From: Candidatus Thalassospirochaeta sargassi
GTDB taxonomy: Bacteria; Spirochaetota; Spirochaetia; UBA9216
DNA length: 64,000 nt
Assembly (NCBI GenBank): GCA_028532855.1
Contig: JAQQAL010000035.1
Span: 1 to 64,000 of the forward strand
Reading direction: 5' to 3'
Shown here: in pieces, positions 1 to 64,000 of the stretch
Numbering within the stretch: position 1 is the stretch's first letter
Layout of the letters: each line of letters opens with the position of its first letter
The notes under the pieces: generated by a model
Database searches by the model: none
What the model saw: only the letters and a program-made list of their open reading frames with translations
Told to the model about the DNA's origin: nothing
Position numbers and translations under genes: made by a program

Positions 1-45
1 TACAGGGTCTTTACTGTTTTTGATAAGTTGGTAGTATGTATACAT
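1..45 (-). CDS. Start of an unidentified gene, cut by the left window edge
   Basis: Reading the minus strand from 45, an ATG opens 15 codons (M-Y-T-Y-Y-Q-L-I-K-N-S-K-D-P-V) that run off the window without a stop. A good ribosome binding site, AAGGAAGG, sits four bases before the ATG (complement of 50-57). This site is the main support. The 15 residues are too few to identify a family. The gene would be divergent from hflK, and 46-238 would hold both promoters. Confidence 0.45.
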   Translation of the reverse strand, partial: MYTYYQLIKNSKDPV

Positions 46-159
46 GGTTCCTTCCTTGGGTTGGTTTTTTGTGTAACCCTATGCTGCCCGATTTCGTTGA
101 TCTTGGGCAACAGGGGGGAACCATGTTTCTTCTCTGATCACGTCATTTTTTTTATTTCC

Positions 160-188
160 TTGACTAGCAAGGGTTTCGTGAGTAACCT
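160..188 (+). promoter_or_regulatory. Possible promoter of hflKC
   Basis: TTGACT at 160-165 and a weak TAACCT at 183-188 are 17 bases apart. This would give a leader of about 45 bases before the hflK ribosome binding site. The -10 box matches the consensus poorly, so this is tentative. I see nothing else definite between 46 and 159. Confidence 0.3.
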
Positions 189-238
189 CTAATAAAGAAG
201 AACGTATCAATGTGCTTCGATAGTTGACAGGAGGAAAT

Positions 239-1213
239 ATGTCAGAAAGAAATGCCGGACCTGGCAGGCCTAATATCAGAATCAGGCCGAGACTGATTGC
301 AATAATACTGATTGTAGTTATTGCACTAGCCGCCGTTTTATCCAGCTTTTACATGGTTGATCAGACAGAGCAGTCAGTAATTTTATTATTTGGAAAGTAT
401 AATCGAATTACCGGGCCAGGACTTCACACTAAACTTCCCTTTGGAATTGAAAAGAACTACAATGTTCCCACACAGGTAATCCAGACTATGCCGTTCGGTT
501 TCAGAACTCAGCAGGCTGGATTATCTACGATATATGATACTTCAGACTATCCTGAAGAATCTGTAATGCTTACCGGAGACCTGAACATTGTTGATGTTGA
601 GTGGGTAATTCAGTACAGGATAGTTGATCCTTTCAAATGGCTGTTTAAAGTAGAAAATCAGGCTAAAACTATCCGTGATATCTCTCAATCTGTCATTAAC
701 ATGCTTGTCGGAGACAGGGCGATTCTCAACGTAATGGGGTCAGAACGAACTACCATTTCCCTGCAGTCCCAGGAGCTGATGAATCAAATCTTTGATAATT
801 ATGATCTCGGAATTACAGTTACAACAGTTCAGCTAAAGAATATTGTACCGCCGATTGGTGAGGTTCAGGATGCCTATGAAGACGTCAACATGGCTATACA
901 GGACATGGAAAAACTGATAAACGAGGGTAAGGAGTCATATAATAACGAGATACCTCTCGCTCAGGGAACTGCCGCACAGATGATACAGGTTGCTGAGGGT
1001 TATGCAACTGAACGTGTCAATGAAGCAAAGGGTAATGTAGCCCGATTCAACTCCGTTCTCGAAGAATATCAGAAAAATAAAGAGGTTACACGTTCAAGAC
1101 TTTACATCGAAATGATTGAGGATGTATTCAGCCAGCAGGAAGGTACGGACGTAATTGATAAGAATCTTGACAACTTCCTTCCGTTGAAATCACTTCAGGG
1201 GGGTGTACAGTGA
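239..1213 (+). CDS. hflK: HflK-type SPFH (band 7) membrane protein
   Basis: 324 residues. One membrane segment at about residues 19-40 (I-A-I-I-L-I-V-V-I-A-L) follows a short basic N-terminus, then comes an SPFH/band 7 domain starting V-D-Q-T-E-Q-S-V-I-L-L-F-G-K-Y and a long helical C-terminal part. In known bacteria HflK and HflC form a large membrane-anchored ring around the FtsH protease and tune its activity. The start at 239 is preferred to an in-frame TTG at 224 because AGGAGG lies at 229-234, inside the longer reading. The stop overlaps the hflC start (GTGA), as expected for a translationally coupled pair. The order HflK then HflC and the domain layout make the call firm. No protease gene is next to it here. 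Confidence 0.92.
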   Translation: MSERNAGPGRPNIRIRPRLIAIILIVVIALAAVLSSFYMVDQTEQSVILLFGKYNRITGPGLHTKLPFGIEKNYNVPTQVIQTMPFGFRTQQAGLSTIYDTSDYPEESVMLTGDLNIVDVEWVIQYRIVDPFKWLFKVENQAKTIRDISQSVINMLVGDRAILNVMGSERTTISLQSQELMNQIFDNYDLGITVTTVQLKNIVPPIGEVQDAYEDVNMAIQDMEKLINEGKESYNNEIPLAQGTAAQMIQVAEGYATERVNEAKGNVARFNSVLEEYQKNKEVTRSRLYIEMIEDVFSQQEGTDVIDKNLDNFLPLKSLQGGVQ

Positions 1214-2187
1214 ACAAGTTAATCAGAAATATTGTAATTATTGCTGTAATTGTAATAATCGTATTCGCAGCAGGACCCTTCTATGTTCTTAATGAAGGTG
1301 AGCAGGCGGTTGTGACCCGTTTCGGTGCAATCATCAATTCCAGCTCTGACGCAGGTCTTAAATTCAAGATGCCCTTCGTAGACAATGTTGTAAAATACCC
1401 GAAAAAACTTCTTTCATGGGACGGCGACGCACAGCGCATACCTACCGCTGAAAATCAGTTTATCTGGGTTGATGCAACAGCCAGATGGCAGATTGCCGAT
1501 CCTATGAAATTCTATGAATCTGTAACAACCGTTGAACAGGCATACTCCAGAATGGATGATGTTATCGATTCTTCAGTCAGAACAGTTATAGCTGAAAACC
1601 TTCTTCGTGAAGCAGTTCGAAACTCAAACTACATCAACGAGGTTGAACCCGAAGAAGCCATCAACATGGAAGATGAAGAAAGCCTGAATGCCCTCCGAAA
1701 CCTGACAGTGACTGAAACTCAGCAGGAGCTGATTGAAAAAGGTCGTGAAGCGTTGTCCGAGGCAATGTACTCAAGCGCAAAATTGATTGTTCCTCAATAT
1801 GGAATTGAACTGAAGGATATTATAATCAGGCAGATTCGCTACTCTGACGATCTTACTCAGTCCGTTTATAACCGAATGATCAAGGAACGATCTCAGGTAG
1901 CCCAGGCATACCGCTCATACGGTGAAGGTCAGAAGGCTGAATGGCTTGGTAAACTTGATAACGATAAGCGTTCAATTCTTTCAGAGGCCTATGAGAAATC
2001 AGAGAGTATAAAGGGTACTGCAGACGCCGAGGCAACCAGAATCTACTCTGAATCTTATCAGGCTGACCCGGAGTTCTTTGAATTCTGGAGATCGATTGAA
2101 TCTTATAGAAAGATTTTACCGAATTTTAATAAGACGCTCACAACAGATATGGAGTACTTTGATTATCTATATGAGCAGGAAGGCTGA
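1210..2187 (+). CDS. hflC: HflC-type SPFH (band 7) membrane protein
   Basis: 325 residues starting at a GTG that overlaps the hflK stop by four bases. A single membrane segment at about residues 7-24 is followed by the HflC-like band 7 start L-N-E-G-E-Q-A-V-V-T-R-F-G and a C-terminal helical region rich in charged residues and alanine (E-G-Q-K-A-E-W-L-G-K), which in the family assembles with HflK. The tail is somewhat longer and more acidic in the middle (about 145-165, E-V-E-P-E-E-A-I-N-M-E-D-E-E) than in E. coli HflC. It is expected to act with HflK as a regulator of membrane protein quality control. A rho-independent terminator follows about 80 bases downstream, so hflKC looks like a two-gene operon. 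Confidence 0.92.
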   Translation: MNKLIRNIVIIAVIVIIVFAAGPFYVLNEGEQAVVTRFGAIINSSSDAGLKFKMPFVDNVVKYPKKLLSWDGDAQRIPTAENQFIWVDATARWQIADPMKFYESVTTVEQAYSRMDDVIDSSVRTVIAENLLREAVRNSNYINEVEPEEAINMEDEESLNALRNLTVTETQQELIEKGREALSEAMYSSAKLIVPQYGIELKDIIIRQIRYSDDLTQSVYNRMIKERSQVAQAYRSYGEGQKAEWLGKLDNDKRSILSEAYEKSESIKGTADAEATRIYSESYQADPEFFEFWRSIESYRKILPNFNKTLTTDMEYFDYLYEQEG

Positions 2188-2238
2188 TTAAATCTTCAGG
2201 CTGAGAACATCAGCTGAATGCTGCAATGAGCGGCAATC

Positions 2239-2257
2239 TCCGGAGTAACCCTCCGGA
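2239..2257. other. Perfect 7-bp hairpin after hflC
   Basis: TCCGGAG at 2239-2245 and CTCCGGA at 2251-2257 form a perfect stem with a five-base loop. It lies between the hflC stop and the main terminator and is followed by an A/T-rich tract without a real U run. It may protect the mRNA 3' end or act as a weak first terminator. Confidence 0.5.
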
Positions 2258-2269
2258 TTTATATATGAG

Positions 2270-2311
2270 AACCCCATCGGTTTCCCAAAAAGATACCGGC
2301 GGGGTTTTTTA
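2270..2311 (+). terminator. Rho-independent terminator of hflKC
   Basis: AACCCC (2270-2275) pairs with GGGGTT (2301-2306), with an inner CGGT/ACCG stem, and a run of six T residues (2305-2310) follows directly. It sits between the convergent hflC and deaD genes and has a U tract only on the plus strand. Confidence 0.8.
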
Positions 2312-2324
2312 ATGTTTGGTTAAT

Positions 2325-4013
2325 TTATTGTTCTATCCGGATTCTTTTTCCGTTATGAACCTTTCTGCGCAGGGCCTGGGTAAGAAAATCCGCAGCTCCC
2401 TTCTCTATCTGGAAACGCGTGCTTGTAGGCTGGATATCTATCCGTCCGAAATCAACGGTCTTGCCGCGGGTATTCTGGTTTATCATCTTCATCAGTTCCG
2501 GCGGTGAAATTCCATCTCGTCTACCGAGATTTATCTTAAGCCAGCTGTAATCAGCCGAATCGGCCCTGTCTCGCCTCCGACCGCGCTGTCGTCCTTCCGA
2601 ACCTCTATGCCCCTTGTAACCTCCCCGATCATTTCGGCGATCTCTTGAATAGTCCCTGTTTGAACGGAAATCAAGATCATTACCCTGCTTAACGGGTTTA
2701 AAATCCTCAAGGTTTTTATAGAAGTCAAGGAAGCGGTTAAACTCAAGGGAGACAAACTTTTTTACAAGCTCTTCACCGGTAAAGCCCGCAAGTTTTTCTT
2801 CAATAACCCCCATATAGGGGCCTATCATATCTTCATCGACATTTACAGTTTTAACCTTTTCAATAAGAGAGATCAGCTGAGCCTCACAGATCTCCTGTTT
2901 ACCGGGAATCTGTGCCTCTGTTATCTTACGCCCTAGGTTTTTCTCGATGCGCCTGATCCTTCCGCGTTCCTTCATATTTATGATCGAAAGAGAGATTCCA
3001 GTACTTCCCGCACGCCCTGTTCGGCCGCTTCGGTGGTTGTATATCTCAATTTCATCAGGAAGATCATAGTTGATAACGTGTGTCAGGTTCTTCACATCCA
3101 GTCCACGGGCGGCAACATCGGTCGCAACCAGCAGCTGAAGGCCCCTCTCCCGGAATTTGCCCATTATGTATTCACGCTGTTCCTGCGATAGATCACCGTG
3201 GAGAGCATCAGCACTATAACCCTCTTTAATCATCTTCTCCGCAATGCTCCGGGCAGAAGCCCTGGTCTTGCAGAAAACAATTCCGTAAATACCGGGATAA
3301 AAGTCGACAAGTCGTTTTAATGCCTGAAATTTGTCCTTTGCATGAACCGTATAATAACTGTGGGTAACAGTTTCAGCTCCGGCATTTTTCTTGCCTGCTG
3401 AGACCTCTTCCGCATCATGCATGTATCGTTTTGCAATTTCTTCAACCTCACGAGGCATAGTTGCCGAGAAAAGAAGACTTGTCCGGTTGAATGGAAGAGC
3501 TCCGACTATTGCATCAAGCTCATCCTTGAACCCCATATTCAGCATTATGTCGGCTTCATCAAGAATCAGATATTTCAGGCTGTCAAAATCGACCTTCCCC
3601 TTTTCGATCAGATCTGCGAGTCTTCCAGGAGTGGCTATTATAAATTGAGCGCCGGCTTTGAGTTCTTTTATCTGAGGACCATAAGCCGCGCCTCCGTAAA
3701 CAGCTGCGGCACGGAAACCCTTTATATACCTGGTGTAGCTCTCAACATCACGCGCTATCTGAAGACATAGCTCACGGGTGGGACAGAGCACCAGAGCCTG
3801 CGCCCCCCTGCTTCCGGTATCAATCTTCTCAAGTACGGGAAGACTGAATGCCGCTGTTTTTCCTGTACCGGTCTGGGCCAAGCCAACTACATCGCCGGTG
3901 TTTTCTATTATTTTGGGAATAACTTTTTCCTGAATAGGTGTAGGATACTCGAAGCCCAGCTCTTCAATAGCCTTAAGCACGCGAGGATCCAGATTAAGTT
4001 CTGTAAATTTCAA
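2325..4013 (-). CDS. deaD: DEAD-box RNA helicase with C-terminal DbpA-type RNA-binding domain
   Basis: 562 residues. All helicase motifs are readable in order: A-Q-T-G-T-G-K-T (46-53), P-T-R-E-L (78-82), T-P-G-R (128-131), D-E-A-D (152-155), S-A-T, D-V-A-A-R-G-L-D and H-R-S-G-R-T-G-R. A basic, arginine/glycine-rich linker leads to a C-terminal domain (about 487-562, starting W-L-K-I-N-L-G-R-R-D-G) that matches the DbpA/CsdA RNA-binding fold. Such proteins unwind structured RNA during ribosome assembly and cold-shock mRNA turnover. The start is TTG at 4013 with an AAGGA site eight bases upstream; the alternative starts lie inside the conserved Q motif region. It is a single gene with its own promoter. 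Confidence 0.9.
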   Translation of the reverse strand: MKFTELNLDPRVLKAIEELGFEYPTPIQEKVIPKIIENTGDVVGLAQTGTGKTAAFSLPVLEKIDTGSRGAQALVLCPTRELCLQIARDVESYTRYIKGFRAAAVYGGAAYGPQIKELKAGAQFIIATPGRLADLIEKGKVDFDSLKYLILDEADIMLNMGFKDELDAIVGALPFNRTSLLFSATMPREVEEIAKRYMHDAEEVSAGKKNAGAETVTHSYYTVHAKDKFQALKRLVDFYPGIYGIVFCKTRASARSIAEKMIKEGYSADALHGDLSQEQREYIMGKFRERGLQLLVATDVAARGLDVKNLTHVINYDLPDEIEIYNHRSGRTGRAGSTGISLSIINMKERGRIRRIEKNLGRKITEAQIPGKQEICEAQLISLIEKVKTVNVDEDMIGPYMGVIEEKLAGFTGEELVKKFVSLEFNRFLDFYKNLEDFKPVKQGNDLDFRSNRDYSRDRRNDRGGYKGHRGSEGRQRGRRRDRADSADYSWLKINLGRRDGISPPELMKMINQNTRGKTVDFGRIDIQPTSTRFQIEKGAADFLTQALRRKVHNGKRIRIEQ

Positions 4014-4061
4014 ATATATATCCTTATAATCAGTAGATGTGCATCTTTTGGAGGTGGCCCT

Positions 4062-4090
4062 ATCCTACAGCAAAGGGGAGGTAAAGTCAA
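4062..4090 (-). promoter_or_regulatory. Promoter of the DeaD-type helicase
   Basis: On the minus strand TTGACT (complement of 4085-4090) and TAGGAT (complement of 4062-4067) are 17 bases apart. Transcription would start near 4055, giving a leader of about 40 bases that includes the AAGGA ribosome site. This gene therefore has a conventional leader, unlike many others in the window. Confidence 0.6.
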
Positions 4091-4192
4091 TTACACAACT
4101 TTAAACCTGTGGTAGCCAAGTTCTAACAATTTTTCTGTTACGGTTTTTATTTTCCCGCGTAGTATTATATAATTAACTATCCGGAGGATAAT

Positions 4193-4897
4193 ATGAAAAG
4201 AATTTTAACAGCAATTGTGATAATTGCAGCAGTCTTTATCTCAACACAAAATGTTATAGCCGAAGGCCGGGCGGAATATGAAAACAGAGGCATTACCGTA
4301 CGCGGAATTGGTGAGATTTCTGCAGCACCTGATGTCGTAAGACTGACATTGGGCGTACAGAGTATGAATGCGGATTTAAATGTCGCAATTAACGATAATA
4401 ACAGTCGTATCGACAGAATAATTAACGTTATACAGGACTACGGCATCCCCGAGTCGGCATACCGGACATCCAACTTTTCGGTTTATTACCAGCAGCCGTA
4501 CAACAACGGCATGACACCCGATAACGGAACCTACAACGTTAACAACAGCATTTTTGTAGAACTTTCCAACATAGAACTTATAGGCGGATTCATAGAAGAC
4601 GCACTGAATGCCGGAGCCAATCAGTTCTACGGCCTTGAATACGCGATAAGCAATCCGGAACCGCTGATGAAAGAAGCCCGCAGACTGGCAATTGAAAACG
4701 CCCTTGAGCTTGCCGGTGAAACAGCCGGCTACGCCGGTTTGAGTATAGGAAATATCATCAGCATGGAGGAGCAGGCTTATGGCAGCGGACCGATGTATGC
4801 AGCAGAAATGTCCGCGGCCCGGGGTGCAAACAGTATTGTTGCCCCGAATCAGAAGACAATCCAGGTCCAGGTGACAATACGGCTTGAACTGGAATAA
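4193..4897 (+). CDS. Exported SIMPL-domain (DUF541, YggE-like) protein
   Basis: 234 residues with a classical signal peptide (M-K-R-I-L-T-A-I-V-I-I-A-A-V, cleavage likely near residue 23) followed by a SIMPL/DUF541 domain. Typical family features are the opening I-T-V-R-G-I-G-E-I-S-A-A-P-D-V-V-R-L-T-L-G-V and the later block K-E-A-R-R-L-A-I-E-N-A. Family members form periplasmic or outer membrane oligomers; YggE of E. coli has been linked to oxidative stress tolerance, but the molecular role is unclear. The start is supported by CGGAGG nine bases upstream and a TATAAT at 4168-4173. The downstream acetyltransferase begins almost at its stop, so the two are probably co-transcribed. Confidence 0.85.
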   Translation: MKRILTAIVIIAAVFISTQNVIAEGRAEYENRGITVRGIGEISAAPDVVRLTLGVQSMNADLNVAINDNNSRIDRIINVIQDYGIPESAYRTSNFSVYYQQPYNNGMTPDNGTYNVNNSIFVELSNIELIGGFIEDALNAGANQFYGLEYAISNPEPLMKEARRLAIENALELAGETAGYAGLSIGNIISMEEQAYGSGPMYAAEMSAARGANSIVAPNQKTIQVQVTIRLELE

Positions 4898-4901
4898 AGC
4901 C

Positions 4902-5414
4902 GTGATAAAATTAGAAAAAATGAATGCGGCGGATTTCGCCGCGTTCAATGAAATCAGCATACGAGTTCTTGCCGGGGCTCTTGAGAAAGAATTCCCCCCT
5001 GCAGCAGCAGCTGAAAAGGCTGAAGCTGAACAGAAAGAGCTCCTACCTGATGGATGCGATACTGAAGGACAGTATCTGTTTTCAGTGATAGATTCTAACC
5101 CCGATGCAACAGAACAAACAGCGGGCGGCCTCTGGTTTTCGCCTCTAAATCGCGACGGAGTCAACTTTGCCTTTCTGTTTTTCATCTTTATAGAACCTGA
5201 ACTGCGGGGAAAGGGGATCGGCAGTACAGCAATGGAACTGATTGAAGCCGAGGTTGAAAAACTGGGCCTGCAGGCAATCAGGCTTCATGTGCTTAAGAGT
5301 AACTTACCTGCAGTCAGGGTTTATGAAAAAACAGGATACAATATCTTTATGAATTACAATGGCTACAGCAAAGATAACCCCGGTATGATAATGGAAAAAA
5401 TTCTGAATAAATAA
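4902..5414 (+). CDS. GNAT family N-acetyltransferase
   Basis: About 170 residues. The C-terminal half has the GNAT acetyl-CoA binding signature (F-F-I-F-I-E-P-E-L-R-G-K-G-I-G-S-T-A-M, motif A R-G-K-G-I-G) and the usual motif B region (L-H-V-L-K-S-N-L-P-A-V-R-V-Y-E-K-T-G-Y). The acceptor cannot be predicted; it could be a protein N-terminus, an amine or a small molecule. A GTG at 4902 is the preferred start, because it begins the expected first strand of the fold (I-K-L-E-K-M-N-A-A-D-F). An in-frame TTG at 4884 would overlap the upstream gene, and an ATG at 4920 is also possible. The alanine/glutamate-rich stretch at about residues 25-45 is probably an insertion loop. Confidence 0.8.
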   Translation: MIKLEKMNAADFAAFNEISIRVLAGALEKEFPPAAAAEKAEAEQKELLPDGCDTEGQYLFSVIDSNPDATEQTAGGLWFSPLNRDGVNFAFLFFIFIEPELRGKGIGSTAMELIEAEVEKLGLQAIRLHVLKSNLPAVRVYEKTGYNIFMNYNGYSKDNPGMIMEKILNK

Positions 5415-5435
5415 CCCGGCCGACAGGAGTTTTAG

Positions 5436-7199
5436 TCAGCCGTTAAGCCGCAGATCAGCGACGTGCCGAAGCGCGGATATTTTTTTTTCAACCGATGTCC
5501 AGTTACCGGGTCTGCCTATCGCACGTTCAGCCTCAAACAGCTCATATAAATCAGCATACTCCCCTTCAAATATTTCACTGTATTTCCGAAAAGCAAACTT
5601 GCGAACTGTATTCAACAATGCTGTCCATAGTTTACGGTAAACCACAGCATCATTCTCATTGACACCCTTAAGTAATCCCATCAGAACCCGTGTTTCCTCC
5701 TGCTTGTCACGACATCTGCAGTATTCAAGCCGGCTGTAAAGCTCAGAGAGCTCCTCCAAACTCAGGTTTGACAGCTGGCCGGACGGTGGAATTTCAGTAA
5801 AACGATAATAGAGATCAGTTGCTGCAGATAAACCGGAGGAATTAAGCTCAACCTGCCCTTCTCTACATCTGAAAATTTTACATATCCGCTCTGGAGCAAA
5901 GCTTTCATTCATAAGTGAAACAGTGGAGCGAAGCTTCAACAGCTTTTCGAGGGCCTCTCTATCCCCGCTTCGGGGTTTTGCGCCCTTACTTAGGACCAGC
6001 TGGAATTCCACATTCCGATTAGCCCGGCCGATGCTCTGTCGACCTCCGCGATAAATAATATAATCCTGACCGAATATTTCGGTACGGCCGAAACCTTCCA
6101 GTATATCTACGAGCTGCTCGAAGGGGATTATTCCTTCGGTGTTGTAACTGAGCACAATAAAGCGCGCATCGATATTTTCAATAAGCCGGCGCAGCTCATC
6201 AGGGGCTGTTTTTGAATAACAGAAACCCGATCTAGTTTTAACCCAGTCCGGTCTGATGCCCGCCTTCTGCTCGAATCTGCCGTCGCCCCCGCGGTCCATA
6301 GGGACCTCCGGTCTGTCCCAGCGCGCTATGGTGTTCAGCATAAAATAATTGCTGCCGTACTGGTGCTGATTATATGGCGGGTCAAGATAACAGATATCAA
6401 AGCCTTGATTACCGTTGTGCTCAGCAGCGAAAACTGCGGCATCAAGGCTTCTTACTTCAAACCTCGCGCCCGGTGCTCCTTCAATTATATGCGGCCGCTG
6501 AAGCCGCATATCAGCCATTATCCTGGTCAGGGCATCCCCGCTGTGCCCGCCGAACCCCTTATGATAGGCTTTAAATACCCCGTTTGTATTAGCGTGGGTC
6601 GCAGCCTGATACAACAGCGGAGCGGTGAGCAAACATTTACGCAGGTAATCATCGGGGGGAAGCTCCCATCCGGGATACATCTGCTCGATACGATTTCTGA
6701 CGGCATCTATAAACAATGCATTTTCCCTGGTGTAGAATAGGCGTTCATGCTTATAATCTGCGGATGCAGTATCGGCTGGTGCATAATAGCGACTGATGTA
6801 GCAATCCTGTTCCTCCGGCAGCGGCAGGCTGTTAAGCTCATCTAATACAGAATCAAGCCCGCCCTGCACACTGAAGAGTTCATCAATGCCTTCCGGTGAA
6901 ATTGTAATATGCGCAGTATTGATTATCTTAGAATACAGTTCCCAGTCATTTGACGCAACCGAAAAGCCCATCGCCTTCGCGAGCCTTGAGACCGAACCGC
7001 TGCCGGCAAAACAATCGCCGAAAAGCAGGGGAGCATCAGGCCGCGGTACGGATTCAAATATCCTTCTGCTCAGCTCATTAAAAACCTCGTCCAGAAACCC
7101 GAGCAGGCGCCGTTTATTACCGATATAAGCAATGAGTTGATTTTTCAGATAGGGATTATCAATATCGGTCTTTTTCAGCGTCGAAGGGTTATGGCTCAA
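5436..7199 (-). CDS. D12-class DNA adenine-N6 methyltransferase with long C-terminal extension
   Basis: 587 residues, about twice the length of Dam. The N-terminal half carries the D12-class signatures: Q-L-I-A-Y-I-G-N-K-R (21-30), the AdoMet motif I F-A-G-S-G-S (64-69) and catalytic motif IV D-P-P-Y (273-276) followed by N-Q-H-Q-Y-G-S-N-Y. The C-terminal roughly 190 residues are helical, with no family I recognise, and might contact DNA. It transfers methyl from AdoMet to adenine N6 in an unknown target sequence. No restriction endonuclease is adjacent, so it may be an orphan, perhaps regulatory, methylase. The start is TTG, three bases after the queD stop on the same strand, so the two genes form an operon. 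There is no strong ribosome site, which suggests translational coupling to queD. Confidence 0.85.
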   Translation of the reverse strand: MSHNPSTLKKTDIDNPYLKNQLIAYIGNKRRLLGFLDEVFNELSRRIFESVPRPDAPLLFGDCFAGSGSVSRLAKAMGFSVASNDWELYSKIINTAHITISPEGIDELFSVQGGLDSVLDELNSLPLPEEQDCYISRYYAPADTASADYKHERLFYTRENALFIDAVRNRIEQMYPGWELPPDDYLRKCLLTAPLLYQAATHANTNGVFKAYHKGFGGHSGDALTRIMADMRLQRPHIIEGAPGARFEVRSLDAAVFAAEHNGNQGFDICYLDPPYNQHQYGSNYFMLNTIARWDRPEVPMDRGGDGRFEQKAGIRPDWVKTRSGFCYSKTAPDELRRLIENIDARFIVLSYNTEGIIPFEQLVDILEGFGRTEIFGQDYIIYRGGRQSIGRANRNVEFQLVLSKGAKPRSGDREALEKLLKLRSTVSLMNESFAPERICKIFRCREGQVELNSSGLSAATDLYYRFTEIPPSGQLSNLSLEELSELYSRLEYCRCRDKQEETRVLMGLLKGVNENDAVVYRKLWTALLNTVRKFAFRKYSEIFEGEYADLYELFEAERAIGRPGNWTSVEKKISALRHVADLRLNG

Positions 7200-7202
7200 A
7201 TC

Positions 7203-7568
7203 TTAATCCGGAATGTATACAGCCATATTCTTTTCGGTTTCAAAAACCTCAACCCTTGAAATAGGCGCATCAGGAAGCTCACGCTTAAGCGATTTATATA
7301 TATGAAATGAGATGAGTTCAGCACTGGGCTCAAACTCTTCAAAATATTCATTTTCATTCAGAAGACTGTGATCTATCCTGTCGAGGGTTTCTTTAAGCTT
7401 CTTCTTGAGTACACCGAAATCCAGCAGCATTCCGCCTTCATCCAGCTCCGGGCCCTCGGCATACACCCTTACCCGGTAATTATGTCCGTGAAGGTTCTCA
7501 CATTTCCCGTGATAATGTACCAGATAGTGCGCTGCCGCAAAATTGCCTTCAACCCTGACTTGAAACAT
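7203..7568 (-). CDS. queD: 6-carboxytetrahydropterin synthase (QueD/PTPS family)
   Basis: 121 residues, the usual length for QueD. The zinc-binding histidines (F-A-A-A-H near residue 14 and L-H-G-H at about 27-30), the catalytic cysteine of C-E-N-L-H-G-H, and the aspartate/histidine of D-H-S-L-L-N are all present. QueD converts dihydroneopterin triphosphate to carboxytetrahydropterin, the second step toward 7-deazaguanine (queuosine, archaeosine, or deazaguanine in DNA). No queC, queE or queF lies nearby. A purine-rich AAGGGGGG precedes the ATG on the minus strand. It is the first gene of a pair with the D12 methyltransferase and is divergent from murE. Confidence 0.88.
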   Translation of the reverse strand: MFQVRVEGNFAAAHYLVHYHGKCENLHGHNYRVRVYAEGPELDEGGMLLDFGVLKKKLKETLDRIDHSLLNENEYFEEFEPSAELISFHIYKSLKRELPDAPISRVEVFETEKNMAVYIPD

Positions 7569-7589
7569 AATTCCCCCCTTAGTTATAAT
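7560..7589 (+). promoter_or_regulatory. Promoter of murE, predicted leaderless
   Basis: TTGAAA (7560-7565) and a perfect TATAAT (7584-7589) are 18 bases apart. The murE ATG follows nine bases after the -10 box, so transcription should begin within about three bases of the start codon. There is no Shine-Dalgarno sequence. The -35 box lies inside the start of the divergent queD. Confidence 0.75.
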
Positions 7590-7598
7590 ACAAGTAAT

Positions 7599-9263
7599 AT
7601 GCAGAATAATCCGAAGAAAAGACTATCAGCTTTAACCGGCAATATCAATATAAAGAAGACCTTTACTAAGACCGCCTCAGAGGATCCGGACATTACCGGC
7701 ATTGCCTATGACTCACGCGCTGTGGAACCCGGCTTTCTTTTTATAGCCCTTCCGGGCATTCATGTCGATGGGCATAATTATATCGAGAAGGCTGTTGAAC
7801 AGGGCGCCGCTGCAGTCCTGTATTCCGATCCGGAATTTGACAGGAAAATTGAAAACTCTGCCGGAGCTCAAAAGACAGCATTCATCCGCACCGTAAATAC
7901 CCGCACCGCGATGGCCCCTGTTGCCGCAGCCTTCTATGATCGGCCGGCCGATAAAATGACTACTATCGGCGTCACCGGTACCGACGGTAAAACCTCAACG
8001 GTTTACTGCATCGATCAGCTGTTGGAGCTTTTAGACAGGGATTGCGGATTCGTATCAACCGCTGCATGCAAGACTGCATCAGCGATTGAGAAAAACCCGT
8101 ATCGTCAATCTACGCCGGAAGCTGTCGAGATAAACATGATGCTCAGTAGGATGCTTGATTCCGGAAAATCTTACGCGGTTATCGAATCTACCTCACACGG
8201 ACTTTCCCCTCTGAACAACCGCCTTGGAGAAATAAGCTTCGACGCCGCAGTTTTCACAAACATCAGCCACGAACATCTGGAGTTTCACGGAACATTCGAG
8301 CGCTACCGCGATGACAAGGCCAACCTTTTTCGAAAACTCAGAAGCAATGGCGACAGCACTGAACACTCCGGATTCGGGGTTGTGAACCTTGATGATGAGA
8401 ACGCACAGCATTTCATTAATGCTGCGGCGTATACAGCATTTGAATCAAACAATACGGCTCAGGCCCCCCGGGTTTATACCTGCAGCCTGAAAAATCCATC
8501 AGCCGATTTCTACGCCCACGATATAGAAGCACGCACCGACGGATCTTCATTCAGCATTACAATTAACACATCCACCAATCACCCCGGAACAACTACCCCC
8601 TGCACCGTGAAAATATCCATCGGCCTGCCCGGGCTGTTCAATATAGAGAACACCCTTGAAGCTTTTGCGGTTGTCCATATGCTCACAGGAACCCCGGCAC
8701 AGAGGATTGCGGAGCTGATGCCGGAACTTGCGGCCGTCAAGGGGCGGATGAAGGTCCTCGACAGCGGGCAGCCGTTTACCGCAGTTGTCGACTACGCCCA
8801 CACCCCGGGCTCATTCGAGAGACTGTTCCCCGATATGCGGGAACAGACTCGCGGCAGACTCATCGCAGTCTTCGGAAGCGCAGGCGAGCGCGACGTAGAG
8901 AAGCGCCCCGTCCAGGGAGAAATCGCAGCCCGCTACGCGGACATCATTGTGCTCACTGATGAGGACCCCCGCGGCGATGATGCAGTGAGCATCCTCGAAC
9001 ATATAGCCGCAGGCGCCGAACGTGCCGGCAGAGAAACGGGCGGTCGGCAGCTTGGCCCGCTGAAGCGCAACGAAAACCTCTTTCTGATTCCCGACCGCAA
9101 GTCTGCAATCCGCCGAGCCTTTGAGCTTGCAGAACCGGACGACACCGTCATCATGCTGGGAAAGGGACACGAAAGCACAATCATCTATGCCGACGGACCA
9201 ATCCCCTGGGATGAACAGACAGCAGCTGAAGAAGCTCTTGCGGAAATGGGTTTTAAAAAATAG
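7599..9263 (+). CDS. murE: UDP-N-acetylmuramyl-tripeptide synthetase MurE
   Basis: 554 residues. The Mur ligase layout is complete: an N-terminal UDP-binding domain (I-A-Y-D-S-R-A-V-E-P-G-F-L-F-I-A), an ATP site G-V-T-G-T-D-G-K-T-S-T (124-134), the central domain motifs (E-S-T-S-H-G-L, N-I-S-H-E-H-L-E-F-H) and the C-terminal domain V-D-Y-A-H-T-P-G-S-F (397-406). It adds the third amino acid of the peptidoglycan stem. The residue-recognition loop reads D-E-D-P-R-G (454-459) rather than D-N-P-R, so the amino acid added is uncertain. Treponemal peptidoglycan carries ornithine, which is a possibility here. The start is ATG 7599, placed by the promoter spacing; longer in-frame readings would run through queD. 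Confidence 0.9.
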   Translation: MQNNPKKRLSALTGNINIKKTFTKTASEDPDITGIAYDSRAVEPGFLFIALPGIHVDGHNYIEKAVEQGAAAVLYSDPEFDRKIENSAGAQKTAFIRTVNTRTAMAPVAAAFYDRPADKMTTIGVTGTDGKTSTVYCIDQLLELLDRDCGFVSTAACKTASAIEKNPYRQSTPEAVEINMMLSRMLDSGKSYAVIESTSHGLSPLNNRLGEISFDAAVFTNISHEHLEFHGTFERYRDDKANLFRKLRSNGDSTEHSGFGVVNLDDENAQHFINAAAYTAFESNNTAQAPRVYTCSLKNPSADFYAHDIEARTDGSSFSITINTSTNHPGTTTPCTVKISIGLPGLFNIENTLEAFAVVHMLTGTPAQRIAELMPELAAVKGRMKVLDSGQPFTAVVDYAHTPGSFERLFPDMREQTRGRLIAVFGSAGERDVEKRPVQGEIAARYADIIVLTDEDPRGDDAVSILEHIAAGAERAGRETGGRQLGPLKRNENLFLIPDRKSAIRRAFELAEPDDTVIMLGKGHESTIIYADGPIPWDEQTAAEEALAEMGFKK

Positions 9264-9353
9264 TTTACAATAATTTTCCAGACAAAATACAGCATATGAC
9301 TGCAATCTCAAAGGCAGTGTGCGCTGAGCATCATGTCGCAATAGAAAACACCC

Positions 9354-10418
9354 CTACTTCCTGTTAAACGCTTCCTGCACGTAAGTCTGCCAGTACTCCT
9401 TGATAAAGACCATTATAGGTATGGCGAACAGAATACCTATTATCCCGAACAGGCTGCCGAAGAGCAGAATGCCTACGAGAATTATGAACCAGTTGAGCTC
9501 GGTCCGGTCTCCCTGCACCTTCGGCTGGAGAACCCATGATTCGATCTGATTTGCAAGAATAAGAACAAATCCTACACGTATCAGCCCCATAAGACCGTAA
9601 TGCGTAAGGCCCAGGAATAATGCAGGAATTGATGTGATGATAACTCCGAAGTATGGAATGAAGTTGGTTATAAACGACAGAAAACCAAAAAATACAGCGT
9701 ACGGGATTCCGGCAATCGTGAAACCAATCCCGATAATAAGGCCAACAGCGCCAGCAATAATAACCTGACCTCCGATAAACGATTTGATAGTGCTGTAGTA
9801 AGTTTCGACAAATTTGATTGATTTTTTCCTTGTCGATTTTGGAAAAAATCGCCACAGGTTCTTTTTTAAAACAGGAATCATAGCTGTAAGATAGGCTGAT
9901 GCAATGATGAAAATCACAACCGATGTTAACATACCGGGAAGACTCGTGACGATGTCATTGAGCAGGCTCATGCCGAAAGATGAAAATGCAGACAAAACTC
10001 TTGTTCCAATCTCCTGAATAATCTCCAGAGCCTGGGTATTACCCGCCAAATCGCTGAATATATCCGGAAGTCCTTCAAGAATGGATTCCCAGGAAACCGG
10101 GCCTGCACTCAGTGTTGAGAAAAGATTTGAAGCTTCATCGATAAGTATAGGAAAAATCATAATAATAGTAACCGACAGTGCGGTAAAAACAAGAACCGCT
10201 GAAATCGCAACAGCTGCACCTCTACCAATAAATTTCAGCTTCATAAGCAGTCGGGCTGGAACCATTATTATCATAGACAGATACAATCCGAGAATAACTG
10301 CTCCGATTATTGTCGATGAGACCATATACATGATTATCAGAATTGCAAAATACATCAGAAAGATCCAGGTTGCAGGATCAATCTTCTCTTCAGGTAATGG
10401 ATGTCTTCTCAATTGCAC
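9354..10418 (-). CDS. AI-2E family transporter (PF01594)
   Basis: 354 residues with about eight hydrophobic segments in the pattern of the AI-2E/PerM family: a helical hairpin pair at the N-terminus, a long central extracytoplasmic region rich in short helices (about 85-150), then G-G-Q-V-I-I-A-G-A-V-G-L-I-I-G, the F-I-T-N-F-I-P-Y-F-G motif and a C-terminal amphipathic end. Family members include the AI-2 exporter TqsA and sodium/proton antiporters, so the substrate is open. The start is GTG at 10418 or TTG at 10412; a GGAGG site lies 3 or 9 bases upstream respectively, and the TTG spacing is the better one. It is divergent from ddl, whose -35 box overlaps this start. Confidence 0.85.
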   Translation of the reverse strand: MQLRRHPLPEEKIDPATWIFLMYFAILIIMYMVSSTIIGAVILGLYLSMIIMVPARLLMKLKFIGRGAAVAISAVLVFTALSVTIIMIFPILIDEASNLFSTLSAGPVSWESILEGLPDIFSDLAGNTQALEIIQEIGTRVLSAFSSFGMSLLNDIVTSLPGMLTSVVIFIIASAYLTAMIPVLKKNLWRFFPKSTRKKSIKFVETYYSTIKSFIGGQVIIAGAVGLIIGIGFTIAGIPYAVFFGFLSFITNFIPYFGVIITSIPALFLGLTHYGLMGLIRVGFVLILANQIESWVLQPKVQGDRTELNWFIILVGILLFGSLFGIIGILFAIPIMVFIKEYWQTYVQEAFNRK

Positions 10419-10441
10419 TATCCTCCGTTCCCGATTATAAT
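10413..10441 (+). promoter_or_regulatory. Promoter of ddl
   Basis: TTGCAC (10413-10418) and TATAAT (10436-10441) are exactly 17 bases apart. The transcript would have a leader of roughly 27 bases containing AAGAAGG before the ddl ATG. The -35 box overlaps the start codon of the divergent transporter gene. Confidence 0.75.
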
Positions 10442-10474
10442 ACTATCGATTTACTCAAAAAAGAAGGCATCGGT

Positions 10475-11566
10475 ATGAAAAAAAACATTTGTGTACTTTA
10501 CGGCGGGAAATCAGGGGAACATGAGGTATCAATCCGATCCGCATCTTCCGTTGTAGCGCAGCTGAACAAGGAAAAATACGATATAACACTTATCGGCATA
10601 GACAAGAAAGGCCGATGGTATCTTCAGCCAGACGCTGAAGAAGATCTGACTTCAAACGGAGTCCTTTCATTGAAGTCCGATTCTAACAGGCAAATTGCTG
10701 TTATTCCGGCGGAAGGCTTTTTTGCCGGACATACAAAACTTGATATCGATTTCATTTTCCCGGTCTTACACGGAACAAACGGCGAGGACGGAACCGTGCA
10801 GGGGCTGCTTGAACTGATGGAAATACCCTATGCAGGAGCAGATGTTTTAGGCAGCTCAATGGGCATGGATAAGGAAATAATCAAGAAAGTATGGATTTCA
10901 GAAGGACTTGAGACCGTTCCGTTTATATCTCTTAATACTGAAGAAATGGACTCAGCCGATTGGACAATGGATCATTTTATCGGCAATGTTGAAAAGAAGT
11001 TCGGCTATCCTGTTTTTGTAAAACCCGTTCGAGCAGGCTCTTCCGTAGGAATAAGCCGGGCAGATAACCGCGAAGAGTTTGAGTCCGCACTTCCTAAAGC
11101 ATTCAGGTTCGACAACCGGGTTATGATTGAGCCCGGCATTGATGCCCGCGAGATAGAGTGTTCGGTAATTGGTAACTTAATCCCCGAAGCATATATTCCC
11201 GGTGAAATTGCACCGACACATGAGTTTTATGACTATGAAGCGAAATACATAGATGAAAACGGAGCCCGTCTTCTTATTCCGGCTGAACTGGATGAATCAA
11301 CAATAGAAAAGGTTCGCAGAACAGCAGTAAAAGCCTATAAATCAGCTGGAATTGTAGGAATGTCCCGCGTAGACTTTTTCATTGACCGTAAAACCGGAAA
11401 ACTCCTCCTTAATGAAGTAAACACAATACCCGGATTTACGAATATAAGCATGTTCTCTAAGATGTGCGAAGCAGCCGGTCTTCCCTACCCTGTAATGCTA
11501 GACAAGCTGATAGAGCTAGGTGAGGTGCGCTTTAAAAACCGGTCAACCCTAGACTACAGCCTCTAA
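10475..11566 (+). CDS. ddl: D-alanine--D-alanine ligase
   Basis: 363 residues with the complete Ddl signature set: G-G-K-S-G-E-H-E-V-S near the N-terminus, L-H-G-T-N-G-E-D-G-T-V-Q-G, the ATP-grasp element F-V-K-P-V-R-A-G-S-S-V-G-I-S, the omega loop F-Y-D-Y-E-A-K-Y and the metal-binding L-N-E-V-N-T-I-P-G-F-T. The tyrosine and lysine of the omega loop fit D-Ala-D-Ala rather than D-Ala-D-lactate synthesis. It makes the dipeptide that MurF adds to the stem peptide, so with murE it forms part of the wall synthesis set of this region. The start at ATG 10475 is chosen because AAGAAGG precedes it and the conserved domain begins at once. Confidence 0.93.
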   Translation: MKKNICVLYGGKSGEHEVSIRSASSVVAQLNKEKYDITLIGIDKKGRWYLQPDAEEDLTSNGVLSLKSDSNRQIAVIPAEGFFAGHTKLDIDFIFPVLHGTNGEDGTVQGLLELMEIPYAGADVLGSSMGMDKEIIKKVWISEGLETVPFISLNTEEMDSADWTMDHFIGNVEKKFGYPVFVKPVRAGSSVGISRADNREEFESALPKAFRFDNRVMIEPGIDAREIECSVIGNLIPEAYIPGEIAPTHEFYDYEAKYIDENGARLLIPAELDESTIEKVRRTAVKAYKSAGIVGMSRVDFFIDRKTGKLLLNEVNTIPGFTNISMFSKMCEAAGLPYPVMLDKLIELGEVRFKNRSTLDYSL

Positions 11567-11591
11567 CATCTTAGAATGGTTGTGGTAAGGA

Positions 11592-12131
11592 TTACCAATG
11601 ATTACGGGACATAATGCCCGAAAGAGCTTTGCGGTTTGTAACAGTCTTTGGCGGTAACTCTTCAGCCGGATAGCCGAAGGCTATCATCATCACTATTCTC
11701 ATTGAATAAGGAACGGTCAGAATCTCCTTAACCTCAAGTTCATCGTATGTTGTTACGACACAGCTCCCGATATTGTCAGCCGAAGCCTGCATCACCATAA
11801 AAGACGCGGCAAAACTGAGATCAACCGGGTAGGACAGCTGGCCGTTAGGCATGCGGTAGTCTACATTAGTGGTCCCTATCGCTACGATAAATGAGGCGGA
11901 ACCGATATGCTCCTGTCCATAGGCAGCATCTTCAAGCCTTTTTTTTATCCCTTCATCGGAAATAAGAACAAATCTCCAGGGCTGACGATTCTTTGCAGAC
12001 GGAGCTCTGCGTCCTGCTTCAAGAACAGCCTCTACCCTGTCTTCAGAGACAGGTCGGGCGTCAAACAGTCTGGTAGTTCTGTAATTTTCAATTGCAGGCA
12101 GAAGTCCGTTTTTTAAATCTTGACCAACCAT
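11592..12131 (-). CDS. Nitroreductase family FMN protein
   Basis: 179 residues. The nitroreductase fold is shown by the early R-T-T-R-L-F-D-A-R-P-V and the FMN phosphate-binding block A-G-R-R-A-P-S-A-K-N-R-Q-P-W-R-F, the Q-A-S-A-D-N-I-G-S-C helix and the C-terminal F-G-Y-P-A-E. Such enzymes are FMN-dependent NAD(P)H oxidoreductases acting on nitro compounds, quinones or flavins; some are dehalogenases. The natural substrate is not predictable. The gene is convergent with ddl, with only 25 bases between stops, and divergent from the next gene, whose -35 box overlaps its first codons. Confidence 0.85.
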   Translation of the reverse strand: MVGQDLKNGLLPAIENYRTTRLFDARPVSEDRVEAVLEAGRRAPSAKNRQPWRFVLISDEGIKKRLEDAAYGQEHIGSASFIVAIGTTNVDYRMPNGQLSYPVDLSFAASFMVMQASADNIGSCVVTTYDELEVKEILTVPYSMRIVMMIAFGYPAEELPPKTVTNRKALSGIMSRNHW

Positions 12132-12148
12132 ATTGTTTCCCTTATTGT
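12120..12148 (+). promoter_or_regulatory. Promoter of the M28-like membrane protein, predicted leaderless
   Basis: TTGACC (12120-12125) and TATTGT (12143-12148) are 17 bases apart, and the ATG follows eight bases later. There is no ribosome binding site in the eight-base gap. The -35 box lies in the first codons of the divergent nitroreductase gene. Confidence 0.65.
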
Positions 12149-12156
12149 TGTTCTTA

Positions 12157-14235
12157 ATGAAAAGATTTTCGTCCTTTCTTCTAATATTTTTACTTACTGC
12201 TGTCTTATCCTATACTGAATCTATAATATACGATGTTGAACAATTTTCCAAGCTTTTTCCCGCAGTTGAAGGTTCGGCTGAAGAAAAACAGACATTAGCT
12301 ATTATTTCAGAAAGACTCACGGAGCTTAATCTGGATTTCAGTGAAACAGGCTTTTCTGAAACTGAAGGCTATCATTCATATTCATCTTATATCGAGGTAG
12401 ATATTCCGGGCCCTGCCATCGATACACTTATTACTATTATACCTGTCAGCAGCAGCTACGGAATATCCACAGCCCTTCATCTTTTAGAATATTTCAATTC
12501 GAATGCACCGCCGCTGAACCTCAAATTTATATTTCTAGGCGCTGAACACTCCGGGGGGCAGAATCTGGGATCCAGAAACTTCCTGGAACACTTCTTCCCT
12601 GAAGCTCCTAATGTATTTATCTATCTGAATTTAACCGGTATACCGACGTCAGTAACAATTCATTCAGGCACAGACGGATACAGCAGCCCGAATTTCCTTT
12701 TTAAAACAATAAGAGAATCTCTCTATTCAGCCGGAATAGAAAATTTTCATTCAGAAACCGAATCCATCCTGTTCAGACTGGCATCAACAGGTTATAGCAG
12801 CATGATTGACGGATACCTGAAAGACGGATATCCGGCAATTGAATTAAGCACTCTTGGTGTTGCCGGTCCTGATTACAACGGCATGATTAATTATGAACAT
12901 TGGGAACAGTTCTACAATGCTGTAATTGACAGTTTCAGCATGGGAATCCCTGACGAATGGGACAGCCACTACATCTTCGGATTGGATGAACGGAGCGTTC
13001 TCATAATCTACATAATTCTGTTAAGCGCACTTATGATTTATCCGGTTTTTAAGCGCCGTAATTTCGGATGGTACATGAAGACTCTCAAAAATAACTTCTG
13101 GAGTCTTCCGCTTCTATTCGGATTCATTTTTGTTTTCATGGCTCTTACCAGCTCTCTGATTTCTTTTATATTTGCACAGAAGGGATTTCCTGAATTGTGG
13201 AAATATCTGCCGCTTTCGGTATTTTCATTCAAGATAGTATCCTCACTTCTGATTTACAGTCTTTCATTTAAACTCATTTCCAAACTGCCTTTTTCAGAGA
13301 AAGGCAGTTTCTATTCAATATCGGCACTCTTCTTTCTGTTAATCAGTCTCTTCATCCTGACTGTTATAAACCTGTCCCTGTCGCTTTTCACACTCTGGTC
13401 GCTTTTGTTTATCTTTCTGCTGACAGTTTTTAAAAGACCGATTATTAAACTGCTAATGCTGCTTCTTTCAATGCTATGGCTCTTCCTGGGGCTTTATGAG
13501 ATATTCACTCTGCCCTCATATCGTGTAATAGAACTGCTGACCCTCTCTCCGCTCCAGGGAAATCTTCTGATCTCAGTTGTAATAATGCCGTTTATTCTCG
13601 CCGCTATAAGAATAGCCATGATGACTCATCTTTCCCGGAAAATTACAAGACTGCTTCCTGCTTTTCTATCTTCGATATCTGCAGCTCTGCTGGTACTAAT
13701 ATTATTCTATTCACCCTTCAGCGAATCGAACCCTCAACCCGTAAATATAATTGAAACAATTGACAGCAGCAGCGGGAAAAGCAACATAAATATCGAAAGT
13801 CCTGATGAGCTTTCCCCTGAAACTTCAAAGCTCATTGTCCTTGAAACAGACCAGACTGACAGAGCCTTCGGGAAAATTGATTATAAACTTGAAACAGAAT
13901 CTTTTCTAAACAGAAAAATCACAAGAACAATTGTAGATTTCCCCGAACAGCCCGAAAAGCTGAGCTTAACCCTGTACTCTGACGAAACCCTGACCCTTTA
14001 TGAGAGTAATTATCCAGCCCAATGGCTGCCGGCCCAAAAGAGACTTGAGGTTTTCATCGGAAACAATCCGCCCCTCCCCCTTGAAATATCACTCACCCTG
14101 AATAAGAACGCAAGTGCCGTTTACACAATTGAGGCCGAATTTCCTGTTGAAAGCAGCAGAGAAATAATCAACGGAAATCATTACATTGTCAGCCGCAGAA
14201 CAAAAATTCTTAAGAACTATTCAGATGAAGAATAA
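12157..14235 (+). CDS. M28 peptidase-like multi-pass membrane protein
   Basis: 692 residues. A signal peptide (K-R-F-S-S-F-L-L-I-F-L-L-T-A) is followed by a soluble domain of about 240 residues arranged like an M28 aminopeptidase (D-T-L-I-T-I-I-P-V-S-S, then F-I-F-L-G-A-E-H-S-G-G-Q-N-L-G-S-R-N-F-L). Next come about eight membrane segments (roughly residues 275-500) and an extracytoplasmic C-terminal beta-rich domain. The usual M28 zinc ligands are not clear: the H-x-D motif is replaced by S-T-A-L-H and the E-E pair by A-E-H, so activity is doubtful. The architecture resembles ER-type M28 transmembrane peptidases. ATG 12157 is preferred to an upstream in-frame TTG because it begins a proper signal peptide and fits the promoter spacing. 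Its end overlaps dinB. Confidence 0.65.
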   Translation: MKRFSSFLLIFLLTAVLSYTESIIYDVEQFSKLFPAVEGSAEEKQTLAIISERLTELNLDFSETGFSETEGYHSYSSYIEVDIPGPAIDTLITIIPVSSSYGISTALHLLEYFNSNAPPLNLKFIFLGAEHSGGQNLGSRNFLEHFFPEAPNVFIYLNLTGIPTSVTIHSGTDGYSSPNFLFKTIRESLYSAGIENFHSETESILFRLASTGYSSMIDGYLKDGYPAIELSTLGVAGPDYNGMINYEHWEQFYNAVIDSFSMGIPDEWDSHYIFGLDERSVLIIYIILLSALMIYPVFKRRNFGWYMKTLKNNFWSLPLLFGFIFVFMALTSSLISFIFAQKGFPELWKYLPLSVFSFKIVSSLLIYSLSFKLISKLPFSEKGSFYSISALFFLLISLFILTVINLSLSLFTLWSLLFIFLLTVFKRPIIKLLMLLLSMLWLFLGLYEIFTLPSYRVIELLTLSPLQGNLLISVVIMPFILAAIRIAMMTHLSRKITRLLPAFLSSISAALLVLILFYSPFSESNPQPVNIIETIDSSSGKSNINIESPDELSPETSKLIVLETDQTDRAFGKIDYKLETESFLNRKITRTIVDFPEQPEKLSLTLYSDETLTLYESNYPAQWLPAQKRLEVFIGNNPPLPLEISLTLNKNASAVYTIEAEFPVESSREIINGNHYIVSRRTKILKNYSDEE

Positions 14236-15424
14236 ACCCGAATTCAGTACGCGAATTCTCCACGTGGATCTGGATGCATTCTATGCCGCGGTAGAACAGC
14301 ATAAAAATCCTGATTTACAGGGAAAACCGGTAGTTATAGGGGCATCACCGGGAAAGCGCGGAGTTGTTTCCGCCTGCTCATACGAGGCTCGTAAATACGG
14401 CGTTCATTCTGCAATGCCGATATCAATTGCTAGACGGTTGTGCCCTGAAGCCGTTTTCCTGCCGGTCAGGATGAGATTATACCAGGCTGTCTCAGCCGAG
14501 ATAATGGAAATATTCACCGCCTTCACCCCGGACATCTGTCAAATATCGATAGACGAAGCCTTTCTTGACATGACCGGCACCGACCGGCTCTTCGGCTCTA
14601 TAGAAGAAACCGGCATGCTGATTAAAAAAACTGTAAAAGAGAAGACGGGGCTTACTATTTCAATTGGTGCGGCTGAATCAAGGTTTCTGGCAAAACTCGC
14701 ATCGGATTTCGGGAAGCCGGACGGTCTGCATGTTGTAGAAAAGGGCAGCGAGCTGGATTTTCTGGATCAACTGGAACTGAAAGATATATGGGGGCTCGGT
14801 AAAAAAACTCTGGAACGACTTAATGATCTGAATATAACAACCGTTAAAGGTCTTCGGGATTTCAGTGAAAACTCTCTAAAAACTATCTTTGGACAGTCAG
14901 CCGGAGGTTTTCTTTTCAGAGCATGCCGGGGTATTGATATCGGAATGTACAACACCCCTGCAAAAAGTAATTCAATTAGCAATGAAACTACTTTTCAGCA
15001 GGATATAAATGATCGTGATGTCCTGGAAAGGGTGCTTCTGGAACTCTCCCACCACGTGATGTTCAGAACATTAAAAGAAAACAAAAAAAGTAAAAGTATC
15101 GCCGTAAAGCTGCGTTTCTCCGATTTCTCATCGACAACCGCCCAGAAAACCCTGAGCCATTATATCCATTCAGCCGAAGAAATCTATTCCATAAGTATTG
15201 AATTACTAAACAGCCGCTGGAACGGATCCTCATCTATCCGGCTGATAGGCACCGGATTACTCGCACTTGAAGACGGAGATAAACCGGAACAGCCGGAACT
15301 TTTTGAAAATGAATTCGAGAGAAAAATAAAGGTCGAAAAAGCAGTTTTCAGACTTAAAACTCAGGGTGAAAAGATCACAAAAGCAAGCCTCCTTAACAAC
15401 AAAATCAAACCCAAAAAAGAGTAA
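14225..15424 (+). CDS. dinB: Y-family DNA polymerase IV
   Basis: 399 residues. The Y-family catalytic motifs are intact: H-V-D-L-D-A-F-Y-A-A-V-E near residue 14, the palm motif S-I-D-E-A-F-L-D at about 105-112, the helix-hairpin-helix region (D-I-W-G-L-G-K-K-T) and the little-finger domain starting S-I-S-N-E-T-T-F. Near the C-terminus Q-P-E-L-F (356-360) fits a sliding-clamp binding pentapeptide. The enzyme carries out translesion synthesis past damaged bases. The ATG overlaps the end of the upstream membrane protein gene by 11 bases, so translation is probably coupled. I do not see an obvious LexA-type operator, and the gene would be expressed from the upstream promoter. Confidence 0.92.
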   Translation: MKNKPEFSTRILHVDLDAFYAAVEQHKNPDLQGKPVVIGASPGKRGVVSACSYEARKYGVHSAMPISIARRLCPEAVFLPVRMRLYQAVSAEIMEIFTAFTPDICQISIDEAFLDMTGTDRLFGSIEETGMLIKKTVKEKTGLTISIGAAESRFLAKLASDFGKPDGLHVVEKGSELDFLDQLELKDIWGLGKKTLERLNDLNITTVKGLRDFSENSLKTIFGQSAGGFLFRACRGIDIGMYNTPAKSNSISNETTFQQDINDRDVLERVLLELSHHVMFRTLKENKKSKSIAVKLRFSDFSSTTAQKTLSHYIHSAEEIYSISIELLNSRWNGSSSIRLIGTGLLALEDGDKPEQPELFENEFERKIKVEKAVFRLKTQGEKITKASLLNNKIKPKKE

Positions 15425-15438
15425 TTTTCATATAATAT

Positions 15439-15468
15439 TTGACTTTATATATTGATTTGGCTTATCGT
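15439..15468 (+). promoter_or_regulatory. Promoter of the histidine kinase gene, predicted leaderless
   Basis: TTGACT (15439-15444) and TATCGT (15463-15468) are 18 bases apart. A GTG start codon follows six bases later with no ribosome site between. The TTG of the -35 box is also an in-frame start, which would give a 12-residue longer protein, but the promoter reading explains it better. Confidence 0.5.
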
Positions 15469-15474
15469 TATATT

Positions 15475-16875
15475 GTGAAAATTAATATTTTATATGATGA
15501 TAGTTTCGATATAGATATCGTAAGTAAATCTTTGAAAGAATCGGGAATCGAATACAGTTTATTTGATACATTTGCAGAACTTAAAAATAATTTACCTATC
15601 CAATCTTCAAATCCGGTGTTGCTGCCTGCCACAAAGCTTAAAGAGGCAAAACAACTATCCGATGAATCATACATTGTAATTATTGAAGATATTTTAAACC
15701 CGGAAAATGTTCTTGCAGCATTAAGATCCGGAGCAGTTGATTATTATAGTCTCGACGGGAAGACGGGTAGAATACAGACGATGCTCAGTGATCTGGAAGC
15801 CGTCTGCTGCAGGGATAACATACTTGAAAAAGTATCGGGACATGGGAATAAAAGAAGTGAACTCCGGTTTAGGGCAATAGCCGAACATACATACCATTCC
15901 GAATTCTGGATTGCTCCAGGTGGACAGCTGATTTACCAGTCGCCTTCAATTGAAAGAATGACGGGATTCGCAACTGAAAAATTCAAGGACGATACACCTG
16001 CATTTTTCTACAGTATTATACACCCTCACGATTTTGATAAATTTAAAATGGAGATTGAACAACTTGCAGAAGACAGAAGTAATCCTCCGCTATTTCAAAA
16101 ATTCAGAATCATTACCAAAACCGGAGAAATCAGATGGTGGGAATCCACTACTGAACACATATTCGATACAGACGGGACCTACATCGGACAGCGGGGAACC
16201 AGCAGAGATATTACCAGGCAGGTCCATGCCGAACAGGAGACAGAAAAGATCCTGAGAGAAAAAGAACTTCTTATTAAGGAAGTTCACCACAGGGTAAAAA
16301 ATAATCTTGCAGTAATCTCCGGAATAATTAATCTGCAGGAAATCTACATACACGACAATAGAGATATATACATCCTGCATATTCTTAAAAAGAGAATCGA
16401 ATCAATGATCTCAGTGCATGAACTACTTTACAGCGGAAAATCATCCGAAACCTTCAGCCTTGAAGATCTCGCCCGGAAAATTTCTATGAATCTGGTTCAA
16501 AATAAAATATACGGGGAAAGAAAAATCGATGTAAGATTCAATATCAACCCCGTACCCCTTGATTCAAATTTTGCATCACCTATCGGTCTTATTCTGAACG
16601 AATTGGTTATGAACTGTCTGAAATACGCTTTTAATGACAGAGAGGAAGGCCGGATATTCATCGGCTCAACAATCTTTGAAAAAATAAGAACCCTTTATGT
16701 TGAAGATGACGGACCCGGATTTCACGAGGACGTCCTGAACGGAGAACGCCATAACCTGGGACTTGAACTAGTTAAAAGTCTTGCACAGCAGATAGGCGGA
16801 GAACTCTACCTGCATAACAGCAGCGGCTCACAGGCGGTTATTGTATTCCCGAGTACTTTCGGAGACAGGGCCTAG
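15475..16875 (+). CDS. PAS-domain sensor histidine kinase (HisKA_2 type)
   Basis: About 466 residues. The N-terminal 120 residues look like a receiver domain (I-N-I-L-Y-D-D-S-F-D and A-L-R-S-G-A-V-D-Y-Y) but lack a clear phospho-acceptor aspartate and the final lysine. A PAS domain with PAC follows (about 135-255, I-A-E-H-T-Y-H-S-E-F-W and G-Q-R-G-T-S-R-D-I-T). The kinase core is of the HisKA_2 type, E-V-H-H-R-V-K-N-N-L with the phosphorylated histidine, ending in a HATPase domain with N-E-L-V-M-N and D-D-G-P-G-F. There is no membrane segment, so it should be a cytoplasmic sensor. No response regulator is adjacent. Its stop overlaps that of the opposite-strand DUF4015 gene. Confidence 0.85.
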   Translation: MKINILYDDSFDIDIVSKSLKESGIEYSLFDTFAELKNNLPIQSSNPVLLPATKLKEAKQLSDESYIVIIEDILNPENVLAALRSGAVDYYSLDGKTGRIQTMLSDLEAVCCRDNILEKVSGHGNKRSELRFRAIAEHTYHSEFWIAPGGQLIYQSPSIERMTGFATEKFKDDTPAFFYSIIHPHDFDKFKMEIEQLAEDRSNPPLFQKFRIITKTGEIRWWESTTEHIFDTDGTYIGQRGTSRDITRQVHAEQETEKILREKELLIKEVHHRVKNNLAVISGIINLQEIYIHDNRDIYILHILKKRIESMISVHELLYSGKSSETFSLEDLARKISMNLVQNKIYGERKIDVRFNINPVPLDSNFASPIGLILNELVMNCLKYAFNDREEGRIFIGSTIFEKIRTLYVEDDGPGFHEDVLNGERHNLGLELVKSLAQQIGGELYLHNSSGSQAVIVFPSTFGDRA

Positions 16876-18755
16876 TAGTGTTCGTAGAGGGGCTCAGGCA
16901 CCATGTAATACCTATTGGACATATTCCATAGGGTCCAGCCCGAAGAATCAGCGTCACGGCAGCCCTTTAGCTGTTTAAGAAGATATTCCTGGTATTCCTC
17001 CTCTTCCATATAATATTCAGCCGGAAGCAGGAAGGCCTGAACATAGGGCCTGATGATACTCCGTCCAGCGACAATCTCAGCCGCACGAAGCGTACCCTCG
17101 TAATAAATATCTTCTGCACGATCAAGATAGGGAACATCCTTCATAAAGTTGCGGGGAAAGTGAGACGGATAATACATCGGACAGATTACATCAACATATT
17201 CAGCAAGCATTTCAATATTCTGTCCTATCCAGTTCCCCATACGATAGTATGAATTAAATCCGTACAGGTCGGTACTGATAGGTATATGGACCCTCTCTCG
17301 AACCAATCTGAAAAAAGATTCAAGAGCATTTATTCTTGACATTCCGGGATGTGCGCCGCTGAAGGATATCCTCGAGGTATCACCGTCGGAAGGAAACCTT
17401 ATGTAATCAAACTGAATCTCATCAACACCGAGATCCTGCAGTTCTTCAGCTATATCCGCATTATATTCCCACACAGCCGGATTAAAGGGGTCAACCCAGT
17501 ATTCGCGCTGCTCCCACTCAATCTCGCCGGTATCATCATTCGTGCTTTTTATCAGATGACGCCAGGGTTCGCCGGAATACTTGTCTTTCAAGGTATAAAC
17601 GTAATTATTATAATTAAAAAGCTGCTGATCCTTGAAAACAACAACCCTTCCAATAACATAAAAACCCCTTTTATGAGCCTCAGCTACCAGGGTTTTTATA
17701 TGAATACGATCTTTGACAGCCCCTATGCTGTTGGGAAGATCAAGTTTTGAATCATAGGTCAGATAACCGAAATCATCTTTTATATCAATTACAATAGATT
17801 CGAGTCCATTGCGCTCCATAAAATCAAGATGATTCTGCAACCTTTCGCCTGAGGCATGCCATGGCCCTATATACATTCCCTGATGATCAGCGGCAGCCTC
17901 GAGCCGTCTTGCCCGGGCAGCTCCGGCTGCTGTTCTAGCGGAAAGAACAACCTCATGCTCATTCATACGTGACCAGCTGCCGTCAGAAGGCAGATAACTC
18001 GCTGTTCCATCAAGAAAGGCAACCTGCAGTTTGCTGCGTGTAAACTGCATAGTCTGTATACTGTGTTCCTGTGATAATCCATCTATCTCTTTCCAGCTTC
18101 TTCTATCCGGAGTACTCTCATATAAGCCGTTTCCAAATGAATAAGCTAAGTAAATTACGCCTTCTCTGACAGGGGAATATACAGCAGCGGCAATCTCTTC
18201 ATTAAATCCGGCGCCCCTGTAAATAATTGACTTTTCAGCTACCTCTGTCCAGGTGTCGCCGGCATCGGTTGTTTCAAAAATACCGCTGAAAGATGTCGAA
18301 ATAAGGTAGGTATCATCATCAAAGGGTGATGGAGCTGCCCCCGTCAATATATTGGATCGGCTTATCGGTGACTTTATCGGGATATTCTTCCAGTTTCTTC
18401 CGGAATCTAACGAAACAAAAAGTTTTGAAGCAGTGGTACATACAAGCTTTGATTCATCCAGCGGATCAAAACCAATTGAGGTAAGGGTTTCAGTTTCTTC
18501 ATCGGTAAATGGATATACGATTTTTGCGGGAAGTCCGTTATTGCGCTTAATCCACATTCGACCGCCATCTGTAGATACAAGAAAACCGTCATTAACGGCA
18601 GCGGCATATTTAATCCCTTTCGAGGTTTCGATTGTCCTGCTGATATTCAGGAATCGCACATTTATCTGTTCCGCATCGGCCGCGGAAACTGTCGTCAGAA
18701 ACAGGCTAAGCAGCGTTACTGCAAGCACTGTACGCATCAGGTTCAGTCTAGTCAT
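16872..18755 (-). CDS. Exported protein with BNR-like repeats and DUF4015 glycosidase domain
   Basis: 627 residues. A signal peptide (L-M-R-T-V-L-A-V-T-L-L-S-L-F-L) is followed by an N-terminal half with repeats of the sialidase/sortilin BNR type, seen as S-T-D-G-G-R-M-W, S-L-D-S-G-R-N-W and T-T-D-A-G-D-T-W, which build a beta-propeller. The C-terminal half (about residue 290 on, G-M-Y-I-G-P-W-H-A-S) is a DUF4015 putative glycoside hydrolase TIM barrel, with I-D-I-K-D-D-F-G, D-E-I-Q-F-D-Y-I-R-F-P and S-T-D-L-Y-G as likely active-site strands. It probably acts on an extracellular polysaccharide; the substrate is unknown. It is convergent with the kinase gene (stops overlap at CTAG) and divergent from hisI. 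Confidence 0.85.
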   Translation of the reverse strand: MTRLNLMRTVLAVTLLSLFLTTVSAADAEQINVRFLNISRTIETSKGIKYAAAVNDGFLVSTDGGRMWIKRNNGLPAKIVYPFTDEETETLTSIGFDPLDESKLVCTTASKLFVSLDSGRNWKNIPIKSPISRSNILTGAAPSPFDDDTYLISTSFSGIFETTDAGDTWTEVAEKSIIYRGAGFNEEIAAAVYSPVREGVIYLAYSFGNGLYESTPDRRSWKEIDGLSQEHSIQTMQFTRSKLQVAFLDGTASYLPSDGSWSRMNEHEVVLSARTAAGAARARRLEAAADHQGMYIGPWHASGERLQNHLDFMERNGLESIVIDIKDDFGYLTYDSKLDLPNSIGAVKDRIHIKTLVAEAHKRGFYVIGRVVVFKDQQLFNYNNYVYTLKDKYSGEPWRHLIKSTNDDTGEIEWEQREYWVDPFNPAVWEYNADIAEELQDLGVDEIQFDYIRFPSDGDTSRISFSGAHPGMSRINALESFFRLVRERVHIPISTDLYGFNSYYRMGNWIGQNIEMLAEYVDVICPMYYPSHFPRNFMKDVPYLDRAEDIYYEGTLRAAEIVAGRSIIRPYVQAFLLPAEYYMEEEEYQEYLLKQLKGCRDADSSGWTLWNMSNRYYMVPEPLYEHY

Positions 18756-18764
18756 TTCAATCTC

Positions 18765-18793
18765 ATTCTTTCAGAAAAATCGGCGTATTGCAA
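18765..18793 (-). promoter_or_regulatory. Possible promoter of the DUF4015 gene
   Basis: On the minus strand TTGCAA (complement of 18788-18793) and AAGAAT (complement of 18765-18770) are 17 bases apart. The ATG at 18755 follows nine bases after the -10 box, giving at most a very short leader. The -10 box is only a partial match. Confidence 0.4.
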
Positions 18794-18798
18794 CAGTA

Positions 18799-18827
18799 TT
18801 GCGGTTTTTAACTGAATTGTCTAAAAT
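18799..18827 (+). promoter_or_regulatory. Promoter of the hisI-like operon, predicted leaderless
   Basis: TTGCGG (18799-18804) and TAAAAT (18822-18827) are 17 bases apart, and the ATG lies nine bases after the -10 box. The interval contains no ribosome binding sequence. Confidence 0.6.
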
Positions 18828-18836
18828 CAGCTTGCT

Positions 18837-19226
18837 ATGAGTAAAGAATATACAGAAGAACTATTATTAGATTTCGGAGCCGACGGTAACACTCTTATCC
18901 CGGTTGTAACACAGGACATAAACACTAAAGAGGTTTTGATACTTGCTTTCGCAAATAAGCAGGCTTTTGACGAAACACGCAAGAGCGGTTTTGCAACCTA
19001 CTGGAGCCGCAGCCGGGCAGAACTCTGGAAAAAGGGAATGACCAGCGGAGACATGCTGAAGGTTGAAGAAATCAGAATCAACTGCGAACAGAACTCACTT
19101 GTTTATCTGGTTATACCCCAGGGGAAAGGCGCCTGTCACGCAAAATGCGACAACGGGACACCGCATACATCATGCTACTACCGTAAAATCAATGAGGATG
19201 GAAAACTGGAGTTTATTGAAAAATGA
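18837..19226 (+). CDS. hisI: HisI (phosphoribosyl-AMP cyclohydrolase) homologue with altered metal triad
   Basis: 129 residues. The HisI fold is clear from Y-W-S-R-S-R-A-E-L-W-K-K-G-M-T-S-G (55-71) and the cysteines that bind zinc in the family (C83, C100 with H101, and C104 or C113). In authentic HisI the motif around the first cysteine is D-C-D-x-D, whose aspartates bind magnesium. Here it reads N-C-E-Q-N (82-86), so all three acidic positions are changed. HisI normally opens the purine ring of phosphoribosyl-AMP in histidine synthesis. The next gene is a HisG homologue, but HisE and all later histidine genes are absent, so the pair may serve another pathway. The stop overlaps the next start (ATGA). 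Confidence 0.8.
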   Translation: MSKEYTEELLLDFGADGNTLIPVVTQDINTKEVLILAFANKQAFDETRKSGFATYWSRSRAELWKKGMTSGDMLKVEEIRINCEQNSLVYLVIPQGKGACHAKCDNGTPHTSCYYRKINEDGKLEFIEK

Positions 19227-20272
19227 GCAGCAAACAATTAGTTATAGGTATGCCTGCAGGCTCGCTCGCCAACCCCAATCGCGGCGGAAACCTCATCAAC
19301 CTTCTTGACGCAGCCGGGTTTAAAACAAGGGGCTATGAAAACGGAGGTCCGACAACCTTCTCAACTGCAAATTTCCTATTCGGCTGGGATGGACGCCCGC
19401 AGGAATTCGGCTCACAGATGATGCTGGGCGAACTTGATATTGCCATTGCAGGCGACGACTGGATTCATGAAAGGGTTGCAGAACTTAAGATTGAATACAG
19501 CGAAAAACTTGAACTTGAAAAGGTTCTTTCATTGAAGCGCGGCGGCGTGAGAATTGTAGGGATAACCAACGATAGCAATCCGTCAGACACAGTAGAAGAC
19601 TGCCTTAGCAAGCTTACCTCTGAAAAAAAACTAATCAACGTTGTCTCCGAAATGCCCTACCTCGCAGTTGAATGGCTGCAGGAAAAGCTGAAAGCCATCG
19701 GTAAATATGAAGAGTTCTGCAGCTGGTCGGTGCAGAAATATAAAACCCCGCCAAAAAACGACACAGGTATTGTTGTTTACGAAACATGGGGAAAAACTGA
19801 GGCAAAAATCAAGAACGGCGGTGCCGACATAGGAATTGAAATTACCCAGTCCGGAAGCGCCCTGAGAAATTACGGCCTAAAAATAATTGATGAAATAATG
19901 ACCAGCGAAACAGGAATCTGGATTAATCCCGCAATTAAGGATGATCCTGAAAAACTTGATCTGCTTAAAATGTTTCTTCTCAACCTCCACGGCACTATAA
20001 ACGCTGAAAACAGGGTGATGCTGCTCTTTAACGTACCGGCTGAAAAAAAGAGCAGTATTGAAAAATACCTATCTGAATATAATCTATACGCGGAAGAACC
20101 AACTATAAATCCCGGTAAAAGCTTTGCCCAGTATTCAATTCAAGTTGAAACAAATAACCCCCGGATTCCGCTTGCAAAGGTACGCTACGAGCTCACAAAA
20201 CACGGAGCCTGCAGCATTGATACAGTTCCGCTGCTGTCTTCCATCCCTGATCTTGAGATAATTCAGCTATAG
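19223..20272 (+). CDS. HisG-like ATP phosphoribosyltransferase homologue
   Basis: 349 residues. Features of long-form HisG are visible: an opening strand I-G-M-P-A-G-S-L where HisG has a P-K-G-R-L type motif, the G-E-L-D-I-A-I-A-G-D-D-W-I-H-E-R block, the phosphoribosyl pyrophosphate loop E-I-T-Q-S-G-S-A-L-R-N-Y-G-L, and a C-terminal ACT-like regulatory domain ending L-T-K-H-G-A-C-S-I-D-T-V-P-L. True HisG joins ATP and PRPP. The changed N-terminal motif, an unusual F-G-W-D-G-R-P-Q-E-F-G-S insert and the lack of other his genes suggest a divergent member that may use another purine substrate. It overlaps the HisI homologue by four bases and is 11 bases from the FAD oxidoreductase. Confidence 0.78.
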   Translation: MSSKQLVIGMPAGSLANPNRGGNLINLLDAAGFKTRGYENGGPTTFSTANFLFGWDGRPQEFGSQMMLGELDIAIAGDDWIHERVAELKIEYSEKLELEKVLSLKRGGVRIVGITNDSNPSDTVEDCLSKLTSEKKLINVVSEMPYLAVEWLQEKLKAIGKYEEFCSWSVQKYKTPPKNDTGIVVYETWGKTEAKIKNGGADIGIEITQSGSALRNYGLKIIDEIMTSETGIWINPAIKDDPEKLDLLKMFLLNLHGTINAENRVMLLFNVPAEKKSSIEKYLSEYNLYAEEPTINPGKSFAQYSIQVETNNPRIPLAKVRYELTKHGACSIDTVPLLSSIPDLEIIQL

Positions 20273-20283
20273 AAGGGAGCAGG

Positions 20284-21513
20284 ATGTACGATTTTCTCAT
20301 AACCGGTGCAGGACCTGCAGGCCTGGCTGCAGCAATCACCGCCGCAGAGCTTGGCCGCAGCGTCATTGTCATCGAAAAAGGTAAGGTTGCAGGACCTGAA
20401 CCCAGAGGGGAGAGCATGCCTCAGCATGAACTTTTTGACAAGCTGATACATCCGGGCTTTCTGCAGGAAATAAGCGGCTTTACATCTACGAGCCGCCGCT
20501 TCCACAGTTCAGCCGATAAAAAAAACACCCTGATAAAAATCAAAGAACCCTATTATTTTTTCAATTGGAGGGACCTGATTGATCCGCTGTACGAAAAAGC
20601 CGCCGCGGCAGGCGTTGAGTTTATATTCGGGGCGGAGGTAACGGCAGTTAAAACAGCAGCTTCTGCCGGTGATGACGACGGAACAGCAACCGGGGTTTAT
20701 TACACCAAAAACGGAAAAACCAAGGAACTCGAGGCTCGTGCCATACTTGGATGCGGGGGCCGCTCCTGCCCTATCGCGGCCCATTACGGAATTGATACGA
20801 AGGCTGCAGCATGCCCTACCGTTAAATACCGCGGCAGAATGAATACCCCGCTGCCAACCTGGTTTACGGACCTGCCCGGAGAGCCTGATTTACAATTTTT
20901 TGCTGTTCTACCAAACAGTTTTGAAAGCGTAGCCGGTTTTCCACCGGCATTCGCGTACATATTTCCCCTCGGAGACAGCTGTATTGAAGCGGGGCTCATG
21001 CTCAGACTCAGCCAGTTTGAAAAAATCAACAATATCAGCATGCCCACTGACAGACAGGTAATGTCAGCCTGGGATGAGGCAAAAACCTCACTGAGCGGAT
21101 TTGCTGATTTTTTCATCGACACAAGCACCGAATATGAAAAACTCACCTCAATACAGAACCGGCGTTTCATAGAAAACAATATAATGCCGGGCGGAGGAGC
21201 TGTGCTTATCGGTGATGCTGTGGGGATGGTTGACGCAAACGGTTCAGCCGGGCTTTATTACGCGATGTCACAGGCTGTCGGATGGTCCGAAATGCTTTCT
21301 GAAGCGATGAATACAAACTCTGAAATATGGAGCCGTGAAAACTGTGAAGACTACCTCAGTAGACAATCCAAATGGAAATTCTACCGTTATATAAAAAGAT
21401 CTTTCAAACTCATTTCATTTTTTGAAAGAATTATGTTCAGGACCTTCGGGACTGATAAAAAACTCAATTTCATCTGGCCGCTTATCTCAGCCATTTTAAA
21501 ATCAGCTTCATAA
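20284..21513 (+). CDS. FAD-dependent oxidoreductase (geranylgeranyl reductase/halogenase superfamily)
   Basis: 409 residues. The N-terminus is a Rossmann FAD motif (F-L-I-T-G-A-G-P-A-G-L-A-A-A) ending in the acidic V-I-E-K. P-R-G-E-S-M-P near residue 40 and the late I-G-D-A-V-G-M-V-D-A-N-G-S-A-G motif are typical of the group that holds geranylgeranyl reductases, PHBH-like hydroxylases and flavin halogenases. The halogenase W-x-W-x-I-P motif is absent. The substrate is not predictable. A GGGAG ribosome site precedes the ATG, and only 11 bases separate it from the HisG-like gene, so it probably carries out a redox step in the same pathway. Confidence 0.82.
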   Translation: MYDFLITGAGPAGLAAAITAAELGRSVIVIEKGKVAGPEPRGESMPQHELFDKLIHPGFLQEISGFTSTSRRFHSSADKKNTLIKIKEPYYFFNWRDLIDPLYEKAAAAGVEFIFGAEVTAVKTAASAGDDDGTATGVYYTKNGKTKELEARAILGCGGRSCPIAAHYGIDTKAAACPTVKYRGRMNTPLPTWFTDLPGEPDLQFFAVLPNSFESVAGFPPAFAYIFPLGDSCIEAGLMLRLSQFEKINNISMPTDRQVMSAWDEAKTSLSGFADFFIDTSTEYEKLTSIQNRRFIENNIMPGGGAVLIGDAVGMVDANGSAGLYYAMSQAVGWSEMLSEAMNTNSEIWSRENCEDYLSRQSKWKFYRYIKRSFKLISFFERIMFRTFGTDKKLNFIWPLISAILKSAS

Positions 21514-21555
21514 GAGCCCTACTTTTTATCCCCGGGGGGAAACATAGTGATGTGT

Positions 21556-22407
21556 TTAATGCAGAATTATTACCCCCTCAGATTCAAGCTCTGAAATTAT
21601 ATCTAAATCCTGTAACGGATTCCCGTGCAGATCAGCAAATTTAAGTGCTGTCATATGTCTAAGAACAGAAATATCTTCTATGTCGTTATCCGACAAATCT
21701 ATAATCTCCAGAGAATGAAGCCCCGAAAGTATATCGATATCCCGAATAGCATTGCCTGATGCATACAGCTCCTCAAGCCCCGCAAGCTCCTGCAGGTCCC
21801 AGATATTTGAAACATCATTTCCGCTGATGTTAAGGATCCTGATATTTCGGCAGTATTCAATCCCGTCCAGATTATCAAGCTCCCGGAATGCAAGATCCAG
21901 TCCCCCGTCAAGCTGACCGAGATCAGCGGGTTCAATATGAAAATCATGATTTCCAAAAATAACATCCCTGACTGCATTGAGAAATCCGCCGTCGACCGAC
22001 AGATCTTCAAACACATCCTCATCCTCAAAATGCCCTTCATATTCATCAGCAACCGGAGCCGCCCATGTTTCGGTATGCTGATATTCAAATCGATTTGCCC
22101 TGAGCAATCGAGCTTCATTTTTCATTTCAAGAAGCTTTTTCAGACCGATCAGCCTGTCATAATCAGAATCAGACTTCGCTTTTTGAAAATCTTCCATCAA
22201 AGAAGAAAGCATATCAGGATGGATTTTCCGAATCAGGTTATAGAAGAGCTTCTTTAACTCCCCATCTGAAGATAGTCCCATTGCCTCAGAACATGCTCTG
22301 ATGGTCAGCTTATCACCGCTTCTATATGCATTTATAACAACTGCCGACGCAGCCTCAAGATGCTGCTTGTTCAGATTCTTTTCAATAAAATTGATTAGAT
22401 CTCTCAA
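21556..22407 (-). CDS. Leucine-rich repeat protein
   Basis: 283 residues, cytoplasmic with no signal peptide. The N-terminal about 120 residues are helical and include a stretch L-F-Y-N-L-I-R-K-I-H-P-D-M-L that faintly recalls a J-domain helix. The region from about 155 on contains four to five leucine-rich repeats of the bacterial 22-residue type (I-R-I-L-N-I-S-G-N-D-V-S-N-I, L-E-E-L-Y-A-S-G-N-A-I-R-D-I, L-E-I-I-D-L-S-D-N-D-I-E-D-I). Such domains bind other proteins; the partner is unknown. The start is a TTG overlapping the stop of the IclR gene (TTGA), so the two are translationally coupled. Confidence 0.75.
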   Translation of the reverse strand: MRDLINFIEKNLNKQHLEAASAVVINAYRSGDKLTIRACSEAMGLSSDGELKKLFYNLIRKIHPDMLSSLMEDFQKAKSDSDYDRLIGLKKLLEMKNEARLLRANRFEYQHTETWAAPVADEYEGHFEDEDVFEDLSVDGGFLNAVRDVIFGNHDFHIEPADLGQLDGGLDLAFRELDNLDGIEYCRNIRILNISGNDVSNIWDLQELAGLEELYASGNAIRDIDILSGLHSLEIIDLSDNDIEDISVLRHMTALKFADLHGNPLQDLDIISELESEGVIILH

Positions 22408-23207
22408 ATCCAGCCCAGCCTTCTGGACACAGCATCAGCGGTCTCTTTTACAAGCTGTCCGATATCATCTGATATCACATCAGTCTTTTTCACACTCCAG
22501 GCAGTTGATATAGCAGCAGCAATTCTTTTGCGGTAATCATAAACCGGCGCCCCCACGCAGCGAACCCCGGTTTGATGTTCTTCAAAATCCTCCGCCCAGC
22601 CCCTGCGTCGGAAGCTCTTTACTCTTCGAATCAGCTCATTTTGATCTACAACCGTCTTAGGGGTCAGCTTTTCAAGATTAATACGGCCAAACAAGGATTT
22701 CAACATTTCATCACTGTCATCAAAAAGAAGAGAACGTCCAAGTGATGTGCAGTAGATTGGCACACGGTTTCCTATAATGGAGTACCGTCTTAAACTGTTA
22801 AACTGCTCCACCTTATCAATGTAGACTACTTCACTACCCTCGCGGATAGCAAGAAAAACAGTCTGCCCCGTCTCATTGGAAAGATGTCTCAGAAAGGGCT
22901 CTGCTTCAGTCTTAAGCTCTATGCTGTTTAAAAGCTGACTTGAAAGATGGATAAATCCGATGCCCAGCTTATATTTCTTTTCACCCTGCTCAACATATCC
23001 TCTGTCCTGCATGGCATTCAGAATACGATGCACCGTCGATTTGTGAAGCCCGAGCTCTTCTGACAGATCGGTCAGCCGCTTACCTGAGCGGTTGAATGAC
23101 AGGCTCTCCAGAATATCAAAGGCTCTGTCGATTGATTGAACCGTTCCCGTTTTAACACCTTCTGTTCCGCTGTTCTTATTATCTTTTTCGCTGTTTTGTT
23201 TCGCCAT
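22404..23207 (-). CDS. IclR family transcriptional regulator
   Basis: 267 residues. After a lysine/serine-rich N-terminus, the IclR winged-helix domain (about 22-85, S-I-D-R-A-F-D-I-L-E-S-L and H-K-S-T-V-H-R-I-L-N) is followed by the effector-binding domain (R-E-G-S-E-V-V-Y-I-D-K, R-V-P-I-Y-C-T-S-L-G-R, G-V-R-C-V-G-A-P-V-Y-D-Y). It faces a KDG-kinase-type gene across 116 bases containing promoters for both and an inverted repeat. Control of that kinase, in the manner of KdgR, is the likely role. The ATG at 23207 has a -10 box ten bases upstream and no ribosome site. Confidence 0.88.
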   Translation of the reverse strand: MAKQNSEKDNKNSGTEGVKTGTVQSIDRAFDILESLSFNRSGKRLTDLSEELGLHKSTVHRILNAMQDRGYVEQGEKKYKLGIGFIHLSSQLLNSIELKTEAEPFLRHLSNETGQTVFLAIREGSEVVYIDKVEQFNSLRRYSIIGNRVPIYCTSLGRSLLFDDSDEMLKSLFGRINLEKLTPKTVVDQNELIRRVKSFRRRGWAEDFEEHQTGVRCVGAPVYDYRKRIAAAISTAWSVKKTDVISDDIGQLVKETADAVSRRLGWI

Positions 23208-23217
23208 ATGAAACTCT

Positions 23218-23246
23218 ATTTTAAATTATGAATCTTTTTATTACAA
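23218..23246 (-). promoter_or_regulatory. Promoter of the IclR regulator gene
   Basis: On the minus strand TTGTAA (complement of 23241-23246) and TAAAAT (complement of 23218-23223) are 17 bases apart. The start codon follows ten bases after the -10 box, so the leader is at most about three bases. Confidence 0.6.
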
Positions 23247-23251
23247 CTGTC

Positions 23252-23280
23252 TTGACAACTGAAAATGCCGATTTTATACT
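23252..23280 (+). promoter_or_regulatory. Promoter of the KDG-kinase-type gene
   Basis: A perfect TTGACA (23252-23257) and TATACT (23275-23280) are 17 bases apart. The transcript would carry a leader of about 37 bases with CGGAGG before the ATG at 23324. Confidence 0.8.
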
Positions 23281-23290
23281 CATTTCAGTT
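23257..23290. promoter_or_regulatory. Inverted repeat over the promoter, putative IclR operator
   Basis: AACTGAAA (23257-23264) and TTTCAGTT (23283-23290) are perfect 8-base inverted arms 18 bases apart. They flank the -10 box of the kinase promoter. A further ACAACTG copy lies at 23243-23249, next to the -35 box of the divergent regulator. The placement fits repression by the IclR protein encoded next to it. Confidence 0.5.
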
Positions 23291-23323
23291 TCAGATCATA
23301 AACATATAATTAACGGAGGACTT

Positions 23324-24424
23324 ATGTCTAACTTTAATATTAAACCATCGTCGCAATGCAAATGGGACGCGGCTGCCCTTGGTGAGATTATGCTGCGGCT
23401 TGATCCGGGCGATGGCAGAATACGCAATACCCGGGAGTTCAGGGTATGGGAAGGCGGCGGGGAATATAATGTAATCAGGGGTCTGCATAAATGCTTCAAA
23501 CTAGATACTGCTGTCGTTACAGGGATTCCCGGTAATGATCTTGGCCTTCTGCTTGAGGATCTGATATCTCAGGGCGGGGTTAACTACAGCTATTCCAAAT
23601 GGTTTGATTTCGACGGAATCGGCCGGAACTACCGCCAGGGACTCAACTTCGTTGAAAAAGGTTTCGGAGTCCGCGGCGCACTAGGCGTATCAGACAGGGC
23701 TCATACAGCCGCTGCGGGGCTTAAACCCGGCGATATTGACTGGAAGAGCCTATTTGTCGAAGACGGCGTTCGTTGGTTCCACACTGGCGGAATCTATGCA
23801 GCTCTTTCTGAAACAGCAGCTGAACTTACAATTGAAGCAATGAAGGCGGCAAAAGCAGCAGGCACAACAATCAGCTACGATCTGAATTATAGGCCCTCAC
23901 TATGGAAAACAAACGGCGGTCAGGCAAAAGCGCAGGAAATAAACCGCGAGATTGCTAAATACGTCGACGTCATGATTGGAAATGAAGAGGATTTCTCGGC
24001 TGCACTCGGGTTCAAACTGGAGAGCGCCGACAAGGGATTCAAAGGCCTCGATATCGAAAACTACAAATCAATGATTAGAACGGTTGCGGCCGAATACCCC
24101 AACTTCAAGGCTATAGCCACAACCCTGCGCGACGTTGTAACCGCGACAGTGAACGACTGGAGCGCCATCCTCTATACAGGAGGCGAGTTCTACCGTTCTA
24201 TTGAACGCCCTGCGCTTGAAATATACGACCGCGTTGGGGGCGGGGACAGTTTCGCCTCGGGACTTATTTACGGCTTTCTCGCAGGAAAATCACCCGAAGA
24301 GGCTGTCAACTACGGGGCCGCACACGGTGCTCTTGCTATGACCACCCCCGGTGACACCTCAATGGCATCACTTAAAGAGGTTGAAAAACTCGCGACAGGC
24401 GGTAACGCAAGAGTCGAACGATAA
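23324..24424 (+). CDS. PfkB family sugar kinase, 2-keto-3-deoxygluconate kinase type
   Basis: 366 residues. PfkB features are the N-terminal A-L-G-E-I-M-L-R-L-D-P and G-G-E-Y-N-V, and the C-terminal catalytic R-V-G-G-G-D-S-F-A-S-G near residue 308, where the aspartate is the base and the usual G-A-G-D is G-G-G-D. The beginning (E-I-M-L-R-L) and the neighbouring IclR regulator are typical of KDG kinase of the hexuronate pathway, which phosphorylates 2-keto-3-deoxygluconate. Other ketose or deoxy sugars remain possible. ATG 23324 is chosen for its CGGAGG site; upstream in-frame starts run through the promoter. A strong terminator follows. Confidence 0.82.
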   Translation: MSNFNIKPSSQCKWDAAALGEIMLRLDPGDGRIRNTREFRVWEGGGEYNVIRGLHKCFKLDTAVVTGIPGNDLGLLLEDLISQGGVNYSYSKWFDFDGIGRNYRQGLNFVEKGFGVRGALGVSDRAHTAAAGLKPGDIDWKSLFVEDGVRWFHTGGIYAALSETAAELTIEAMKAAKAAGTTISYDLNYRPSLWKTNGGQAKAQEINREIAKYVDVMIGNEEDFSAALGFKLESADKGFKGLDIENYKSMIRTVAAEYPNFKAIATTLRDVVTATVNDWSAILYTGGEFYRSIERPALEIYDRVGGGDSFASGLIYGFLAGKSPEEAVNYGAAHGALAMTTPGDTSMASLKEVEKLATGGNARVER

Positions 24425-24444
24425 TTCAAATCTATTTTTTATTG

Positions 24445-24478
24445 AACCTGCCGGTGAACCCTCCCGGCAGGTTTTTTT
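24445..24478 (+). terminator. Rho-independent terminator of the sugar kinase gene
   Basis: AACCTGCCGG (24445-24454) pairs perfectly with CCGGCAGGTT (24464-24473), closing a nine-base loop, and the stem runs into seven T residues. Confidence 0.9.
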
Positions 24479-24536
24479 GTATTTTTGTACCGCCATCTAT
24501 GTTATAATATCATCAAGATCATGAGAGGAGTACATC

Positions 24537-25445
24537 ATGAATGATTACAGTTTTAGAGCATCTGACGGAACAGGAATATATGCGGCAATCTGGAAAACTG
24601 ATAAACCGAAAGGCATTGTTCAGCTCATTCACGGTATGGCCGAACACATAAATCGATATGATGAATTTGCTAAGTACCTGAACAGTCATGGATGGGTTGT
24701 AGCCGGCGAGGATCACCGCGGACACGGAAAAACAGCCGGAAGCATAGACAAATTGGGCTGGTTCGCTGAAAGAAACGGTTGGGACCTTGTTGTTGAAGAT
24801 AATTTCCTGCTGAGTCAAAAATTGAAAAATGAATATCCAGATCTTCCCTATTATATTTTTTCACACAGTATGGGTTCGTTTATCACACGAAAACTTATCT
24901 CCGAATATCCGATTAATCCTGAAAAAGTAATACTCTCGGGGAATGGTGATTTCAAAGACTCTGATGTAATCATGGTAAAACTCATCGGAAATATCGCTAA
25001 ATTTTTTAAGTCAGGTAAAGCAAAGGCAAACCTTCTCGACAAGCTCACCTTCAGCTCAATGAACAATAAATTTAATCCGGGACGTACCGGTTTAGAATGG
25101 CTTAGCCGCGACGAAGCCAAGGTTGATGAATATATTGCTGATCCCTACTGCGGTTTTGTTGTCAGTGTCCAGTTCTACCTTGATTTCGCTGACGGCATGT
25201 CATATTTACATACGACCGACTGTTTTGAAAAGCCCCCGAAAGGCCTTCCGATGCTGTTTTATTCCGGTGAACTTGACCCGGTAGGCGGAGAAACGAAACT
25301 TGTTACCCGGGTATATGAGACCTACCGTAAGCACGGATTTAAGAACGCCGAGCTTGTTATCAATAAAGGCGGGCACCATGAAAACCTCAATGAAATAAAC
25401 AGAGATGAGGTTTATAAAACCATGGCGGATTGGCTGAAAAAATAA
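24537..25445 (+). CDS. Alpha/beta hydrolase, monoacylglycerol lipase/lysophospholipase type
   Basis: 302 residues of the serine aminopeptidase S33/Hydrolase_4 type. The oxyanion block is L-I-H-G-M-A-E-H, the next motif G-E-D-H-R-G-H-G-K-T is diagnostic for this group, the nucleophile elbow is S-H-S-M-G-S, the aspartate is in Y-S-G-E-L-D-P-V-G and the histidine in G-G-H-H-E. Family members hydrolyse lysophospholipids or monoacylglycerols. There is no signal peptide, so it is cytoplasmic. AGAGGAG lies nine bases before the ATG. It stands alone between two terminators. Confidence 0.87.
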   Translation: MNDYSFRASDGTGIYAAIWKTDKPKGIVQLIHGMAEHINRYDEFAKYLNSHGWVVAGEDHRGHGKTAGSIDKLGWFAERNGWDLVVEDNFLLSQKLKNEYPDLPYYIFSHSMGSFITRKLISEYPINPEKVILSGNGDFKDSDVIMVKLIGNIAKFFKSGKAKANLLDKLTFSSMNNKFNPGRTGLEWLSRDEAKVDEYIADPYCGFVVSVQFYLDFADGMSYLHTTDCFEKPPKGLPMLFYSGELDPVGGETKLVTRVYETYRKHGFKNAELVINKGGHHENLNEINRDEVYKTMADWLKK

Positions 25446-25446
25446 A

Positions 25447-25473
25447 AAAAGGCCGGACCTCTGCCGACCTTTT
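25447..25473. terminator. Terminator hairpin between convergent genes
   Basis: AAAAGG (25447-25452) pairs with CCTTTT (25468-25473), with an inner CGG/CCG after one mismatch. A run of A residues precedes it and T residues end it, so it can serve both the hydrolase and the opposite thioredoxin gene. Confidence 0.65.
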
Positions 25474-25478
25474 GAACC

Positions 25479-25524
25479 GTCTGCTGTAATAGCCTGCATC
25501 AGATATGCATAACTTTCAGCAGAC
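25479..25524. repeat. Inverted repeat downstream of convergent genes
   Basis: GTCTGCTG (25479-25486) and CAGCAGAC (25517-25524) are perfect 8-base inverted arms 30 bases apart. No U tract follows on either side. It may fold in the 3' part of either transcript. Confidence 0.4.
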
Positions 25525-25533
25525 TCTCCTGTA

Positions 25534-26187
25534 TCAGTTTAACGCACCTATATTCTGCTCAATAGCCGTTGTAAAACCCATTCTGAAATTCTCTCGATCC
25601 TCAGCGGTTATCTCCGGTCTGTCGTTCTCAAGATGTGCAATATAACTTTCCGGACCGCCTTCCCTGAAGCCGGTAGCAAGCAGAGGACTCAAATCGCTGT
25701 CTAAAAGCCATATGGAAGGATAGCCCTGAACACCCAGGAGCTGTGCAATAATCTGATTATGCATAACCTGCTCATCCGGTAAACTTATTCCATTTGGAAA
25801 GTCAAGAAACAGCAGTACAAGATTATCTTCTGCGTAGGACCTGAACTCAGGAGTAGTAAAAACCTGACTACTCAGCTTCCTGCACCATACACACCAGTCC
25901 GATCCAGTAAAATTTACAAGTATCTGCTTATCGCCGGCTTGTGCAAGGCTGTATGCCTCTCTTATATCTGTAACCCAGCCCTCAGGCGGATAATCTACCT
26001 CGAGGGCTGAATCCGTTTGTTCAGCTGATTCTGTAACCATTTTTTCTGACTCAGGCCCGGAAGACTTTACATCCAGAGTCTCCGGCTGTTCAGAATCGGC
26101 TGTACCGCGGGCACATGCTGTTGCAAGCCCCGTTAAAATCAGAATAACTATCATCAGTAAAACAATTTTTCGCATTTTCTTCTTCAT
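25534..26187 (-). CDS. Thioredoxin-like lipoprotein
   Basis: 217 residues. A lipoprotein signal (R-K-I-V-L-L-M-I-V-I-L-I-L-T-G-L-A-T-A-C, cysteine near residue 20) and an acidic linker lead to a thioredoxin-like domain with the redox motif W-C-V-W-C-R-K in the context N-F-T-G-S-D-W. The pattern matches the Thioredoxin_7/DUF953-like group seen in exported disulfide reductases (DsbD gamma-like or SoxW-like). It is probably anchored on the outer face of the cytoplasmic membrane, acting on disulfides there. The start at 26187 is chosen from the promoter: a -10 box lies six bases upstream and there is no ribosome site. It shares its promoter region with the divergent methyltransferase. Confidence 0.82.
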   Translation of the reverse strand: MKKKMRKIVLLMIVILILTGLATACARGTADSEQPETLDVKSSGPESEKMVTESAEQTDSALEVDYPPEGWVTDIREAYSLAQAGDKQILVNFTGSDWCVWCRKLSSQVFTTPEFRSYAEDNLVLLFLDFPNGISLPDEQVMHNQIIAQLLGVQGYPSIWLLDSDLSPLLATGFREGGPESYIAHLENDRPEITAEDRENFRMGFTTAIEQNIGALN

Positions 26188-26193
26188 TAGTAA

Positions 26194-26244
26194 AATATAA
26201 TGCGGCATTTCAATTTTGACAATATATATTTTATTTTATATACT
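26194..26244. promoter_or_regulatory. Back-to-back promoters with overlapping -35 boxes, both leaderless
   Basis: Plus strand: TTGACA (26216-26221), 17-base spacer, TATACT (26239-26244), six bases, ATG. Minus strand: TTGTCA (complement of 26217-26222), 17-base spacer, TATATT (complement of 26194-26199), six bases, ATG. The two -35 boxes share five base pairs, so polymerase could occupy only one at a time. Confidence 0.85.
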
Positions 26245-26250
26245 TGTATC

Positions 26251-26982
26251 ATGTATAACCTGCTTGCAAAACAATATTCAAAACTTTTTCCGCCTGATAA
26301 AAACAGATGTGGTTTCATTCTCGAGGAGTCCGGACTTAAATCCGGTTCCGAAGACCGCAGTCCGGCCGTTCTCGACGCCGGATGCGCAAACGGTGATCTG
26401 GCCTTTGAACTGGCCGATGCAGGATGCATGGTCACAGGAATCGACTTAAATGCTGATATGATAAAAATTGCTGAAAAACGGGCCGCTTCCCGGGGGCTTG
26501 ATAAACCGGTTTTTCTATGCCGCAGCATGACTGAACTTGGCGGTCTCGGCTCTTATAACATAATAACCTGTTTCGGAAATACTCTTCCCCATCTGCCCTC
26601 CGAAAAAATGGTCGGTGAATTTCTCCGGGAGTCAGCAGCAATCCTTGAAAAATCAGGCAGCTTAATATTCCAGATAATCAACTTCGATAAAATTGAAAAC
26701 AAGGAAATGTTTGAGTTCCAGGATATTAACACAGATAAGCAATTGTTCAAACGAAGTTACAAGCGGCTTCAGGATGGAAGATTTGATTTCAAAGTCAGTC
26801 TCACGGATCTACAAACAGGCGAACAGGTATCCGACAGCACCCCCCTGCTGGCGCTGTCAAAAAAGGCCCTTACCGACATGCTGGAAATCGCCGGGTTCAC
26901 TACTATCAATGTGTATAAGGATTATAGCGGTGAACCGGCAGACGGGACAGAGTTTGCAGCAATCTATTCTGCAAAAATATAG
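26251..26982 (+). CDS. Class I SAM-dependent methyltransferase
   Basis: 243 residues. Motif I reads V-L-D-A-G-C-A-N-G-D-L-A (about 43-54), followed by the acidic residue at the end of strand 2 (V-T-G-I-D-L-N-A-D-M-I), then I-I-T-C-F-G-N-T-L-P-H-L where the methyl acceptor site is usually formed. The family is the Methyltransf_11/25 type acting on small molecules; the acceptor is unknown. The start is ATG 26251, six bases after a consensus-like -10 box, with no ribosome site. A longer in-frame reading from 26200 would cross the whole promoter and is unlikely. Confidence 0.83.
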   Translation: MYNLLAKQYSKLFPPDKNRCGFILEESGLKSGSEDRSPAVLDAGCANGDLAFELADAGCMVTGIDLNADMIKIAEKRAASRGLDKPVFLCRSMTELGGLGSYNIITCFGNTLPHLPSEKMVGEFLRESAAILEKSGSLIFQIINFDKIENKEMFEFQDINTDKQLFKRSYKRLQDGRFDFKVSLTDLQTGEQVSDSTPLLALSKKALTDMLEIAGFTTINVYKDYSGEPADGTEFAAIYSAKI

Positions 26983-27024
26983 TCGCCTGCATAAAATTAT
27001 TATTAAAAACAGAATAATCCGCGG

Positions 27025-27513
27025 TTATAATTCTAATCCCGGTTCTGCTTCCATGGTAGCAAGTTTAAACATCCCGGCATAGTCGGATACAGTGGAAGAC
27101 TTATCAGCCCAGTTAACTATCCAGGATTCTTTATATTTTGGAGGAAAGGGTGTAAGCGGAAACATGTGGTTTTTGATACAATCGCGTTCGATACTGTTTA
27201 GCTGAAACCTCATTTCAGCCTCCCTGAGAGCCCTGTATGGGTGCCTGAATCCGTGAAACGGCGGAAGATCACGGCTATGCCAGTCATAGAGGTAAAAGTC
27301 ATGCAGCAGTGCTCCCCGCAACACCGCAAGGGTATCAGCATGCCAGCGACAGGAAAATACATATGCCCGCTCAGCAACCAAGAGGGTATGCCGACGACAG
27401 TCTATATTTCCATGATGTCTGAAAAATCTCATAGATTGAAAATCAGGATGTTCTAAAATCTTTTTGATTTCAGGCATCCGTTTGTAAGTTTCCGGAATTC
27501 TAAAATCCGTCAT
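27025..27513 (-). CDS. HD-domain hydrolase
   Basis: 162 residues. Histidine/aspartate motifs of the HD superfamily are visible: an early histidine R-R-H-T, the metal pair L-L-H-D (about 68-71) in L-R-G-A-L-L-H-D-F-Y-L-Y-D-W, then the helix with I-K-N-H-M-F-P-L-T and the late N-W-A-D-K aspartate. Members are metal-dependent phosphohydrolases of nucleotides or unknown substrates. The gene starts at the stop of the CmpB-like gene on the same strand, and the two-gene order CmpB-HD is a known neighbourhood in Firmicutes, where neither function is settled. Confidence 0.8.
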   Translation of the reverse strand: MTDFRIPETYKRMPEIKKILEHPDFQSMRFFRHHGNIDCRRHTLLVAERAYVFSCRWHADTLAVLRGALLHDFYLYDWHSRDLPPFHGFRHPYRALREAEMRFQLNSIERDCIKNHMFPLTPFPPKYKESWIVNWADKSSTVSDYAGMFKLATMEAEPGLEL

Positions 27514-28049
27514 CAGCTGAAAAGCGCCCTCAGCCTGTTGAAACGTTCCCTGCTCGCAATCCCGCTTGAAAACATAAAATCTACTCCGAAAACAGAAATT
27601 AGAACAAGGTCTGTTCTCAGGAGCATATTATCCGGGATAAGAACAATCAGGGATTGCATTTCCGGAAGAATGAATAATTCAACAATCACTGATATGACAA
27701 CCCAGCCGATTGAATAGACAGGACAGACAAGACCCCTGATATTAAAACGATGTTCGCTGTAATCCCAATATCTTTTATGAAAAACCTTTTCCAGAAACAC
27801 ACCGGCAAGAAACTCAAACGCAGTACATAGCACCAGATAAAACAGCATCCGGAGCATTAACGGATAACTTGACAAATTGGAGGAAACTAGATAGTTAACC
27901 GATCCTGCTGAACCGTAAAGAGGCAGCCATGGACCCTTGTGAAAGCCCGGATTAACCGGATGTCGCAAATAGATTGAGCGAAACGCGACCTCAATCAGCC
28001 ATCCCAGCACAGCAAAAACAAAGAAAATAAGTACTAAGTCGTCAAGCAT
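27513..28049 (-). CDS. CmpB-type (putative ABC transporter type IV) membrane protein
   Basis: 178 residues with five hydrophobic segments. The opening F-A-V-L-G-W-L-I-E-V-A-F-R-S and the conserved N-P-G-F-H-K-G-P-W-L-P-L-Y-G match PF06541 (ABC_trans_CmpB), and the later W-D-Y-S-E-H-R-F-N-I-R-G is typical as well. Despite the family name, transport has not been shown for most members. It overlaps the TetR gene by eight bases upstream and touches the HD gene downstream, so all three form one operon under TetR control. Confidence 0.8.
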   Translation of the reverse strand: MLDDLVLIFFVFAVLGWLIEVAFRSIYLRHPVNPGFHKGPWLPLYGSAGSVNYLVSSNLSSYPLMLRMLFYLVLCTAFEFLAGVFLEKVFHKRYWDYSEHRFNIRGLVCPVYSIGWVVISVIVELFILPEMQSLIVLIPDNMLLRTDLVLISVFGVDFMFSSGIASRERFNRLRALFS

Positions 28050-28614
28050 CAGTTACCTCCTTACCTTCTGCCGGGACAGCCAGCTTCAGGAAAAAATCAA
28101 TATCATTTTCAACCTGCTTTACGGAAAAGGAACTTATATGATCAGTTATCCCCTTCTCTATTCCCTTCAGCATAAAAAGGATTGTATTCATAAATCGTTT
28201 TATTTCGTCTTTTCCAAAGGTTTTATTAAGAAGCCTGCTTATTTCTGAAACAAAAAAACAATCCATCCTTTCAGAGAAGTCTGTGACAGCGCTGTTATCA
28301 ACTGCAATTTCGTCCTCCGAGATATATCTCATAGTAGAAAATAACCTAATACGCTCAACAAGCAGGATCTTGATCTTTCCTGATACCGAAGTAGATTCAG
28401 CAGTCATATCCTTCATTTCTTTTCGGTACTCCATTAGCTTGTTATCAAGAACAGCCTTCAGCACCCCTTCCTTACTGCTGAAATTATTAAAAATAGTCGC
28501 CCTCGACATATCAGCTGCTTTCGCGATATCAGACATCGCTGTTTTTGCGAATCCAAATCGATTAAAAAGTCGTTCTGCGGACTTAATTGTATGTAAATAT
28601 GCAGCTTCTTTCAT
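28042..28614 (-). CDS. TetR/AcrR family regulator
   Basis: 190 residues. The N-terminal helix-turn-helix is typical (A-E-R-L-F-N-R-F-G-F-A-K-T-A-M-S-D-I-A-K, then R-A-T-I-F-N-N-F-S-S-K-E-G-V-L). The C-terminal ligand domain is unspecific. A palindrome overlaps its own promoter, so it probably represses itself together with the CmpB and HD genes that follow in the same operon. The ligand is unknown; TetR proteins next to membrane proteins often sense a toxic or membrane-active compound. Confidence 0.87.
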   Translation of the reverse strand: MKEAAYLHTIKSAERLFNRFGFAKTAMSDIAKAADMSRATIFNNFSSKEGVLKAVLDNKLMEYRKEMKDMTAESTSVSGKIKILLVERIRLFSTMRYISEDEIAVDNSAVTDFSERMDCFFVSEISRLLNKTFGKDEIKRFMNTILFMLKGIEKGITDHISSFSVKQVENDIDFFLKLAVPAEGKEVTDA

Positions 28615-28619
28615 ATCTT

Positions 28620-28644
28620 TAGACTAAAATAATATAATAGTCTA
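28620..28644. promoter_or_regulatory. Palindrome upstream of the TetR gene, putative autoregulatory operator
   Basis: TAGACTA (28620-28626) and TAGTCTA (28638-28644) are perfect inverted arms with 11 bases between. A further TTAGTC half-site follows at 28647-28652. On the minus strand a TTGACT (complement of 28649-28654) lies at -35 distance from A/T-rich -10 candidates inside the palindrome, so a bound protein would block transcription of the operon. Confidence 0.6.
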
Positions 28645-28739
28645 ATTTAGTCAAATTTTAACGGTGTTTTTTTAATAAAACGGATGTTTTTAAGCCAGGA
28701 TGTGAGAAAAAGATATTTTTTTCAGGATGAGGACAAAAA

Positions 28740-29273
28740 TTACTTTCGGTCGAAAAACGGGCTCTTTGAGGTGGCTGAAACAGGAATTCCATAGATAATC
28801 TTAACATCCGCATCAAACATTCCCATTTCTTTCGCGGCAACACCTATAGTGTACATCACACGGTTGTCGACCCGGTTATCAGCAGCAATACTTACAGCCG
28901 CGCCTATGGCAATGCCCAGATCCGTTACATTGAATACGCAGGGCGTATCAGGACTGCCTGCTTTTTCAGCACAATTACTGAAGCCGCAGTAACCGCATGG
29001 TGCGACACCAAGGGGCTGTATTTTCGTACCAATGAGAACTACAACCGGAGATTGCAGTATATTTCCCGCATCACGCGCAAAAAAATCAGGCGCACGCCCT
29101 TCACTTACCATTTTATTTAGATAATCGGACATCTTCGTTATTTCACTGCCTGTTATCGCTGCAATTTCAAGGGTATCAACCCCCTTTCCCTTTGGAGCTG
29201 TTCTCGCAGCTGTCATCATTTTTTTCGCAATATCAAGAAGCGTTTCATCACGTATATCTTTTTCATTAATCAT
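28740..29273 (-). CDS. DUF2148 ferredoxin-domain protein
   Basis: 177 residues. The C-P-C-type cysteine cluster is A-P-C-G-Y-C-G-F-S-N-C-A (about 92-102) plus P-C-V-F-N near 113, which should bind an iron-sulfur cluster. The N-terminal A-R-T-A-P-K-G-K-G-V-D-T-L matches DUF2148, a family common in anaerobes and methanogens, with no known reaction. A GGAG site lies eight bases before the start. It stands between the TetR operon and the first of the two IclR genes, 21 bases from the latter on the same strand, so it may be co-transcribed with it. Confidence 0.8.
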   Translation of the reverse strand: MINEKDIRDETLLDIAKKMMTAARTAPKGKGVDTLEIAAITGSEITKMSDYLNKMVSEGRAPDFFARDAGNILQSPVVVLIGTKIQPLGVAPCGYCGFSNCAEKAGSPDTPCVFNVTDLGIAIGAAVSIAADNRVDNRVMYTIGVAAKEMGMFDADVKIIYGIPVSATSKSPFFDRK

Positions 29274-29294
29274 TAGACTACTCCGTAAATAATA

Positions 29295-30089
29295 TTAGTT
29301 TTCACCGGGATCGTAACCGAACCGGCGTGATATCTGCATAGCGTAAACTTTAATACGCTCTCCAAACTGATTCTGTTTCTCTTCTCCCATTCTAAAGGCA
29401 GGCCCCGAACACCAGACTGCGGCTATAGGATAATTTCTGTAATCGAATACCGGAGCACCTACACAATGTATCTCCGAGATTTCTTCTCCATTATCAATTG
29501 CGAAACCGCGCTCCTTGACCTTTTCGAGTTCAGTGTTCATTTCACTTTGACTAGGGATTGTTCCGTTGGTAAAACGGGTAAAAGTAAGATGACTTAGCAG
29601 ATCAGCCCTCTCCATTTCAGGTAGATAGGCGGCAATAGCCTTGCCGGGAGCCGAGGTATGGATATTTACCCTGTGACCAATCTCGGTAGTAAACTTTATA
29701 TACTGAAATGACGGTAACTGTTCAATAATTACTATTTCGTTACCCAGTAAGGTTCCAAGCATTACAGTTTCGTTCAGTTCATCTCTAATAGAATGCATGA
29801 TATCAATTGAGTTTTCAGTTATACCGTTATTTCTCATTCCGGCATATCCGAGATAAAGAAGCCTGGGGGTAGCCTTATATTTCCGCTGAGTCTCTTCTAC
29901 ATAACCGTAATATTCAAGGGTGTTAAGTATTCTGAATACTGAGTTTTTAGGGTAGTCAAAATCGTCGGAAATTTCTGTGATACTTGCTTCATTTTTCACT
30001 TTGGCAAGATATTCAATAATTTTCAGAGCCCGTGCTATATTAGGTATAAGATATTTGTTTTTTTCCCGGTCCAGTTCAAAATCATCCAT
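29295..30089 (-). CDS. IclR family regulator, first of two paralogues
   Basis: 264 residues when started at ATG 30089, the same length as its neighbour. The winged-helix domain opens Y-L-I-P-N-I-A-R-A-L-K-I-I-E-Y-L and contains Y-P-K-N-S-V-F-R-I-L-N. The effector domain carries H-T-S-A-P-G-K-A-I-A and H-C-V-G-A-P-V-F-D-Y-R-N-Y-P. It is clearly homologous to the 30197-30991 protein along its whole length, which points to a local duplication. It probably controls genes of the sugar cluster upstream. The start at 30089 is six codons inside the longest reading and is favoured by the -10 box position. Confidence 0.85.
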   Translation of the reverse strand: MDDFELDREKNKYLIPNIARALKIIEYLAKVKNEASITEISDDFDYPKNSVFRILNTLEYYGYVEETQRKYKATPRLLYLGYAGMRNNGITENSIDIMHSIRDELNETVMLGTLLGNEIVIIEQLPSFQYIKFTTEIGHRVNIHTSAPGKAIAAYLPEMERADLLSHLTFTRFTNGTIPSQSEMNTELEKVKERGFAIDNGEEISEIHCVGAPVFDYRNYPIAAVWCSGPAFRMGEEKQNQFGERIKVYAMQISRRFGYDPGEN

Positions 30090-30099
30090 AATGTAGATT

Positions 30100-30128
30100 A
30101 TTATCACGTTAGATTTTTAAATAGTCAA
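30100..30128 (-). promoter_or_regulatory. Promoter of the first IclR paralogue
   Basis: On the minus strand TTGACT (complement of 30123-30128) and GATAAT (complement of 30100-30105) are 17 bases apart. The ATG lies ten bases after the -10 box, so the leader is about three bases and holds no ribosome site. Confidence 0.65.
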
Positions 30129-30196
30129 TACAGGGTGTACTTTTTTCTACATATAGATTTATAAAGAACGTTTTTCAATATGCTACAGCACAAAAG

Positions 30197-30991
30197 TCAG
30201 AGGCTCTGCTTTTTCAGGATTTGGTCATCCTGCCCCAGACGCTTTGATATTTTTGAGGCTGCAGCAATTACGGCGTCCCCAATAGTTTCTATCCCTTTGC
30301 TTTTCACCCTGTAATCAGGGCCTGTCATCCAGACGGAAGCAACGGGATAGTTTCTATAATCGAGAATAGGCGCCGCTACACAGATAATGCCTGTTATCTC
30401 TTCACCATTATCAACCGAGTATCCTGATGTTCTGATTTCCTCTATCTCATCCAGCATATCACTCTGACTCGGGATAGTTTTATCATTAAACCGCTCAAAA
30501 CTCAGATGATCAATCACCGCCTGTTTTTCTGTTTCAGGCATATAAGCAAGAATCGCCTTGCCGGGAGCCGAGGCATGAACAGGAACCCTGTGTCCTATTT
30601 CAATTGTAAACTTGATGTACTCGAACGATGGCAACTGCTCAATAATTACAACCTCGTTTGAAACCATCGTTCCTATCATTATTGTTTCATTTATTTCATC
30701 CCGAAGGATATGCATTACATCAACAGAGTTCTGCACCAGGCCTTTCTTGCTTAATCCGGCATAGCCGAGGTAGAGCAGCCGCGGAGTAGTAAAATATCTG
30801 CGGTTTTCTTCCTCAACATAGCCGTAAGCCTCAAGACTTTTTATTATACGGAATGTACTGTTCACAGGAATATCGAAGCGGGCCGCAATCTCCGAGATTG
30901 AAGCCCCCTTCTCCAGCTTTGCAAGCAGCTCAAGGATCTTAAGCGCCCGTGCTATGTTTGGAATTATATATCGTTCAGCTTTAGCGCTCAT
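30197..30991 (-). CDS. IclR family regulator, second paralogue
   Basis: 264 residues. The DNA-binding domain begins Y-I-I-P-N-I-A-R-A-L-K-I-L-E-L-L and includes I-P-V-N-S-T-F-R-I-I-K. The effector domain has V-H-A-S-A-P-G-K-A-I-L-A-Y and V-A-A-P-I-L-D-Y-R-N-Y-P. The gene follows the sugar permease on the same strand after 22 bases and has its own GGGAGA ribosome site, so it is probably the last gene of the FGGY kinase-ABC transporter operon and its likely regulator. It and the next regulator are close paralogues with different specificity residues in the effector domain. Confidence 0.88.
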   Translation of the reverse strand: MSAKAERYIIPNIARALKILELLAKLEKGASISEIAARFDIPVNSTFRIIKSLEAYGYVEEENRRYFTTPRLLYLGYAGLSKKGLVQNSVDVMHILRDEINETIMIGTMVSNEVVIIEQLPSFEYIKFTIEIGHRVPVHASAPGKAILAYMPETEKQAVIDHLSFERFNDKTIPSQSDMLDEIEEIRTSGYSVDNGEEITGIICVAAPILDYRNYPVASVWMTGPDYRVKSKGIETIGDAVIAAASKISKRLGQDDQILKKQSL

Positions 30992-31013
30992 ATGTCTCCC
31001 TGTTTTTTAAAAA

Positions 31014-32030
31014 TCAGGCTTTTGTTCCGGCTGCGATCAGAGCGTTTCTCCGTCTTGCCCTCAGCTGGCTGTGCAGAACAATTGCACCAATCAGGATTAT
31101 TCCCTTGAAAACAATCTGCCAGAACTTAAGAATATCCATTGCATTCAGACCGTTGCCAAGTACAGTGATTATCAAGGCACCAATAACGGTTCCAAGGATT
31201 GTTCCGTTTCCACCGGATAAGGGTGTACCGCCAAGTAGTACTGCAACAAGTACAGTAAACTCAAAACCCGTTCCAGTTCTGGGATCCCCGTGTTCAAGCC
31301 TTGAAGCTGTAAGAATACCGGCGAAAGCGGCCAGACAACCTGTTATTATATACAGGCGTGTAACGATTCTTTTCGGATTCAGACCGGAAAAGAACGCAGC
31401 GTTTTTATTACAGCCAATAGCAATTGCATGTTTACCCAGCAGGGTTTTCTTGTGCAGAATTGAGAAAATTACGATTGCAAGAAATACAAAGATAAACAGA
31501 TAGGGTACTCCCAGAATACTGTCGTTACCGATAACCTCAAAACCATCAGGAAAGCCAGTTCTTATAGATTTACCATCGAAGGTTGCTAAAGCAAGTCCGC
31601 GGCCGATGTACATGACACCGAGGGTCGCGATAAAGGGTTCAAAGTCAAAACGGGTAACAAGGACAGCATTCAGCACTCCTATAAGTCCACCGATTATTAA
31701 TACTATTATTCCTGCAGCCCACAACGGAAGCGGCCCAATACCCAGACCAGGGATTCCGAATACAACAAGAAATGAATAAACCATACAGCTCAGAGCCAGG
31801 TTTGAACCAACTGACAAGTCCAGAGACTCGGTCATCATAAGGAATGTACATCCACAGCCTACAATCATTATCATGGTAGACTGACGAATAATATTCATAT
31901 AATTACTGAGTTTAAAGAACCTCGGAGTTGAAAACGCAAAAAACAGATTAAGCGCAACAAACACCAGGAACAGTATAAACGTCGGATGTGTCAAAAATTT
32001 CAATTTATTTGTTTTATTAGCCATCATCAA
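31014..32030 (-). CDS. Sugar ABC transporter permease (RbsC family)
   Basis: 338 residues with eight to ten membrane segments. Family marks are the second half block G-G-T-P-L-S-G-G-N-G-T-I-L-G-T-V-I-G-A-L and the earlier D-L-S-V-G-S-N-L-A-L-S, both typical of ribose/galactose-type (CUT2) permeases. It is the second of two distinct permeases of this system, so the channel is probably a heterodimer as in the Lsr-type importers. Its start overlaps the ATPase stop (ATGA). The C-terminus ends with a basic cytoplasmic tail (R-A-R-R-R-N-A). Confidence 0.9.
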   Translation of the reverse strand: MMMANKTNKLKFLTHPTFILFLVFVALNLFFAFSTPRFFKLSNYMNIIRQSTMIMIVGCGCTFLMMTESLDLSVGSNLALSCMVYSFLVVFGIPGLGIGPLPLWAAGIIVLIIGGLIGVLNAVLVTRFDFEPFIATLGVMYIGRGLALATFDGKSIRTGFPDGFEVIGNDSILGVPYLFIFVFLAIVIFSILHKKTLLGKHAIAIGCNKNAAFFSGLNPKRIVTRLYIITGCLAAFAGILTASRLEHGDPRTGTGFEFTVLVAVLLGGTPLSGGNGTILGTVIGALIITVLGNGLNAMDILKFWQIVFKGIILIGAIVLHSQLRARRRNALIAAGTKA

Positions 32031-33571
32031 CCTCCGGCCACAACAGACATGATGTGGTCGACATCAACATCTTTCTGATTCTTCATTATCTCACCTACAT
32101 TACCATCATGCATAAGAACAATACGGTCGCAGAGATTTGTTATTTCCGGAAGCTCGGATGAGAAAACAATAATACTCTTACCCTCATTAGCCAGGTCCCG
32201 TATTATTTCGTGGATCTCTTCCTTTGCTCCGACATCAACACCTCGCGTAGGCTCGTCCAGCATAATAATATCTGCATCACGATTAAGACATTTTGCAATA
32301 ACAACCTTCTGCTGATTACCGCCAGAGAGAAATGCTACAGCCTGTTCACGGTCTTTAGCTGCGACCGACATCATATTCATGAACTTGTCGGCAAGCCTGT
32401 TTTCTTTGATGCGGCTTATAAGCCCGGAGTTCATCACACTGTCCATTCTCATCAGGGGAATGTTAGCTCTGATAGAAAGCTGACCGAATATACCGTCCAC
32501 GCGCCGTTCTTCAGGAACCATTGCAAGTCCCGCATCAAGTGCCCCGATGACATTCTTATATTCAGCCTTTTTCCCGTTTACAGAGATTTCACCTTCATAA
32601 TCGTCAATGCCGTAAAGGACCCTTCCGACCTCAGTTTTACCAGCGCCTACAAGACCATAGAACCCAAGGATTTCACCTTTATAGAGCTCAAAATTAATAT
32701 TTTTCAGTCTACGGTTATTTACATTCTTAACCTCAAGAAGCTTAGTGGAATAATCACTCGTGCTGGGAACATACTCCTGGACAATAACCTTGCCTATCAT
32801 CATACGGACCAGTTCGGTACAGGCCTCTGCAACTGTTGCATCGTCAAACGTATCGGGACATCCCGCGGCATCATCATAGCCGGCAATTTCAGGCACCGAT
32901 TTTGTACCTATCATTTCACCGTCACGAAATACCGTAACGTAATCGCCGATCTCAAATATTTCACTCAGCTTATGAGAGATAAACACTATTGTTATCCCCT
33001 GCTCTTTAAGCTTTTTTACAGTAAGAAACAGCCTTCTAACCTCATCTTCCGACAGTGAAGCAGTAGGTTCATCCATAACAAGGACGGAACAGTCTGTTGA
33101 GAGAGCCTTTGCAATCTCAATAACCTGTTTCTGCGCAACGGAAAGCTGATCAACCGGCATATCAAGCTCGATTGAATCATCCAGGCTTCTGATAATATCC
33201 ATGGTCTTATTCAGACCTTCCGATTTCCTGATAAATCCCCACTTTGTATTTTCTTTTCCAAGAGTAAGATTCTCTTCGGTTGTTAAATCATCTACAACAT
33301 TAAGCTCCTGATAAAGAACGCTTATTCCGTTATCCATCGCCTCACGAATACTTTTCGGATCAAAATCTTTTCCGTTATATTTCAATGAACCGCCTGTTCG
33401 CCTGTGAGCTCCGGTCAAAATCTTGATAAATGTTGATTTACCAGCACCGTTTTCACCAACAACACAGTGGACAGATCCACGTTTAATATCAAAATCAACA
33501 CCCTTCAGCGCTTTAACACCGGGGAATTCTTTTGTAAGTCCCCTGACTTCTACTATAACATCATTATTCAT
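32027..33571 (-). CDS. Sugar ABC transporter ATPase (RbsA/MglA type, two cassettes)
   Basis: 514 residues with two nucleotide-binding domains. The first has Walker A G-E-N-G-A-G-K-S-T (about 38-46), signature L-S-V-A-Q-K-Q and Walker B V-L-V-M-D-E-P-T. The second has G-L-V-G-A-G-K-T-E, L-S-G-G-N-Q-Q and I-I-M-L-D-E-P-T-R-G-V-D-V-G. As in the CUT2 family, the second domain lacks normal catalytic features, so one site may be inactive. There is an acidic insertion of about 30 residues after the first domain (around 225-255, rich in D and A), not usual for RbsA. It powers import of the sugar bound by the 34667-35719 protein. Confidence 0.92.
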   Translation of the reverse strand: MNNDVIVEVRGLTKEFPGVKALKGVDFDIKRGSVHCVVGENGAGKSTFIKILTGAHRRTGGSLKYNGKDFDPKSIREAMDNGISVLYQELNVVDDLTTEENLTLGKENTKWGFIRKSEGLNKTMDIIRSLDDSIELDMPVDQLSVAQKQVIEIAKALSTDCSVLVMDEPTASLSEDEVRRLFLTVKKLKEQGITIVFISHKLSEIFEIGDYVTVFRDGEMIGTKSVPEIAGYDDAAGCPDTFDDATVAEACTELVRMMIGKVIVQEYVPSTSDYSTKLLEVKNVNNRRLKNINFELYKGEILGFYGLVGAGKTEVGRVLYGIDDYEGEISVNGKKAEYKNVIGALDAGLAMVPEERRVDGIFGQLSIRANIPLMRMDSVMNSGLISRIKENRLADKFMNMMSVAAKDREQAVAFLSGGNQQKVVIAKCLNRDADIIMLDEPTRGVDVGAKEEIHEIIRDLANEGKSIIVFSSELPEITNLCDRIVLMHDGNVGEIMKNQKDVDVDHIMSVVAGG

Positions 33572-33586
33572 GTTCCTACCTCACCG

Positions 33587-34552
33587 TCAACTTTTCACAC
33601 TCTTGCTGTTTTTCTGAGCAATTACGGCAATGATAAGCAGCAATCCACGGGCTACTTCCTGATAGAAGTGTTCAATTCCGAGCAGGTTCAGACCATTCTC
33701 AAGCAGTCCGATTATTGCCGCACCTAAAAGAACGCCGATTATAGAACCGCGTCCACCCGACATCTTTGTACCGCCTAGTACACAGACGATGAGAACATAG
33801 GTTTCCATCATTCTTCCGACATTAGGCGCGGCAAGCCCTACACGCGATGACTGCAGAATCCCTGAGAATCCCGCGAGAAGGGCCGATAAAGCATAGAGAA
33901 TAATAATTACTTTGGTTACATTTATACCTGAAAGTTCAGCAGCAGAACGGTTATCGCCAATTGCGAAACTGAAACGACCGAGTTTGGTTTTCTTTTCTAT
34001 AAAAAGAAAGATTGCAGCTACTATCACCACCAGGACGATAATAATCGGAATCTTTCCGAACAGCATATAGCGGCCGAGTCTGGTGTAAGCACCAGGAAGA
34101 CCAAGCATGATATTGGTTCCCCCGTCCCAGCGTGCGATGAGGAAGGCAAGTCCTTCGGCCATATACATTGTTCCTAATGTTGCAACAACGGGGACTATGC
34201 GGAGTTTTCCTACGGTAAAACCGTTAAAAACGCCCCATGTCATTGCAGCAAGACAGGTAATCAGAATTGATAACGGAATTGGAATTCCGTGTTTACACAT
34301 ATAGGCATGAAGTATGCCGGAGAAAGCCAGTACGGCTCCAACAGATAAATCAAGATTACCGGTAATCATAATCAGGTTCGCTGCTGATGCAATTAATATG
34401 TATATACCGATTTTTAAAAGAATATTACTGAAGTTCTGCGCCTTCAGGAAGTTGGGAGAAACTATTGTCAAAAATATCATCATTATGACAATAATACCTA
34501 CTAAAATCGGCAACTGCGATTGAAATCTCGGCAGCCTCAATTTCCCGGTCAT
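33587..34552 (-). CDS. Sugar ABC transporter permease (RbsC family)
   Basis: 321 residues, multi-pass. It shows the CUT2 permease pattern: N-L-D-L-S-V-G-A-V-L-A-F-S-G near residue 65 and G-G-T-K-M-S-G-G-R-G-S-I-I-G-V-L-L-G near 255. It is related to the 31014-32030 permease but clearly different in sequence, so the two probably form a heterodimeric channel. It lies 15 bases before the ATPase gene. The region between it and the binding-protein gene contains two hairpins that may lower its expression relative to the binding protein. Confidence 0.9.
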   Translation of the reverse strand: MTGKLRLPRFQSQLPILVGIIVIMMIFLTIVSPNFLKAQNFSNILLKIGIYILIASAANLIMITGNLDLSVGAVLAFSGILHAYMCKHGIPIPLSILITCLAAMTWGVFNGFTVGKLRIVPVVATLGTMYMAEGLAFLIARWDGGTNIMLGLPGAYTRLGRYMLFGKIPIIIVLVVIVAAIFLFIEKKTKLGRFSFAIGDNRSAAELSGINVTKVIIILYALSALLAGFSGILQSSRVGLAAPNVGRMMETYVLIVCVLGGTKMSGGRGSIIGVLLGAAIIGLLENGLNLLGIEHFYQEVARGLLLIIAVIAQKNSKSVKS

Positions 34553-34586
34553 CGGTGTACCTCCAAAAATTAGTGATTGTTGATGT

Positions 34587-34652
34587 TTGCTTTTTGACTG
34601 AAAAGCAATAAGAAAAGAAAAGGCAGCTCTGTCAGATGAACATCACTGCCTT
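34587..34652 (-). promoter_or_regulatory. Two hairpins between the binding-protein and permease genes
   Basis: First stem, met first by polymerase: AAGGCAG and CTGCCTT (34646-34652 and 34620-34626), followed on the minus strand by a T/C-rich tract. Second stem: TTGCTTTT (34587-34594) and AAAAGCAA (34601-34608), perfect 8 bp with a six-base loop. The first looks like a leaky terminator; the second may protect the 3' end of the processed binding-protein mRNA. Confidence 0.6.
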
Positions 34653-34666
34653 CTCAATAAAATTGA

Positions 34667-35719
34667 TTATTTCATTGCTGCTTTGACGTCAGCTTCAAGA
34701 TCGCCTTCGTAGAAGAAGTTTGTTTCAAGATGTCTCTGCCCTTCCGCAATAGTAGTATTCCAGAAGTCAAAGGTAGGACTGAGTACTCTGGTTTCAGTGT
34801 ATTCATCCATCGGAATCTCGCCGTTGATCATAGCCATTACTGTATCAACCTCTGCACGGGCGATGTCTTTAACAGCACCGTGAGTAAGCTTGAATGAACA
34901 GTTGGGGTCAAAAATCTTTACAAGAGCAGCTGATGATGCATCAAGACCTGCGATAATTTCAGTTAAAGGAACGCCATTGTCCATAACACCGCGGCCAAGC
35001 TGTTCACATGCTGCGAGAGCACCAAGAGCCATTTCGTCATTTGCACCGAAAATGAGATTTACATCAGGATCGCTCTGAAGTACATCAAGGATTATTTCCA
35101 TAGATTTAACAGTAGAACCCTGGCCATTGAGCATAGTAACAAGTTCAGCACCTGGATCTACAGACTGAACACCTTCCATGAAAGCACCTGTTCTCATGTC
35201 CCAGACCTGTTCAATTCCGCCGAAGTTAAGCATTGCAACCTTGATAGGAGTATTGGGGTGAGCGGCCTTCCACTGACGTGCAGCTTCTGCACCCATGTAG
35301 ATAGAAGAAGGAGTTTCCTGCGGCTGAATGTGCGGAGCAGTCATGTTTTCAGGTCTGATAAGAGTAGTTACCATAGGGATTCCGGCAGCATGAGCCATAT
35401 CTACAGCCTTTGCTGAAAGACCTGCGTCACCGCAGTGCAGAGCTATACCGTCAACCCCCTGTGAAATCAGGTTCTCTACTGCAGCAAGTGTTGCTTCTGC
35501 TGAGCTTTCACCGTCGATTATAACAGCCTTGGTGTTATACATTTTGGCAGCATACTCAGTAATCTCTCTACAGACAGATTGATGATAGGCATGCTCAAAA
35601 GTGTATGGAATCTTACCGATTACATGATCATACTCTGTTGCATCTTCCTGCTCTCCAGCAGCGAACACTGATCCTAAACCTATGATCAGTACCAGAACCG
35701 TTAATAACAGTTTTTTCAT
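34667..35719 (-). CDS. Periplasmic sugar-binding protein (RbsB family)
   Basis: 350 residues. The signal peptide (K-K-L-L-L-T-V-L-V-L-I-I-G-L-G-S-V-F-A) ends in A-A-G-E-Q-E, a mature start often seen in spirochete binding proteins. The mature part is a type 1 periplasmic binding fold: A-V-E-N-L-I-S-Q-G-V-D-G-I-A-L-H, G-I-P-M-V-T-T-L-I, F-G-A-N-D-E-M-A-L-G-A-L and I-A-G-L-D-A-S. It captures a sugar or sugar alcohol for the two permeases and the ATPase encoded next. The ligand cannot be deduced. AGGAGG precedes the ATG. Confidence 0.9.
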   Translation of the reverse strand: MKKLLLTVLVLIIGLGSVFAAGEQEDATEYDHVIGKIPYTFEHAYHQSVCREITEYAAKMYNTKAVIIDGESSAEATLAAVENLISQGVDGIALHCGDAGLSAKAVDMAHAAGIPMVTTLIRPENMTAPHIQPQETPSSIYMGAEAARQWKAAHPNTPIKVAMLNFGGIEQVWDMRTGAFMEGVQSVDPGAELVTMLNGQGSTVKSMEIILDVLQSDPDVNLIFGANDEMALGALAACEQLGRGVMDNGVPLTEIIAGLDASSAALVKIFDPNCSFKLTHGAVKDIARAEVDTVMAMINGEIPMDEYTETRVLSPTFDFWNTTIAEGQRHLETNFFYEGDLEADVKAAMK

Positions 35720-35749
35720 TTTTTCCTCCTCAGGAATATCTTTATTCTA

Positions 35750-35770
35750 AACCGGAACCACCCTCCGGTT
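35750..35770. other. Hairpin between FGGY kinase and binding-protein genes
   Basis: AACCGGA (35750-35756) and TCCGGTT (35764-35770) form a perfect 7-bp stem with a seven-base loop, shortly after the kinase stop and before the AGGAGG of the binding-protein gene. It has no U tract, so processing or mRNA protection is more likely than termination. Confidence 0.5.
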
Positions 35771-35778
35771 GTCTCCAA

Positions 35779-37320
35779 TTAAGCCTGCATTTCGGAAATC
35801 ATTGTGTAGACTTCCTTCTCATCAAGCCCGTCATAAGCCCTGCAGTAGATATCATATAGTTTGTTATAAACCTCATGTATCTGCATATCCGGCTCATACC
35901 GTTTATCTAGAGCAACCATACTGTCAGCACCCTCTTCAATCGATGAGAAAATGCCTGCGCCAACTCCGCCCAGAATTGCGGCGCCTAATACGGTTGCGTC
36001 TCCAACTTTTAATGTATCTACGGGGATACCGTAGATGTCAGCCTGTATCTGATTCCAGATATCCGATTTTGTGGGACCTCCCAGGATTCTTCCCTGTTTC
36101 ACAGCTACTCCTGATTCGGACATTGCATTCAGCATATCGCGCATATCCATCGTAATACCCTCCATGAATGCCCTGGCCATATCATAGCGCGTGTGCGCAA
36201 AGGTCAAACCTATTATTGCGCCCCGTGCCGATGGGTTATACCTCGGTGTTCCAGCGCTTGCGAAGTACGGCATCATAAGAAGCCCGTTAGCGCCTGCCGG
36301 AACCTTCTCCACCTTTTCATTCATCAATACGAAAAAGTCCTTTCCGGCTTTCTCAGCCTCAAGAACCTCGGCAGCACCAAGTTCATCACGAAACCAGCGA
36401 TACACACCTGCAGCTGCAGCCTGATAACCTTCCATCAGCCAGCATCCGTTTATTGGATGTGCAGTAGCAATGTTCGCGCAGTTCGGATCTCTGAAAGGAG
36501 TATCAAGATAAGCTGTAACCGCACCTGCTGTTCCCATTGATATAGAAAGCATACCCTTCCTGACAATACCCGCGCCAACGGAACCGGCCGACTGGTCGCC
36601 GGCTCCAACACTTATCGGAGTTCCTTCAACAAGACCGCTGCGCCCTGCAGCATCTTCCGTTACCTTGCCGACAAGAGTTCCTGACTTTTCAGGAATCGGG
36701 AGTATTTCTGAAGGAATATCAAACATTCTAAGTAGCTCGTCATCCCATATATGATCTACATTGTTATAAACTCCAAAGTATCCGGCATCATTGTGATCAA
36801 CATAATAATCGTCGACACCGAGAGCACGCAGAAAGTAATCATGCATCTGAACAATTCGCGCGGTCTTGCCCCAGGTTTCAGGTTCATTTTTACGTACCCA
36901 CATCATTTTGGACAGCAGCCATGTTGTGCTGTTCGGATATCCGGTTTTTTTATAATATTCAGCCGGATCAATTGCCGCAGCAATCTCATCAACCTCTTCG
37001 GGAGTCCTGTTGTCCTGCCATGAAATCATAGGCCTGAGTAAATTCTCATTCTCATCTAGAAAAATAGCGCAGCATCTCTGCGCAGATAGCGATACTGATC
37101 TAATTTCCGAAGCTGCAATACCTGATTTTCCAATTGCATCGTTCATTGCCTGCATAGCTGATTCAACAAGTAAATCAGGATCCTGCTCAACCCACCCGGG
37201 TTTCGGGTAGGTGCACGGATATTCGTAATAGGCAGTACCCAGTACGTTTCCGTTAATATCGAAAACCATGCCTTTTGAGCCGGTTGTGCCGATATCAATT
37301 CCTGCTAAATAAGTCCCCAT
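35779..37320 (-). CDS. FGGY family carbohydrate kinase (xylulokinase-like)
   Basis: 513 residues. The first ATPase motif is A-G-I-D-I-G-T-T-G-S-K-G (6-17), the adjacent substrate helix contains P-G-W-V-E-Q-D-P, the catalytic aspartate is in G-A-G-D-Q-S-A-G-S-V-G-A-G, and the C-terminal block is I-L-G-G-P-T-K-S-D-I-W-N-Q-I-Q-A-D-I-Y-G-I-P. It phosphorylates a sugar or polyol, probably the one imported by the ABC transporter of the same operon. Xylulose is only one possibility. It is the first gene of the operon and has a leader of about 125 bases with an AAGGA ribosome site. Confidence 0.87.
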   Translation of the reverse strand: MGTYLAGIDIGTTGSKGMVFDINGNVLGTAYYEYPCTYPKPGWVEQDPDLLVESAMQAMNDAIGKSGIAASEIRSVSLSAQRCCAIFLDENENLLRPMISWQDNRTPEEVDEIAAAIDPAEYYKKTGYPNSTTWLLSKMMWVRKNEPETWGKTARIVQMHDYFLRALGVDDYYVDHNDAGYFGVYNNVDHIWDDELLRMFDIPSEILPIPEKSGTLVGKVTEDAAGRSGLVEGTPISVGAGDQSAGSVGAGIVRKGMLSISMGTAGAVTAYLDTPFRDPNCANIATAHPINGCWLMEGYQAAAAGVYRWFRDELGAAEVLEAEKAGKDFFVLMNEKVEKVPAGANGLLMMPYFASAGTPRYNPSARGAIIGLTFAHTRYDMARAFMEGITMDMRDMLNAMSESGVAVKQGRILGGPTKSDIWNQIQADIYGIPVDTLKVGDATVLGAAILGGVGAGIFSSIEEGADSMVALDKRYEPDMQIHEVYNKLYDIYCRAYDGLDEKEVYTMISEMQA

Positions 37321-37431
37321 TATCTATCCTTAAAATAAAGCTTAATTTAGTTTTGTAAAAACCATCAAAGTCACTGTAAAGCAACCTATTTATTTTCATA
37401 TATTATTAAATAATCATATTTATTTTATATA

Positions 37432-37445
37432 TATCAATCTTGATA
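37432..37445. promoter_or_regulatory. Palindrome at the transcription start of the FGGY kinase operon
   Basis: TATCAA (37432-37437) and TTGATA (37440-37445) are perfect arms around two central bases. The site lies just downstream of the minus-strand -10 box, at the expected transcription start. A related inverted site, TGATA (37491-37495) and TATCA (37499-37503), lies just upstream of the -35 box. Both would suit a repressor of the sugar operon. Confidence 0.5.
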
Positions 37446-37451
37446 AAATCG

Positions 37452-37480
37452 ATTATGTACTCTCCAAAGCAATCTGTCAA
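37452..37480 (-). promoter_or_regulatory. Promoter of the FGGY kinase-ABC transporter operon
   Basis: On the minus strand a perfect TTGACA (complement of 37475-37480) and CATAAT (complement of 37452-37457) are 17 bases apart. Transcription would begin near 37445, giving an A/T-rich leader of about 125 bases. Confidence 0.75.
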
Positions 37481-37628
37481 GAAAAAGTTTTGATATTTTA
37501 TCAGAACTCTAATTTCTTGCCTCTATGTAAATTTTTACCAATATATAACGGAAATATCTTTGCAAAATGCTTTAAAAAATGAAATAATATTGTCATATGA
37601 AAATATTATTTTTCATTTACAAGTTTAA

Positions 37629-37657
37629 ATGACAAATTTATTAACCCGTGTTATTAT
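37629..37657 (+). promoter_or_regulatory. Promoter of the TIM-barrel epimerase gene
   Basis: ATGACA (37629-37634) and TATTAT (37652-37657) are 17 bases apart. Inverted arms GTTAT (37650-37654) and ATAAC (37663-37667) surround the -10 box and could be an operator. An AGGAG ribosome site follows before the ATG. Confidence 0.65.
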
Positions 37658-37690
37658 ACATTATAACGTCATTACCTTTAGGAGTAAAGT

Positions 37691-38530
37691 ATGAATTTAT
37701 CATGTAGTATGTGGAGTTTAGACAGAACAATACAAGAGAATGATTTAAAACAGATAGATTTCTTAAAATGGGCCAGAGGGCATCATTTGAAGTATGTAGA
37801 GCTGGTAAGTTACTATCTGGATAAAGAAGGCAATGCCGGGGAAATAAGAAAAACCATGTCGGAAATGGATATGCATGTATCATGCTATACTGTTTTACAG
37901 GATTTTTCAGTTCCGGATTCGGCTACAAACGCAGCCTTCCGTAAAGATTTGAAAAACGCAGCAATACTTGAAGCCCCCTTTGTCAGAGTACTCTCCGGAG
38001 GAACAACGCCGGGAGATACGGGAGAAAGGGAGACAATCATCAAGGAATTGAAACAGGCCTGCGAAGCCGCCGACAAACTCGGAATAACCCTGCTGCTTGA
38101 AAACGTCGGTCCCCACGCATGTGCATCTGGAGATTCTCTTTCTATCATTAAAGATGTCAACGCTTCCAATTTTAGAATAAACTTTGACACCGCTAACCCT
38201 CTCCTGGTTGAAGAAGATCCGCTTGAAGCACTGGAGAACCTTATTGACTTCACTGCCTATGTCCATTTCAAAGATTTCATCACAGAAGATTCTGCCGGTT
38301 ACAAAACACTACTCAGCAATGATCCTTCCAGGGAGCAAAAATCACTGGCGGGGAAATCAATGACCGGAACAGCTGCAGGAGAAGGTGTTATCCCGTTCGA
38401 AGAGATGTTCAGATGCTTAAAAAATGCGGGATATAATGGTTTTGTATCATTAGAATATGAGGGGACAGGGGATGCAATGGCTGATACGCTTACATCCCTC
38501 AATTATCTTGAAAATCTTGTAACAGACTAA
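37691..38530 (+). CDS. Sugar phosphate isomerase/epimerase (TIM barrel, AP endonuclease 2 fold)
   Basis: 279 residues with the xylose isomerase-like TIM-barrel pattern: an opening S-C-S-M-W-S-L-D, Y-V-E-L-V-S-Y on strand 2, L-L-L-E-N-V-G-P-H with a metal-binding glutamate, N-F-R-I-N-F-D-T-A-N with a metal-binding aspartate, A-Y-V-H-F-K-D-F and the final V-S-L-E-Y-E-G. Such enzymes isomerise or epimerise sugars, keto sugars or inositol derivatives. Its position between two FGGY kinases fits a role before or after phosphorylation in the same catabolic route. It is transcribed alone, convergent with the second kinase, with stops overlapping by four bases. Confidence 0.85.
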   Translation: MNLSCSMWSLDRTIQENDLKQIDFLKWARGHHLKYVELVSYYLDKEGNAGEIRKTMSEMDMHVSCYTVLQDFSVPDSATNAAFRKDLKNAAILEAPFVRVLSGGTTPGDTGERETIIKELKQACEAADKLGITLLLENVGPHACASGDSLSIIKDVNASNFRINFDTANPLLVEEDPLEALENLIDFTAYVHFKDFITEDSAGYKTLLSNDPSREQKSLAGKSMTGTAAGEGVIPFEEMFRCLKNAGYNGFVSLEYEGTGDAMADTLTSLNYLENLVTD

Positions 38531-40056
38531 GGCTGTTTATCAAGGTTCTGCATCTTGTCGCCCAGGCGGGCAAGAAAAGTTGAAACCTCTTTATAATACA
38601 CCAGCAGCTTCGAGTAAAAGTTTGCCCGGAGCTCATCAGGCTCGGCAACAGCTTCTACCTCGTGCAGCTTATCCACTGCTGAATAATCCTTCCATATTCC
38701 GCAGCCCACCAGCGCCAGTGCGGCAGCTCCCAACGCAGCCGCCTGCTGGTCAATTACTGATTTAACTACCTCGACGCCATATATATCGGCTATAATCTGT
38801 CTCCAAAGTTCACTCTTGCTGCCGCCGCCTACAAGGGTCATTCTACTTTCAGTCTCAGTGAGGTCCCTCAACACATCAAGCGCAACCCTGAGCCCAAGCG
38901 CAATACCCTCCATAACAGCCCGGACAAGATGAGCACGTCCGTGCATCAGTGACAGCCCTGTAAACGCTCCTCTGATGTTGGGACTTTCATCCAGAGAGCT
39001 GCCACCCGCCAGGCTGGGGTTGAATAAAAGGTTTTCACTTCCCGGGGGCACCTCCGCCGCTTCCCGGTTCATGGCATCATAATCCGGAGACGTATCTCCG
39101 CTCAGAATATTCAGGAGCCATTTATGGCTGCTGCCGGCGGAAAAAATGGCAGTTGCTGAAGCAAACTGCTCCGGAACGACATGGGCAAACACGTAGGGAC
39201 GCTTTTCGGGATCCAGCACAGGCTGTTGCGAGGATACCGCTATCCAGCTTGAGGAACCCAATGAATTATACATCCGGCCTGACTTGTAACATCCGGCACC
39301 CAGGGCCATGCAGGAGTTATCTACCCCTCCGGCTACGACCTTCACATCTTCAGGAAGACTCAGTGCCTTTGCAGCGGCCCCGGTTAAGCCTCCGAGAACC
39401 GTCGCTGAATCAGTAATTTCAGGGAAGAGTCCACCGTCCAGCCCCGAAGCCTGCAGCAGACGGGGTGAATAATCCCAGTTTTTAAGATCATATATACCGG
39501 TACCCGAGGCATAAGAGTAATCTGTAGCCATTTTCCCTGTGAGTAGATAATTTATGTAATCCTTGGTTCCTAAAATACTGGCGGTTTTAGCGAATACATC
39601 AGGAAGATTATTTTTCATCCATAAAATCTTAAACACCGTGTACAATGCAGCGGGAAATCCGTTTCCCGTGATCATATACCAATCATCTTCAGAAACAGAT
39701 TCAAAAAAAGGCCCGGTCTCTGCCGTCCCCGGTCTTGAATCCGACCATATTGGCACCTCTTTCATCAAAAGATTTCCGGAACCGTCTACAGGAACCATGC
39801 CCAGGCTGTGCCCGGAAATACCGATCCCCTTGACGTGCCCCCGAACAGAATCAGCCTGGGAATCCAGGAGTTCGAGAATACTTGCTTTTACAGCAGCCCA
39901 CCACTCTTCTGGTTTCTGTTCATGCCAGCCGTCACGGGGATAGTAGGTAGGATACTCTTTAAAAATACCGTTAAGGCACTTCCCTTCCGAATCATAGATA
40001 GAAGATTTGCAACCACCCGTACCTAGATCACAGGCTATTACGTAGGAATTGTTCAC
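38527..40056 (-). CDS. FGGY family carbohydrate kinase, second copy
   Basis: 509 residues. The N-terminal ATPase motif is A-C-D-L-G-T-G-G-C-K-S (9-19). Later motifs are G-H-S-L-G-M-V-P-V-D, V-V-A-G-G-V-D-N-S-C-M-A-L-G-A-G with the catalytic aspartate, G-S-S-S-W-I-A and the C-terminal L-V-G-G-G-S-K-S-E-L-W-R-Q-I-I-A-D-I-Y-G. It belongs to the xylulokinase branch and shares the general plan of the 35779-37320 kinase, but the two are far apart in sequence, so they probably act on different substrates. It follows deoC after 14 bases on the same strand, so the deoC-kinase pair is one operon. Confidence 0.87.
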   Translation of the reverse strand: MNNSYVIACDLGTGGCKSSIYDSEGKCLNGIFKEYPTYYPRDGWHEQKPEEWWAAVKASILELLDSQADSVRGHVKGIGISGHSLGMVPVDGSGNLLMKEVPIWSDSRPGTAETGPFFESVSEDDWYMITGNGFPAALYTVFKILWMKNNLPDVFAKTASILGTKDYINYLLTGKMATDYSYASGTGIYDLKNWDYSPRLLQASGLDGGLFPEITDSATVLGGLTGAAAKALSLPEDVKVVAGGVDNSCMALGAGCYKSGRMYNSLGSSSWIAVSSQQPVLDPEKRPYVFAHVVPEQFASATAIFSAGSSHKWLLNILSGDTSPDYDAMNREAAEVPPGSENLLFNPSLAGGSSLDESPNIRGAFTGLSLMHGRAHLVRAVMEGIALGLRVALDVLRDLTETESRMTLVGGGSKSELWRQIIADIYGVEVVKSVIDQQAAALGAAALALVGCGIWKDYSAVDKLHEVEAVAEPDELRANFYSKLLVYYKEVSTFLARLGDKMQNLDKQP

Positions 40057-40070
40057 AGGAACCTCCAGAA

Positions 40071-40733
40071 TCAGTTTAATATTGCTAAGGCTGTGCGGGC
40101 ACCCACTCCAAACCTTACCGCGCCACTTGCATGCATTGCAAGCAGGGTTTCCTTATCCCGGACTCCGCCTGCAGCCTTAACCTTGCAGCTATCACCAACT
40201 GTATCGGACATCAACTTTATATTCTCAACAGTTGCACCCGAAGGAGCCCATCCCGTTCCCGTCTTAACAAACGAGGCACCGCATTCTACAGCTATTTCAC
40301 AGGCTTTTACAATTTCTTCACGAGTCAGATAATGACATTCAAGAATCACTTTCACAGGCATTCCGTCGGCAGCCTTGATAACCTGCTTTATATCGTTGGC
40401 AAACAAATCATACTCACCAGCCTTCAGCCAGCCGATATTTATCACCATATCCAGTTCATTAACTCCCATTTCGATAAGTTCAAGTGCTTCATGAACCTTC
40501 CCTGCTGTAGTGGCAGCCCCATCCGGAAAACCGACAGTTCCTCCTATCAGAATATCCTTCCGCTCCTTCAACAGATCTACAAGGTACGGTATATGCGCTG
40601 GAAGCGCAAACACGCAGATACAATCATGCTTCATAGCTGTCGCAGCAGCATCTCTAATCTCATCAAGGGTATTAAAGGCCTGAACACAGCTCAGATCCAT
40701 CATTTGTGCTATTTCTCTGTTTGTTAAACTCAT
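40071..40733 (-). CDS. deoC: Deoxyribose-phosphate aldolase (DeoC family)
   Basis: 220 residues, the length of the short DeoC class. The family blocks are present: I-N-I-G-W-L-K-A-G-E-Y at about 98, V-K-V-I-L-E-C-H-Y-L-T with the lysine and glutamate of the active site, and the Schiff base region G-A-S-F-V-K-T-G-T-G-W with the catalytic lysine near 157, ending in V-K-A-A-G-G-V-R-D. It splits a 2-deoxysugar phosphate, classically deoxyribose 5-phosphate to acetaldehyde and glyceraldehyde 3-phosphate. It is the first gene of an operon with an FGGY kinase, which suggests that the true substrate is made by that kinase. Confidence 0.9.
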   Translation of the reverse strand: MSLTNREIAQMMDLSCVQAFNTLDEIRDAAATAMKHDCICVFALPAHIPYLVDLLKERKDILIGGTVGFPDGAATTAGKVHEALELIEMGVNELDMVINIGWLKAGEYDLFANDIKQVIKAADGMPVKVILECHYLTREEIVKACEIAVECGASFVKTGTGWAPSGATVENIKLMSDTVGDSCKVKAAGGVRDKETLLAMHASGAVRFGVGARTALAILN

Positions 40734-40784
40734 TTTGCATCCTTCTTATTCGGGGTTACAGTATATATGATAATCACAGCTAAC

Positions 40785-40814
40785 ATCATAACATCATGAT
40801 GTTTATAATGTCAA
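40785..40814 (-). promoter_or_regulatory. deoC promoter with palindromic operator
   Basis: On the minus strand TTGACA (complement of 40809-40814) and TATGAT (complement of 40785-40790) are 18 bases apart. A perfect 14-base palindrome, AACATCATGATGTT (40790-40803), fills most of the spacer and touches the -10 box. An extra ACATCAT half-site lies directly beside it at 40783-40789. This is the layout of a repressor site, and the GntR gene just upstream is the natural candidate. Confidence 0.7.
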
Positions 40815-40848
40815 GAAAAGGAAGAAACTTCGATTTATCAGCGCCGAT

Positions 40849-41571
40849 TTACGAGAGCCTCCCTTTGGTCGAGATTCCAAATTCATACGATTTTGCATCG
40901 ATAGTCAGGGTCACCGCCTCGAATGCAGTTCCCATAGTATATGTAATTCTGCGATCAACCAAAAGAGGAGCGCCCTGTAACAGGCCAAGAGTTTCGGCTT
41001 CATCTTTCTCAGCCGCCTTGGCAGTAATTCTATCAAATGCGGATTCAATGGTTATTCCCCATTTTTTTTCCAGATACTGATACAGTGATGTGATGCTTTG
41101 ATAATCATCTGCCATGCCCGGAACAAAACGTGGAATCAGGTAATTCTCTGCTATAGCTACAGGTCTACCATCCGATTGGATAACCCGTCTAAGATAGTAA
41201 AGCTCACTCCCAGGTTTTATTTCAAGAATATCGGCTCTCTCAGCATCGGCCTCTACCCTGCTGAAAAAAGCCTCCCCTATAGTTACAACACATCCCCGCC
41301 TTTTAAGAGTCTCAGAAAAGGAGCTGACGTAATTCAAAAGCTGAGACATAGCCTTTCTATCATTTACCCTGGTGCCCAATCCCTGCTTGATTGTCACATA
41401 GCCGTCATGAGCAAGCAGCTCCATAGCCTTCCGGACAGTTGTCCTGCTTATTTGGAATTCCTCCTGTAGTTCGGGTTCCGGAGGTAATAGGGAATCAACC
41501 GGATAAATGTTACTCTCGATACGCTTTACCACAAGTCGATAGACTTTCATGTACATTGGTGTTTTTTTCAT
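40849..41571 (-). CDS. GntR family regulator with UTRA ligand domain (HutC type)
   Basis: 240 residues. The N-terminal winged helix reads L-P-P-E-P-E-L-Q-E-E-F-Q-I-S-R-T-T-V-R-K-A-M-E-L-L. The C-terminal UTRA domain is recognisable by L-Y-Y-L-R-R-V-I-Q-S-D-G-R-P-V-A and P-L-L-V-D-R-R-I-T-Y. UTRA domains bind sugar phosphates or related small metabolites. It precedes deoC on the same strand with a separate promoter between, and the palindrome in that promoter suggests that it represses the deoC-kinase operon. The start may be at any of several in-frame ATGs within the first eight codons. Confidence 0.88.
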   Translation of the reverse strand: MKKTPMYMKVYRLVVKRIESNIYPVDSLLPPEPELQEEFQISRTTVRKAMELLAHDGYVTIKQGLGTRVNDRKAMSQLLNYVSSFSETLKRRGCVVTIGEAFFSRVEADAERADILEIKPGSELYYLRRVIQSDGRPVAIAENYLIPRFVPGMADDYQSITSLYQYLEKKWGITIESAFDRITAKAAEKDEAETLGLLQGAPLLVDRRITYTMGTAFEAVTLTIDAKSYEFGISTKGRLS

Positions 41572-41646
41572 TTACAGCTCTTCCCCAAAGAATACATCAT
41601 TATGTTTAGCTTTACAAGCAAATATAAAAATGCAGCAGAATTGTTA

Positions 41647-41714
41647 CGATAAACTTTTATCTATTGACAAGACGGCATATAATATCGTAATTTATTATCG
41701 ATATCCATTTATCG
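41647..41714. promoter_or_regulatory. TATCG element cluster upstream of the hydrogenase operon
   Basis: TATCG occurs at 41683-41687, 41696-41700 and 41710-41714 (spacing 13 and 14 bases), and its complement CGATA at 41647-41651. ATATCG (41682-41687) and CGATAT (41699-41704) form inverted arms. The cluster surrounds the promoter region and may be the binding site of a redox-responsive regulator. Confidence 0.35.
41664..41692 (+). promoter_or_regulatory. Promoter region of the hydrogenase operon
   Basis: A perfect TTGACA lies at 41664-41669. The -10 box is ambiguous: a weak GTAATT/TAATTT is at the right distance (41687-41693), while a perfect TATAAT (41678-41683) is too close to that -35 box and would need the poor TTTTAT at 41655-41660. 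AAAGGA before the ATG is the ribosome site. Confidence 0.5.
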
Positions 41715-41730
41715 CTAAAGGACGTACAGC

Positions 41731-41973
41731 ATGATAACTGTTGAAATATGTATGGGAAGCTCCTGCTATTCCAGGGGAAACTCACAGTCGCTTGAGATTG
41801 TTGAAAACTACATAAAAGAAAAAAAACTGGAAGATCAGATAAAGCTGCAAGGAAAACTATGCCTGGAAAACTGTTCGGAAGGTCCTAATATCATCGTAAA
41901 CGGCAATATTCACCGGAGGTGTAACCCGGAATGCGTAATTGACCTTATCAGCCACTATATGGAGAAGAAATAA
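41731..41973 (+). CDS. Thioredoxin-like [2Fe-2S] ferredoxin (NuoE-type C-terminal domain)
   Basis: 80 residues. Four cysteines arranged as in NuoE-like ferredoxins are visible: C7-x4-C12 (I-C-M-G-S-S-C) and C44-x3-C48 (L-C-L-E-N-C). A fifth, C65, lies in N-P-E-C. It should bind one [2Fe-2S] cluster and pass electrons to a hydrogenase subunit. It is the first gene of the operon, two bases before the sensory hydrogenase gene, and corresponds to the small subunit of hfs-type clusters. Confidence 0.85.
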   Translation: MITVEICMGSSCYSRGNSQSLEIVENYIKEKKLEDQIKLQGKLCLENCSEGPNIIVNGNIHRRCNPECVIDLISHYMEKK

Positions 41974-41975
41974 GA

Positions 41976-43688
41976 ATGAAATTTCCAATCTATACCGAAA
42001 AAACTATCTGCCGTGACTGCTATAAATGCGTGCGCCAATGTCCGGTTAAGGCTATCAAGGTTAACGATGGAAGCGCTGTTATCGTGCATGACCTGTGCAT
42101 TTTCTGCGGCAGATGCATTGAGGTATGCCCGGTCAACGCTAAAAAGGTTCGTTCAGACACAGCAAGGGCAAAACAGCTGTTGAAGCTAAATGAAACGGTT
42201 ATTGCTTCAATAGCCCCCTCCTTTCCGGCTGAGTTCGACTGTACCGCTGCCGAACTGATTACGGCCATTAAAAAACTCGGATTCAGTGGTGTATCAGAAA
42301 CATCTATAGGGGCTGAGATTGTCGGAAAAGATGCAGCATCAAAAATGGACACAATCAAGGGCATGCTTATTTCATCAGCCTGTCCTACTGTTAAGGAGCT
42401 GATAAGAAAGTACCGCCCTTCGCTGGTTCCACGGATGGCCGATACAGCGTCTCCTCTTGAAGCCCATGCCAGCCTTCTTAAAAACACTTACGGTAAAAAT
42501 GCACGGGTAGTATTCATCGGACCATGTATTTCTAAAAAGCTTGAAGCTGACGATGAAACCTCGGATATTGATTTGGCATTAACTTTTATTGAACTGACTG
42601 AATGGTTGGAAGCTGAAGGAATTGAGCTTGGAGGAGATTGCGACCCTGATGCGCATTTTATACCGGAGCAGACGGTAAAGGCAGCGGAGTTTGCTGTTGA
42701 AGGCGGAATGCTGAATACAATACGAGCAAGCGCATCTGCTATAGAACCTGATCTTATAAGTTGTTCCGGTATTAGCAATATAATAGGTACATTTGATGAT
42801 ATAGAGAACTTAAAGGAACGAAACATCTTTTTAGAGTATCTTGCCTGCGACGGCGGATGTATATCTGGTCGAGGAATGTCACAGACATGCGGTTATCTCG
42901 AAAAAAGACTTAGGGTCCTCGATTATCAGCAATTGAGCCTTAAAGAAAGTCTACGACCAGCGGAGGCGGCTGCTGAATTAGAGAAGATTATTCCCCCGGC
43001 CCCCGTCAGACCGGAGAGTTTTACAGACGATGAAATTGAAGAGGTACTACTTTCTCTGGATAAGAGAAGCAAAGAAGATGAAATGAACTGCGGCGGCTGC
43101 GGATATAACACATGCCGCGACTTTGCCGCCGCCATTCTATCGGGGAAGGCAGAACAGAATATGTGCGTAACCAATATGCGAAAACTTGCTGAAAAAAAGA
43201 GCAATGCACTTATGAAAGCCATGCCCCTGGGGGTTGTAATCACAGACGTCAATGAAAAGATCCTGGAATGCAATGAAAAATTTATTAATCTGTTTACGGA
43301 TATCGACAGCTCGCTTGCACCCGAAGCCGGCCTGAGACTCGAAGGCGCTCCACTGGAAAGGCTTCTGCCCGGCTGCGGCATTTTTGATAAGCTTAAAAAC
43401 TCGCCGCTTCACACAACAGAAGATAAGATGCGGATAGACGGAAAAGTGTTCAGAACATTCGCATTCCGCATTGGCAAAGAAGAAATGTTCGGTGCAGTCT
43501 TTCAGGATATAACCTCACCCGCAGTCAGACGGGAAACCATAATCCGCAAAACAGAGGAAGTAATTGAAAAAAGTCTCAACAGTGTTCAGCAGATTGCATC
43601 ACTCCTTGGAGAAAATGCTGCTGAAACCCAGCTCATACTTAATTCTCTGATAGAATCCTACACCGACAATGAGGACCATAAAGAATGA
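41976..43688 (+). CDS. Putative sensory [FeFe]-hydrogenase with [4Fe-4S] and PAS domains
   Basis: 570 residues. Two N-terminal [4Fe-4S] motifs (C12-C22 and C41-C51) are followed by the H-cluster domain. Its L1 loop reads S-S-A-C-P (133-137), its L2 loop G-P-C-I-S-K-K (182-188) and its L3 loop C-D-G-G-C (291-295). The cysteines that hold the H-cluster are present, but the proton-transfer cysteine of L1 is alanine, as reported for the HydS group of sensory hydrogenases. A second Fe-S domain (C372, C375, C380, C397) and a PAS domain (about 400-510) with a coiled C-terminal tail follow. This layout suggests a hydrogen or redox sensor that signals to the adjacent SpoIIE-type phosphatase, with which it overlaps by four bases. 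Confidence 0.85.
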   Translation: MKFPIYTEKTICRDCYKCVRQCPVKAIKVNDGSAVIVHDLCIFCGRCIEVCPVNAKKVRSDTARAKQLLKLNETVIASIAPSFPAEFDCTAAELITAIKKLGFSGVSETSIGAEIVGKDAASKMDTIKGMLISSACPTVKELIRKYRPSLVPRMADTASPLEAHASLLKNTYGKNARVVFIGPCISKKLEADDETSDIDLALTFIELTEWLEAEGIELGGDCDPDAHFIPEQTVKAAEFAVEGGMLNTIRASASAIEPDLISCSGISNIIGTFDDIENLKERNIFLEYLACDGGCISGRGMSQTCGYLEKRLRVLDYQQLSLKESLRPAEAAAELEKIIPPAPVRPESFTDDEIEEVLLSLDKRSKEDEMNCGGCGYNTCRDFAAAILSGKAEQNMCVTNMRKLAEKKSNALMKAMPLGVVITDVNEKILECNEKFINLFTDIDSSLAPEAGLRLEGAPLERLLPGCGIFDKLKNSPLHTTEDKMRIDGKVFRTFAFRIGKEEMFGAVFQDITSPAVRRETIIRKTEEVIEKSLNSVQQIASLLGENAAETQLILNSLIESYTDNEDHKE

Positions 43689-44866
43689 ATGGGTTCATTG
43701 AGGTAGATTACGCCCAGAACTGGAAACACAGTGAGAGAATAGCCGGCGACGTATTCCTGCTCTCCAGGGATAAAACCGAAGGCAGAATAGTCTGTACCCT
43801 GTCGGACGGCCTGGGCAGCGGTGTAAAGGCAAATGTTCTGGCGAATCTGACTGCCACCATGGGTCAAAAGTTTACAACATCAAGGATGGATATAGTTGAT
43901 TCAGCCAGGGTAATTATGAAAACACTTCCAACCTGCCGTGAGCGTAAGATAAGTTATTCAACATTTACTATGGTAGATATCAATTCTTCAGGCGTTGCAA
44001 AAATTGTGGAATACGATAATCCGCCCTACATGCTGATAAGAAACGGAAAGGTTTTGAAAATAGAGAAAACTGTTATTCCGCTTGAAAACCGATTCCCAGG
44101 CAGAACTGAACAGCTGTATTATTCGGAGGTAAACCTGCAGAACGAAGACCGGCTGATCTTCTTCAGCGACGGGGTATCTCAATCCGGCATGGGAACCGCG
44201 AAGCTGCCGTTAGGTTGGCGAACACCGTTTATTGAAGAATTTGTTACTGCAGAAATTAACAAGGACAGAAATATATCGGCAAGGGATCTATCGCGTAAAA
44301 TTACCAGCCGGGCCCTGCTGAATGATATTCAGAAGGCCAAGGACGACATAACCTGCGCTGTGGTATACCCGCGAAAACCGCGAAAACTGCTGCTGGTGTC
44401 GGGGCCTCCGATTGATCCTGAAAATGATCAGCACCTCCTTGAAAAATATGAGGCTTTCACGGGAAAAAAAATCATCTGCGGCGGAACAACTGCAGGCATT
44501 ATAGCGGAAGGATTGAATACTGAAATTGAAACCGATCTACGGGAACGAACGGCCGACATTCCGCCACTGTCCCGTATGGAAGGAGCTGATCTTGTTACAG
44601 AAGGGATACTCACTCTTTCCAAAACTGCTGAAATGCTTGAGACAAAAGACAGCTGGGTCGCAATGCAAACTAATGCAGTCAGACGCCTGATCTGTATGCT
44701 GATGAATACTGATGAGGTGCACTTCCTGGTGGGAACAAAGATAAATGAAGCTCACCAGGATCCAAGCATACCCGTCGAGCTGGGCCTTAGAAGAACGATT
44801 ATTCACAGGATTAAGACAATACTCGAATCGAAATATCTTAAACAGACTTTTTTAGAATACATATAG
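43685..44866 (+). CDS. SpoIIE/PP2C-type serine phosphatase with C-terminal domain
   Basis: 393 residues. The PP2C/SpoIIE domain (about 1-235) shows G-D-V-F-L-L-S-R-D, the metal-binding L-S-D-G-L-G-S-G-V-K-A, F-F-S-D-G-V-S-Q-S-G and a terminal A-K-D-D-I-T-C aspartate pair. The remaining about 160 residues form a separate domain, including C-G-G-T-T-A-G-I-I-A, which I do not recognise beyond its occurrence in hydrogenase clusters. Proteins of this type lie beside sensory hydrogenases in hfs operons, where they are thought to turn the redox signal into dephosphorylation of an unknown target. The start overlaps the sensory subunit (ATGA). Confidence 0.83.
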   Translation: MNGFIEVDYAQNWKHSERIAGDVFLLSRDKTEGRIVCTLSDGLGSGVKANVLANLTATMGQKFTTSRMDIVDSARVIMKTLPTCRERKISYSTFTMVDINSSGVAKIVEYDNPPYMLIRNGKVLKIEKTVIPLENRFPGRTEQLYYSEVNLQNEDRLIFFSDGVSQSGMGTAKLPLGWRTPFIEEFVTAEINKDRNISARDLSRKITSRALLNDIQKAKDDITCAVVYPRKPRKLLLVSGPPIDPENDQHLLEKYEAFTGKKIICGGTTAGIIAEGLNTEIETDLRERTADIPPLSRMEGADLVTEGILTLSKTAEMLETKDSWVAMQTNAVRRLICMLMNTDEVHFLVGTKINEAHQDPSIPVELGLRRTIIHRIKTILESKYLKQTFLEYI

Positions 44867-44872
44867 GAGAAG

Positions 44873-45148
44873 ATGATGGAAAAGATCAGTATCGAAATCT
44901 GTACCGGCACAACATGTTATGTCATGGGTGCGTCAGACCTGCTCACCCTCGAGGAACACCTGAGGCCGCCCCTCTCATCTTCAGTGAAGATATCCGGCTC
45001 AACATGTCTGGGTATATGCCGAGACAAACGATTCAAACCGCCGTTTGTCAGGGTAGCTGGCAAACTGATTGCCCAGGCAAGTGTGAGAAAGGTTTTAAAA
45101 GCAGTTGAAGCTGAATACAGCGGGGGTAGCTATGCTTACGATGAATAA
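44873..45148 (+). CDS. Thioredoxin-like [2Fe-2S] ferredoxin, second copy
   Basis: 91 residues with the same cysteine plan as the first gene of the operon: C10 and C15 (I-C-T-G-T-T-C) and a second pair in S-T-C-L-G-I-C (about 45 and 49). It should be an electron-transfer partner of the catalytic hydrogenase that overlaps its end. The sequence between the cysteine pairs differs much from the first copy, so this is an old duplication. AGGAGA lies just before the start; ATG 44873 and the adjacent ATG 44876 are both possible. Confidence 0.83.
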   Translation: MMEKISIEICTGTTCYVMGASDLLTLEEHLRPPLSSSVKISGSTCLGICRDKRFKPPFVRVAGKLIAQASVRKVLKAVEAEYSGGSYAYDE

Positions 45149-46568
45149 CCAAAGCAACTATATAAGGAAAGAGTTGAGCAGTCTTCTGCTGAAAGATTTC
45201 AACGAAGACAAACTCGCCAGAACAATAGATAGGATTCCTATTGATCTGAACCCGAGAGATAAATCGAGCTACCGATGCTGTACATTCAAGGATAGGGCAA
45301 TGACCCGCTACCGAATTATGGCCCTACTCGGTTTCAGCATTGAGCAGGATGATGATGAATATAAACCTCTTAAAGAATATCTAGGCGAGGCGCTTGTACG
45401 TGAAAAGATTGAACATCCGCCCCTGACTGTTATCTCGGTAGCCTGCAGCTCCTGTCCACGGGTAACCTACAGGGTGACGGACAGCTGCCGCGGATGTCTG
45501 GCCCGCCCCTGTGAAACGAACTGCCCCTTTGGTGCTATCAGCATCAAGAACGGCCGGGCGGAAATTGACAAGGACAAATGCCGAAACTGCGGAAAATGCC
45601 GCGAACTATGTCCTTTCAATGCAATTATCTACACTCCCGTCCCCTGCGAAGACGCCTGCCCTGTGAATGCAGTTAAACGCGATGATAGCGGAAACATGTT
45701 CATTGATTACGACAACTGTATATCATGCGGCCGCTGTGTTCGGTCCTGCCCCTTCGGAGCAGTTATGGAACGAAGCCAGCTTATTGATGTATCTGCCCGC
45801 ATAAAGGAGAAAAAACCTATTACAGCCATGCTCGCTCCATCAATTATAGGACAGTTTCCGGGAAGTACTGCGCAGCTGGTGGCGGCATTAAAACAGCTGG
45901 GCTTCACCGCCGTGGTGGATGTAGCAGCCGGAGCCGATGAAACCTCTGCCCTGGAGGCTGTTGAGTTTGCTGAGCGGATTGAGCAAGGTGAAGCCATGAT
46001 GGCTACATCCTGCTGCCCGGCCTGGGTAGACGCCGCAGAAAAGCATATTAGCGGCATGAAAATTTTTCTTTCTGATACCGGGACGCCGCTGTTTTATACA
46101 TCGCAGGCGGCGGAGACGCTGTTTCCCGGCAGCCTGAAAGTATTCATAGGCCCCTGCACTGCAAAACGCAGCGAGGCCATCCGCGACAACTCCGCTGACT
46201 ATGTACTGAGTTTTGAAGAACTCGGCGCAATGCTCATTGCCGCCGGTATTGATGTGAACGATTGCGAGGAGACAGATTTTAACGGCGGGGACGGTTCGTT
46301 CAGGGCAAGAGCCTTTGCCGCCTCGGGGGGGGTAGCTGATGCGGTTATTGCAAGGTTTGATGAAGAGACAAGGAGCATTTGCAACCCGCTTAAGGTGGAC
46401 GGTCTGACGAAGAAAAACATAAATCTGCTCAAGGCTGCCGCAGCAGGAAAACTTAAATACAACCTGATTGAAGTTATGTCCTGCGAGGGCGGCTGCATAT
46501 GCGGGCCTGGGGTTATAGGCAACCCGAAGGTTGTTAAAAAGAAACTGGAAAACAGCATGTCGGCCTAG
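45132..46568 (+). CDS. Catalytic [FeFe]-hydrogenase
   Basis: About 478 residues. The N-terminal 110 residues are a helical region unlike ferredoxin, then come cysteine clusters (C-R-G-C-L-A-R-P-C, C-R-N-C-G-K-C, C-I-S-C-G-R-C) for three or so [4Fe-4S] clusters. The H-cluster domain is complete: L1 T-S-C-C-P-A-W (cysteines 294 and 295), L2 G-P-C-T-A-K-R (C342), L3 V-M-S-C-E-G-G-C (C451, C455). Unlike the sensory protein, it keeps the proton-transfer cysteine, so it should reduce protons or oxidise hydrogen. The L3 tail is I-C-G-P-G rather than the common N-G-G-G. ATG 45132 is chosen for the preceding GGGGG; it overlaps the ferredoxin gene by 17 bases. Maturases HydE, HydF and HydG are not in the window. 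Confidence 0.88.
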   Translation: MLTMNNQSNYIRKELSSLLLKDFNEDKLARTIDRIPIDLNPRDKSSYRCCTFKDRAMTRYRIMALLGFSIEQDDDEYKPLKEYLGEALVREKIEHPPLTVISVACSSCPRVTYRVTDSCRGCLARPCETNCPFGAISIKNGRAEIDKDKCRNCGKCRELCPFNAIIYTPVPCEDACPVNAVKRDDSGNMFIDYDNCISCGRCVRSCPFGAVMERSQLIDVSARIKEKKPITAMLAPSIIGQFPGSTAQLVAALKQLGFTAVVDVAAGADETSALEAVEFAERIEQGEAMMATSCCPAWVDAAEKHISGMKIFLSDTGTPLFYTSQAAETLFPGSLKVFIGPCTAKRSEAIRDNSADYVLSFEELGAMLIAAGIDVNDCEETDFNGGDGSFRARAFAASGGVADAVIARFDEETRSICNPLKVDGLTKKNINLLKAAAAGKLKYNLIEVMSCEGGCICGPGVIGNPKVVKKKLENSMSA

Positions 46569-46616
46569 GCATAATCCGTACTGGATCTGCCGCAGTTGCT
46601 GTGCTATGGTTTAATC

Positions 46617-48581
46617 ATGAATAGATTAAGCCTGTATATATCCGTTTTATTTATATTAGCCCTGCCGGTTTTAAGTTCCGGTGAGGGGGTTTCAGAGGTT
46701 TCGGAGGCTGCCGTTGCGGCATCCGAAATACCTGTATCAAGGGTCACCCTTTATTCTGCCGGACTTGCCCAGATGGTTCACGAAACAGAGGTGAACGGGA
46801 ATGAAGAGATTCTGTTTCAGGCCGAACCGGGTGATATCAACGATATTCTGAAAAGTCTTGTTGTTGAAGATCTTGACGGGGGAAGTGTTGATATAGTCAA
46901 GTTCGACAGCGCCGACCCGCTGAATATAGTCCTCGGGGATCTGCGGGTTAACCCGTCGGGATCCCCTGCCCTATATGATCTTCTACTGAGAGCCCAGGGT
47001 GAATGGGTAGCAGCCTCCGGCAATGACAAAGATCTTGAGGGGCGTATATTAAGTGTTGAAAAAAGACAGACTGATGATGAACTGCTGCTGATACTCAACC
47101 TGATGAATAGTTCCGGCATCAACAGTATTGATATTACAGAGCTGAAAAATCTACAATTCATCGACCCGTTGCTGCAGAATGAGCTGATTTCCGCCCTCGG
47201 AACAATTTCCGAATCCAGGATAAAATCGGTTCGGACTCTTAGGATATCATTCAAAGGCAAAGGCTTCAGGCGCGTTCGTCTGAGCTATATAAAAGCAGTA
47301 CCGCTATGGAAGACGAGCTACAGAATTGTACTTGACGAAAACGGGACCCCCACACTGGAAGGATGGGCTATTGTACAGAACACCGGCAACACCGATTGGG
47401 AAAATGTGCAGCTTGATTTTGTTGCCGGTATGCCTAATGCCTTCACAATGGAACTTTCCACCCCGAAATATATCAGCCGGGAGGATGTCGACACAGTTTT
47501 AAACAAACCGATAGGTCCTACAAGCTATGAAAAAGCCTACGCGCCGGCACCATCTATGTCGCGCAGCTCCTACGATATGCCATCCTCTGCAATGGCTGAA
47601 GAAGCATACAGTCCGGCCCCGACCGCAAGCCTGTCAACAGCAGTAAGCTCGGGCAATTTCTACCGATATGAAGTCAGCCATCCTGTAACAATAGACGCAA
47701 GATCGTCTGCAATGATTCCGATTATCTCGTATGAAAATGCTGGCAAATCTCTTGGCGTTTACGATCCTTCCTACAACCTTGTATTCAAAGGGATTCAACT
47801 GACAAACATATCCGAAGCTCAATGGGAAGCGGGACCGGTAACGGTACTTGAGGGACGATACTACGGCGGTGACACACTACTTCCCGCTATGATTCCGGAC
47901 AGCGAACGCCTTCTTACATACGCGGTTCACGGATCACTTGAAGTAGAAAAAGAAATCATATCCGAGCCTGAAGTTTTGTCTTCAATTAAGATTTCCGACG
48001 GCCTGCTCTACCGGAGCGACAAGAAAAAGCGGAAAACTGAATATAAAATATCAGGTACTGAAGACGAACTTTTAATAATCCATCCGCGTGAATCCGGCTG
48101 GAAACTGCTTCAAAGCCCCGAAATATCGGAAGAAACAACTGGTGAATACAGGTTCAGGCTGACTGAATGGGATAAACCTGCAGTTGTAAGTGAAGAATAC
48201 ATCGAGTTGAATCAATACAGCCTGATTAACCTTGGTTTAAATGATTTCGACTATTATATGGAATGGAATCATATCTCCCCGGATATTAAGAGGGCCTTTG
48301 ACAGCATATCTAAGATGAAGCGTGAAATCGAAACACTGCGAGAGCAAATCAACAACCTGAACAGCAGTGTCAACAGAATCAGCAGGGATCAGAGCAGAAT
48401 AAGAGAGAACATGAAGGTTCTCGATAAGGAATCTGATCTATATAAAAAATATTCTTTACAGCTTGAAGACCAGGAAAAAGATCTGACGGAGCTGTATTCA
48501 AACCAGACTGCAACCCAGAGAAAATACCAGGAAGCAGACCGGAAACTGAAAGACTATATAGCAGGGCTCGATTTAGAATAA
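46617..48581 (+). CDS. Exported DUF4139-domain protein
   Basis: 654 residues. A signal peptide (R-L-S-L-Y-I-S-V-L-F-I-L-A-L-P-V-L-S-S-G) is followed by an N-terminal beta domain, then the DUF4139 core beginning near K-A-V-P-L-W-K-T-S-Y-R-I-V-L and W-A-I-V-Q-N-T-G-N-T-D-W. A linker of about 60 residues rich in alanine, proline and serine (about 300-360) interrupts it. A C-terminal coiled coil (about 560-650, M-K-R-E-I-E-T-L-R-E-Q-I) closes the protein. The family has no established activity. ATG 46617 is the start; TATGGT preceded by TG (an extended -10) lies six bases upstream, and no ribosome site is present. Confidence 0.8.
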   Translation: MNRLSLYISVLFILALPVLSSGEGVSEVSEAAVAASEIPVSRVTLYSAGLAQMVHETEVNGNEEILFQAEPGDINDILKSLVVEDLDGGSVDIVKFDSADPLNIVLGDLRVNPSGSPALYDLLLRAQGEWVAASGNDKDLEGRILSVEKRQTDDELLLILNLMNSSGINSIDITELKNLQFIDPLLQNELISALGTISESRIKSVRTLRISFKGKGFRRVRLSYIKAVPLWKTSYRIVLDENGTPTLEGWAIVQNTGNTDWENVQLDFVAGMPNAFTMELSTPKYISREDVDTVLNKPIGPTSYEKAYAPAPSMSRSSYDMPSSAMAEEAYSPAPTASLSTAVSSGNFYRYEVSHPVTIDARSSAMIPIISYENAGKSLGVYDPSYNLVFKGIQLTNISEAQWEAGPVTVLEGRYYGGDTLLPAMIPDSERLLTYAVHGSLEVEKEIISEPEVLSSIKISDGLLYRSDKKKRKTEYKISGTEDELLIIHPRESGWKLLQSPEISEETTGEYRFRLTEWDKPAVVSEEYIELNQYSLINLGLNDFDYYMEWNHISPDIKRAFDSISKMKREIETLREQINNLNSSVNRISRDQSRIRENMKVLDKESDLYKKYSLQLEDQEKDLTELYSNQTATQRKYQEADRKLKDYIAGLDLE

Positions 48582-48664
48582 CATGGGTTTTCAGAAATAA
48601 AAGTAACATCTCCCGCATGCCGCGGTGTTATATTCAATAGAAACCTCTTACGGAGTTAGTTAAT

Positions 48665-49357
48665 ATGAAGAACATAAGAGCAATTACAATCTGCGCCGCA
48701 ACAGCGGCAATTGTGTTTGCAGGCTGCACAAGTGTAAACAATTTGAAGCATTATGACATCTATGGTACACGCATTGCCATGGACATGCCGATTCCACCAA
48801 AACCGACCGTGTCAGTCGACTACAGCAATGCCAGCTTCGACAATGATCCCCTTACTGCTATAGTATCACTCGGAACAAACCTCGTTAAATCCTCGGAAGC
48901 CAATAAGGCTGAAAAGAAACTTTATTCAGCGCTTGAGGGATTATACATCCCCGAATACGCAGCTGAACTGACCTTTGATCGCATAGTAAAGATGCTTGAT
49001 GCCGAGATGATTCAGGATCTGCGAACTGCCGATATAATCCTTGAAATTGAGATTGAGGAATACGGACTAACCGCCTACTCCTGGGGCGGAAATGTATCAA
49101 TGATCTTCGAAATGGAAGCCGGCCTCTACCATCCCGGCAATAATGAACTAATCTGGCGAAGGAAGATCAACGTCGAAGAGGAGCTATCACCTTCACTATT
49201 TGGATTTGATTCCATTGTTGGAAATGTGGTATCAATAGCCGTACTCAGCGAACTCTCCGAAGAGGAGCTTGCCGAAGGCTTTCAGAATCTGACCTATGAT
49301 GTGATGGAGGAAACCGTACACGAACTTCGGGATGATCTTAGAGACACTAGACGCTGA
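48665..49357 (+). CDS. Lipoprotein of unknown function
   Basis: 230 residues with a lipoprotein signal ending V-F-A-G-C (cysteine 21). The mature part alternates hydrophilic beta segments, with L-R-T-A-D-I-I-L-E-I-E-I-E-E-Y-G at its centre, a layout seen in spirochetal lipoproteins that have no assigned role. It starts 84 bases after the DUF4139 gene, with CGGAG nine bases upstream of the ATG. I cannot name a family. Confidence 0.7.
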   Translation: MKNIRAITICAATAAIVFAGCTSVNNLKHYDIYGTRIAMDMPIPPKPTVSVDYSNASFDNDPLTAIVSLGTNLVKSSEANKAEKKLYSALEGLYIPEYAAELTFDRIVKMLDAEMIQDLRTADIILEIEIEEYGLTAYSWGGNVSMIFEMEAGLYHPGNNELIWRRKINVEEELSPSLFGFDSIVGNVVSIAVLSELSEEELAEGFQNLTYDVMEETVHELRDDLRDTRR

Positions 49358-49473
49358 CCCCTCCGGTGCCAGACACGGCCCAGGCCTTTTATACCGGCAC
49401 GAAGAAGAGTTCAGTTTTATCGAGGTCAATTTCATCTTGAGCAGTACCCACGAAGACGGTTAGCTCCGTGCAG

Positions 49474-50307
49474 TCATGACACTCTTTGCCGCTTCAGCAG
49501 ATTTTTAATCTGGCGGATCCTGTTCGGATGAATAAAAAGTATCAGCACCCCGCCTATAATATTACCAAGGGTAACAGGCAGGATATTCCCCCACATCGAC
49601 AGATGTTCAGGAAAAGAGGCGCCTTGAATAAAAAGCCCTATAGGAATTAGAAACATATTCGCGACACAGTGCTCAAAACCTATAGCTACAAATGCCATAA
49701 CAGGTGCTAGACAGCAAAGCATCTTTGAGACAATGTCCTTTGCCATTGCCGACATAATAACAGCCAGAATAACCAGCATATTACAGAAGATCCCGCGAAT
49801 GACAGACGCTTCAAAGGACAGCGCCATTTTTTTTACGGCAATTGCAGAGGCAAGCTGGCCAATTCCGCCTATTTCCTCAACACCACCGAAGAGTGATGTA
49901 GGACTTCCGAAGAGCCCGGAGCGGTAAACGAGCCAGGTGTATACAATAGCGCCGATGAAATTACCGACATAAACAAACACCCAGCTCCTTATAAGTTTCC
50001 TGTAACTGTAATGCCTGGTAACGGCACCCACAGTCATAATTACATTACCGGTAAAAAGTTCGGCACCCGCTATCACTACAAGAATCAATCCTACAGCAAA
50101 AACTGCTCCGCCGACAATCTTACCGGCTCCCTCATTAAGTGCAACAAGAAATAAATGCCCGCCTATACTGATATATATACCGGCAAGTATACCGAGCAGA
50201 ATCAACTGCCACGGTTTAGTGTTGGCCTTCTTTTCTCCAAGTTTTGAGATTGTTTTTCCAAGCTCTTCGAAAGACAGCTTGGGATCATAATTTTTCATAT
50301 CTGACAT
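49474..50307 (-). CDS. Formate/nitrite channel (FocA/NirC family)
   Basis: 277 residues with six membrane segments. The FNT family marks are readable: G-I-Y-I-S-I-G-G-H-L-F near the first segment, A-G-A-E-L-F-T-G-N-V-I-M in the second, W-V-F-V-Y-V-G-N-F-I-G-A in the third, and G-F-E-H-C-V-A-N-M-F-L-I-P late, which includes the conserved histidine of the pore. It exchanges formate (or nitrite/hydrosulfide) across the cytoplasmic membrane. In a fermenting anaerobe with [FeFe]-hydrogenase, formate export is the likely use. It is divergent from the sigma factor gene. Confidence 0.88.
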   Translation of the reverse strand: MSDMKNYDPKLSFEELGKTISKLGEKKANTKPWQLILLGILAGIYISIGGHLFLVALNEGAGKIVGGAVFAVGLILVVIAGAELFTGNVIMTVGAVTRHYSYRKLIRSWVFVYVGNFIGAIVYTWLVYRSGLFGSPTSLFGGVEEIGGIGQLASAIAVKKMALSFEASVIRGIFCNMLVILAVIMSAMAKDIVSKMLCCLAPVMAFVAIGFEHCVANMFLIPIGLFIQGASFPEHLSMWGNILPVTLGNIIGGVLILFIHPNRIRQIKNLLKRQRVS

Positions 50308-50393
50308 AAGACCAGATTATCATGAGATTAAAACTATGTCATGTTTTTAAATTCAATTCCCAACTAAACAGGTTTACAATCGTATATATAAGT

Positions 50394-50906
50394 ATGGAAG
50401 ACTTCGAAGAAATCTGGGAAAAATACTACCCGAAGCTGACAGTCTACCTGCGCAGCTCCTTCGGTTTCTACGATACCGAAGACCTTGTTCAGGAGATAAT
50501 GATGAAAGTGTATACCAATCTTCACAGGTATCGTTCAAAGTGGTCATTCAGCACCTGGATATACACAATAGCACACAACTGTGCCTTGGACGCCCTTAAA
50601 AAAAATACCTCAAAACTCAGGGTCATTGAAAAAGTAAAACAGGAGGCAGTCGCTTCCTCACCGGCCTCGGCAAGCGCCGAGTCTGTAACCCTGAAAAATG
50701 AACTGCAGGCCGGGATAGCTATGTTTATTGAATCGCTGCCTGCAACTGAGCGCCAGGTGGCCTTTCTGAAATATCATGAGCAGATGAAATATAGAGAGAT
50801 AAGCCGGGTTATAAAAATACCAGAGGGAACTGTTAAATATCACATTCACAATATTAAGCGGAAATTTTCGAAACATTATGGAGAAAACTATGAAAATAGA
50901 AGATGA
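50394..50906 (+). CDS. ECF sigma factor
   Basis: 170 residues when started at ATG 50394. Region 2 reads Y-D-T-E-D-L-V-Q-E-I-M-M-K-V-Y-T-N-L with F-S-T-W-I-Y-T-I-A-H-N, and region 4 L-P-A-T-E-R-Q-V-A-F-L-K-Y-H-E-Q-M-K-Y-R-E-I-S. A start 24 codons upstream would add a leader with no homology. No ribosome site precedes the ATG. A TACAAT lies at 50375-50380 with a fair TTCAAT 17 bases further up. The next two genes overlap or abut it and probably encode its regulators. Confidence 0.88.
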   Translation: MEDFEEIWEKYYPKLTVYLRSSFGFYDTEDLVQEIMMKVYTNLHRYRSKWSFSTWIYTIAHNCALDALKKNTSKLRVIEKVKQEAVASSPASASAESVTLKNELQAGIAMFIESLPATERQVAFLKYHEQMKYREISRVIKIPEGTVKYHIHNIKRKFSKHYGENYENRR

Positions 50907-51207
50907 ACTAGGAAAATTTTATGATGACGAAATTAACAAGGTATCGGTTCCCCACACCCCGAGATTCTACGGCAGCCAGCAATATTCACAGACCGCCTGC
51001 AATGGTCAATTATTTCGTTTTGCCTTCGCCGCACTCATAGCCATAGCCTTCATACCACTTATCTATGGCGCATCAAACCCCTCAACCCTTGCCGTAAAAA
51101 CAGCTGACCTGTGCCGGACCTATGAAATAAACACCATTATATCAGAAGGGCTGCTTGATCTGCATGAAATAGTATCAAAATCAATTTTCTCAGGAGGAAA
51201 AAAATGA
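50890..51207 (+). CDS. Small membrane protein, likely anti-sigma factor
   Basis: 105 residues. An acidic cytoplasmic N-terminus of about 45 residues (K-I-E-D-E-L-G-K-F-Y-D-D-E) precedes one membrane segment (about 46-63, F-R-F-A-F-A-A-L-I-A-I-A-F-I-P-L-I-Y) and a short outer domain. The layout and the position directly after the sigma gene, overlapping it by 17 bases, are those of a membrane anti-sigma factor, but the classical zinc motif H-x3-C-x2-C is absent. ATG 50890 is preferred over 50878 because GGAG lies six bases upstream of it. The assignment rests mainly on context. Confidence 0.6.
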   Translation: MKIEDELGKFYDDEINKVSVPHTPRFYGSQQYSQTACNGQLFRFAFAALIAIAFIPLIYGASNPSTLAVKTADLCRTYEINTIISEGLLDLHEIVSKSIFSGGKK

Positions 51208-51659
51208 AAAAAACATACATTCTCAGTGTTATTCTTTTTACAATTGTCTGTATCTTCGGAATGATTATGTCCGGATGCATCACCTGCTTCTTCGATATCG
51301 GCAGCCTGGCAATGGTACTGCTGAGCACATTTATAATGATGCTTGCAAACTACAGCACTGCTGAAATCAAAAATGCATTCACTCTTGGTTTTAGCAGGGA
51401 TTTGCCCGAGCCCCCGGCGCTTAAGGCAGGGATTATTTTCTTCAAAGCATTTCAAAAATATCTAATTCTCTCGGGCGCCATGGGATTTTTCCTCGGGCTG
51501 ATTGCAATGCTCGCACTCCTCGATGCACCTGAAATAATCGGCCGGGGGATGGCTCTTGCACTTCTATCAGTGCTCTACGCCGTTTTTTTCAGTGCGGTAA
51601 TCGCGGTTCCTTTTCGTACAGGACTTGAAAAAAAACTAGCCGAAGCAGAAAATAAATAA
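51204..51659 (+). CDS. MotA/TolQ/ExbB-like small membrane protein
   Basis: 151 residues with four hydrophobic segments. The stretch F-F-D-I-G-S-L-A-M-V-L-L-S-T-F and the C-terminal I-I-G-R-G-M-A-L-A-L-L-S-V-L-Y-A-V-F-F-S-A recall the first and last membrane helices of MotA-type proton channels. It is shorter than MotA and has no MotB-like partner nearby. It overlaps the anti-sigma-like gene by four bases, so it belongs to the sigma operon. It may use the proton gradient or merely share the fold; the role is open. Confidence 0.55.
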   Translation: MKKTYILSVILFTIVCIFGMIMSGCITCFFDIGSLAMVLLSTFIMMLANYSTAEIKNAFTLGFSRDLPEPPALKAGIIFFKAFQKYLILSGAMGFFLGLIAMLALLDAPEIIGRGMALALLSVLYAVFFSAVIAVPFRTGLEKKLAEAENK

Positions 51660-51764
51660 TTGCCTAATGGAGCGCCCTCCCACTCCCGCCAAACCCCGGA
51701 CTGCTGCCGGCAAAGGGAGGATTTTCCGCTCCCCGATTCCTTCATTTATGTGATAAAATAAAAT

Positions 51765-52598
51765 ATGAATCCATTAATCGGAACCTGTTCCTGGAACTAT
51801 CCTTCATGGAAAAATCTCGTATATACAAAAACCGGAAAGCGGGCGGTTGATTATCTTCCGGAATACAGCAGCCGCTACAGAACTGTGGAAATCGACAGTT
51901 GGTTCTACAGAATACCTGATCCGATTACAGTCAATGAATATCTTAAAGCGGTGGATTCTGATTTTCGTTTCACCTGTAAAATACCGAACAAAATCAGCCT
52001 CACCCACCAGCGACCTGTAAACGGCTCCAAAGAGCTGATAGAAAACCCGTTTTTTCTTTCGAATGAGGTTTTTGAGGACTTCCTCAACCTGATTGAACCA
52101 ATGCTCCCCAGGATAGATGCGCTCATGCTTGAGTTCGAATACCTGAATAGAAGCAAAATGCCCTCAATGGATGTTTTTTTGCGAAAACTTGAAGAGTTCT
52201 GCCACGTCGTTCCGGCTGGAATACCTCTGGCAGTTGAAATCCGTAATAAAAACTATCTGCATGAAGAGTACTTTAACATGCTGCATGAATGTGGAATCAT
52301 ACATGTGTTTTCAGAGAAAATCTTCATGCCTCCGATTACACAGGTTTATGCTCAATTCGGACATCTGCTTAACAGCAGTTCGGTGATCAGACTACTCGGT
52401 GGAGACCGTCGGGAAATTGAAAAAACTACTGACAAAAAGTGGAACCGTATAGTCGAACCGAAGGATGAGCTTGTTTCAATTATTAAGATGACTAAAGATC
52501 TTATCAGCCGTGGAAAGCGTGTAACAATAAACGTAAACAATCACTATGAAGGCTCCGCTCCGCTGACTATAGCGAAAATAGAGGAATTACTCCGCTAA
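51765..52598 (+). CDS. DUF72 protein
   Basis: 277 residues. The DUF72 TIM-barrel start (G-T-C-S-W-N-Y-P-S-W), Y-L-P-E-Y-S-S-R-Y-R-T-V-E-I-D-S-W-F-Y and F-R-F-T-C-K-I-P-N-K are diagnostic, and A-V-E-I-R-N-K-N-Y and V-N-N-H-Y-E-G-S-A-P follow in order. The family is widespread and has no known reaction. A TAAAAT lies five bases before the ATG and no ribosome site is seen, so the mRNA may be leaderless, although no good -35 box is present. Confidence 0.88.
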   Translation: MNPLIGTCSWNYPSWKNLVYTKTGKRAVDYLPEYSSRYRTVEIDSWFYRIPDPITVNEYLKAVDSDFRFTCKIPNKISLTHQRPVNGSKELIENPFFLSNEVFEDFLNLIEPMLPRIDALMLEFEYLNRSKMPSMDVFLRKLEEFCHVVPAGIPLAVEIRNKNYLHEEYFNMLHECGIIHVFSEKIFMPPITQVYAQFGHLLNSSSVIRLLGGDRREIEKTTDKKWNRIVEPKDELVSIIKMTKDLISRGKRVTINVNNHYEGSAPLTIAKIEELLR

Positions 52599-52608
52599 GC
52601 CTCCCCCA

Positions 52609-52731
52609 TTGCAAATATTTTTATAATCATATATTATATGGCCTCTTGGGCAGTTTGTGCCCCATAATTTCCGAATAGCCGGGATTTTCCGGCCTCTTCT
52701 TTTCCATGTGTCCGGCGGGTAGAGATTTGTA
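52609..52731 (+). promoter_or_regulatory. rhlE promoter and structured leader
   Basis: TTGCAA (52609-52614) and TATTAT (52632-52637) are 17 bases apart. The leader of about 88 bases contains two hairpins: GGGCA (52648-52652)/TGCCC (52658-52662) and GCCGG (52678-52682)/CCGGC (52689-52693). A structured leader on a helicase gene may give cold or self-regulation. Confidence 0.55.
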
Positions 52732-54144
52732 ATGACCCGGACCTGGAATAAAATGAATAAACAGAACTCTCAGATTGATACATCGCATTTGAAAGGTGTA
52801 TTTGCAAAATTACGCCCCGAAATCAGGCAGGCAGTTGCCGCAAAGGGATATACCGAGCCTTCCCCCATACAGGAAGAGGCAATTCCTGCGTTACTGCAGG
52901 GCTGCGACCTGCTTGGCAGCGCACAGACCGGAACCGGCAAGACAGCCGCCTTCTCGCTCCCGCTGCTGCAGAAACTTTCACATGAAAACCGAAGACCCCA
53001 TAGGGGAACCCCTAAAGCACTCATCCTCGCTCCCACGCGCGAACTTGCCGCTCAGATTGGTGATAACATAAAATCATACAGCCGTTTTCTGCGGATAAGC
53101 CATACCGTAATTTTCGGCGGGGTGAACCAGAATAACCAGATTAGAGCACTAAACCGCGGTGTCGACATTCTTATAGCCACCCCGGGCCGACTGCTCGACC
53201 TCATGAACCAGGGGTTCATCAACCTTGCCGAAATAGAGGTTTTTATCCTTGACGAGGTTGACCGCATGCTCGACATGGGTTTCATTCACGACATACGAAA
53301 AGTGATCGCAAAAATCCCCGATGAACGGCAGACACTATTCTTTTCAGCCACCCTGCCGCCCAAAATTATGACGCTTGCGGAGTCTCTTGTTAAAAACCCC
53401 GTTGTCATTGAGATTGCACCAGAACAGCCTGCTGTGGAACGAATTGATCAGCGCGTACTGTTTGTAGACAGCGATAAGAAAGATGCCCTTCTGAAAACTA
53501 TCCTCGACGAAACAGAGCTTGAGAAGGTTATTATATTCACTCAGATGAAGCATGTGGCAAACCGCGTCGTTGACAGGTTGTCGGCGGCAGGCATTCAAAG
53601 CGCCGCAATCCACGGTAATAAAAGCCAATCGGCAAGGGTCAAAGCCCTGAACGGTTTCAAACAGGGACGGCTCAGGGTTCTTGTTGCAACAGATGTAGCT
53701 GCACGTGGAATTGATGTCGACAATGTAAGTCATGTTATTAACTACGATATGCCGATGGAGGCAGAAACCTACGTGCACCGAATAGGCAGAACAGCCAGAG
53801 CCGGCGCCGATGGAACTTCCATCTCATTCTGTACTGCAGAAGACAGAGCCTACCTTAAGGCTGTCGATAAACTACTTGATACACCTGTTCCGGTTGACAT
53901 CAATCATGCCTTCCACAGCGACAGAGCCCAGAACTCCAACATGCCGGCACCCAGGAACTTCGGACGCGGACAGAGCAGGGGCGGCCGCGGCGGAGGAAGG
54001 CCCCAGAGCCGGGGACGTCAGGGGGGAAGACCGGGGTCTAACAGACCCGGCGGAAATCGCAGTGGAGGTAATCACAACAGCGGAAACCGTCACAACAGCA
54101 GCCGGCAGGGCAGCGGAAACAGCTACCACCGCAGACCTGATTAA
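52732..54144 (+). CDS. rhlE: DEAD-box RNA helicase, RhlE type
   Basis: 470 residues. Helicase motifs in order: Q-E-E-A-I-P, A-Q-T-G-T-G-K-T, P-T-R-E-L-A, T-P-G-R, motif II D-E-V-D (174-177), S-A-T, D-V-A-A-R-G-I-D and H-R-I-G-R-T-A-R. The sequence around motif II (R-M-L-D-M-G-F) places it in the RhlE branch. The usual alanine of D-E-A-D is valine, a variant found in some active helicases. The C-terminal 80 residues form a glycine/arginine/asparagine-rich disordered tail that binds RNA. ATG 52732 or, seven codons later, ATG 52753 are possible starts. Confidence 0.9.
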   Translation: MTRTWNKMNKQNSQIDTSHLKGVFAKLRPEIRQAVAAKGYTEPSPIQEEAIPALLQGCDLLGSAQTGTGKTAAFSLPLLQKLSHENRRPHRGTPKALILAPTRELAAQIGDNIKSYSRFLRISHTVIFGGVNQNNQIRALNRGVDILIATPGRLLDLMNQGFINLAEIEVFILDEVDRMLDMGFIHDIRKVIAKIPDERQTLFFSATLPPKIMTLAESLVKNPVVIEIAPEQPAVERIDQRVLFVDSDKKDALLKTILDETELEKVIIFTQMKHVANRVVDRLSAAGIQSAAIHGNKSQSARVKALNGFKQGRLRVLVATDVAARGIDVDNVSHVINYDMPMEAETYVHRIGRTARAGADGTSISFCTAEDRAYLKAVDKLLDTPVPVDINHAFHSDRAQNSNMPAPRNFGRGQSRGGRGGGRPQSRGRQGGRPGSNRPGGNRSGGNHNSGNRHNSSRQGSGNSYHRRPD

Positions 54145-54149
54145 AAACA

Positions 54150-54177
54150 GCAGGCAGCTCCTGCGCTCACTCTTTTT
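54150..54177 (+). terminator. Weak terminator after rhlE
   Basis: GCAGG (54150-54154) and CCTGC (54160-54164) form a 5-bp stem with a five-base loop. The T run at 54172-54177 begins seven bases after the stem, so the structure is not ideal. Confidence 0.35.
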
Positions 54178-54230
54178 TGAATTGAAGTTTCCTCTATATT
54201 TAATATAATTACAGTAGGAGAGATACTTCC

Positions 54231-55508
54231 ATGAATGTCGTCAATGCTGTTCTTCTGAAAGTCGGTCTGCAGGATAATATTCCAATCATTTATTACTACC
54301 ATGAGGGAAAACATTCTTCGGCAGTTCTGGTAAACCCGGAAGTTCTTTCGGGAAGCCTGATTTCCGGAATCGAACTAAAAATGAAAATATACCCCGGAGA
54401 ACAAAGTGCCAGCGGCGCCCCGGAGGTTGAACTGCTTCCCGAGAAAACTGATTATCTGCCTGCACGCTTTGTCTCGATGCTGGAAGAATCCCCACCCGAG
54501 CATTCGACCTTCTTCGGTCTATGCTCAAAGACTGAAAACGGCAGGGGGCGTTATTATATGCTTCGGGATCTGGATGACGACGGGTTGCTGTTGTGCACCG
54601 GAATATACAGTCTTAAAAAGGATCAAGCCGTATGCAGCATCTTCGACGGAGAATGGCATCTGCGTTACAACATAGTTGAAAATTTTTTCTACAGCTTTGA
54701 AAGACCCGAAAGCCAGATAATCAGGTGGAAGCATCCCTCGATCAGATTAAAAAAAATTGATGACAGTCTCAGCTATAAACAACTGACCAAACGGCACCGC
54801 AATTATGCCGCCGGGTGGCACAGATATAACTATTTCTGGTCTGACGACTGGTCAAAAACTTTTTATTGCAAACAGGCAAGGTTGGGTTTTATTGCAATCA
54901 CGAACTTTGAAGACGGCAGGGTTAAACTTCTTCCACAGCTACAGCGCGAATATGCAGTCCTTGATTGGCAGGATTTAAATATTGACCGTAAAACAGCTAA
55001 AATCATAAACAGCAATAGAATAGCTGATGAGAATATTCGGCTCAATATCAGCGCTGATCCTGCTGAAGTTTTAACTCATCTAAGAACAGCCTGGGAAGAA
55101 TGCTGGATAACAAAAGAATATGCTGATCTGATTGAATCAATAGCAGCCGACTGTAGAGAAAAAAGGGATCGTAAGATGCAGATATTGGGTGTAAGCCTCA
55201 CCGCAGATAAGGACTCAAAGATTATCGCCGGTGAGCTGGGTTATACGATAGGAAAAACCTACACTAGCCTTTCAGGCTTCTTTCATCGGGAAGACAAAAG
55301 ATTCAATAATTTCGGCAAGCTTCAGATGGTTCTGCTAGCGGGGGTGCTTGAAAACAGTGGTATTGCATTCTGGAACCTCGGGCAGCCGTATATGGAGTAC
55401 AAACTTAAACTTGGAGCAAAGGTTGTTCCAAGGGGGCTATTCCTGAAACGCTGGGACAAAGCCGTTAAGGGCCGCACTCCGAAACTGCAGCATCATCAGC
55501 AATATTAA
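54231..55508 (+). CDS. Leucyl/phenylalanyl-tRNA-protein transferase (Aat) fold protein with unusual active site
   Basis: 425 residues. The C-terminal half (about 190-413) follows the Aat layout: Y-A-A-G-W-H-R-Y-N-Y-F-W-S-D-D-W, the helix with E-E-C-W-I-T-K-E-Y-A-D-L-I, then I-I-A-G-E-L-G-Y-T-I-G-K and the end K-L-G-A-K-V-V-P-R-G-L-F-L. In E. coli Aat the catalytic positions are a glutamate in G-E-S-M-F and an aspartate in D-C-Q. Here the matching stretches read T-S-L-S-G-F-F and W-N-L-G-Q, so both acids are missing. The N-terminal 190 residues are beta-rich and unrecognised. It probably keeps the GNAT-like fold but catalyses another aminoacyl or acyl transfer, or binds only. An AGGAGA site supports the start. 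Confidence 0.6.
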   Translation: MNVVNAVLLKVGLQDNIPIIYYYHEGKHSSAVLVNPEVLSGSLISGIELKMKIYPGEQSASGAPEVELLPEKTDYLPARFVSMLEESPPEHSTFFGLCSKTENGRGRYYMLRDLDDDGLLLCTGIYSLKKDQAVCSIFDGEWHLRYNIVENFFYSFERPESQIIRWKHPSIRLKKIDDSLSYKQLTKRHRNYAAGWHRYNYFWSDDWSKTFYCKQARLGFIAITNFEDGRVKLLPQLQREYAVLDWQDLNIDRKTAKIINSNRIADENIRLNISADPAEVLTHLRTAWEECWITKEYADLIESIAADCREKRDRKMQILGVSLTADKDSKIIAGELGYTIGKTYTSLSGFFHREDKRFNNFGKLQMVLLAGVLENSGIAFWNLGQPYMEYKLKLGAKVVPRGLFLKRWDKAVKGRTPKLQHHQQY

Positions 55509-56140
55509 TTAAGCCTTATAATCAAATCGTCATCAGTTAAGAACAGGAATATCATAGGAATTTCAATCAACATTGAACTACCGTATAATTCAGCGCTGAA
55601 TTCCTCTAATGGAGCTTCTTCACCCTCAGCTGTAATCAGTGATGCCTGGGTAATATCCCTGAAATCGCCGGAGAGATCAATCAATAAGCGGTATTTCGCG
55701 CTTGAAAGAAAGGCGGCGGCGAATTCATCGTCAGCCTCTCCTCCCTCATCGCCCATACCTGGAATCATTATTTCCCATCCGATATCCGTTTTCTGAGGCA
55801 GAAACTCGAGTCTCTCACCCGCGGCATTATTCATCTTGCTCACACTTCCCTTCAGGTAGATCTCAGCTCCAACCTCAAATTCATTTTCAATTGGACGAAC
55901 ATCAGCCTCAAGGCCCTGAAACTCTTTAAACATATCATCGCCTATGTCTGTAAACTCACTGTAGTCAGGCGCTTCTCCCGACATACCAGCACCAAGCTCA
56001 AAAATAGCCTTCTGCATGGTGTATCGAACTGTTAATTCCACCTGCCCCTTCTTCATTGAAACCGCATGAAAAATATCAAGGCAGCCGGTAAAAAGCATTA
56101 ATACAACAGCTAGGGTTATTAATACAAAAATCTTCTTCAT
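55505..56140 (-). CDS. Lipoprotein of unknown function
   Basis: 211 residues. A lipoprotein signal ends L-F-T-G-C-L (cysteine near 20). The mature protein is acidic, with predicted beta strands, and ends in a hydrophobic stretch I-P-M-I-F-L-F-L close to the C-terminus. It starts three bases after the TlpA-like gene on the same strand and probably forms an operon with it. Its stop overlaps that of the Aat-fold gene on the opposite strand. The pattern recalls LppM-like lipoproteins, but I would not assign a family. Confidence 0.65.
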   Translation of the reverse strand: MKKIFVLITLAVVLMLFTGCLDIFHAVSMKKGQVELTVRYTMQKAIFELGAGMSGEAPDYSEFTDIGDDMFKEFQGLEADVRPIENEFEVGAEIYLKGSVSKMNNAAGERLEFLPQKTDIGWEIMIPGMGDEGGEADDEFAAAFLSSAKYRLLIDLSGDFRDITQASLITAEGEEAPLEEFSAELYGSSMLIEIPMIFLFLTDDDLIIRLN

Positions 56141-56143
56141 TCT

Positions 56144-57031
56144 TCACTCTCCTGCATCGGCGGATAATCTTTTCAGTACAGCTTCGGTCACCGCACCGTT
56201 TTTGACTGAATGTATCATGCCATTCTTATCAATAATTATAGTAGTTGGAATAGTCTTTATATCATATGCAGCGGCGATTCTGCCGTCTTTATCGTATAAA
56301 ACTGGAAAATTGAGCTTGTTTTCAGCAACAAATGCCGAAAGCCCCGATGGGTCGGTCTCAGTTGTATACATGTTAATCGAGAGAAAGACCGGCCCTTCAG
56401 GGTCAAGCCCCTCATGAAAACTTATAAGCTCAGGCAGTTCAGCACGGCATGGAGGACACCAGCTTGCCCAGAAATTAAGCACAACAGTACGCCCTGCGTT
56501 ATCAGAGAGCCTGTAAACCTTACCGTCCTGCGCATCAAGGGTAAAATCATAGGCCGGGGCTCCGACAGCAGCTGCAGGCCCCTCAACCGGATTGCTGACA
56601 GTTCCAATAATCCAGGAGGTCCCGGCTCCAAAAATTAGAAATGCTGCTGCAAGCAGTACGGCGTTTAATAAAAATCCTATGACCAAATCCTTCAGCTGCC
56701 TGCGTCTTTTAAACAGAGAAAAACCAAGAAAAACAGCAGCAGCTGATACCCCCGTAATTATCCCCGCTCTGCCGCCGGGCAGGAATAAAAGTGCCGAGGG
56801 GTTTTCGGCGACGGTACTGAATTGAAAAAGCAGCGGCGACATCTTCCAGACTATGATTATTATAAAAATTATGTTAACAAGAATGCCGTCTATAACCTTC
56901 AGCTGTTCAGGCAGTTTACGATAGATTCTTTTCGTCAGGATCCTATAGACCATCCAGGCCAGAATGACGGGTAAAAAAAGCCATGGAATATTAAACGATC
57001 CCAGGCTGATTGTCTGCAATAAGCTTCTCAT
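56144..57031 (-). CDS. Membrane-anchored TlpA-like thiol-disulfide oxidoreductase
   Basis: 295 residues. The N-terminal part has four hydrophobic segments (roughly 10-28, 47-68, 88-106 and 118-142). The C-terminal domain (about 158-292) is a TlpA/ResA thioredoxin: A-P-A-Y-D-F-T-L-D-A, V-V-L-N-F-W-A-S-W-C-P-P-C-R (redox cysteines of C-P-P-C), and the cis-proline region K-T-I-P-T-T-I-I-I-D. It should reduce disulfides on the outer face of the membrane, for example in cytochrome or iron-sulfur protein assembly. ATG 57031 lies six bases after a perfect -10 box, so the transcript may be leaderless. Confidence 0.85.
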   Translation of the reverse strand: MRSLLQTISLGSFNIPWLFLPVILAWMVYRILTKRIYRKLPEQLKVIDGILVNIIFIIIIVWKMSPLLFQFSTVAENPSALLFLPGGRAGIITGVSAAAVFLGFSLFKRRRQLKDLVIGFLLNAVLLAAAFLIFGAGTSWIIGTVSNPVEGPAAAVGAPAYDFTLDAQDGKVYRLSDNAGRTVVLNFWASWCPPCRAELPELISFHEGLDPEGPVFLSINMYTTETDPSGLSAFVAENKLNFPVLYDKDGRIAAAYDIKTIPTTIIIDKNGMIHSVKNGAVTEAVLKRLSADAGE

Positions 57032-57037
57032 TAAATT

Positions 57038-57043
57038 ATTATA
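57038..57043 (-). promoter_or_regulatory. -10 box of the tlpA-like gene
   Basis: TATAAT on the minus strand (complement of 57038-57043) lies six bases before the ATG. Only a poor TTTCAG sits at -35 distance. Confidence 0.5.
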
Positions 57044-57073
57044 ATAAAAAGATGATTAAACTGAAATATTTCT

Positions 57074-57102
57074 TTGACAATATTCCTCTATTATAACAGA
57101 AT
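57074..57102 (+). promoter_or_regulatory. Promoter of the HPr-domain gene, predicted leaderless
   Basis: A perfect TTGACA (57074-57079) and CAGAAT (57097-57102) are 17 bases apart, and the ATG follows six bases later. No ribosome site is present. Confidence 0.6.
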
Positions 57103-57108
57103 TAGACT

Positions 57109-58656
57109 ATGAAAGAACACGGGAAACAGTTTGACAGCAGGAGCTTTTTAATTCTGGTTAATGAAATCTACGGTCCTCTGGGAGCGTTCATCAATTTCGC
57201 AGTTTCCAATAAAGACAAACATGATATCATCAGCAACGATTTTCTAGGCAGGGCAAAGTTCGTCGCAACACGACTTGAAGAACTCCTGGACCATTACAAC
57301 GCAAAAAATAATCTGAAATGGAGACCTTTCAGAGATAATATTGCCACGATCAAGCGATTTACCGATATCTCTTACATAACCCTTCATTTGAAATCAACTT
57401 CACCCCAATACAGACTTTTAAGCGGGATTGACACCTTCCTGGCTGACACAGACAGGGTACTGAATCAGTTTTCTTCTTCTCTATATGAAATATTCGACAA
57501 ACTGACTGAGAGCGCAGTGTCGCTCGGCATTGAACAGCAGGAGGCAAAGGACAGCACACTATGCCCCAACTGCGACATCCCGAACGGGCGGCTTGATGCA
57601 GATCTTACAAAAACCAGGATCGATAATCCCGAACAGGTAATTGTTAATCTTGCGACCTCTTATCTGAACCTTGCAAGTGAATCTGTTCTGTTAAAAAAGA
57701 TAACCAGCATTCAAAGTAATGATCATAAGGTGCTTGTTCCCGAGGTTATTAATGAAAACTCAATCAGAACGCTTGAAAGTAAATTCCACAATCTGCAAAG
57801 TCTTTACGATACCTACATATCAAATACTGACATCGAGGATACAGATAAGGACCTGAAGCTGATACGCGGACATGCATCCATTGTTTATCACCTTCTTGAA
57901 GCTTCAACCAGCATCATTCATTATTATGAACGACACATGATGCATATTCCCGAGCAGGCCAGAGCAAATACCTGCATTCCGATTAAAACAGGCGAGATTC
58001 TCAATATCCTGGTAGATTATTACCTCAACTATGCCCAGCAGTTTCTGACAGCAGGAAAAACCCTCTGTAAGAAAGTGATCAAACGCTATGCTGAAGAGGG
58101 AACCATAAATGTAAGCGTTCCCATCTATCGGGGATTTCATGTCAGACCGTCCACCCTTGTAGCCAAAATAATCCAACACTACGGCAGTGAGGTTTATATC
58201 ATCCTGGGAAATTCAAAATTTGATGCATCAAGCCCGATGAATCTGTTCAGGGTAAATGAAGAAATCAATGCTGTTAAGCGGCGTAACCTGGCCAGAAATA
58301 TCAGTAATCTTAAAGCAGTTGCGGAAAACAGCAGTATAGAGGATTTTGAAAAGGGGCTTAAAGAGATTTTTCATGAGCTTCTTGAGGAGAACAAGATTAT
58401 AAACTATGCATCTGATTTTACCCTGCCCGAGATTAAGTCAATTTCTGAAGAAAGCCTCGGTGAGTATGCAAACAGGGCTATTGCCAGCCTTCTAGCCCAG
58501 GGCAAGATAGACCTTAGAACCGACCTGACGGTTACCTTCGTCGGCGATAAAAGGGTTCTGGCGGATTTAGAAGTTCTGGCATCCTGCGGATATGGTGAAG
58601 ACAGCTACGGCAACAACATTGTTCTGCCTGAAGAACTGTCCTATCTTAGAAGATAA
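57109..58656 (+). CDS. Large protein with embedded HPr (PTS phosphocarrier) domain
   Basis: 515 residues. From about 328 a block reads I-N-V-S-V-P-I-Y-R-G-F-H-V-R-P-S-T-L-V-A-K-I-I, matching HPr with active-site histidine H344 and the conserved R-P. The rest of that domain (V-Y-I-I-L-G-N-S-K-F-D-A-S-S-P-M-N-L) also fits HPr, including the region of the regulatory serine. The N-terminal 320 residues are mainly helical and unrecognised, and a C-terminal 90 residues follow the HPr domain. No EI or EII genes lie nearby. It could be phosphorylated by EI and serve as a sensor of sugar-dependent phosphate flow rather than a transporter subunit. Confidence 0.75.
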   Translation: MKEHGKQFDSRSFLILVNEIYGPLGAFINFAVSNKDKHDIISNDFLGRAKFVATRLEELLDHYNAKNNLKWRPFRDNIATIKRFTDISYITLHLKSTSPQYRLLSGIDTFLADTDRVLNQFSSSLYEIFDKLTESAVSLGIEQQEAKDSTLCPNCDIPNGRLDADLTKTRIDNPEQVIVNLATSYLNLASESVLLKKITSIQSNDHKVLVPEVINENSIRTLESKFHNLQSLYDTYISNTDIEDTDKDLKLIRGHASIVYHLLEASTSIIHYYERHMMHIPEQARANTCIPIKTGEILNILVDYYLNYAQQFLTAGKTLCKKVIKRYAEEGTINVSVPIYRGFHVRPSTLVAKIIQHYGSEVYIILGNSKFDASSPMNLFRVNEEINAVKRRNLARNISNLKAVAENSSIEDFEKGLKEIFHELLEENKIINYASDFTLPEIKSISEESLGEYANRAIASLLAQGKIDLRTDLTVTFVGDKRVLADLEVLASCGYGEDSYGNNIVLPEELSYLRR

Positions 58657-58724
58657 TTAGATTTTTTTCCTGTTTTCAGAATTCTCATTTGATGATACAT
58701 TAGTCTCGTTTCTAAGGAGATTTC

Positions 58725-59651
58725 ATGGTTTTTTTTATTGCAGGAATAATTATTGCGGCTTTATTCATCCTGGGCTTTAAATTCTACAGGATCTCACTTC
58801 ACCCGCACAGACATGATCACGAAGAAAGCTTCAATTACGAATTGGAACATGAATCCATTAAACAAAAATACTATGACGTTCTTGAAAAGGAAGAGTTCAC
58901 CGCAGATTCAGATTTCGGATACAAAATCAACGGGCTTTGGTTTCCAAACCGAGACACCAACGGCTACGAATCAAAGAGATCCGTAATCATCGTTCACGGA
59001 TACAGTGTTAACATGTTCACCTCACTGAGGTTCCTTAAACTATTCCTTGATAAGGGCTTTAATGTTCTCATTTACGACCAGCGCTTCCATGGTAAAAGCG
59101 GAGGGAAGAACTGTTCTATGGGATATTATGAAAAATATGATCTGCGGACCCTGGTTACCCGTGTCCTTGATAGAACAGGGTTTAATTCAACAGTCGGCAT
59201 CCACGGTTCTTCAATGGGGGCCGCAACCGCTGTAATGCATGCAGCCATTGACGATAGAATTTCCTTCACCGTCGCCGACTGCCCCTATGACGATCTGAAC
59301 CGGGAATTCGCTCACCGGCTCAAGAAGGATTATAAGCTGCCGGTTTTTCCGCTGATGTATATTTCAAGTCTGATAACGAGGTTGAGTATGGGATTCTTCT
59401 TCAATACAGTATCTCCGCTTAAAGATGTTGATTATATAAAAACTCCTATCCTATTTATCCACGGTGAGCAGGACGATTATGTCCCGCCTTCGTGCAGTAT
59501 CCGTATGTATGAGAAGGTCCGAGGAAAAAAGGGGCTTTATCTGGCAAAGAACGCAGGTCATGGTGAGTCAATCTTTGTGAACCGGGATGCCTACGAAAAG
59601 GTAGTTTACAGGTTCATTGACAATCTTGAACCGGTAAAACAACAGGATTGA
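58725..59651 (+). CDS. Membrane-anchored alpha/beta hydrolase
   Basis: 308 residues. One N-terminal membrane helix (about 2-20) precedes a hydrolase domain of the BAAT/peptidase S9-like group: V-I-I-V-H-G-Y-S-V-N, D-Q-R-F-H-G-K-S-G-G, the nucleophile elbow G-I-H-G-S-S-M-G-A-A, the aspartate in H-G-E-Q-D-D-Y-V-P and the histidine in A-G-H-G-E-S. It is probably an esterase or peptidase on the inner membrane surface. AAGGAGA gives a normal ribosome site. It follows the HPr-domain gene by 68 bases and may be transcribed with it. Confidence 0.82.
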   Translation: MVFFIAGIIIAALFILGFKFYRISLHPHRHDHEESFNYELEHESIKQKYYDVLEKEEFTADSDFGYKINGLWFPNRDTNGYESKRSVIIVHGYSVNMFTSLRFLKLFLDKGFNVLIYDQRFHGKSGGKNCSMGYYEKYDLRTLVTRVLDRTGFNSTVGIHGSSMGAATAVMHAAIDDRISFTVADCPYDDLNREFAHRLKKDYKLPVFPLMYISSLITRLSMGFFFNTVSPLKDVDYIKTPILFIHGEQDDYVPPSCSIRMYEKVRGKKGLYLAKNAGHGESIFVNRDAYEKVVYRFIDNLEPVKQQD

Positions 59652-59703
59652 TATGCGCAGCTAATTTTATTAGACAACACTCGATTATTTTGTCGTTTCA
59701 GTG

Positions 59704-59709
59704 TATAAT
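59704..59709 (+). promoter_or_regulatory. -10 box of the radical SAM gene
   Basis: A perfect TATAAT lies five bases before the ATG, and no ribosome site is present. No clear -35 box is seen at 17 or 18 bases. Confidence 0.45.
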
Positions 59710-59714
59710 CAGGT

Positions 59715-60656
59715 ATGGAAGATAAAATATTCGGACCGGTTCCCTCGCGTCGCCTCGGCCGAAGCATCGGAATAAACAACATTCCCCCCAAAATATGCTC
59801 TTACTCCTGCAGCTACTGTCAGATAGGCTTTTCAAAAAGAATGTCGACGGCACCTGAAAACTTTTATAATCCTGAAGAACTGGCAGCCGCAGCAGCAGCC
59901 AGGCTTGAACAGCTTCCTGCATCAGGTGATGCAATCGATTACCTCACCATTGTACCAGACGGAGAGCCCACCCTCGACGCTAATATTGGAAAACTGCTTA
60001 AATTCCTTAAAATTACAGGCATTAAAACAGCGGTTATTACAAACGCAACAATGTTGTACCGCCCGGAGGTCAGGGAGGCACTGAGTGCCGCAGACTGGGT
60101 ATCAGTAAAGGTGGATACAGTTGATGAAGGCATCTGGCGACAGATTGACAGACCGCACAGATCACTTGATTTCCAACAGCATCTTGAAGGAAGCCTGAAA
60201 TTTGCAGATGAATACAGCGGAAAACTTGTGACTGAGACGATGCTGGTTAAAAACATAAATGATTCAGAAAAAAATCTTGAGGCAAATGCGGACTTTATAA
60301 AACAATTGAACCCTGAAGAATGCTATCTAAGTATTCCTACCAGGCCCCCTGCTGATTCGTCAGTTAAAGCATCCACGGAGGCCGCAGTAAACAGGGCATA
60401 CCAGATATACCAATCAAAAACACTGCCGGCGGAGTATCTAATCGGCTATGAAGGCAATGAATTTGCCGCAACCGGAAACTCAGAGGAAGATATACTAAGC
60501 ATCACCTCGGTGCATCCAATGCGCGAGGATGCTGTTCGCGAACTGTTGGAGAATAATAACACCGCTTTCGATCTGGTTAATGAGATGATGGAAGCAGGCA
60601 GGCTTATCCGCAGTGAATACCGGGGAGAGCATTATTACTTGAGAAGCTTTCGCTGA
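59715..60656 (+). CDS. Radical SAM protein
   Basis: 313 residues. The [4Fe-4S] cluster motif is C28-x3-C32-x2-C35 in I-C-S-Y-S-C-S-Y-C-Q-I-G, and the strand after it carries the glycine-rich D-G-E-P-T-L-D-A SAM site. The start G-P-V-P-S-R-R-L-G-R-S-I-G-I-N and the overall length match a radical SAM group found in many anaerobes with no assigned reaction. A C-terminal winged-helix-like region (about 250-310, with V-H-P-M-R-E-D-A) is present. No substrate can be inferred from the neighbours. Confidence 0.85.
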   Translation: MEDKIFGPVPSRRLGRSIGINNIPPKICSYSCSYCQIGFSKRMSTAPENFYNPEELAAAAAARLEQLPASGDAIDYLTIVPDGEPTLDANIGKLLKFLKITGIKTAVITNATMLYRPEVREALSAADWVSVKVDTVDEGIWRQIDRPHRSLDFQQHLEGSLKFADEYSGKLVTETMLVKNINDSEKNLEANADFIKQLNPEECYLSIPTRPPADSSVKASTEAAVNRAYQIYQSKTLPAEYLIGYEGNEFAATGNSEEDILSITSVHPMREDAVRELLENNNTAFDLVNEMMEAGRLIRSEYRGEHYYLRSFR

Positions 60657-60687
60657 TTTAGCCATGGGTAATTCTATCAGCGCTTCT
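60642..60687. terminator. Bidirectional terminator-like hairpin
   Basis: CGCTGAT (60651-60657) and ATCAGCG (60676-60682) form a 7-bp stem. It is extended by AGAAG (60642-60646)/CTTCT (60683-60687) across a four-base bulge. It overlaps the radical SAM stop and ends at the stop of the opposite gene. Confidence 0.6.
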
Positions 60688-62145
60688 TTATTGCCGGTTC
60701 AGTGCCTGCTCAGTACTTTTTATGAGGGATTGAAATACTGCTTCATCTGGAAACTTATCTGCGGCCTGCAGGGCCAGCGCATTAGCCTCACTGATCCGCC
60801 CTGCATTGAACGCCCTTACAGCGGCATTGTAGAGTTCAGCCTTCCAGTTGGATAGATATACCCCCTGGGCCTTCATCAGTTGAGGCAGGCGGCCCATCTC
60901 AGCTATAGCAGCTGAAACTGCATTATAGGCCGCTTCCCAGCCCTCTGTGCCTGCAATCCCGTTTATTCCACCCAGGCGCCAGTCAAGCTCCACCTCCAGA
61001 ATCCTTTCCTCAGCTACTGCCCCGCCCAACCTGACATCACGCAGCACAGCCTTGAAATCTTCTTCCGATCCGCCAGCCTTAACCGCATCAAGAGCATCCA
61101 ATAATTCAGTGTCTGACACCATCAGCTCCATCGCCAGGACAGCCTGCTGCGTAAGCCGGGGTTTGAATTCATCAAGCCGCATCCGGGCTTCTTCAGTCCG
61201 GCCGCTTCTAATCAGTTTCACGAGCATATTATTAACAACACCATTTATAAACTCGTCCCATTTTTCATGAGGGCCATAGGCGGAAATCCCCATCTCAGCC
61301 CAGGCCAGGGCATCTTCTTCCAGCCCGGCCCTTGAAAGCATAGTCCCATAATTAAGCATTCGAATAATCAGGTCTTCAAACTCTGTTCCCGGGCCGCCGC
61401 CAAGCAGCACCCACCGGTCAACCGCTGGCCCCACTGCTGCAGCGTAATCACCCACATCTTCAGCATCAGCTATCCTGTTCTGAAGGATAAGAGCAAACAG
61501 ATTTACCAGCTTAATGGTAGAGCGATCTCTGTAGTTTGCCGGTGGAACGTAGGAAAAACCAGTCGTCTTCCCAAAGCGATCCTGAAACTCCACCTTCTTC
61601 CCGGGATCAAAACCGTAGGCGTTGGTAGTCTCTACGTCTATATCTCTATCGTCTATACTTACCAGGCAGAAAGCATGATCAACAGTATTTACCCCGGAGA
61701 CATCAAGGCCGACAGCGGTACCCAGAATTGCATATAATACAGACGAAGACACACAGTTGAAGCTGCCGGAAGACAGCAGAGTCTTCAAACTCGATTGCTT
61801 AACATGATAGGTACGCAGAAGATTATTATGCATGAAATTAAGCACAGCTTCCCCCTTCTGCAGATCATTCATTGAGGAAGTAACAGAATAGAGTTCTTTT
61901 ATAACAGGAACAAAATCATCCGCGGCTTTTTCAGCATCCCCGTCGCCGCCGGCCCAGTAAGCCAGGTCAAACAGAGACCGCCAATAGGAAGGATTGAGGT
62001 TTTCAGCAAAGTATTCAGCCTTTGGATCGGCTTCAAGCCGCGGCTGCGCAGCAGGGTTCTGCGCAAAAACAATTTCGTTAAATCCTGCTATAAACAACAG
62101 AAATATTAAAAACATCGCCTGAATAAGGATAAGCCTTGTGTTCAT
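60688..62145 (-). CDS. Exported transglutaminase-like/TPR protein
   Basis: About 485 residues when started at ATG 62145, which begins a signal peptide (R-L-I-L-I-Q-A-M-F-L-I-F-L-L-F-I-A-G). A transglutaminase-like core has the cysteine in S-F-N-C-V-S-S-S-V-L (131), the histidine in V-D-H-A-F-C-L-V (157) and an acidic residue in I-D-V-E-T-T (170-172). The remaining 280 residues are helical repeats of TPR type, with W-A-E-M-G-I-S-A-Y-G and A-L-Q-A-A-D-K-F-P-D. Such proteins act as peptidases or scaffold proteins in the cell envelope. A longer reading to 62229 is possible but lacks a ribosome site. Confidence 0.75.
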   Translation of the reverse strand: MNTRLILIQAMFLIFLLFIAGFNEIVFAQNPAAQPRLEADPKAEYFAENLNPSYWRSLFDLAYWAGGDGDAEKAADDFVPVIKELYSVTSSMNDLQKGEAVLNFMHNNLLRTYHVKQSSLKTLLSSGSFNCVSSSVLYAILGTAVGLDVSGVNTVDHAFCLVSIDDRDIDVETTNAYGFDPGKKVEFQDRFGKTTGFSYVPPANYRDRSTIKLVNLFALILQNRIADAEDVGDYAAAVGPAVDRWVLLGGGPGTEFEDLIIRMLNYGTMLSRAGLEEDALAWAEMGISAYGPHEKWDEFINGVVNNMLVKLIRSGRTEEARMRLDEFKPRLTQQAVLAMELMVSDTELLDALDAVKAGGSEEDFKAVLRDVRLGGAVAEERILEVELDWRLGGINGIAGTEGWEAAYNAVSAAIAEMGRLPQLMKAQGVYLSNWKAELYNAAVRAFNAGRISEANALALQAADKFPDEAVFQSLIKSTEQALNRQ

Positions 62146-62274
62146 ATTAATATAATATCCAAAAAGCTGCATTTCGGCGAGATAATTTCCGAAAAGACAG
62201 CAGGCTGTGATAAATATCACATTCATCAAGCCTACAATTATATATGTTTAGCCATCAAACACAACGGAGATTAA

Positions 62275-62751
62275 ATGACCGTAATTCTTATGATCTTAAC
62301 AGCCGCCGGTTTTCTTATTTTTTCAGTGATAAAGAGCAGGAAAAAGACAAAAGAAGGCGCTAAAATGGCCGGCAAAATGCTGCTTAACACTTTCATAGAG
62401 GTAGCCGGAATAATGGCGATTGTAGGCTTGGTACTTGCAGCCCTCCCCCCCGAACTGATCCAGAAGCTGCTTGGCAATGCAAATACAGCACTAAGCACCA
62501 TATCAGGCGCAATCATCGGAACAGTTACTATAATGCCAGCGATAATTGCCTTTCCGCTTGCCAAGTCACTCTATATAAGCGGTGCACACCTGACAGCAGT
62601 TGCCCCCTTCCTGACAACTCTCACGATGGCAGGACTTGCCACAATGCCGGTAGAGGTTGAACACTTCGGAAAACGATTCACCATCGTTAGAAACGGCCTC
62701 AGTTTTGTGGCAGCATTGGCTATTGCGTTCATGATGGGAGTTTTCCTATGA
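62275..62751 (+). CDS. Permease half protein (ArsP/DUF318-like), first of two
   Basis: 158 residues with four membrane segments and a lysine-rich loop (R-K-K-T-K-E-G-A-K). The block A-I-I-G-T-V-T-I-M-P-A-I-I-A-F-P-L-A recalls the internal repeat of ArsP/DUF318 permeases. A GGAG site precedes the ATG. Its stop overlaps the start of the next gene by four bases, and the two together have about the length of one full permease, so they probably assemble into one transporter. Substrates in this family include organoarsenicals and unknown metabolites. Confidence 0.7.
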   Translation: MTVILMILTAAGFLIFSVIKSRKKTKEGAKMAGKMLLNTFIEVAGIMAIVGLVLAALPPELIQKLLGNANTALSTISGAIIGTVTIMPAIIAFPLAKSLYISGAHLTAVAPFLTTLTMAGLATMPVEVEHFGKRFTIVRNGLSFVAALAIAFMMGVFL

Positions 62752-63416
62752 GCTGCACGTTTAAAAAATTCAAATTCATTATTGCGGCAATAATCCTCTA
62801 TACAATAGTTTTTTTCCTGCGTAACGATATATTTACCGCCGCATTAAGTTTCACCGGGGATTTTATAATTGAAATGCTGCAGGTGCTTCCCCCGGTGCTG
62901 ATCATCACGGCGATGATGAGCGTCTGGGTTCCGGCTGAAACTATCAAAAAGGGACTGGGTTCTGCATCCGGTTTTAAAGGAAAGATAATTTCACTGCTTA
63001 TAGGCTCTGTTTCAGCAGGCCCCATATACGCGGCTTTTCCGGCGACTCTTATGCTGTATAAAAAGGGAGCAAGTATTTCAAACCTTGTGATTATTCTCAG
63101 TTCGTGGGCTGTAATCAAGGTTCCCATGCTCTTAGTAGAGACAAAGTTCCTGGGCTTCAAGTTTACGATAATCCGACTGCTGTTCACAATCCCTGCAATT
63201 CTGCTGATGAGTATGGCAACTGAAAAACTTGTTTCACGTAAAATGATTATTAACCGTGATGATAAAGAGAATGAGAAGATCACTCTCCCTGAGATGAACT
63301 GCGGTGCATGCGGCTGCAAAAACTGCGCTGAATTCAGAAGAGCTGTTATTGATATGGAGAGAAAAATAGAAGAGTGCGCCTTCCTTAATATATCAGCAGA
63401 AACAGACCCCGCATGA
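62748..63416 (+). CDS. Permease half protein with C-terminal Fe-S cluster motif
   Basis: 222 residues with five to six membrane segments followed by a soluble tail. The middle G-S-V-S-A-G-P-I-Y-A-A-F-P-A-T-L-M-L is the counterpart of the repeat block in the upstream protein. The C-terminal tail has M-N-C-G-A-C-G-C-K-N-C-A-E-F and a later E-E-C-A, the cysteine layout of a 4Fe-4S domain as in Fe4S-type sensors. An iron-sulfur motif on a permease is rare and points to redox control of transport. It overlaps the first half gene and the following Crp/Fnr gene by four bases each, so all three are co-transcribed. Confidence 0.75.
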   Translation: MSCTFKKFKFIIAAIILYTIVFFLRNDIFTAALSFTGDFIIEMLQVLPPVLIITAMMSVWVPAETIKKGLGSASGFKGKIISLLIGSVSAGPIYAAFPATLMLYKKGASISNLVIILSSWAVIKVPMLLVETKFLGFKFTIIRLLFTIPAILLMSMATEKLVSRKMIINRDDKENEKITLPEMNCGACGCKNCAEFRRAVIDMERKIEECAFLNISAETDPA

Positions 63417-64000
63417 ATAAAAAGGGGGCGGGTCGTAAAATCGCCGAACCCGTGTTACAATCTGCCGTGGGAAATAATATTTTTAGAAACGGCAGAATAA
63501 TCGAACTCACAGAGGGCGAAGTACTGCACAATGAACACGAGAGCTGCAAGGCACTCGGAAGAGTAGAAAGCGGCAGACTAAGACTGACCCGCCAATTATC
63601 CTCCGGCCGTGAAATAATACTCAAAGAATTCAGTCCCGGAGAAATTTTCGCCGAGCTGATAGTTTTTACCGGAGCGCAATATCCCGGATGGCTGATAGCA
63701 ACGGAGAAGACAACTGTATTAGAGGTTGAACGCAAAAGGGTAATAGAACATCTTAAAGACCATGATTCACTGCTCGAGTTTATCACAGGGATTTCCGCCA
63801 AACTGAATAATCTTACCAGCAAAATAGAAATAATGTCGTTTAAAACAGTGCAGCAGAAAATTGCCTATTGTATTCTGATGAACGGAAGCCTCCCACTTCC
63901 TTCAGTGACCCGAACGGCAGACTACCTTGGCTGCAGCAGGGAGGCTCTCTCAAGAGCCATTTCCGAACTTGAGCATTCAGGCGCAATCACCAGAGCATCC
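63413..64000 (+). CDS. Crp/Fnr family regulator, cut by the right window edge
   Basis: 196 residues are visible and the frame is still open at the end. The cyclic nucleotide-binding-like domain includes S-G-R-E-I-I-L-K-E-F-S-P-G-E-I-F-A-E, and a C-terminal winged helix begins near residue 145 with the recognition helix L-G-C-S-R-E-A-L-S-R-A-I-S. The N-terminal cysteine cluster of true Fnr is absent. The ATG overlaps the permease stop (ATGA). It probably controls the permease pair, perhaps in response to a redox or nitrosative signal, as in the many Crp/Fnr proteins next to hybrid-cluster genes. Confidence 0.82.
   Translation, partial: MNKKGAGRKIAEPVLQSAVGNNIFRNGRIIELTEGEVLHNEHESCKALGRVESGRLRLTRQLSSGREIILKEFSPGEIFAELIVFTGAQYPGWLIATEKTTVLEVERKRVIEHLKDHDSLLEFITGISAKLNNLTSKIEIMSFKTVQQKIAYCILMNGSLPLPSVTRTADYLGCSREALSRAISELEHSGAITRAS

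What the first reader, a model, noticed from the sequence alone, without database searches (positions are those of the whole stretch)
26194..26251. Two leaderless divergent genes share overlapping -35 boxes
TTGACA on the plus strand (26216-26221) and TTGTCA on the minus strand (26217-26222) share five base pairs. Each has a 17-base spacer, a -10 box and an ATG six bases later. The whole 63-base interval between the two start codons is promoter. The two genes cannot be transcribed from these sites at the same moment, so their expression is physically linked.
Basis: seen in the sequence. Interest (0 to 1): 0.65.

Follow-up and report, generated by a model that had tools for sequence, protein, structure and literature searches.

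The report
Two genes sharing one promoter box
Two neighbouring spirochaete genes that point away from each other appear to start from one shared promoter box, with no untranslated leader on either message, and the same compact layout recurs on other gene pairs across the spirochaete class, most strikingly beside the signal peptidase gene.

Summary
Chance expectation is ~0 (0/100 shuffles). The genome is a spirochaete; roughly 5% of its ORFs carry a -10 box exactly 6 nt before ATG, so leaderless starts are ordinary there. A same-genus species with only 51%/58% identical proteins keeps both promoters, both 6-nt gaps, the 63-bp interval and a 20-nt identical run over the shared box. In a third species the methyltransferase has moved away and its half of the box has decayed. 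The same layout fused on TTGWCAA occurs in 18 of 297 class genomes (reversed-pattern control: 0), on at least ten gene pairs; half of the fetched GTDB hits are spirochaetes. At the divergent signal peptidase/PEGA-like pair, found by protein homology rather than motif, TTGACAA lies between the starts in 30/30 loci of one family and 25/30 class-wide, including this genome's own copy. So the box is real, conserved and recurrent. That the two genes' expression is therefore 'linked' is only inferred: mutual exclusion of polymerase is likely, its effect on output untested. No transcript ends have been mapped.

The parts
26216..26222 (.). fused -35 box TTGACAA: reads TTGACA on + (26216-26221) and TTGTCA on - (26222-26217)
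   Evidence: identical in G001
26239..26244 (+). -10 box TATACT for the methyltransferase gene, 17-nt spacer, 6 nt before ATG
   Evidence: TATAAT at the same place in G001
26194..26199 (-). -10 box TATATT for the thioredoxin-like gene, 17-nt spacer, 6 nt before ATG
   Evidence: TATATT with a 6-nt gap also in G001, G002 and G003
26251..26982 (+). class I SAM-dependent methyltransferase, 243 aa, predicted leaderless
   Evidence: Methyltransf_25, E=9.6e-16
25534..26187 (-). thioredoxin-fold lipoprotein (Thioredoxin_7), 217 aa, predicted leaderless
   Evidence: PF13899, E=7.3e-11; signal peptide with a LATAC lipobox read from the sequence
26188..26250 (.). 63-bp interval between the start codons; 43/63 identical to G001, with a 20-nt identical run over the fused box
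25447..25473 (-). terminator-like hairpin plus T-run downstream of the thioredoxin-like gene

Best explanation
The 63-bp interval is a fused, back-to-back double promoter. One 7-bp near-palindrome, TTGACAA, is read by housekeeping sigma region 4 as the -35 box of both genes (TTGACA one way, TTGTCA the other). Each direction has its own -10 box 17 bp away and an ATG 6 nt further, so both mRNAs begin at or within about 2 nt of their start codon and are translated as leaderless messages. Only one polymerase can sit on the shared box at a time, so initiations in the two directions alternate rather than overlap. Shown: the sequence, its geometry, its conservation in a second species, and the recurrence of the layout on other gene pairs across the class. 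Inferred: sigma recognition, leaderless transcription, mutual exclusion. Likelihoods: real fused promoter serving both genes ~0.8; measurable competition between the two directions ~0.45.
For: Exact geometry, ~0 expected. G001, with proteins 51% and 58% identical, keeps the 63-bp interval, both 6-nt gaps, TTGACAA and both -10s, while the discriminators next to the ATGs have diverged (2/6 and 0/6 identical). In SD-less ORFs of this genome TANNNT lies exactly 6 nt before the first ATG in 24 of 157, against about 5 at other offsets. The full pattern occurs in 18 of 297 class genomes (21 sites), 0 for the reversed pattern; nearly every fetched site lies between two genuine divergent ORFs. In GTDB, 40 of the 80 fetched hits are spirochaetes and 36 of those 40 have long or open ORFs from both ATGs, against 14 of 40 elsewhere. 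At the divergent signal peptidase/PEGA-like pair, found by protein homology, TTGACAA lies between the starts in 30 of 30 family f9 loci, with poorly conserved spacers and conserved -10s on both sides, and in 25 of 30 class-wide loci including this genome's own copy, 13 of them with a matching -10 and start on both sides. The seventh base, needed only by the second direction, is A in all of these but in 13 of 26 one-directional leaderless TTGACA promoters. Thioredoxin-like relatives outside the genus look Shine-Dalgarno-led, so the leaderless form goes with the packed layout.
Against: No transcript ends are available for this organism or any close relative. Within the genus only G000 and G001 keep both promoters; in G003 the methyltransferase start lies 154 bp away and its half of the box reads TTCAAC. 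The thioredoxin-like gene has a second in-frame ATG four codons in, so its true start could be there. Part of the 48/48 count comes from loci fetched with a motif that already requires the seventh A; the homology-derived sets (30/30 and 25/30) were not chosen by motif, though my scan looked for TTG-N-CAA in them.
Confidence: 0.8

Rival explanations
1. Real but neutral packing: two leaderless promoters share a -35 because TTGACA followed by A already supplies TTGTCA on the other strand, so a second promoter evolves cheaply there. There is no regulatory coupling worth the name. (This shares the fused promoter with the best explanation and differs only on coupling.)
For: Sequence economy: one extra base makes the second box. 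The other fused form TTGCAA also recurs (11 of 297 genomes). G003 separated the genes without losing either. E. coli bidirectional promoters compete little at basal strength (PMC12825309).
Against: Near-invariance of TTGACAA at the signal peptidase locus across many families points to maintained use of the fused form, though not necessarily to coupling.
Confidence: 0.45
2. TTGWCAA is an operator: a regulator binds the near-palindrome and controls both genes; the -35 resemblance is secondary.
For: TTGWCAA is palindromic about its centre, and the element is highly conserved at the signal peptidase locus.
Against: It sits 16-17 bp from a -10 on both sides in loci with unrelated genes; seven bases are short for a bacterial operator; there are no flanking conserved half-sites.
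Confidence: 0.08
3. The boxes are chance resemblances in AT-rich DNA; transcription starts elsewhere.
For: The interval is AT-rich and other weak promoter-like sites overlap it.
Against: Expected count ~0, conservation in G001, class-wide recurrence with a zero control.
Confidence: 0.05

Closest known systems
Bacterial bidirectional promoters sharing a -10 element (Warman, Grainger and colleagues; PMC12825309, PMC10268837)
   Same: One pseudo-symmetric core promoter element serves divergent transcription; polymerase binding in one direction excludes the other.
   Different: There the -10 is shared and starts lie 7-25 bp apart (mostly 18 bp). Here the -35 is shared, the -10s are separate, and predicted starts are about 64 bp apart.
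Leaderless genes with a -10 next to the start codon (Leptospira interrogans TSS map PMC5243855; Deinococcus-Thermus PMC12340547; survey PMC3160421)
   Same: -10 box directly upstream of ATG, no Shine-Dalgarno. Leptospira has about 440 mRNAs with leaders under 10 nt.
   Different: Those describe single genes; here two leaderless genes are packed head to head on one -35.
Classical back-to-back divergent promoters (from general knowledge; not tested here)
   Same: Divergent genes with adjacent or overlapping promoters.
   Different: I found no paper in the searched library that describes a fused -35 with both genes leaderless.

Membership tests
sigma70-type promoter (both strands) | -35 and -10 hexamers near consensus with a 16-18 bp spacer | tested here: met
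   11/12 and 10/12 matches, spacers 17
sigma70-type promoter (both strands) | transcription starts about 7 nt after the -10 | not testable with these tools
   no RNA data
Leaderless gene | -10 box 5-8 nt upstream of the start codon and no Shine-Dalgarno | tested here: met
   6 nt on both sides; the commonest gap in this genome
Leaderless gene | mapped 5' end at the start codon | not testable with these tools
   no RNA data
Bidirectional promoter of the shared -10 kind | shared -10 element, starts usually 18 bp apart | tested here: not met
   -10 boxes are 39 bp apart and separate; the shared element is the -35
Fused -35 double-leaderless layout (the kind described here) | TTGWCAA with a -10 16 bp away on each side and ATG 6 nt beyond each | tested here: met
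   window, G001 and other class loci

The most novel reading that the evidence does not exclude
Fused -35, head-to-head, double-leaderless promoters are an old and recurrent promoter type of the class Spirochaetia, kept on the signal peptidase/PEGA-like pair across most sampled families and evolved again on other pairs such as this one, and they force polymerase to choose one direction per initiation, tying the ratio of the two gene products to the -10 boxes alone.
Probability: 0.4. Interest if true: 0.72.

Novelty: new variant of a known kind. Interest (0 to 1): 0.57.

Why it matters
Shared-element bidirectional promoters have been described mainly for the -10. A fused -35 serving two leaderless genes would be about the most compact way to start two protein genes, and its conservation beside the signal peptidase gene across a class makes it testable in culturable, non-pathogenic spirochaetes. 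It also warns gene finders: both start codons here are easily mis-called upstream, inside the promoter.

Tried and rejected
The first genome-contig scan with the methyltransferase found nothing. A DNA alignment of the four genus members misaligned G002/G003; the promoters were compared by position from the start codon instead. Non-overlapping spacings (0-30 bp between boxes) were tested: about 111 sites over 31 spacings, ~3.6 per spacing, against 21 sites at the fused spacing and 11 at the TTGCAA spacing; orthologues inflate all of these, and after collapsing by eye it is roughly 12 independent loci against about 2 per spacing. I do not take this as proof of selection on its own, because one good -35 gives most of the other for free in the fused spacing. 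The 2021 Nature Microbiology paper on bidirectional promoters is not held.

Full report
What was checked. On + TTGACA 26216-26221, 17 nt, TATACT 26239-26244, 6 nt, ATG 26251. On - TTGTCA 26222-26217, 17 nt, TATATT 26199-26194, 6 nt, ATG 26187. The half pattern TTGNCAA-N16-TANNNT-N6-ATG occurs twice in the 64-kb window, at these two places only, with 0.03 expected. The complete double pattern is absent from 100 shuffles even with two mismatches.

The genes. + is a class I SAM methyltransferase, - is a thioredoxin-fold protein with a signal peptide and lipobox. Longer in-frame ATGs exist on both sides (26200 on +, 26208 on -), but they lie inside the promoter, overlap each other, and the homologues in other genomes align from 26251 and near 26187. 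I see no evidence of a functional link between the two products.

Is leaderless plausible here? In 443 kb of this genome (window plus L047-L066) I called 338 ORFs crudely. In the 157 without a Shine-Dalgarno near the first ATGs, a TANNNT lies exactly 6 nt before the first ATG in 24, against about 5 at other offsets; the most common spacer is 17. So roughly 5% of ORFs look leaderless by this geometry. In a related spirochaete class, Leptospira, about 440 mRNAs with leaders under 10 nt were mapped experimentally (PMC5243855).

Relatives. Genus mates were found by protein. The interval is 43/63 identical, with a 20-nt identical run over the fused box; composition shuffles never reach this (0/20000), while the 6-nt discriminators are 2/6 and 0/6 identical. 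G003 keeps the thioredoxin side (TTGTTG-17-TATATT-6-ATG), but its methyltransferase starts 154 bp away from a new promoter-like TTGGAT-16-TATAAT, and the old methyltransferase half reads TTCAAC. G002 keeps the thioredoxin side (TTGTCC-17-TATATT-6-ATG); no methyltransferase was found and the contig ends nearby. G004 is cut by a contig end. Thioredoxin-like relatives in other genera (G006, G031, G051) have Shine-Dalgarno-like sequences before their starts. So the fused layout at this gene pair is known only within this genus, retained in two of the three members in which both genes are seen side by side.

The layout is not unique. I searched 297 genomes of the class for CAT-N6-ANNNTA-N16-TTGWCAA-N16-TANNNT-N6-ATG. 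There were 21 sites in 18 genomes and none for the reversed pattern in the same genomes. Almost all of the fetched sites lie between two real divergent ORFs: signal peptidase I/PEGA-like protein, endonuclease IV-like/M16-like peptidase, RelA_SpoT-domain protein/DUF192 lipoprotein, secA/lipoprotein, coaD/lipoprotein and others; five of these proteins were checked with Pfam, the other names are my reading of the sequences. A scan of GTDB r220 gave 96 stretches; of the 80 fetched, 40 are spirochaetes by title, a minor phylum (from general knowledge about 1% of GTDB species), and 36 of these 40 have long or open ORFs from both ATGs, against 14 of 40 elsewhere. Elusimicrobia and Melainabacteria contribute two further recurring pairs.

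A test without motif bias. I took the PEGA-like partner (Pfam: FGE-sulfatase domain, PF03781) of signal peptidase (Peptidase_S26, PF10502) and fetched its homologues by protein (33-51% identity). In family f9, TTGACAA lies between the two starts in 30 of 30 loci, with -10 boxes conserved 16-17 bp away on both sides and spacers nearly random. My gene-start parser confirmed the fused spacing on both sides automatically in 15 of 30; the rest failed on start choice or gap limits, not on the box. Across 60 relatives spanning the class, 25 of 30 fetched loci carry the fused box between the two genes, 24 of them with a matching -10 and start on at least one side and 13 on both, including the window's own genome (G000:C52, L250), G001 and G004. 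In several families the interval is longer (72-96 bp), so one gene there may have a short leader. The base after TTGACA, which only the second direction needs, is A in every one of these, but in 13 of 26 one-directional leaderless promoters.

How it most likely works. Sigma region 4 can dock on TTGACAA in either orientation. Each docking selects one -10 and starts RNA at, or within a couple of bases of, that side's ATG. Two holoenzymes cannot occupy the box together, so initiation alternates. Whether this couples expression depends on occupancy: with shared -10 promoters in E. coli, basal competition was slight and became clear when one side was strengthened (PMC12825309). For this locus I therefore hold 'real fused promoter' at about 0.8 and 'measurable coupling' at about 0.45.

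Known or new. Shared-element bidirectional promoters are known for the -10 (PMC12825309, PMC10268837) and leaderless genes are known; a fused -35 serving two leaderless genes as a recurrent promoter type of spirochaetes was not found in my searches, which cover open-licence papers only. I rate it a new variant of a known kind.

Noticed in passing
G000:C52 (L250), also L211-L244 and L259: Divergent signal peptidase I and PEGA-like/FGE-sulfatase-domain genes share a fused TTGACAA box across most sampled families of the class.
   Followed up: yes
L067-L071 (family f12, genus g14): A RelA_SpoT-domain gene and a DUF192 lipoprotein gene share a conserved fused TTGWCAA box in five species.
   Followed up: partly
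G017, G060, G086, G106, G116, G125: A second fused form with TTGCAA as both -35 boxes is conserved at one locus in six genus g14 genomes.
   Followed up: no
L119/L190 (Elusimicrobia) and L125/L178/L194 (Melainabacteria-like): Outside spirochaetes, two gene pairs recur with the fused box. L125 is titled Fusobacterium but has the Melainabacteria pair, so its label may be wrong.
   Followed up: no
L133, L142, L170: Cave metagenome records titled Borreliella garinii and Treponema denticola look mislabelled; L133 and L170 match contigs of G043, a 3.4-Mb genome, far larger than a Borreliella chromosome.
   Followed up: no
window 26200 (+) and 26208 (-): In-frame upstream ATGs would let gene finders extend both genes into the shared promoter, giving overlapping false N-termini.
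   Followed up: partly
window 29295-30991 (-): Two similar IclR-family regulator genes lie in tandem (family named from sequence likeness to the IclR gene at 22404-23207).
   Followed up: no
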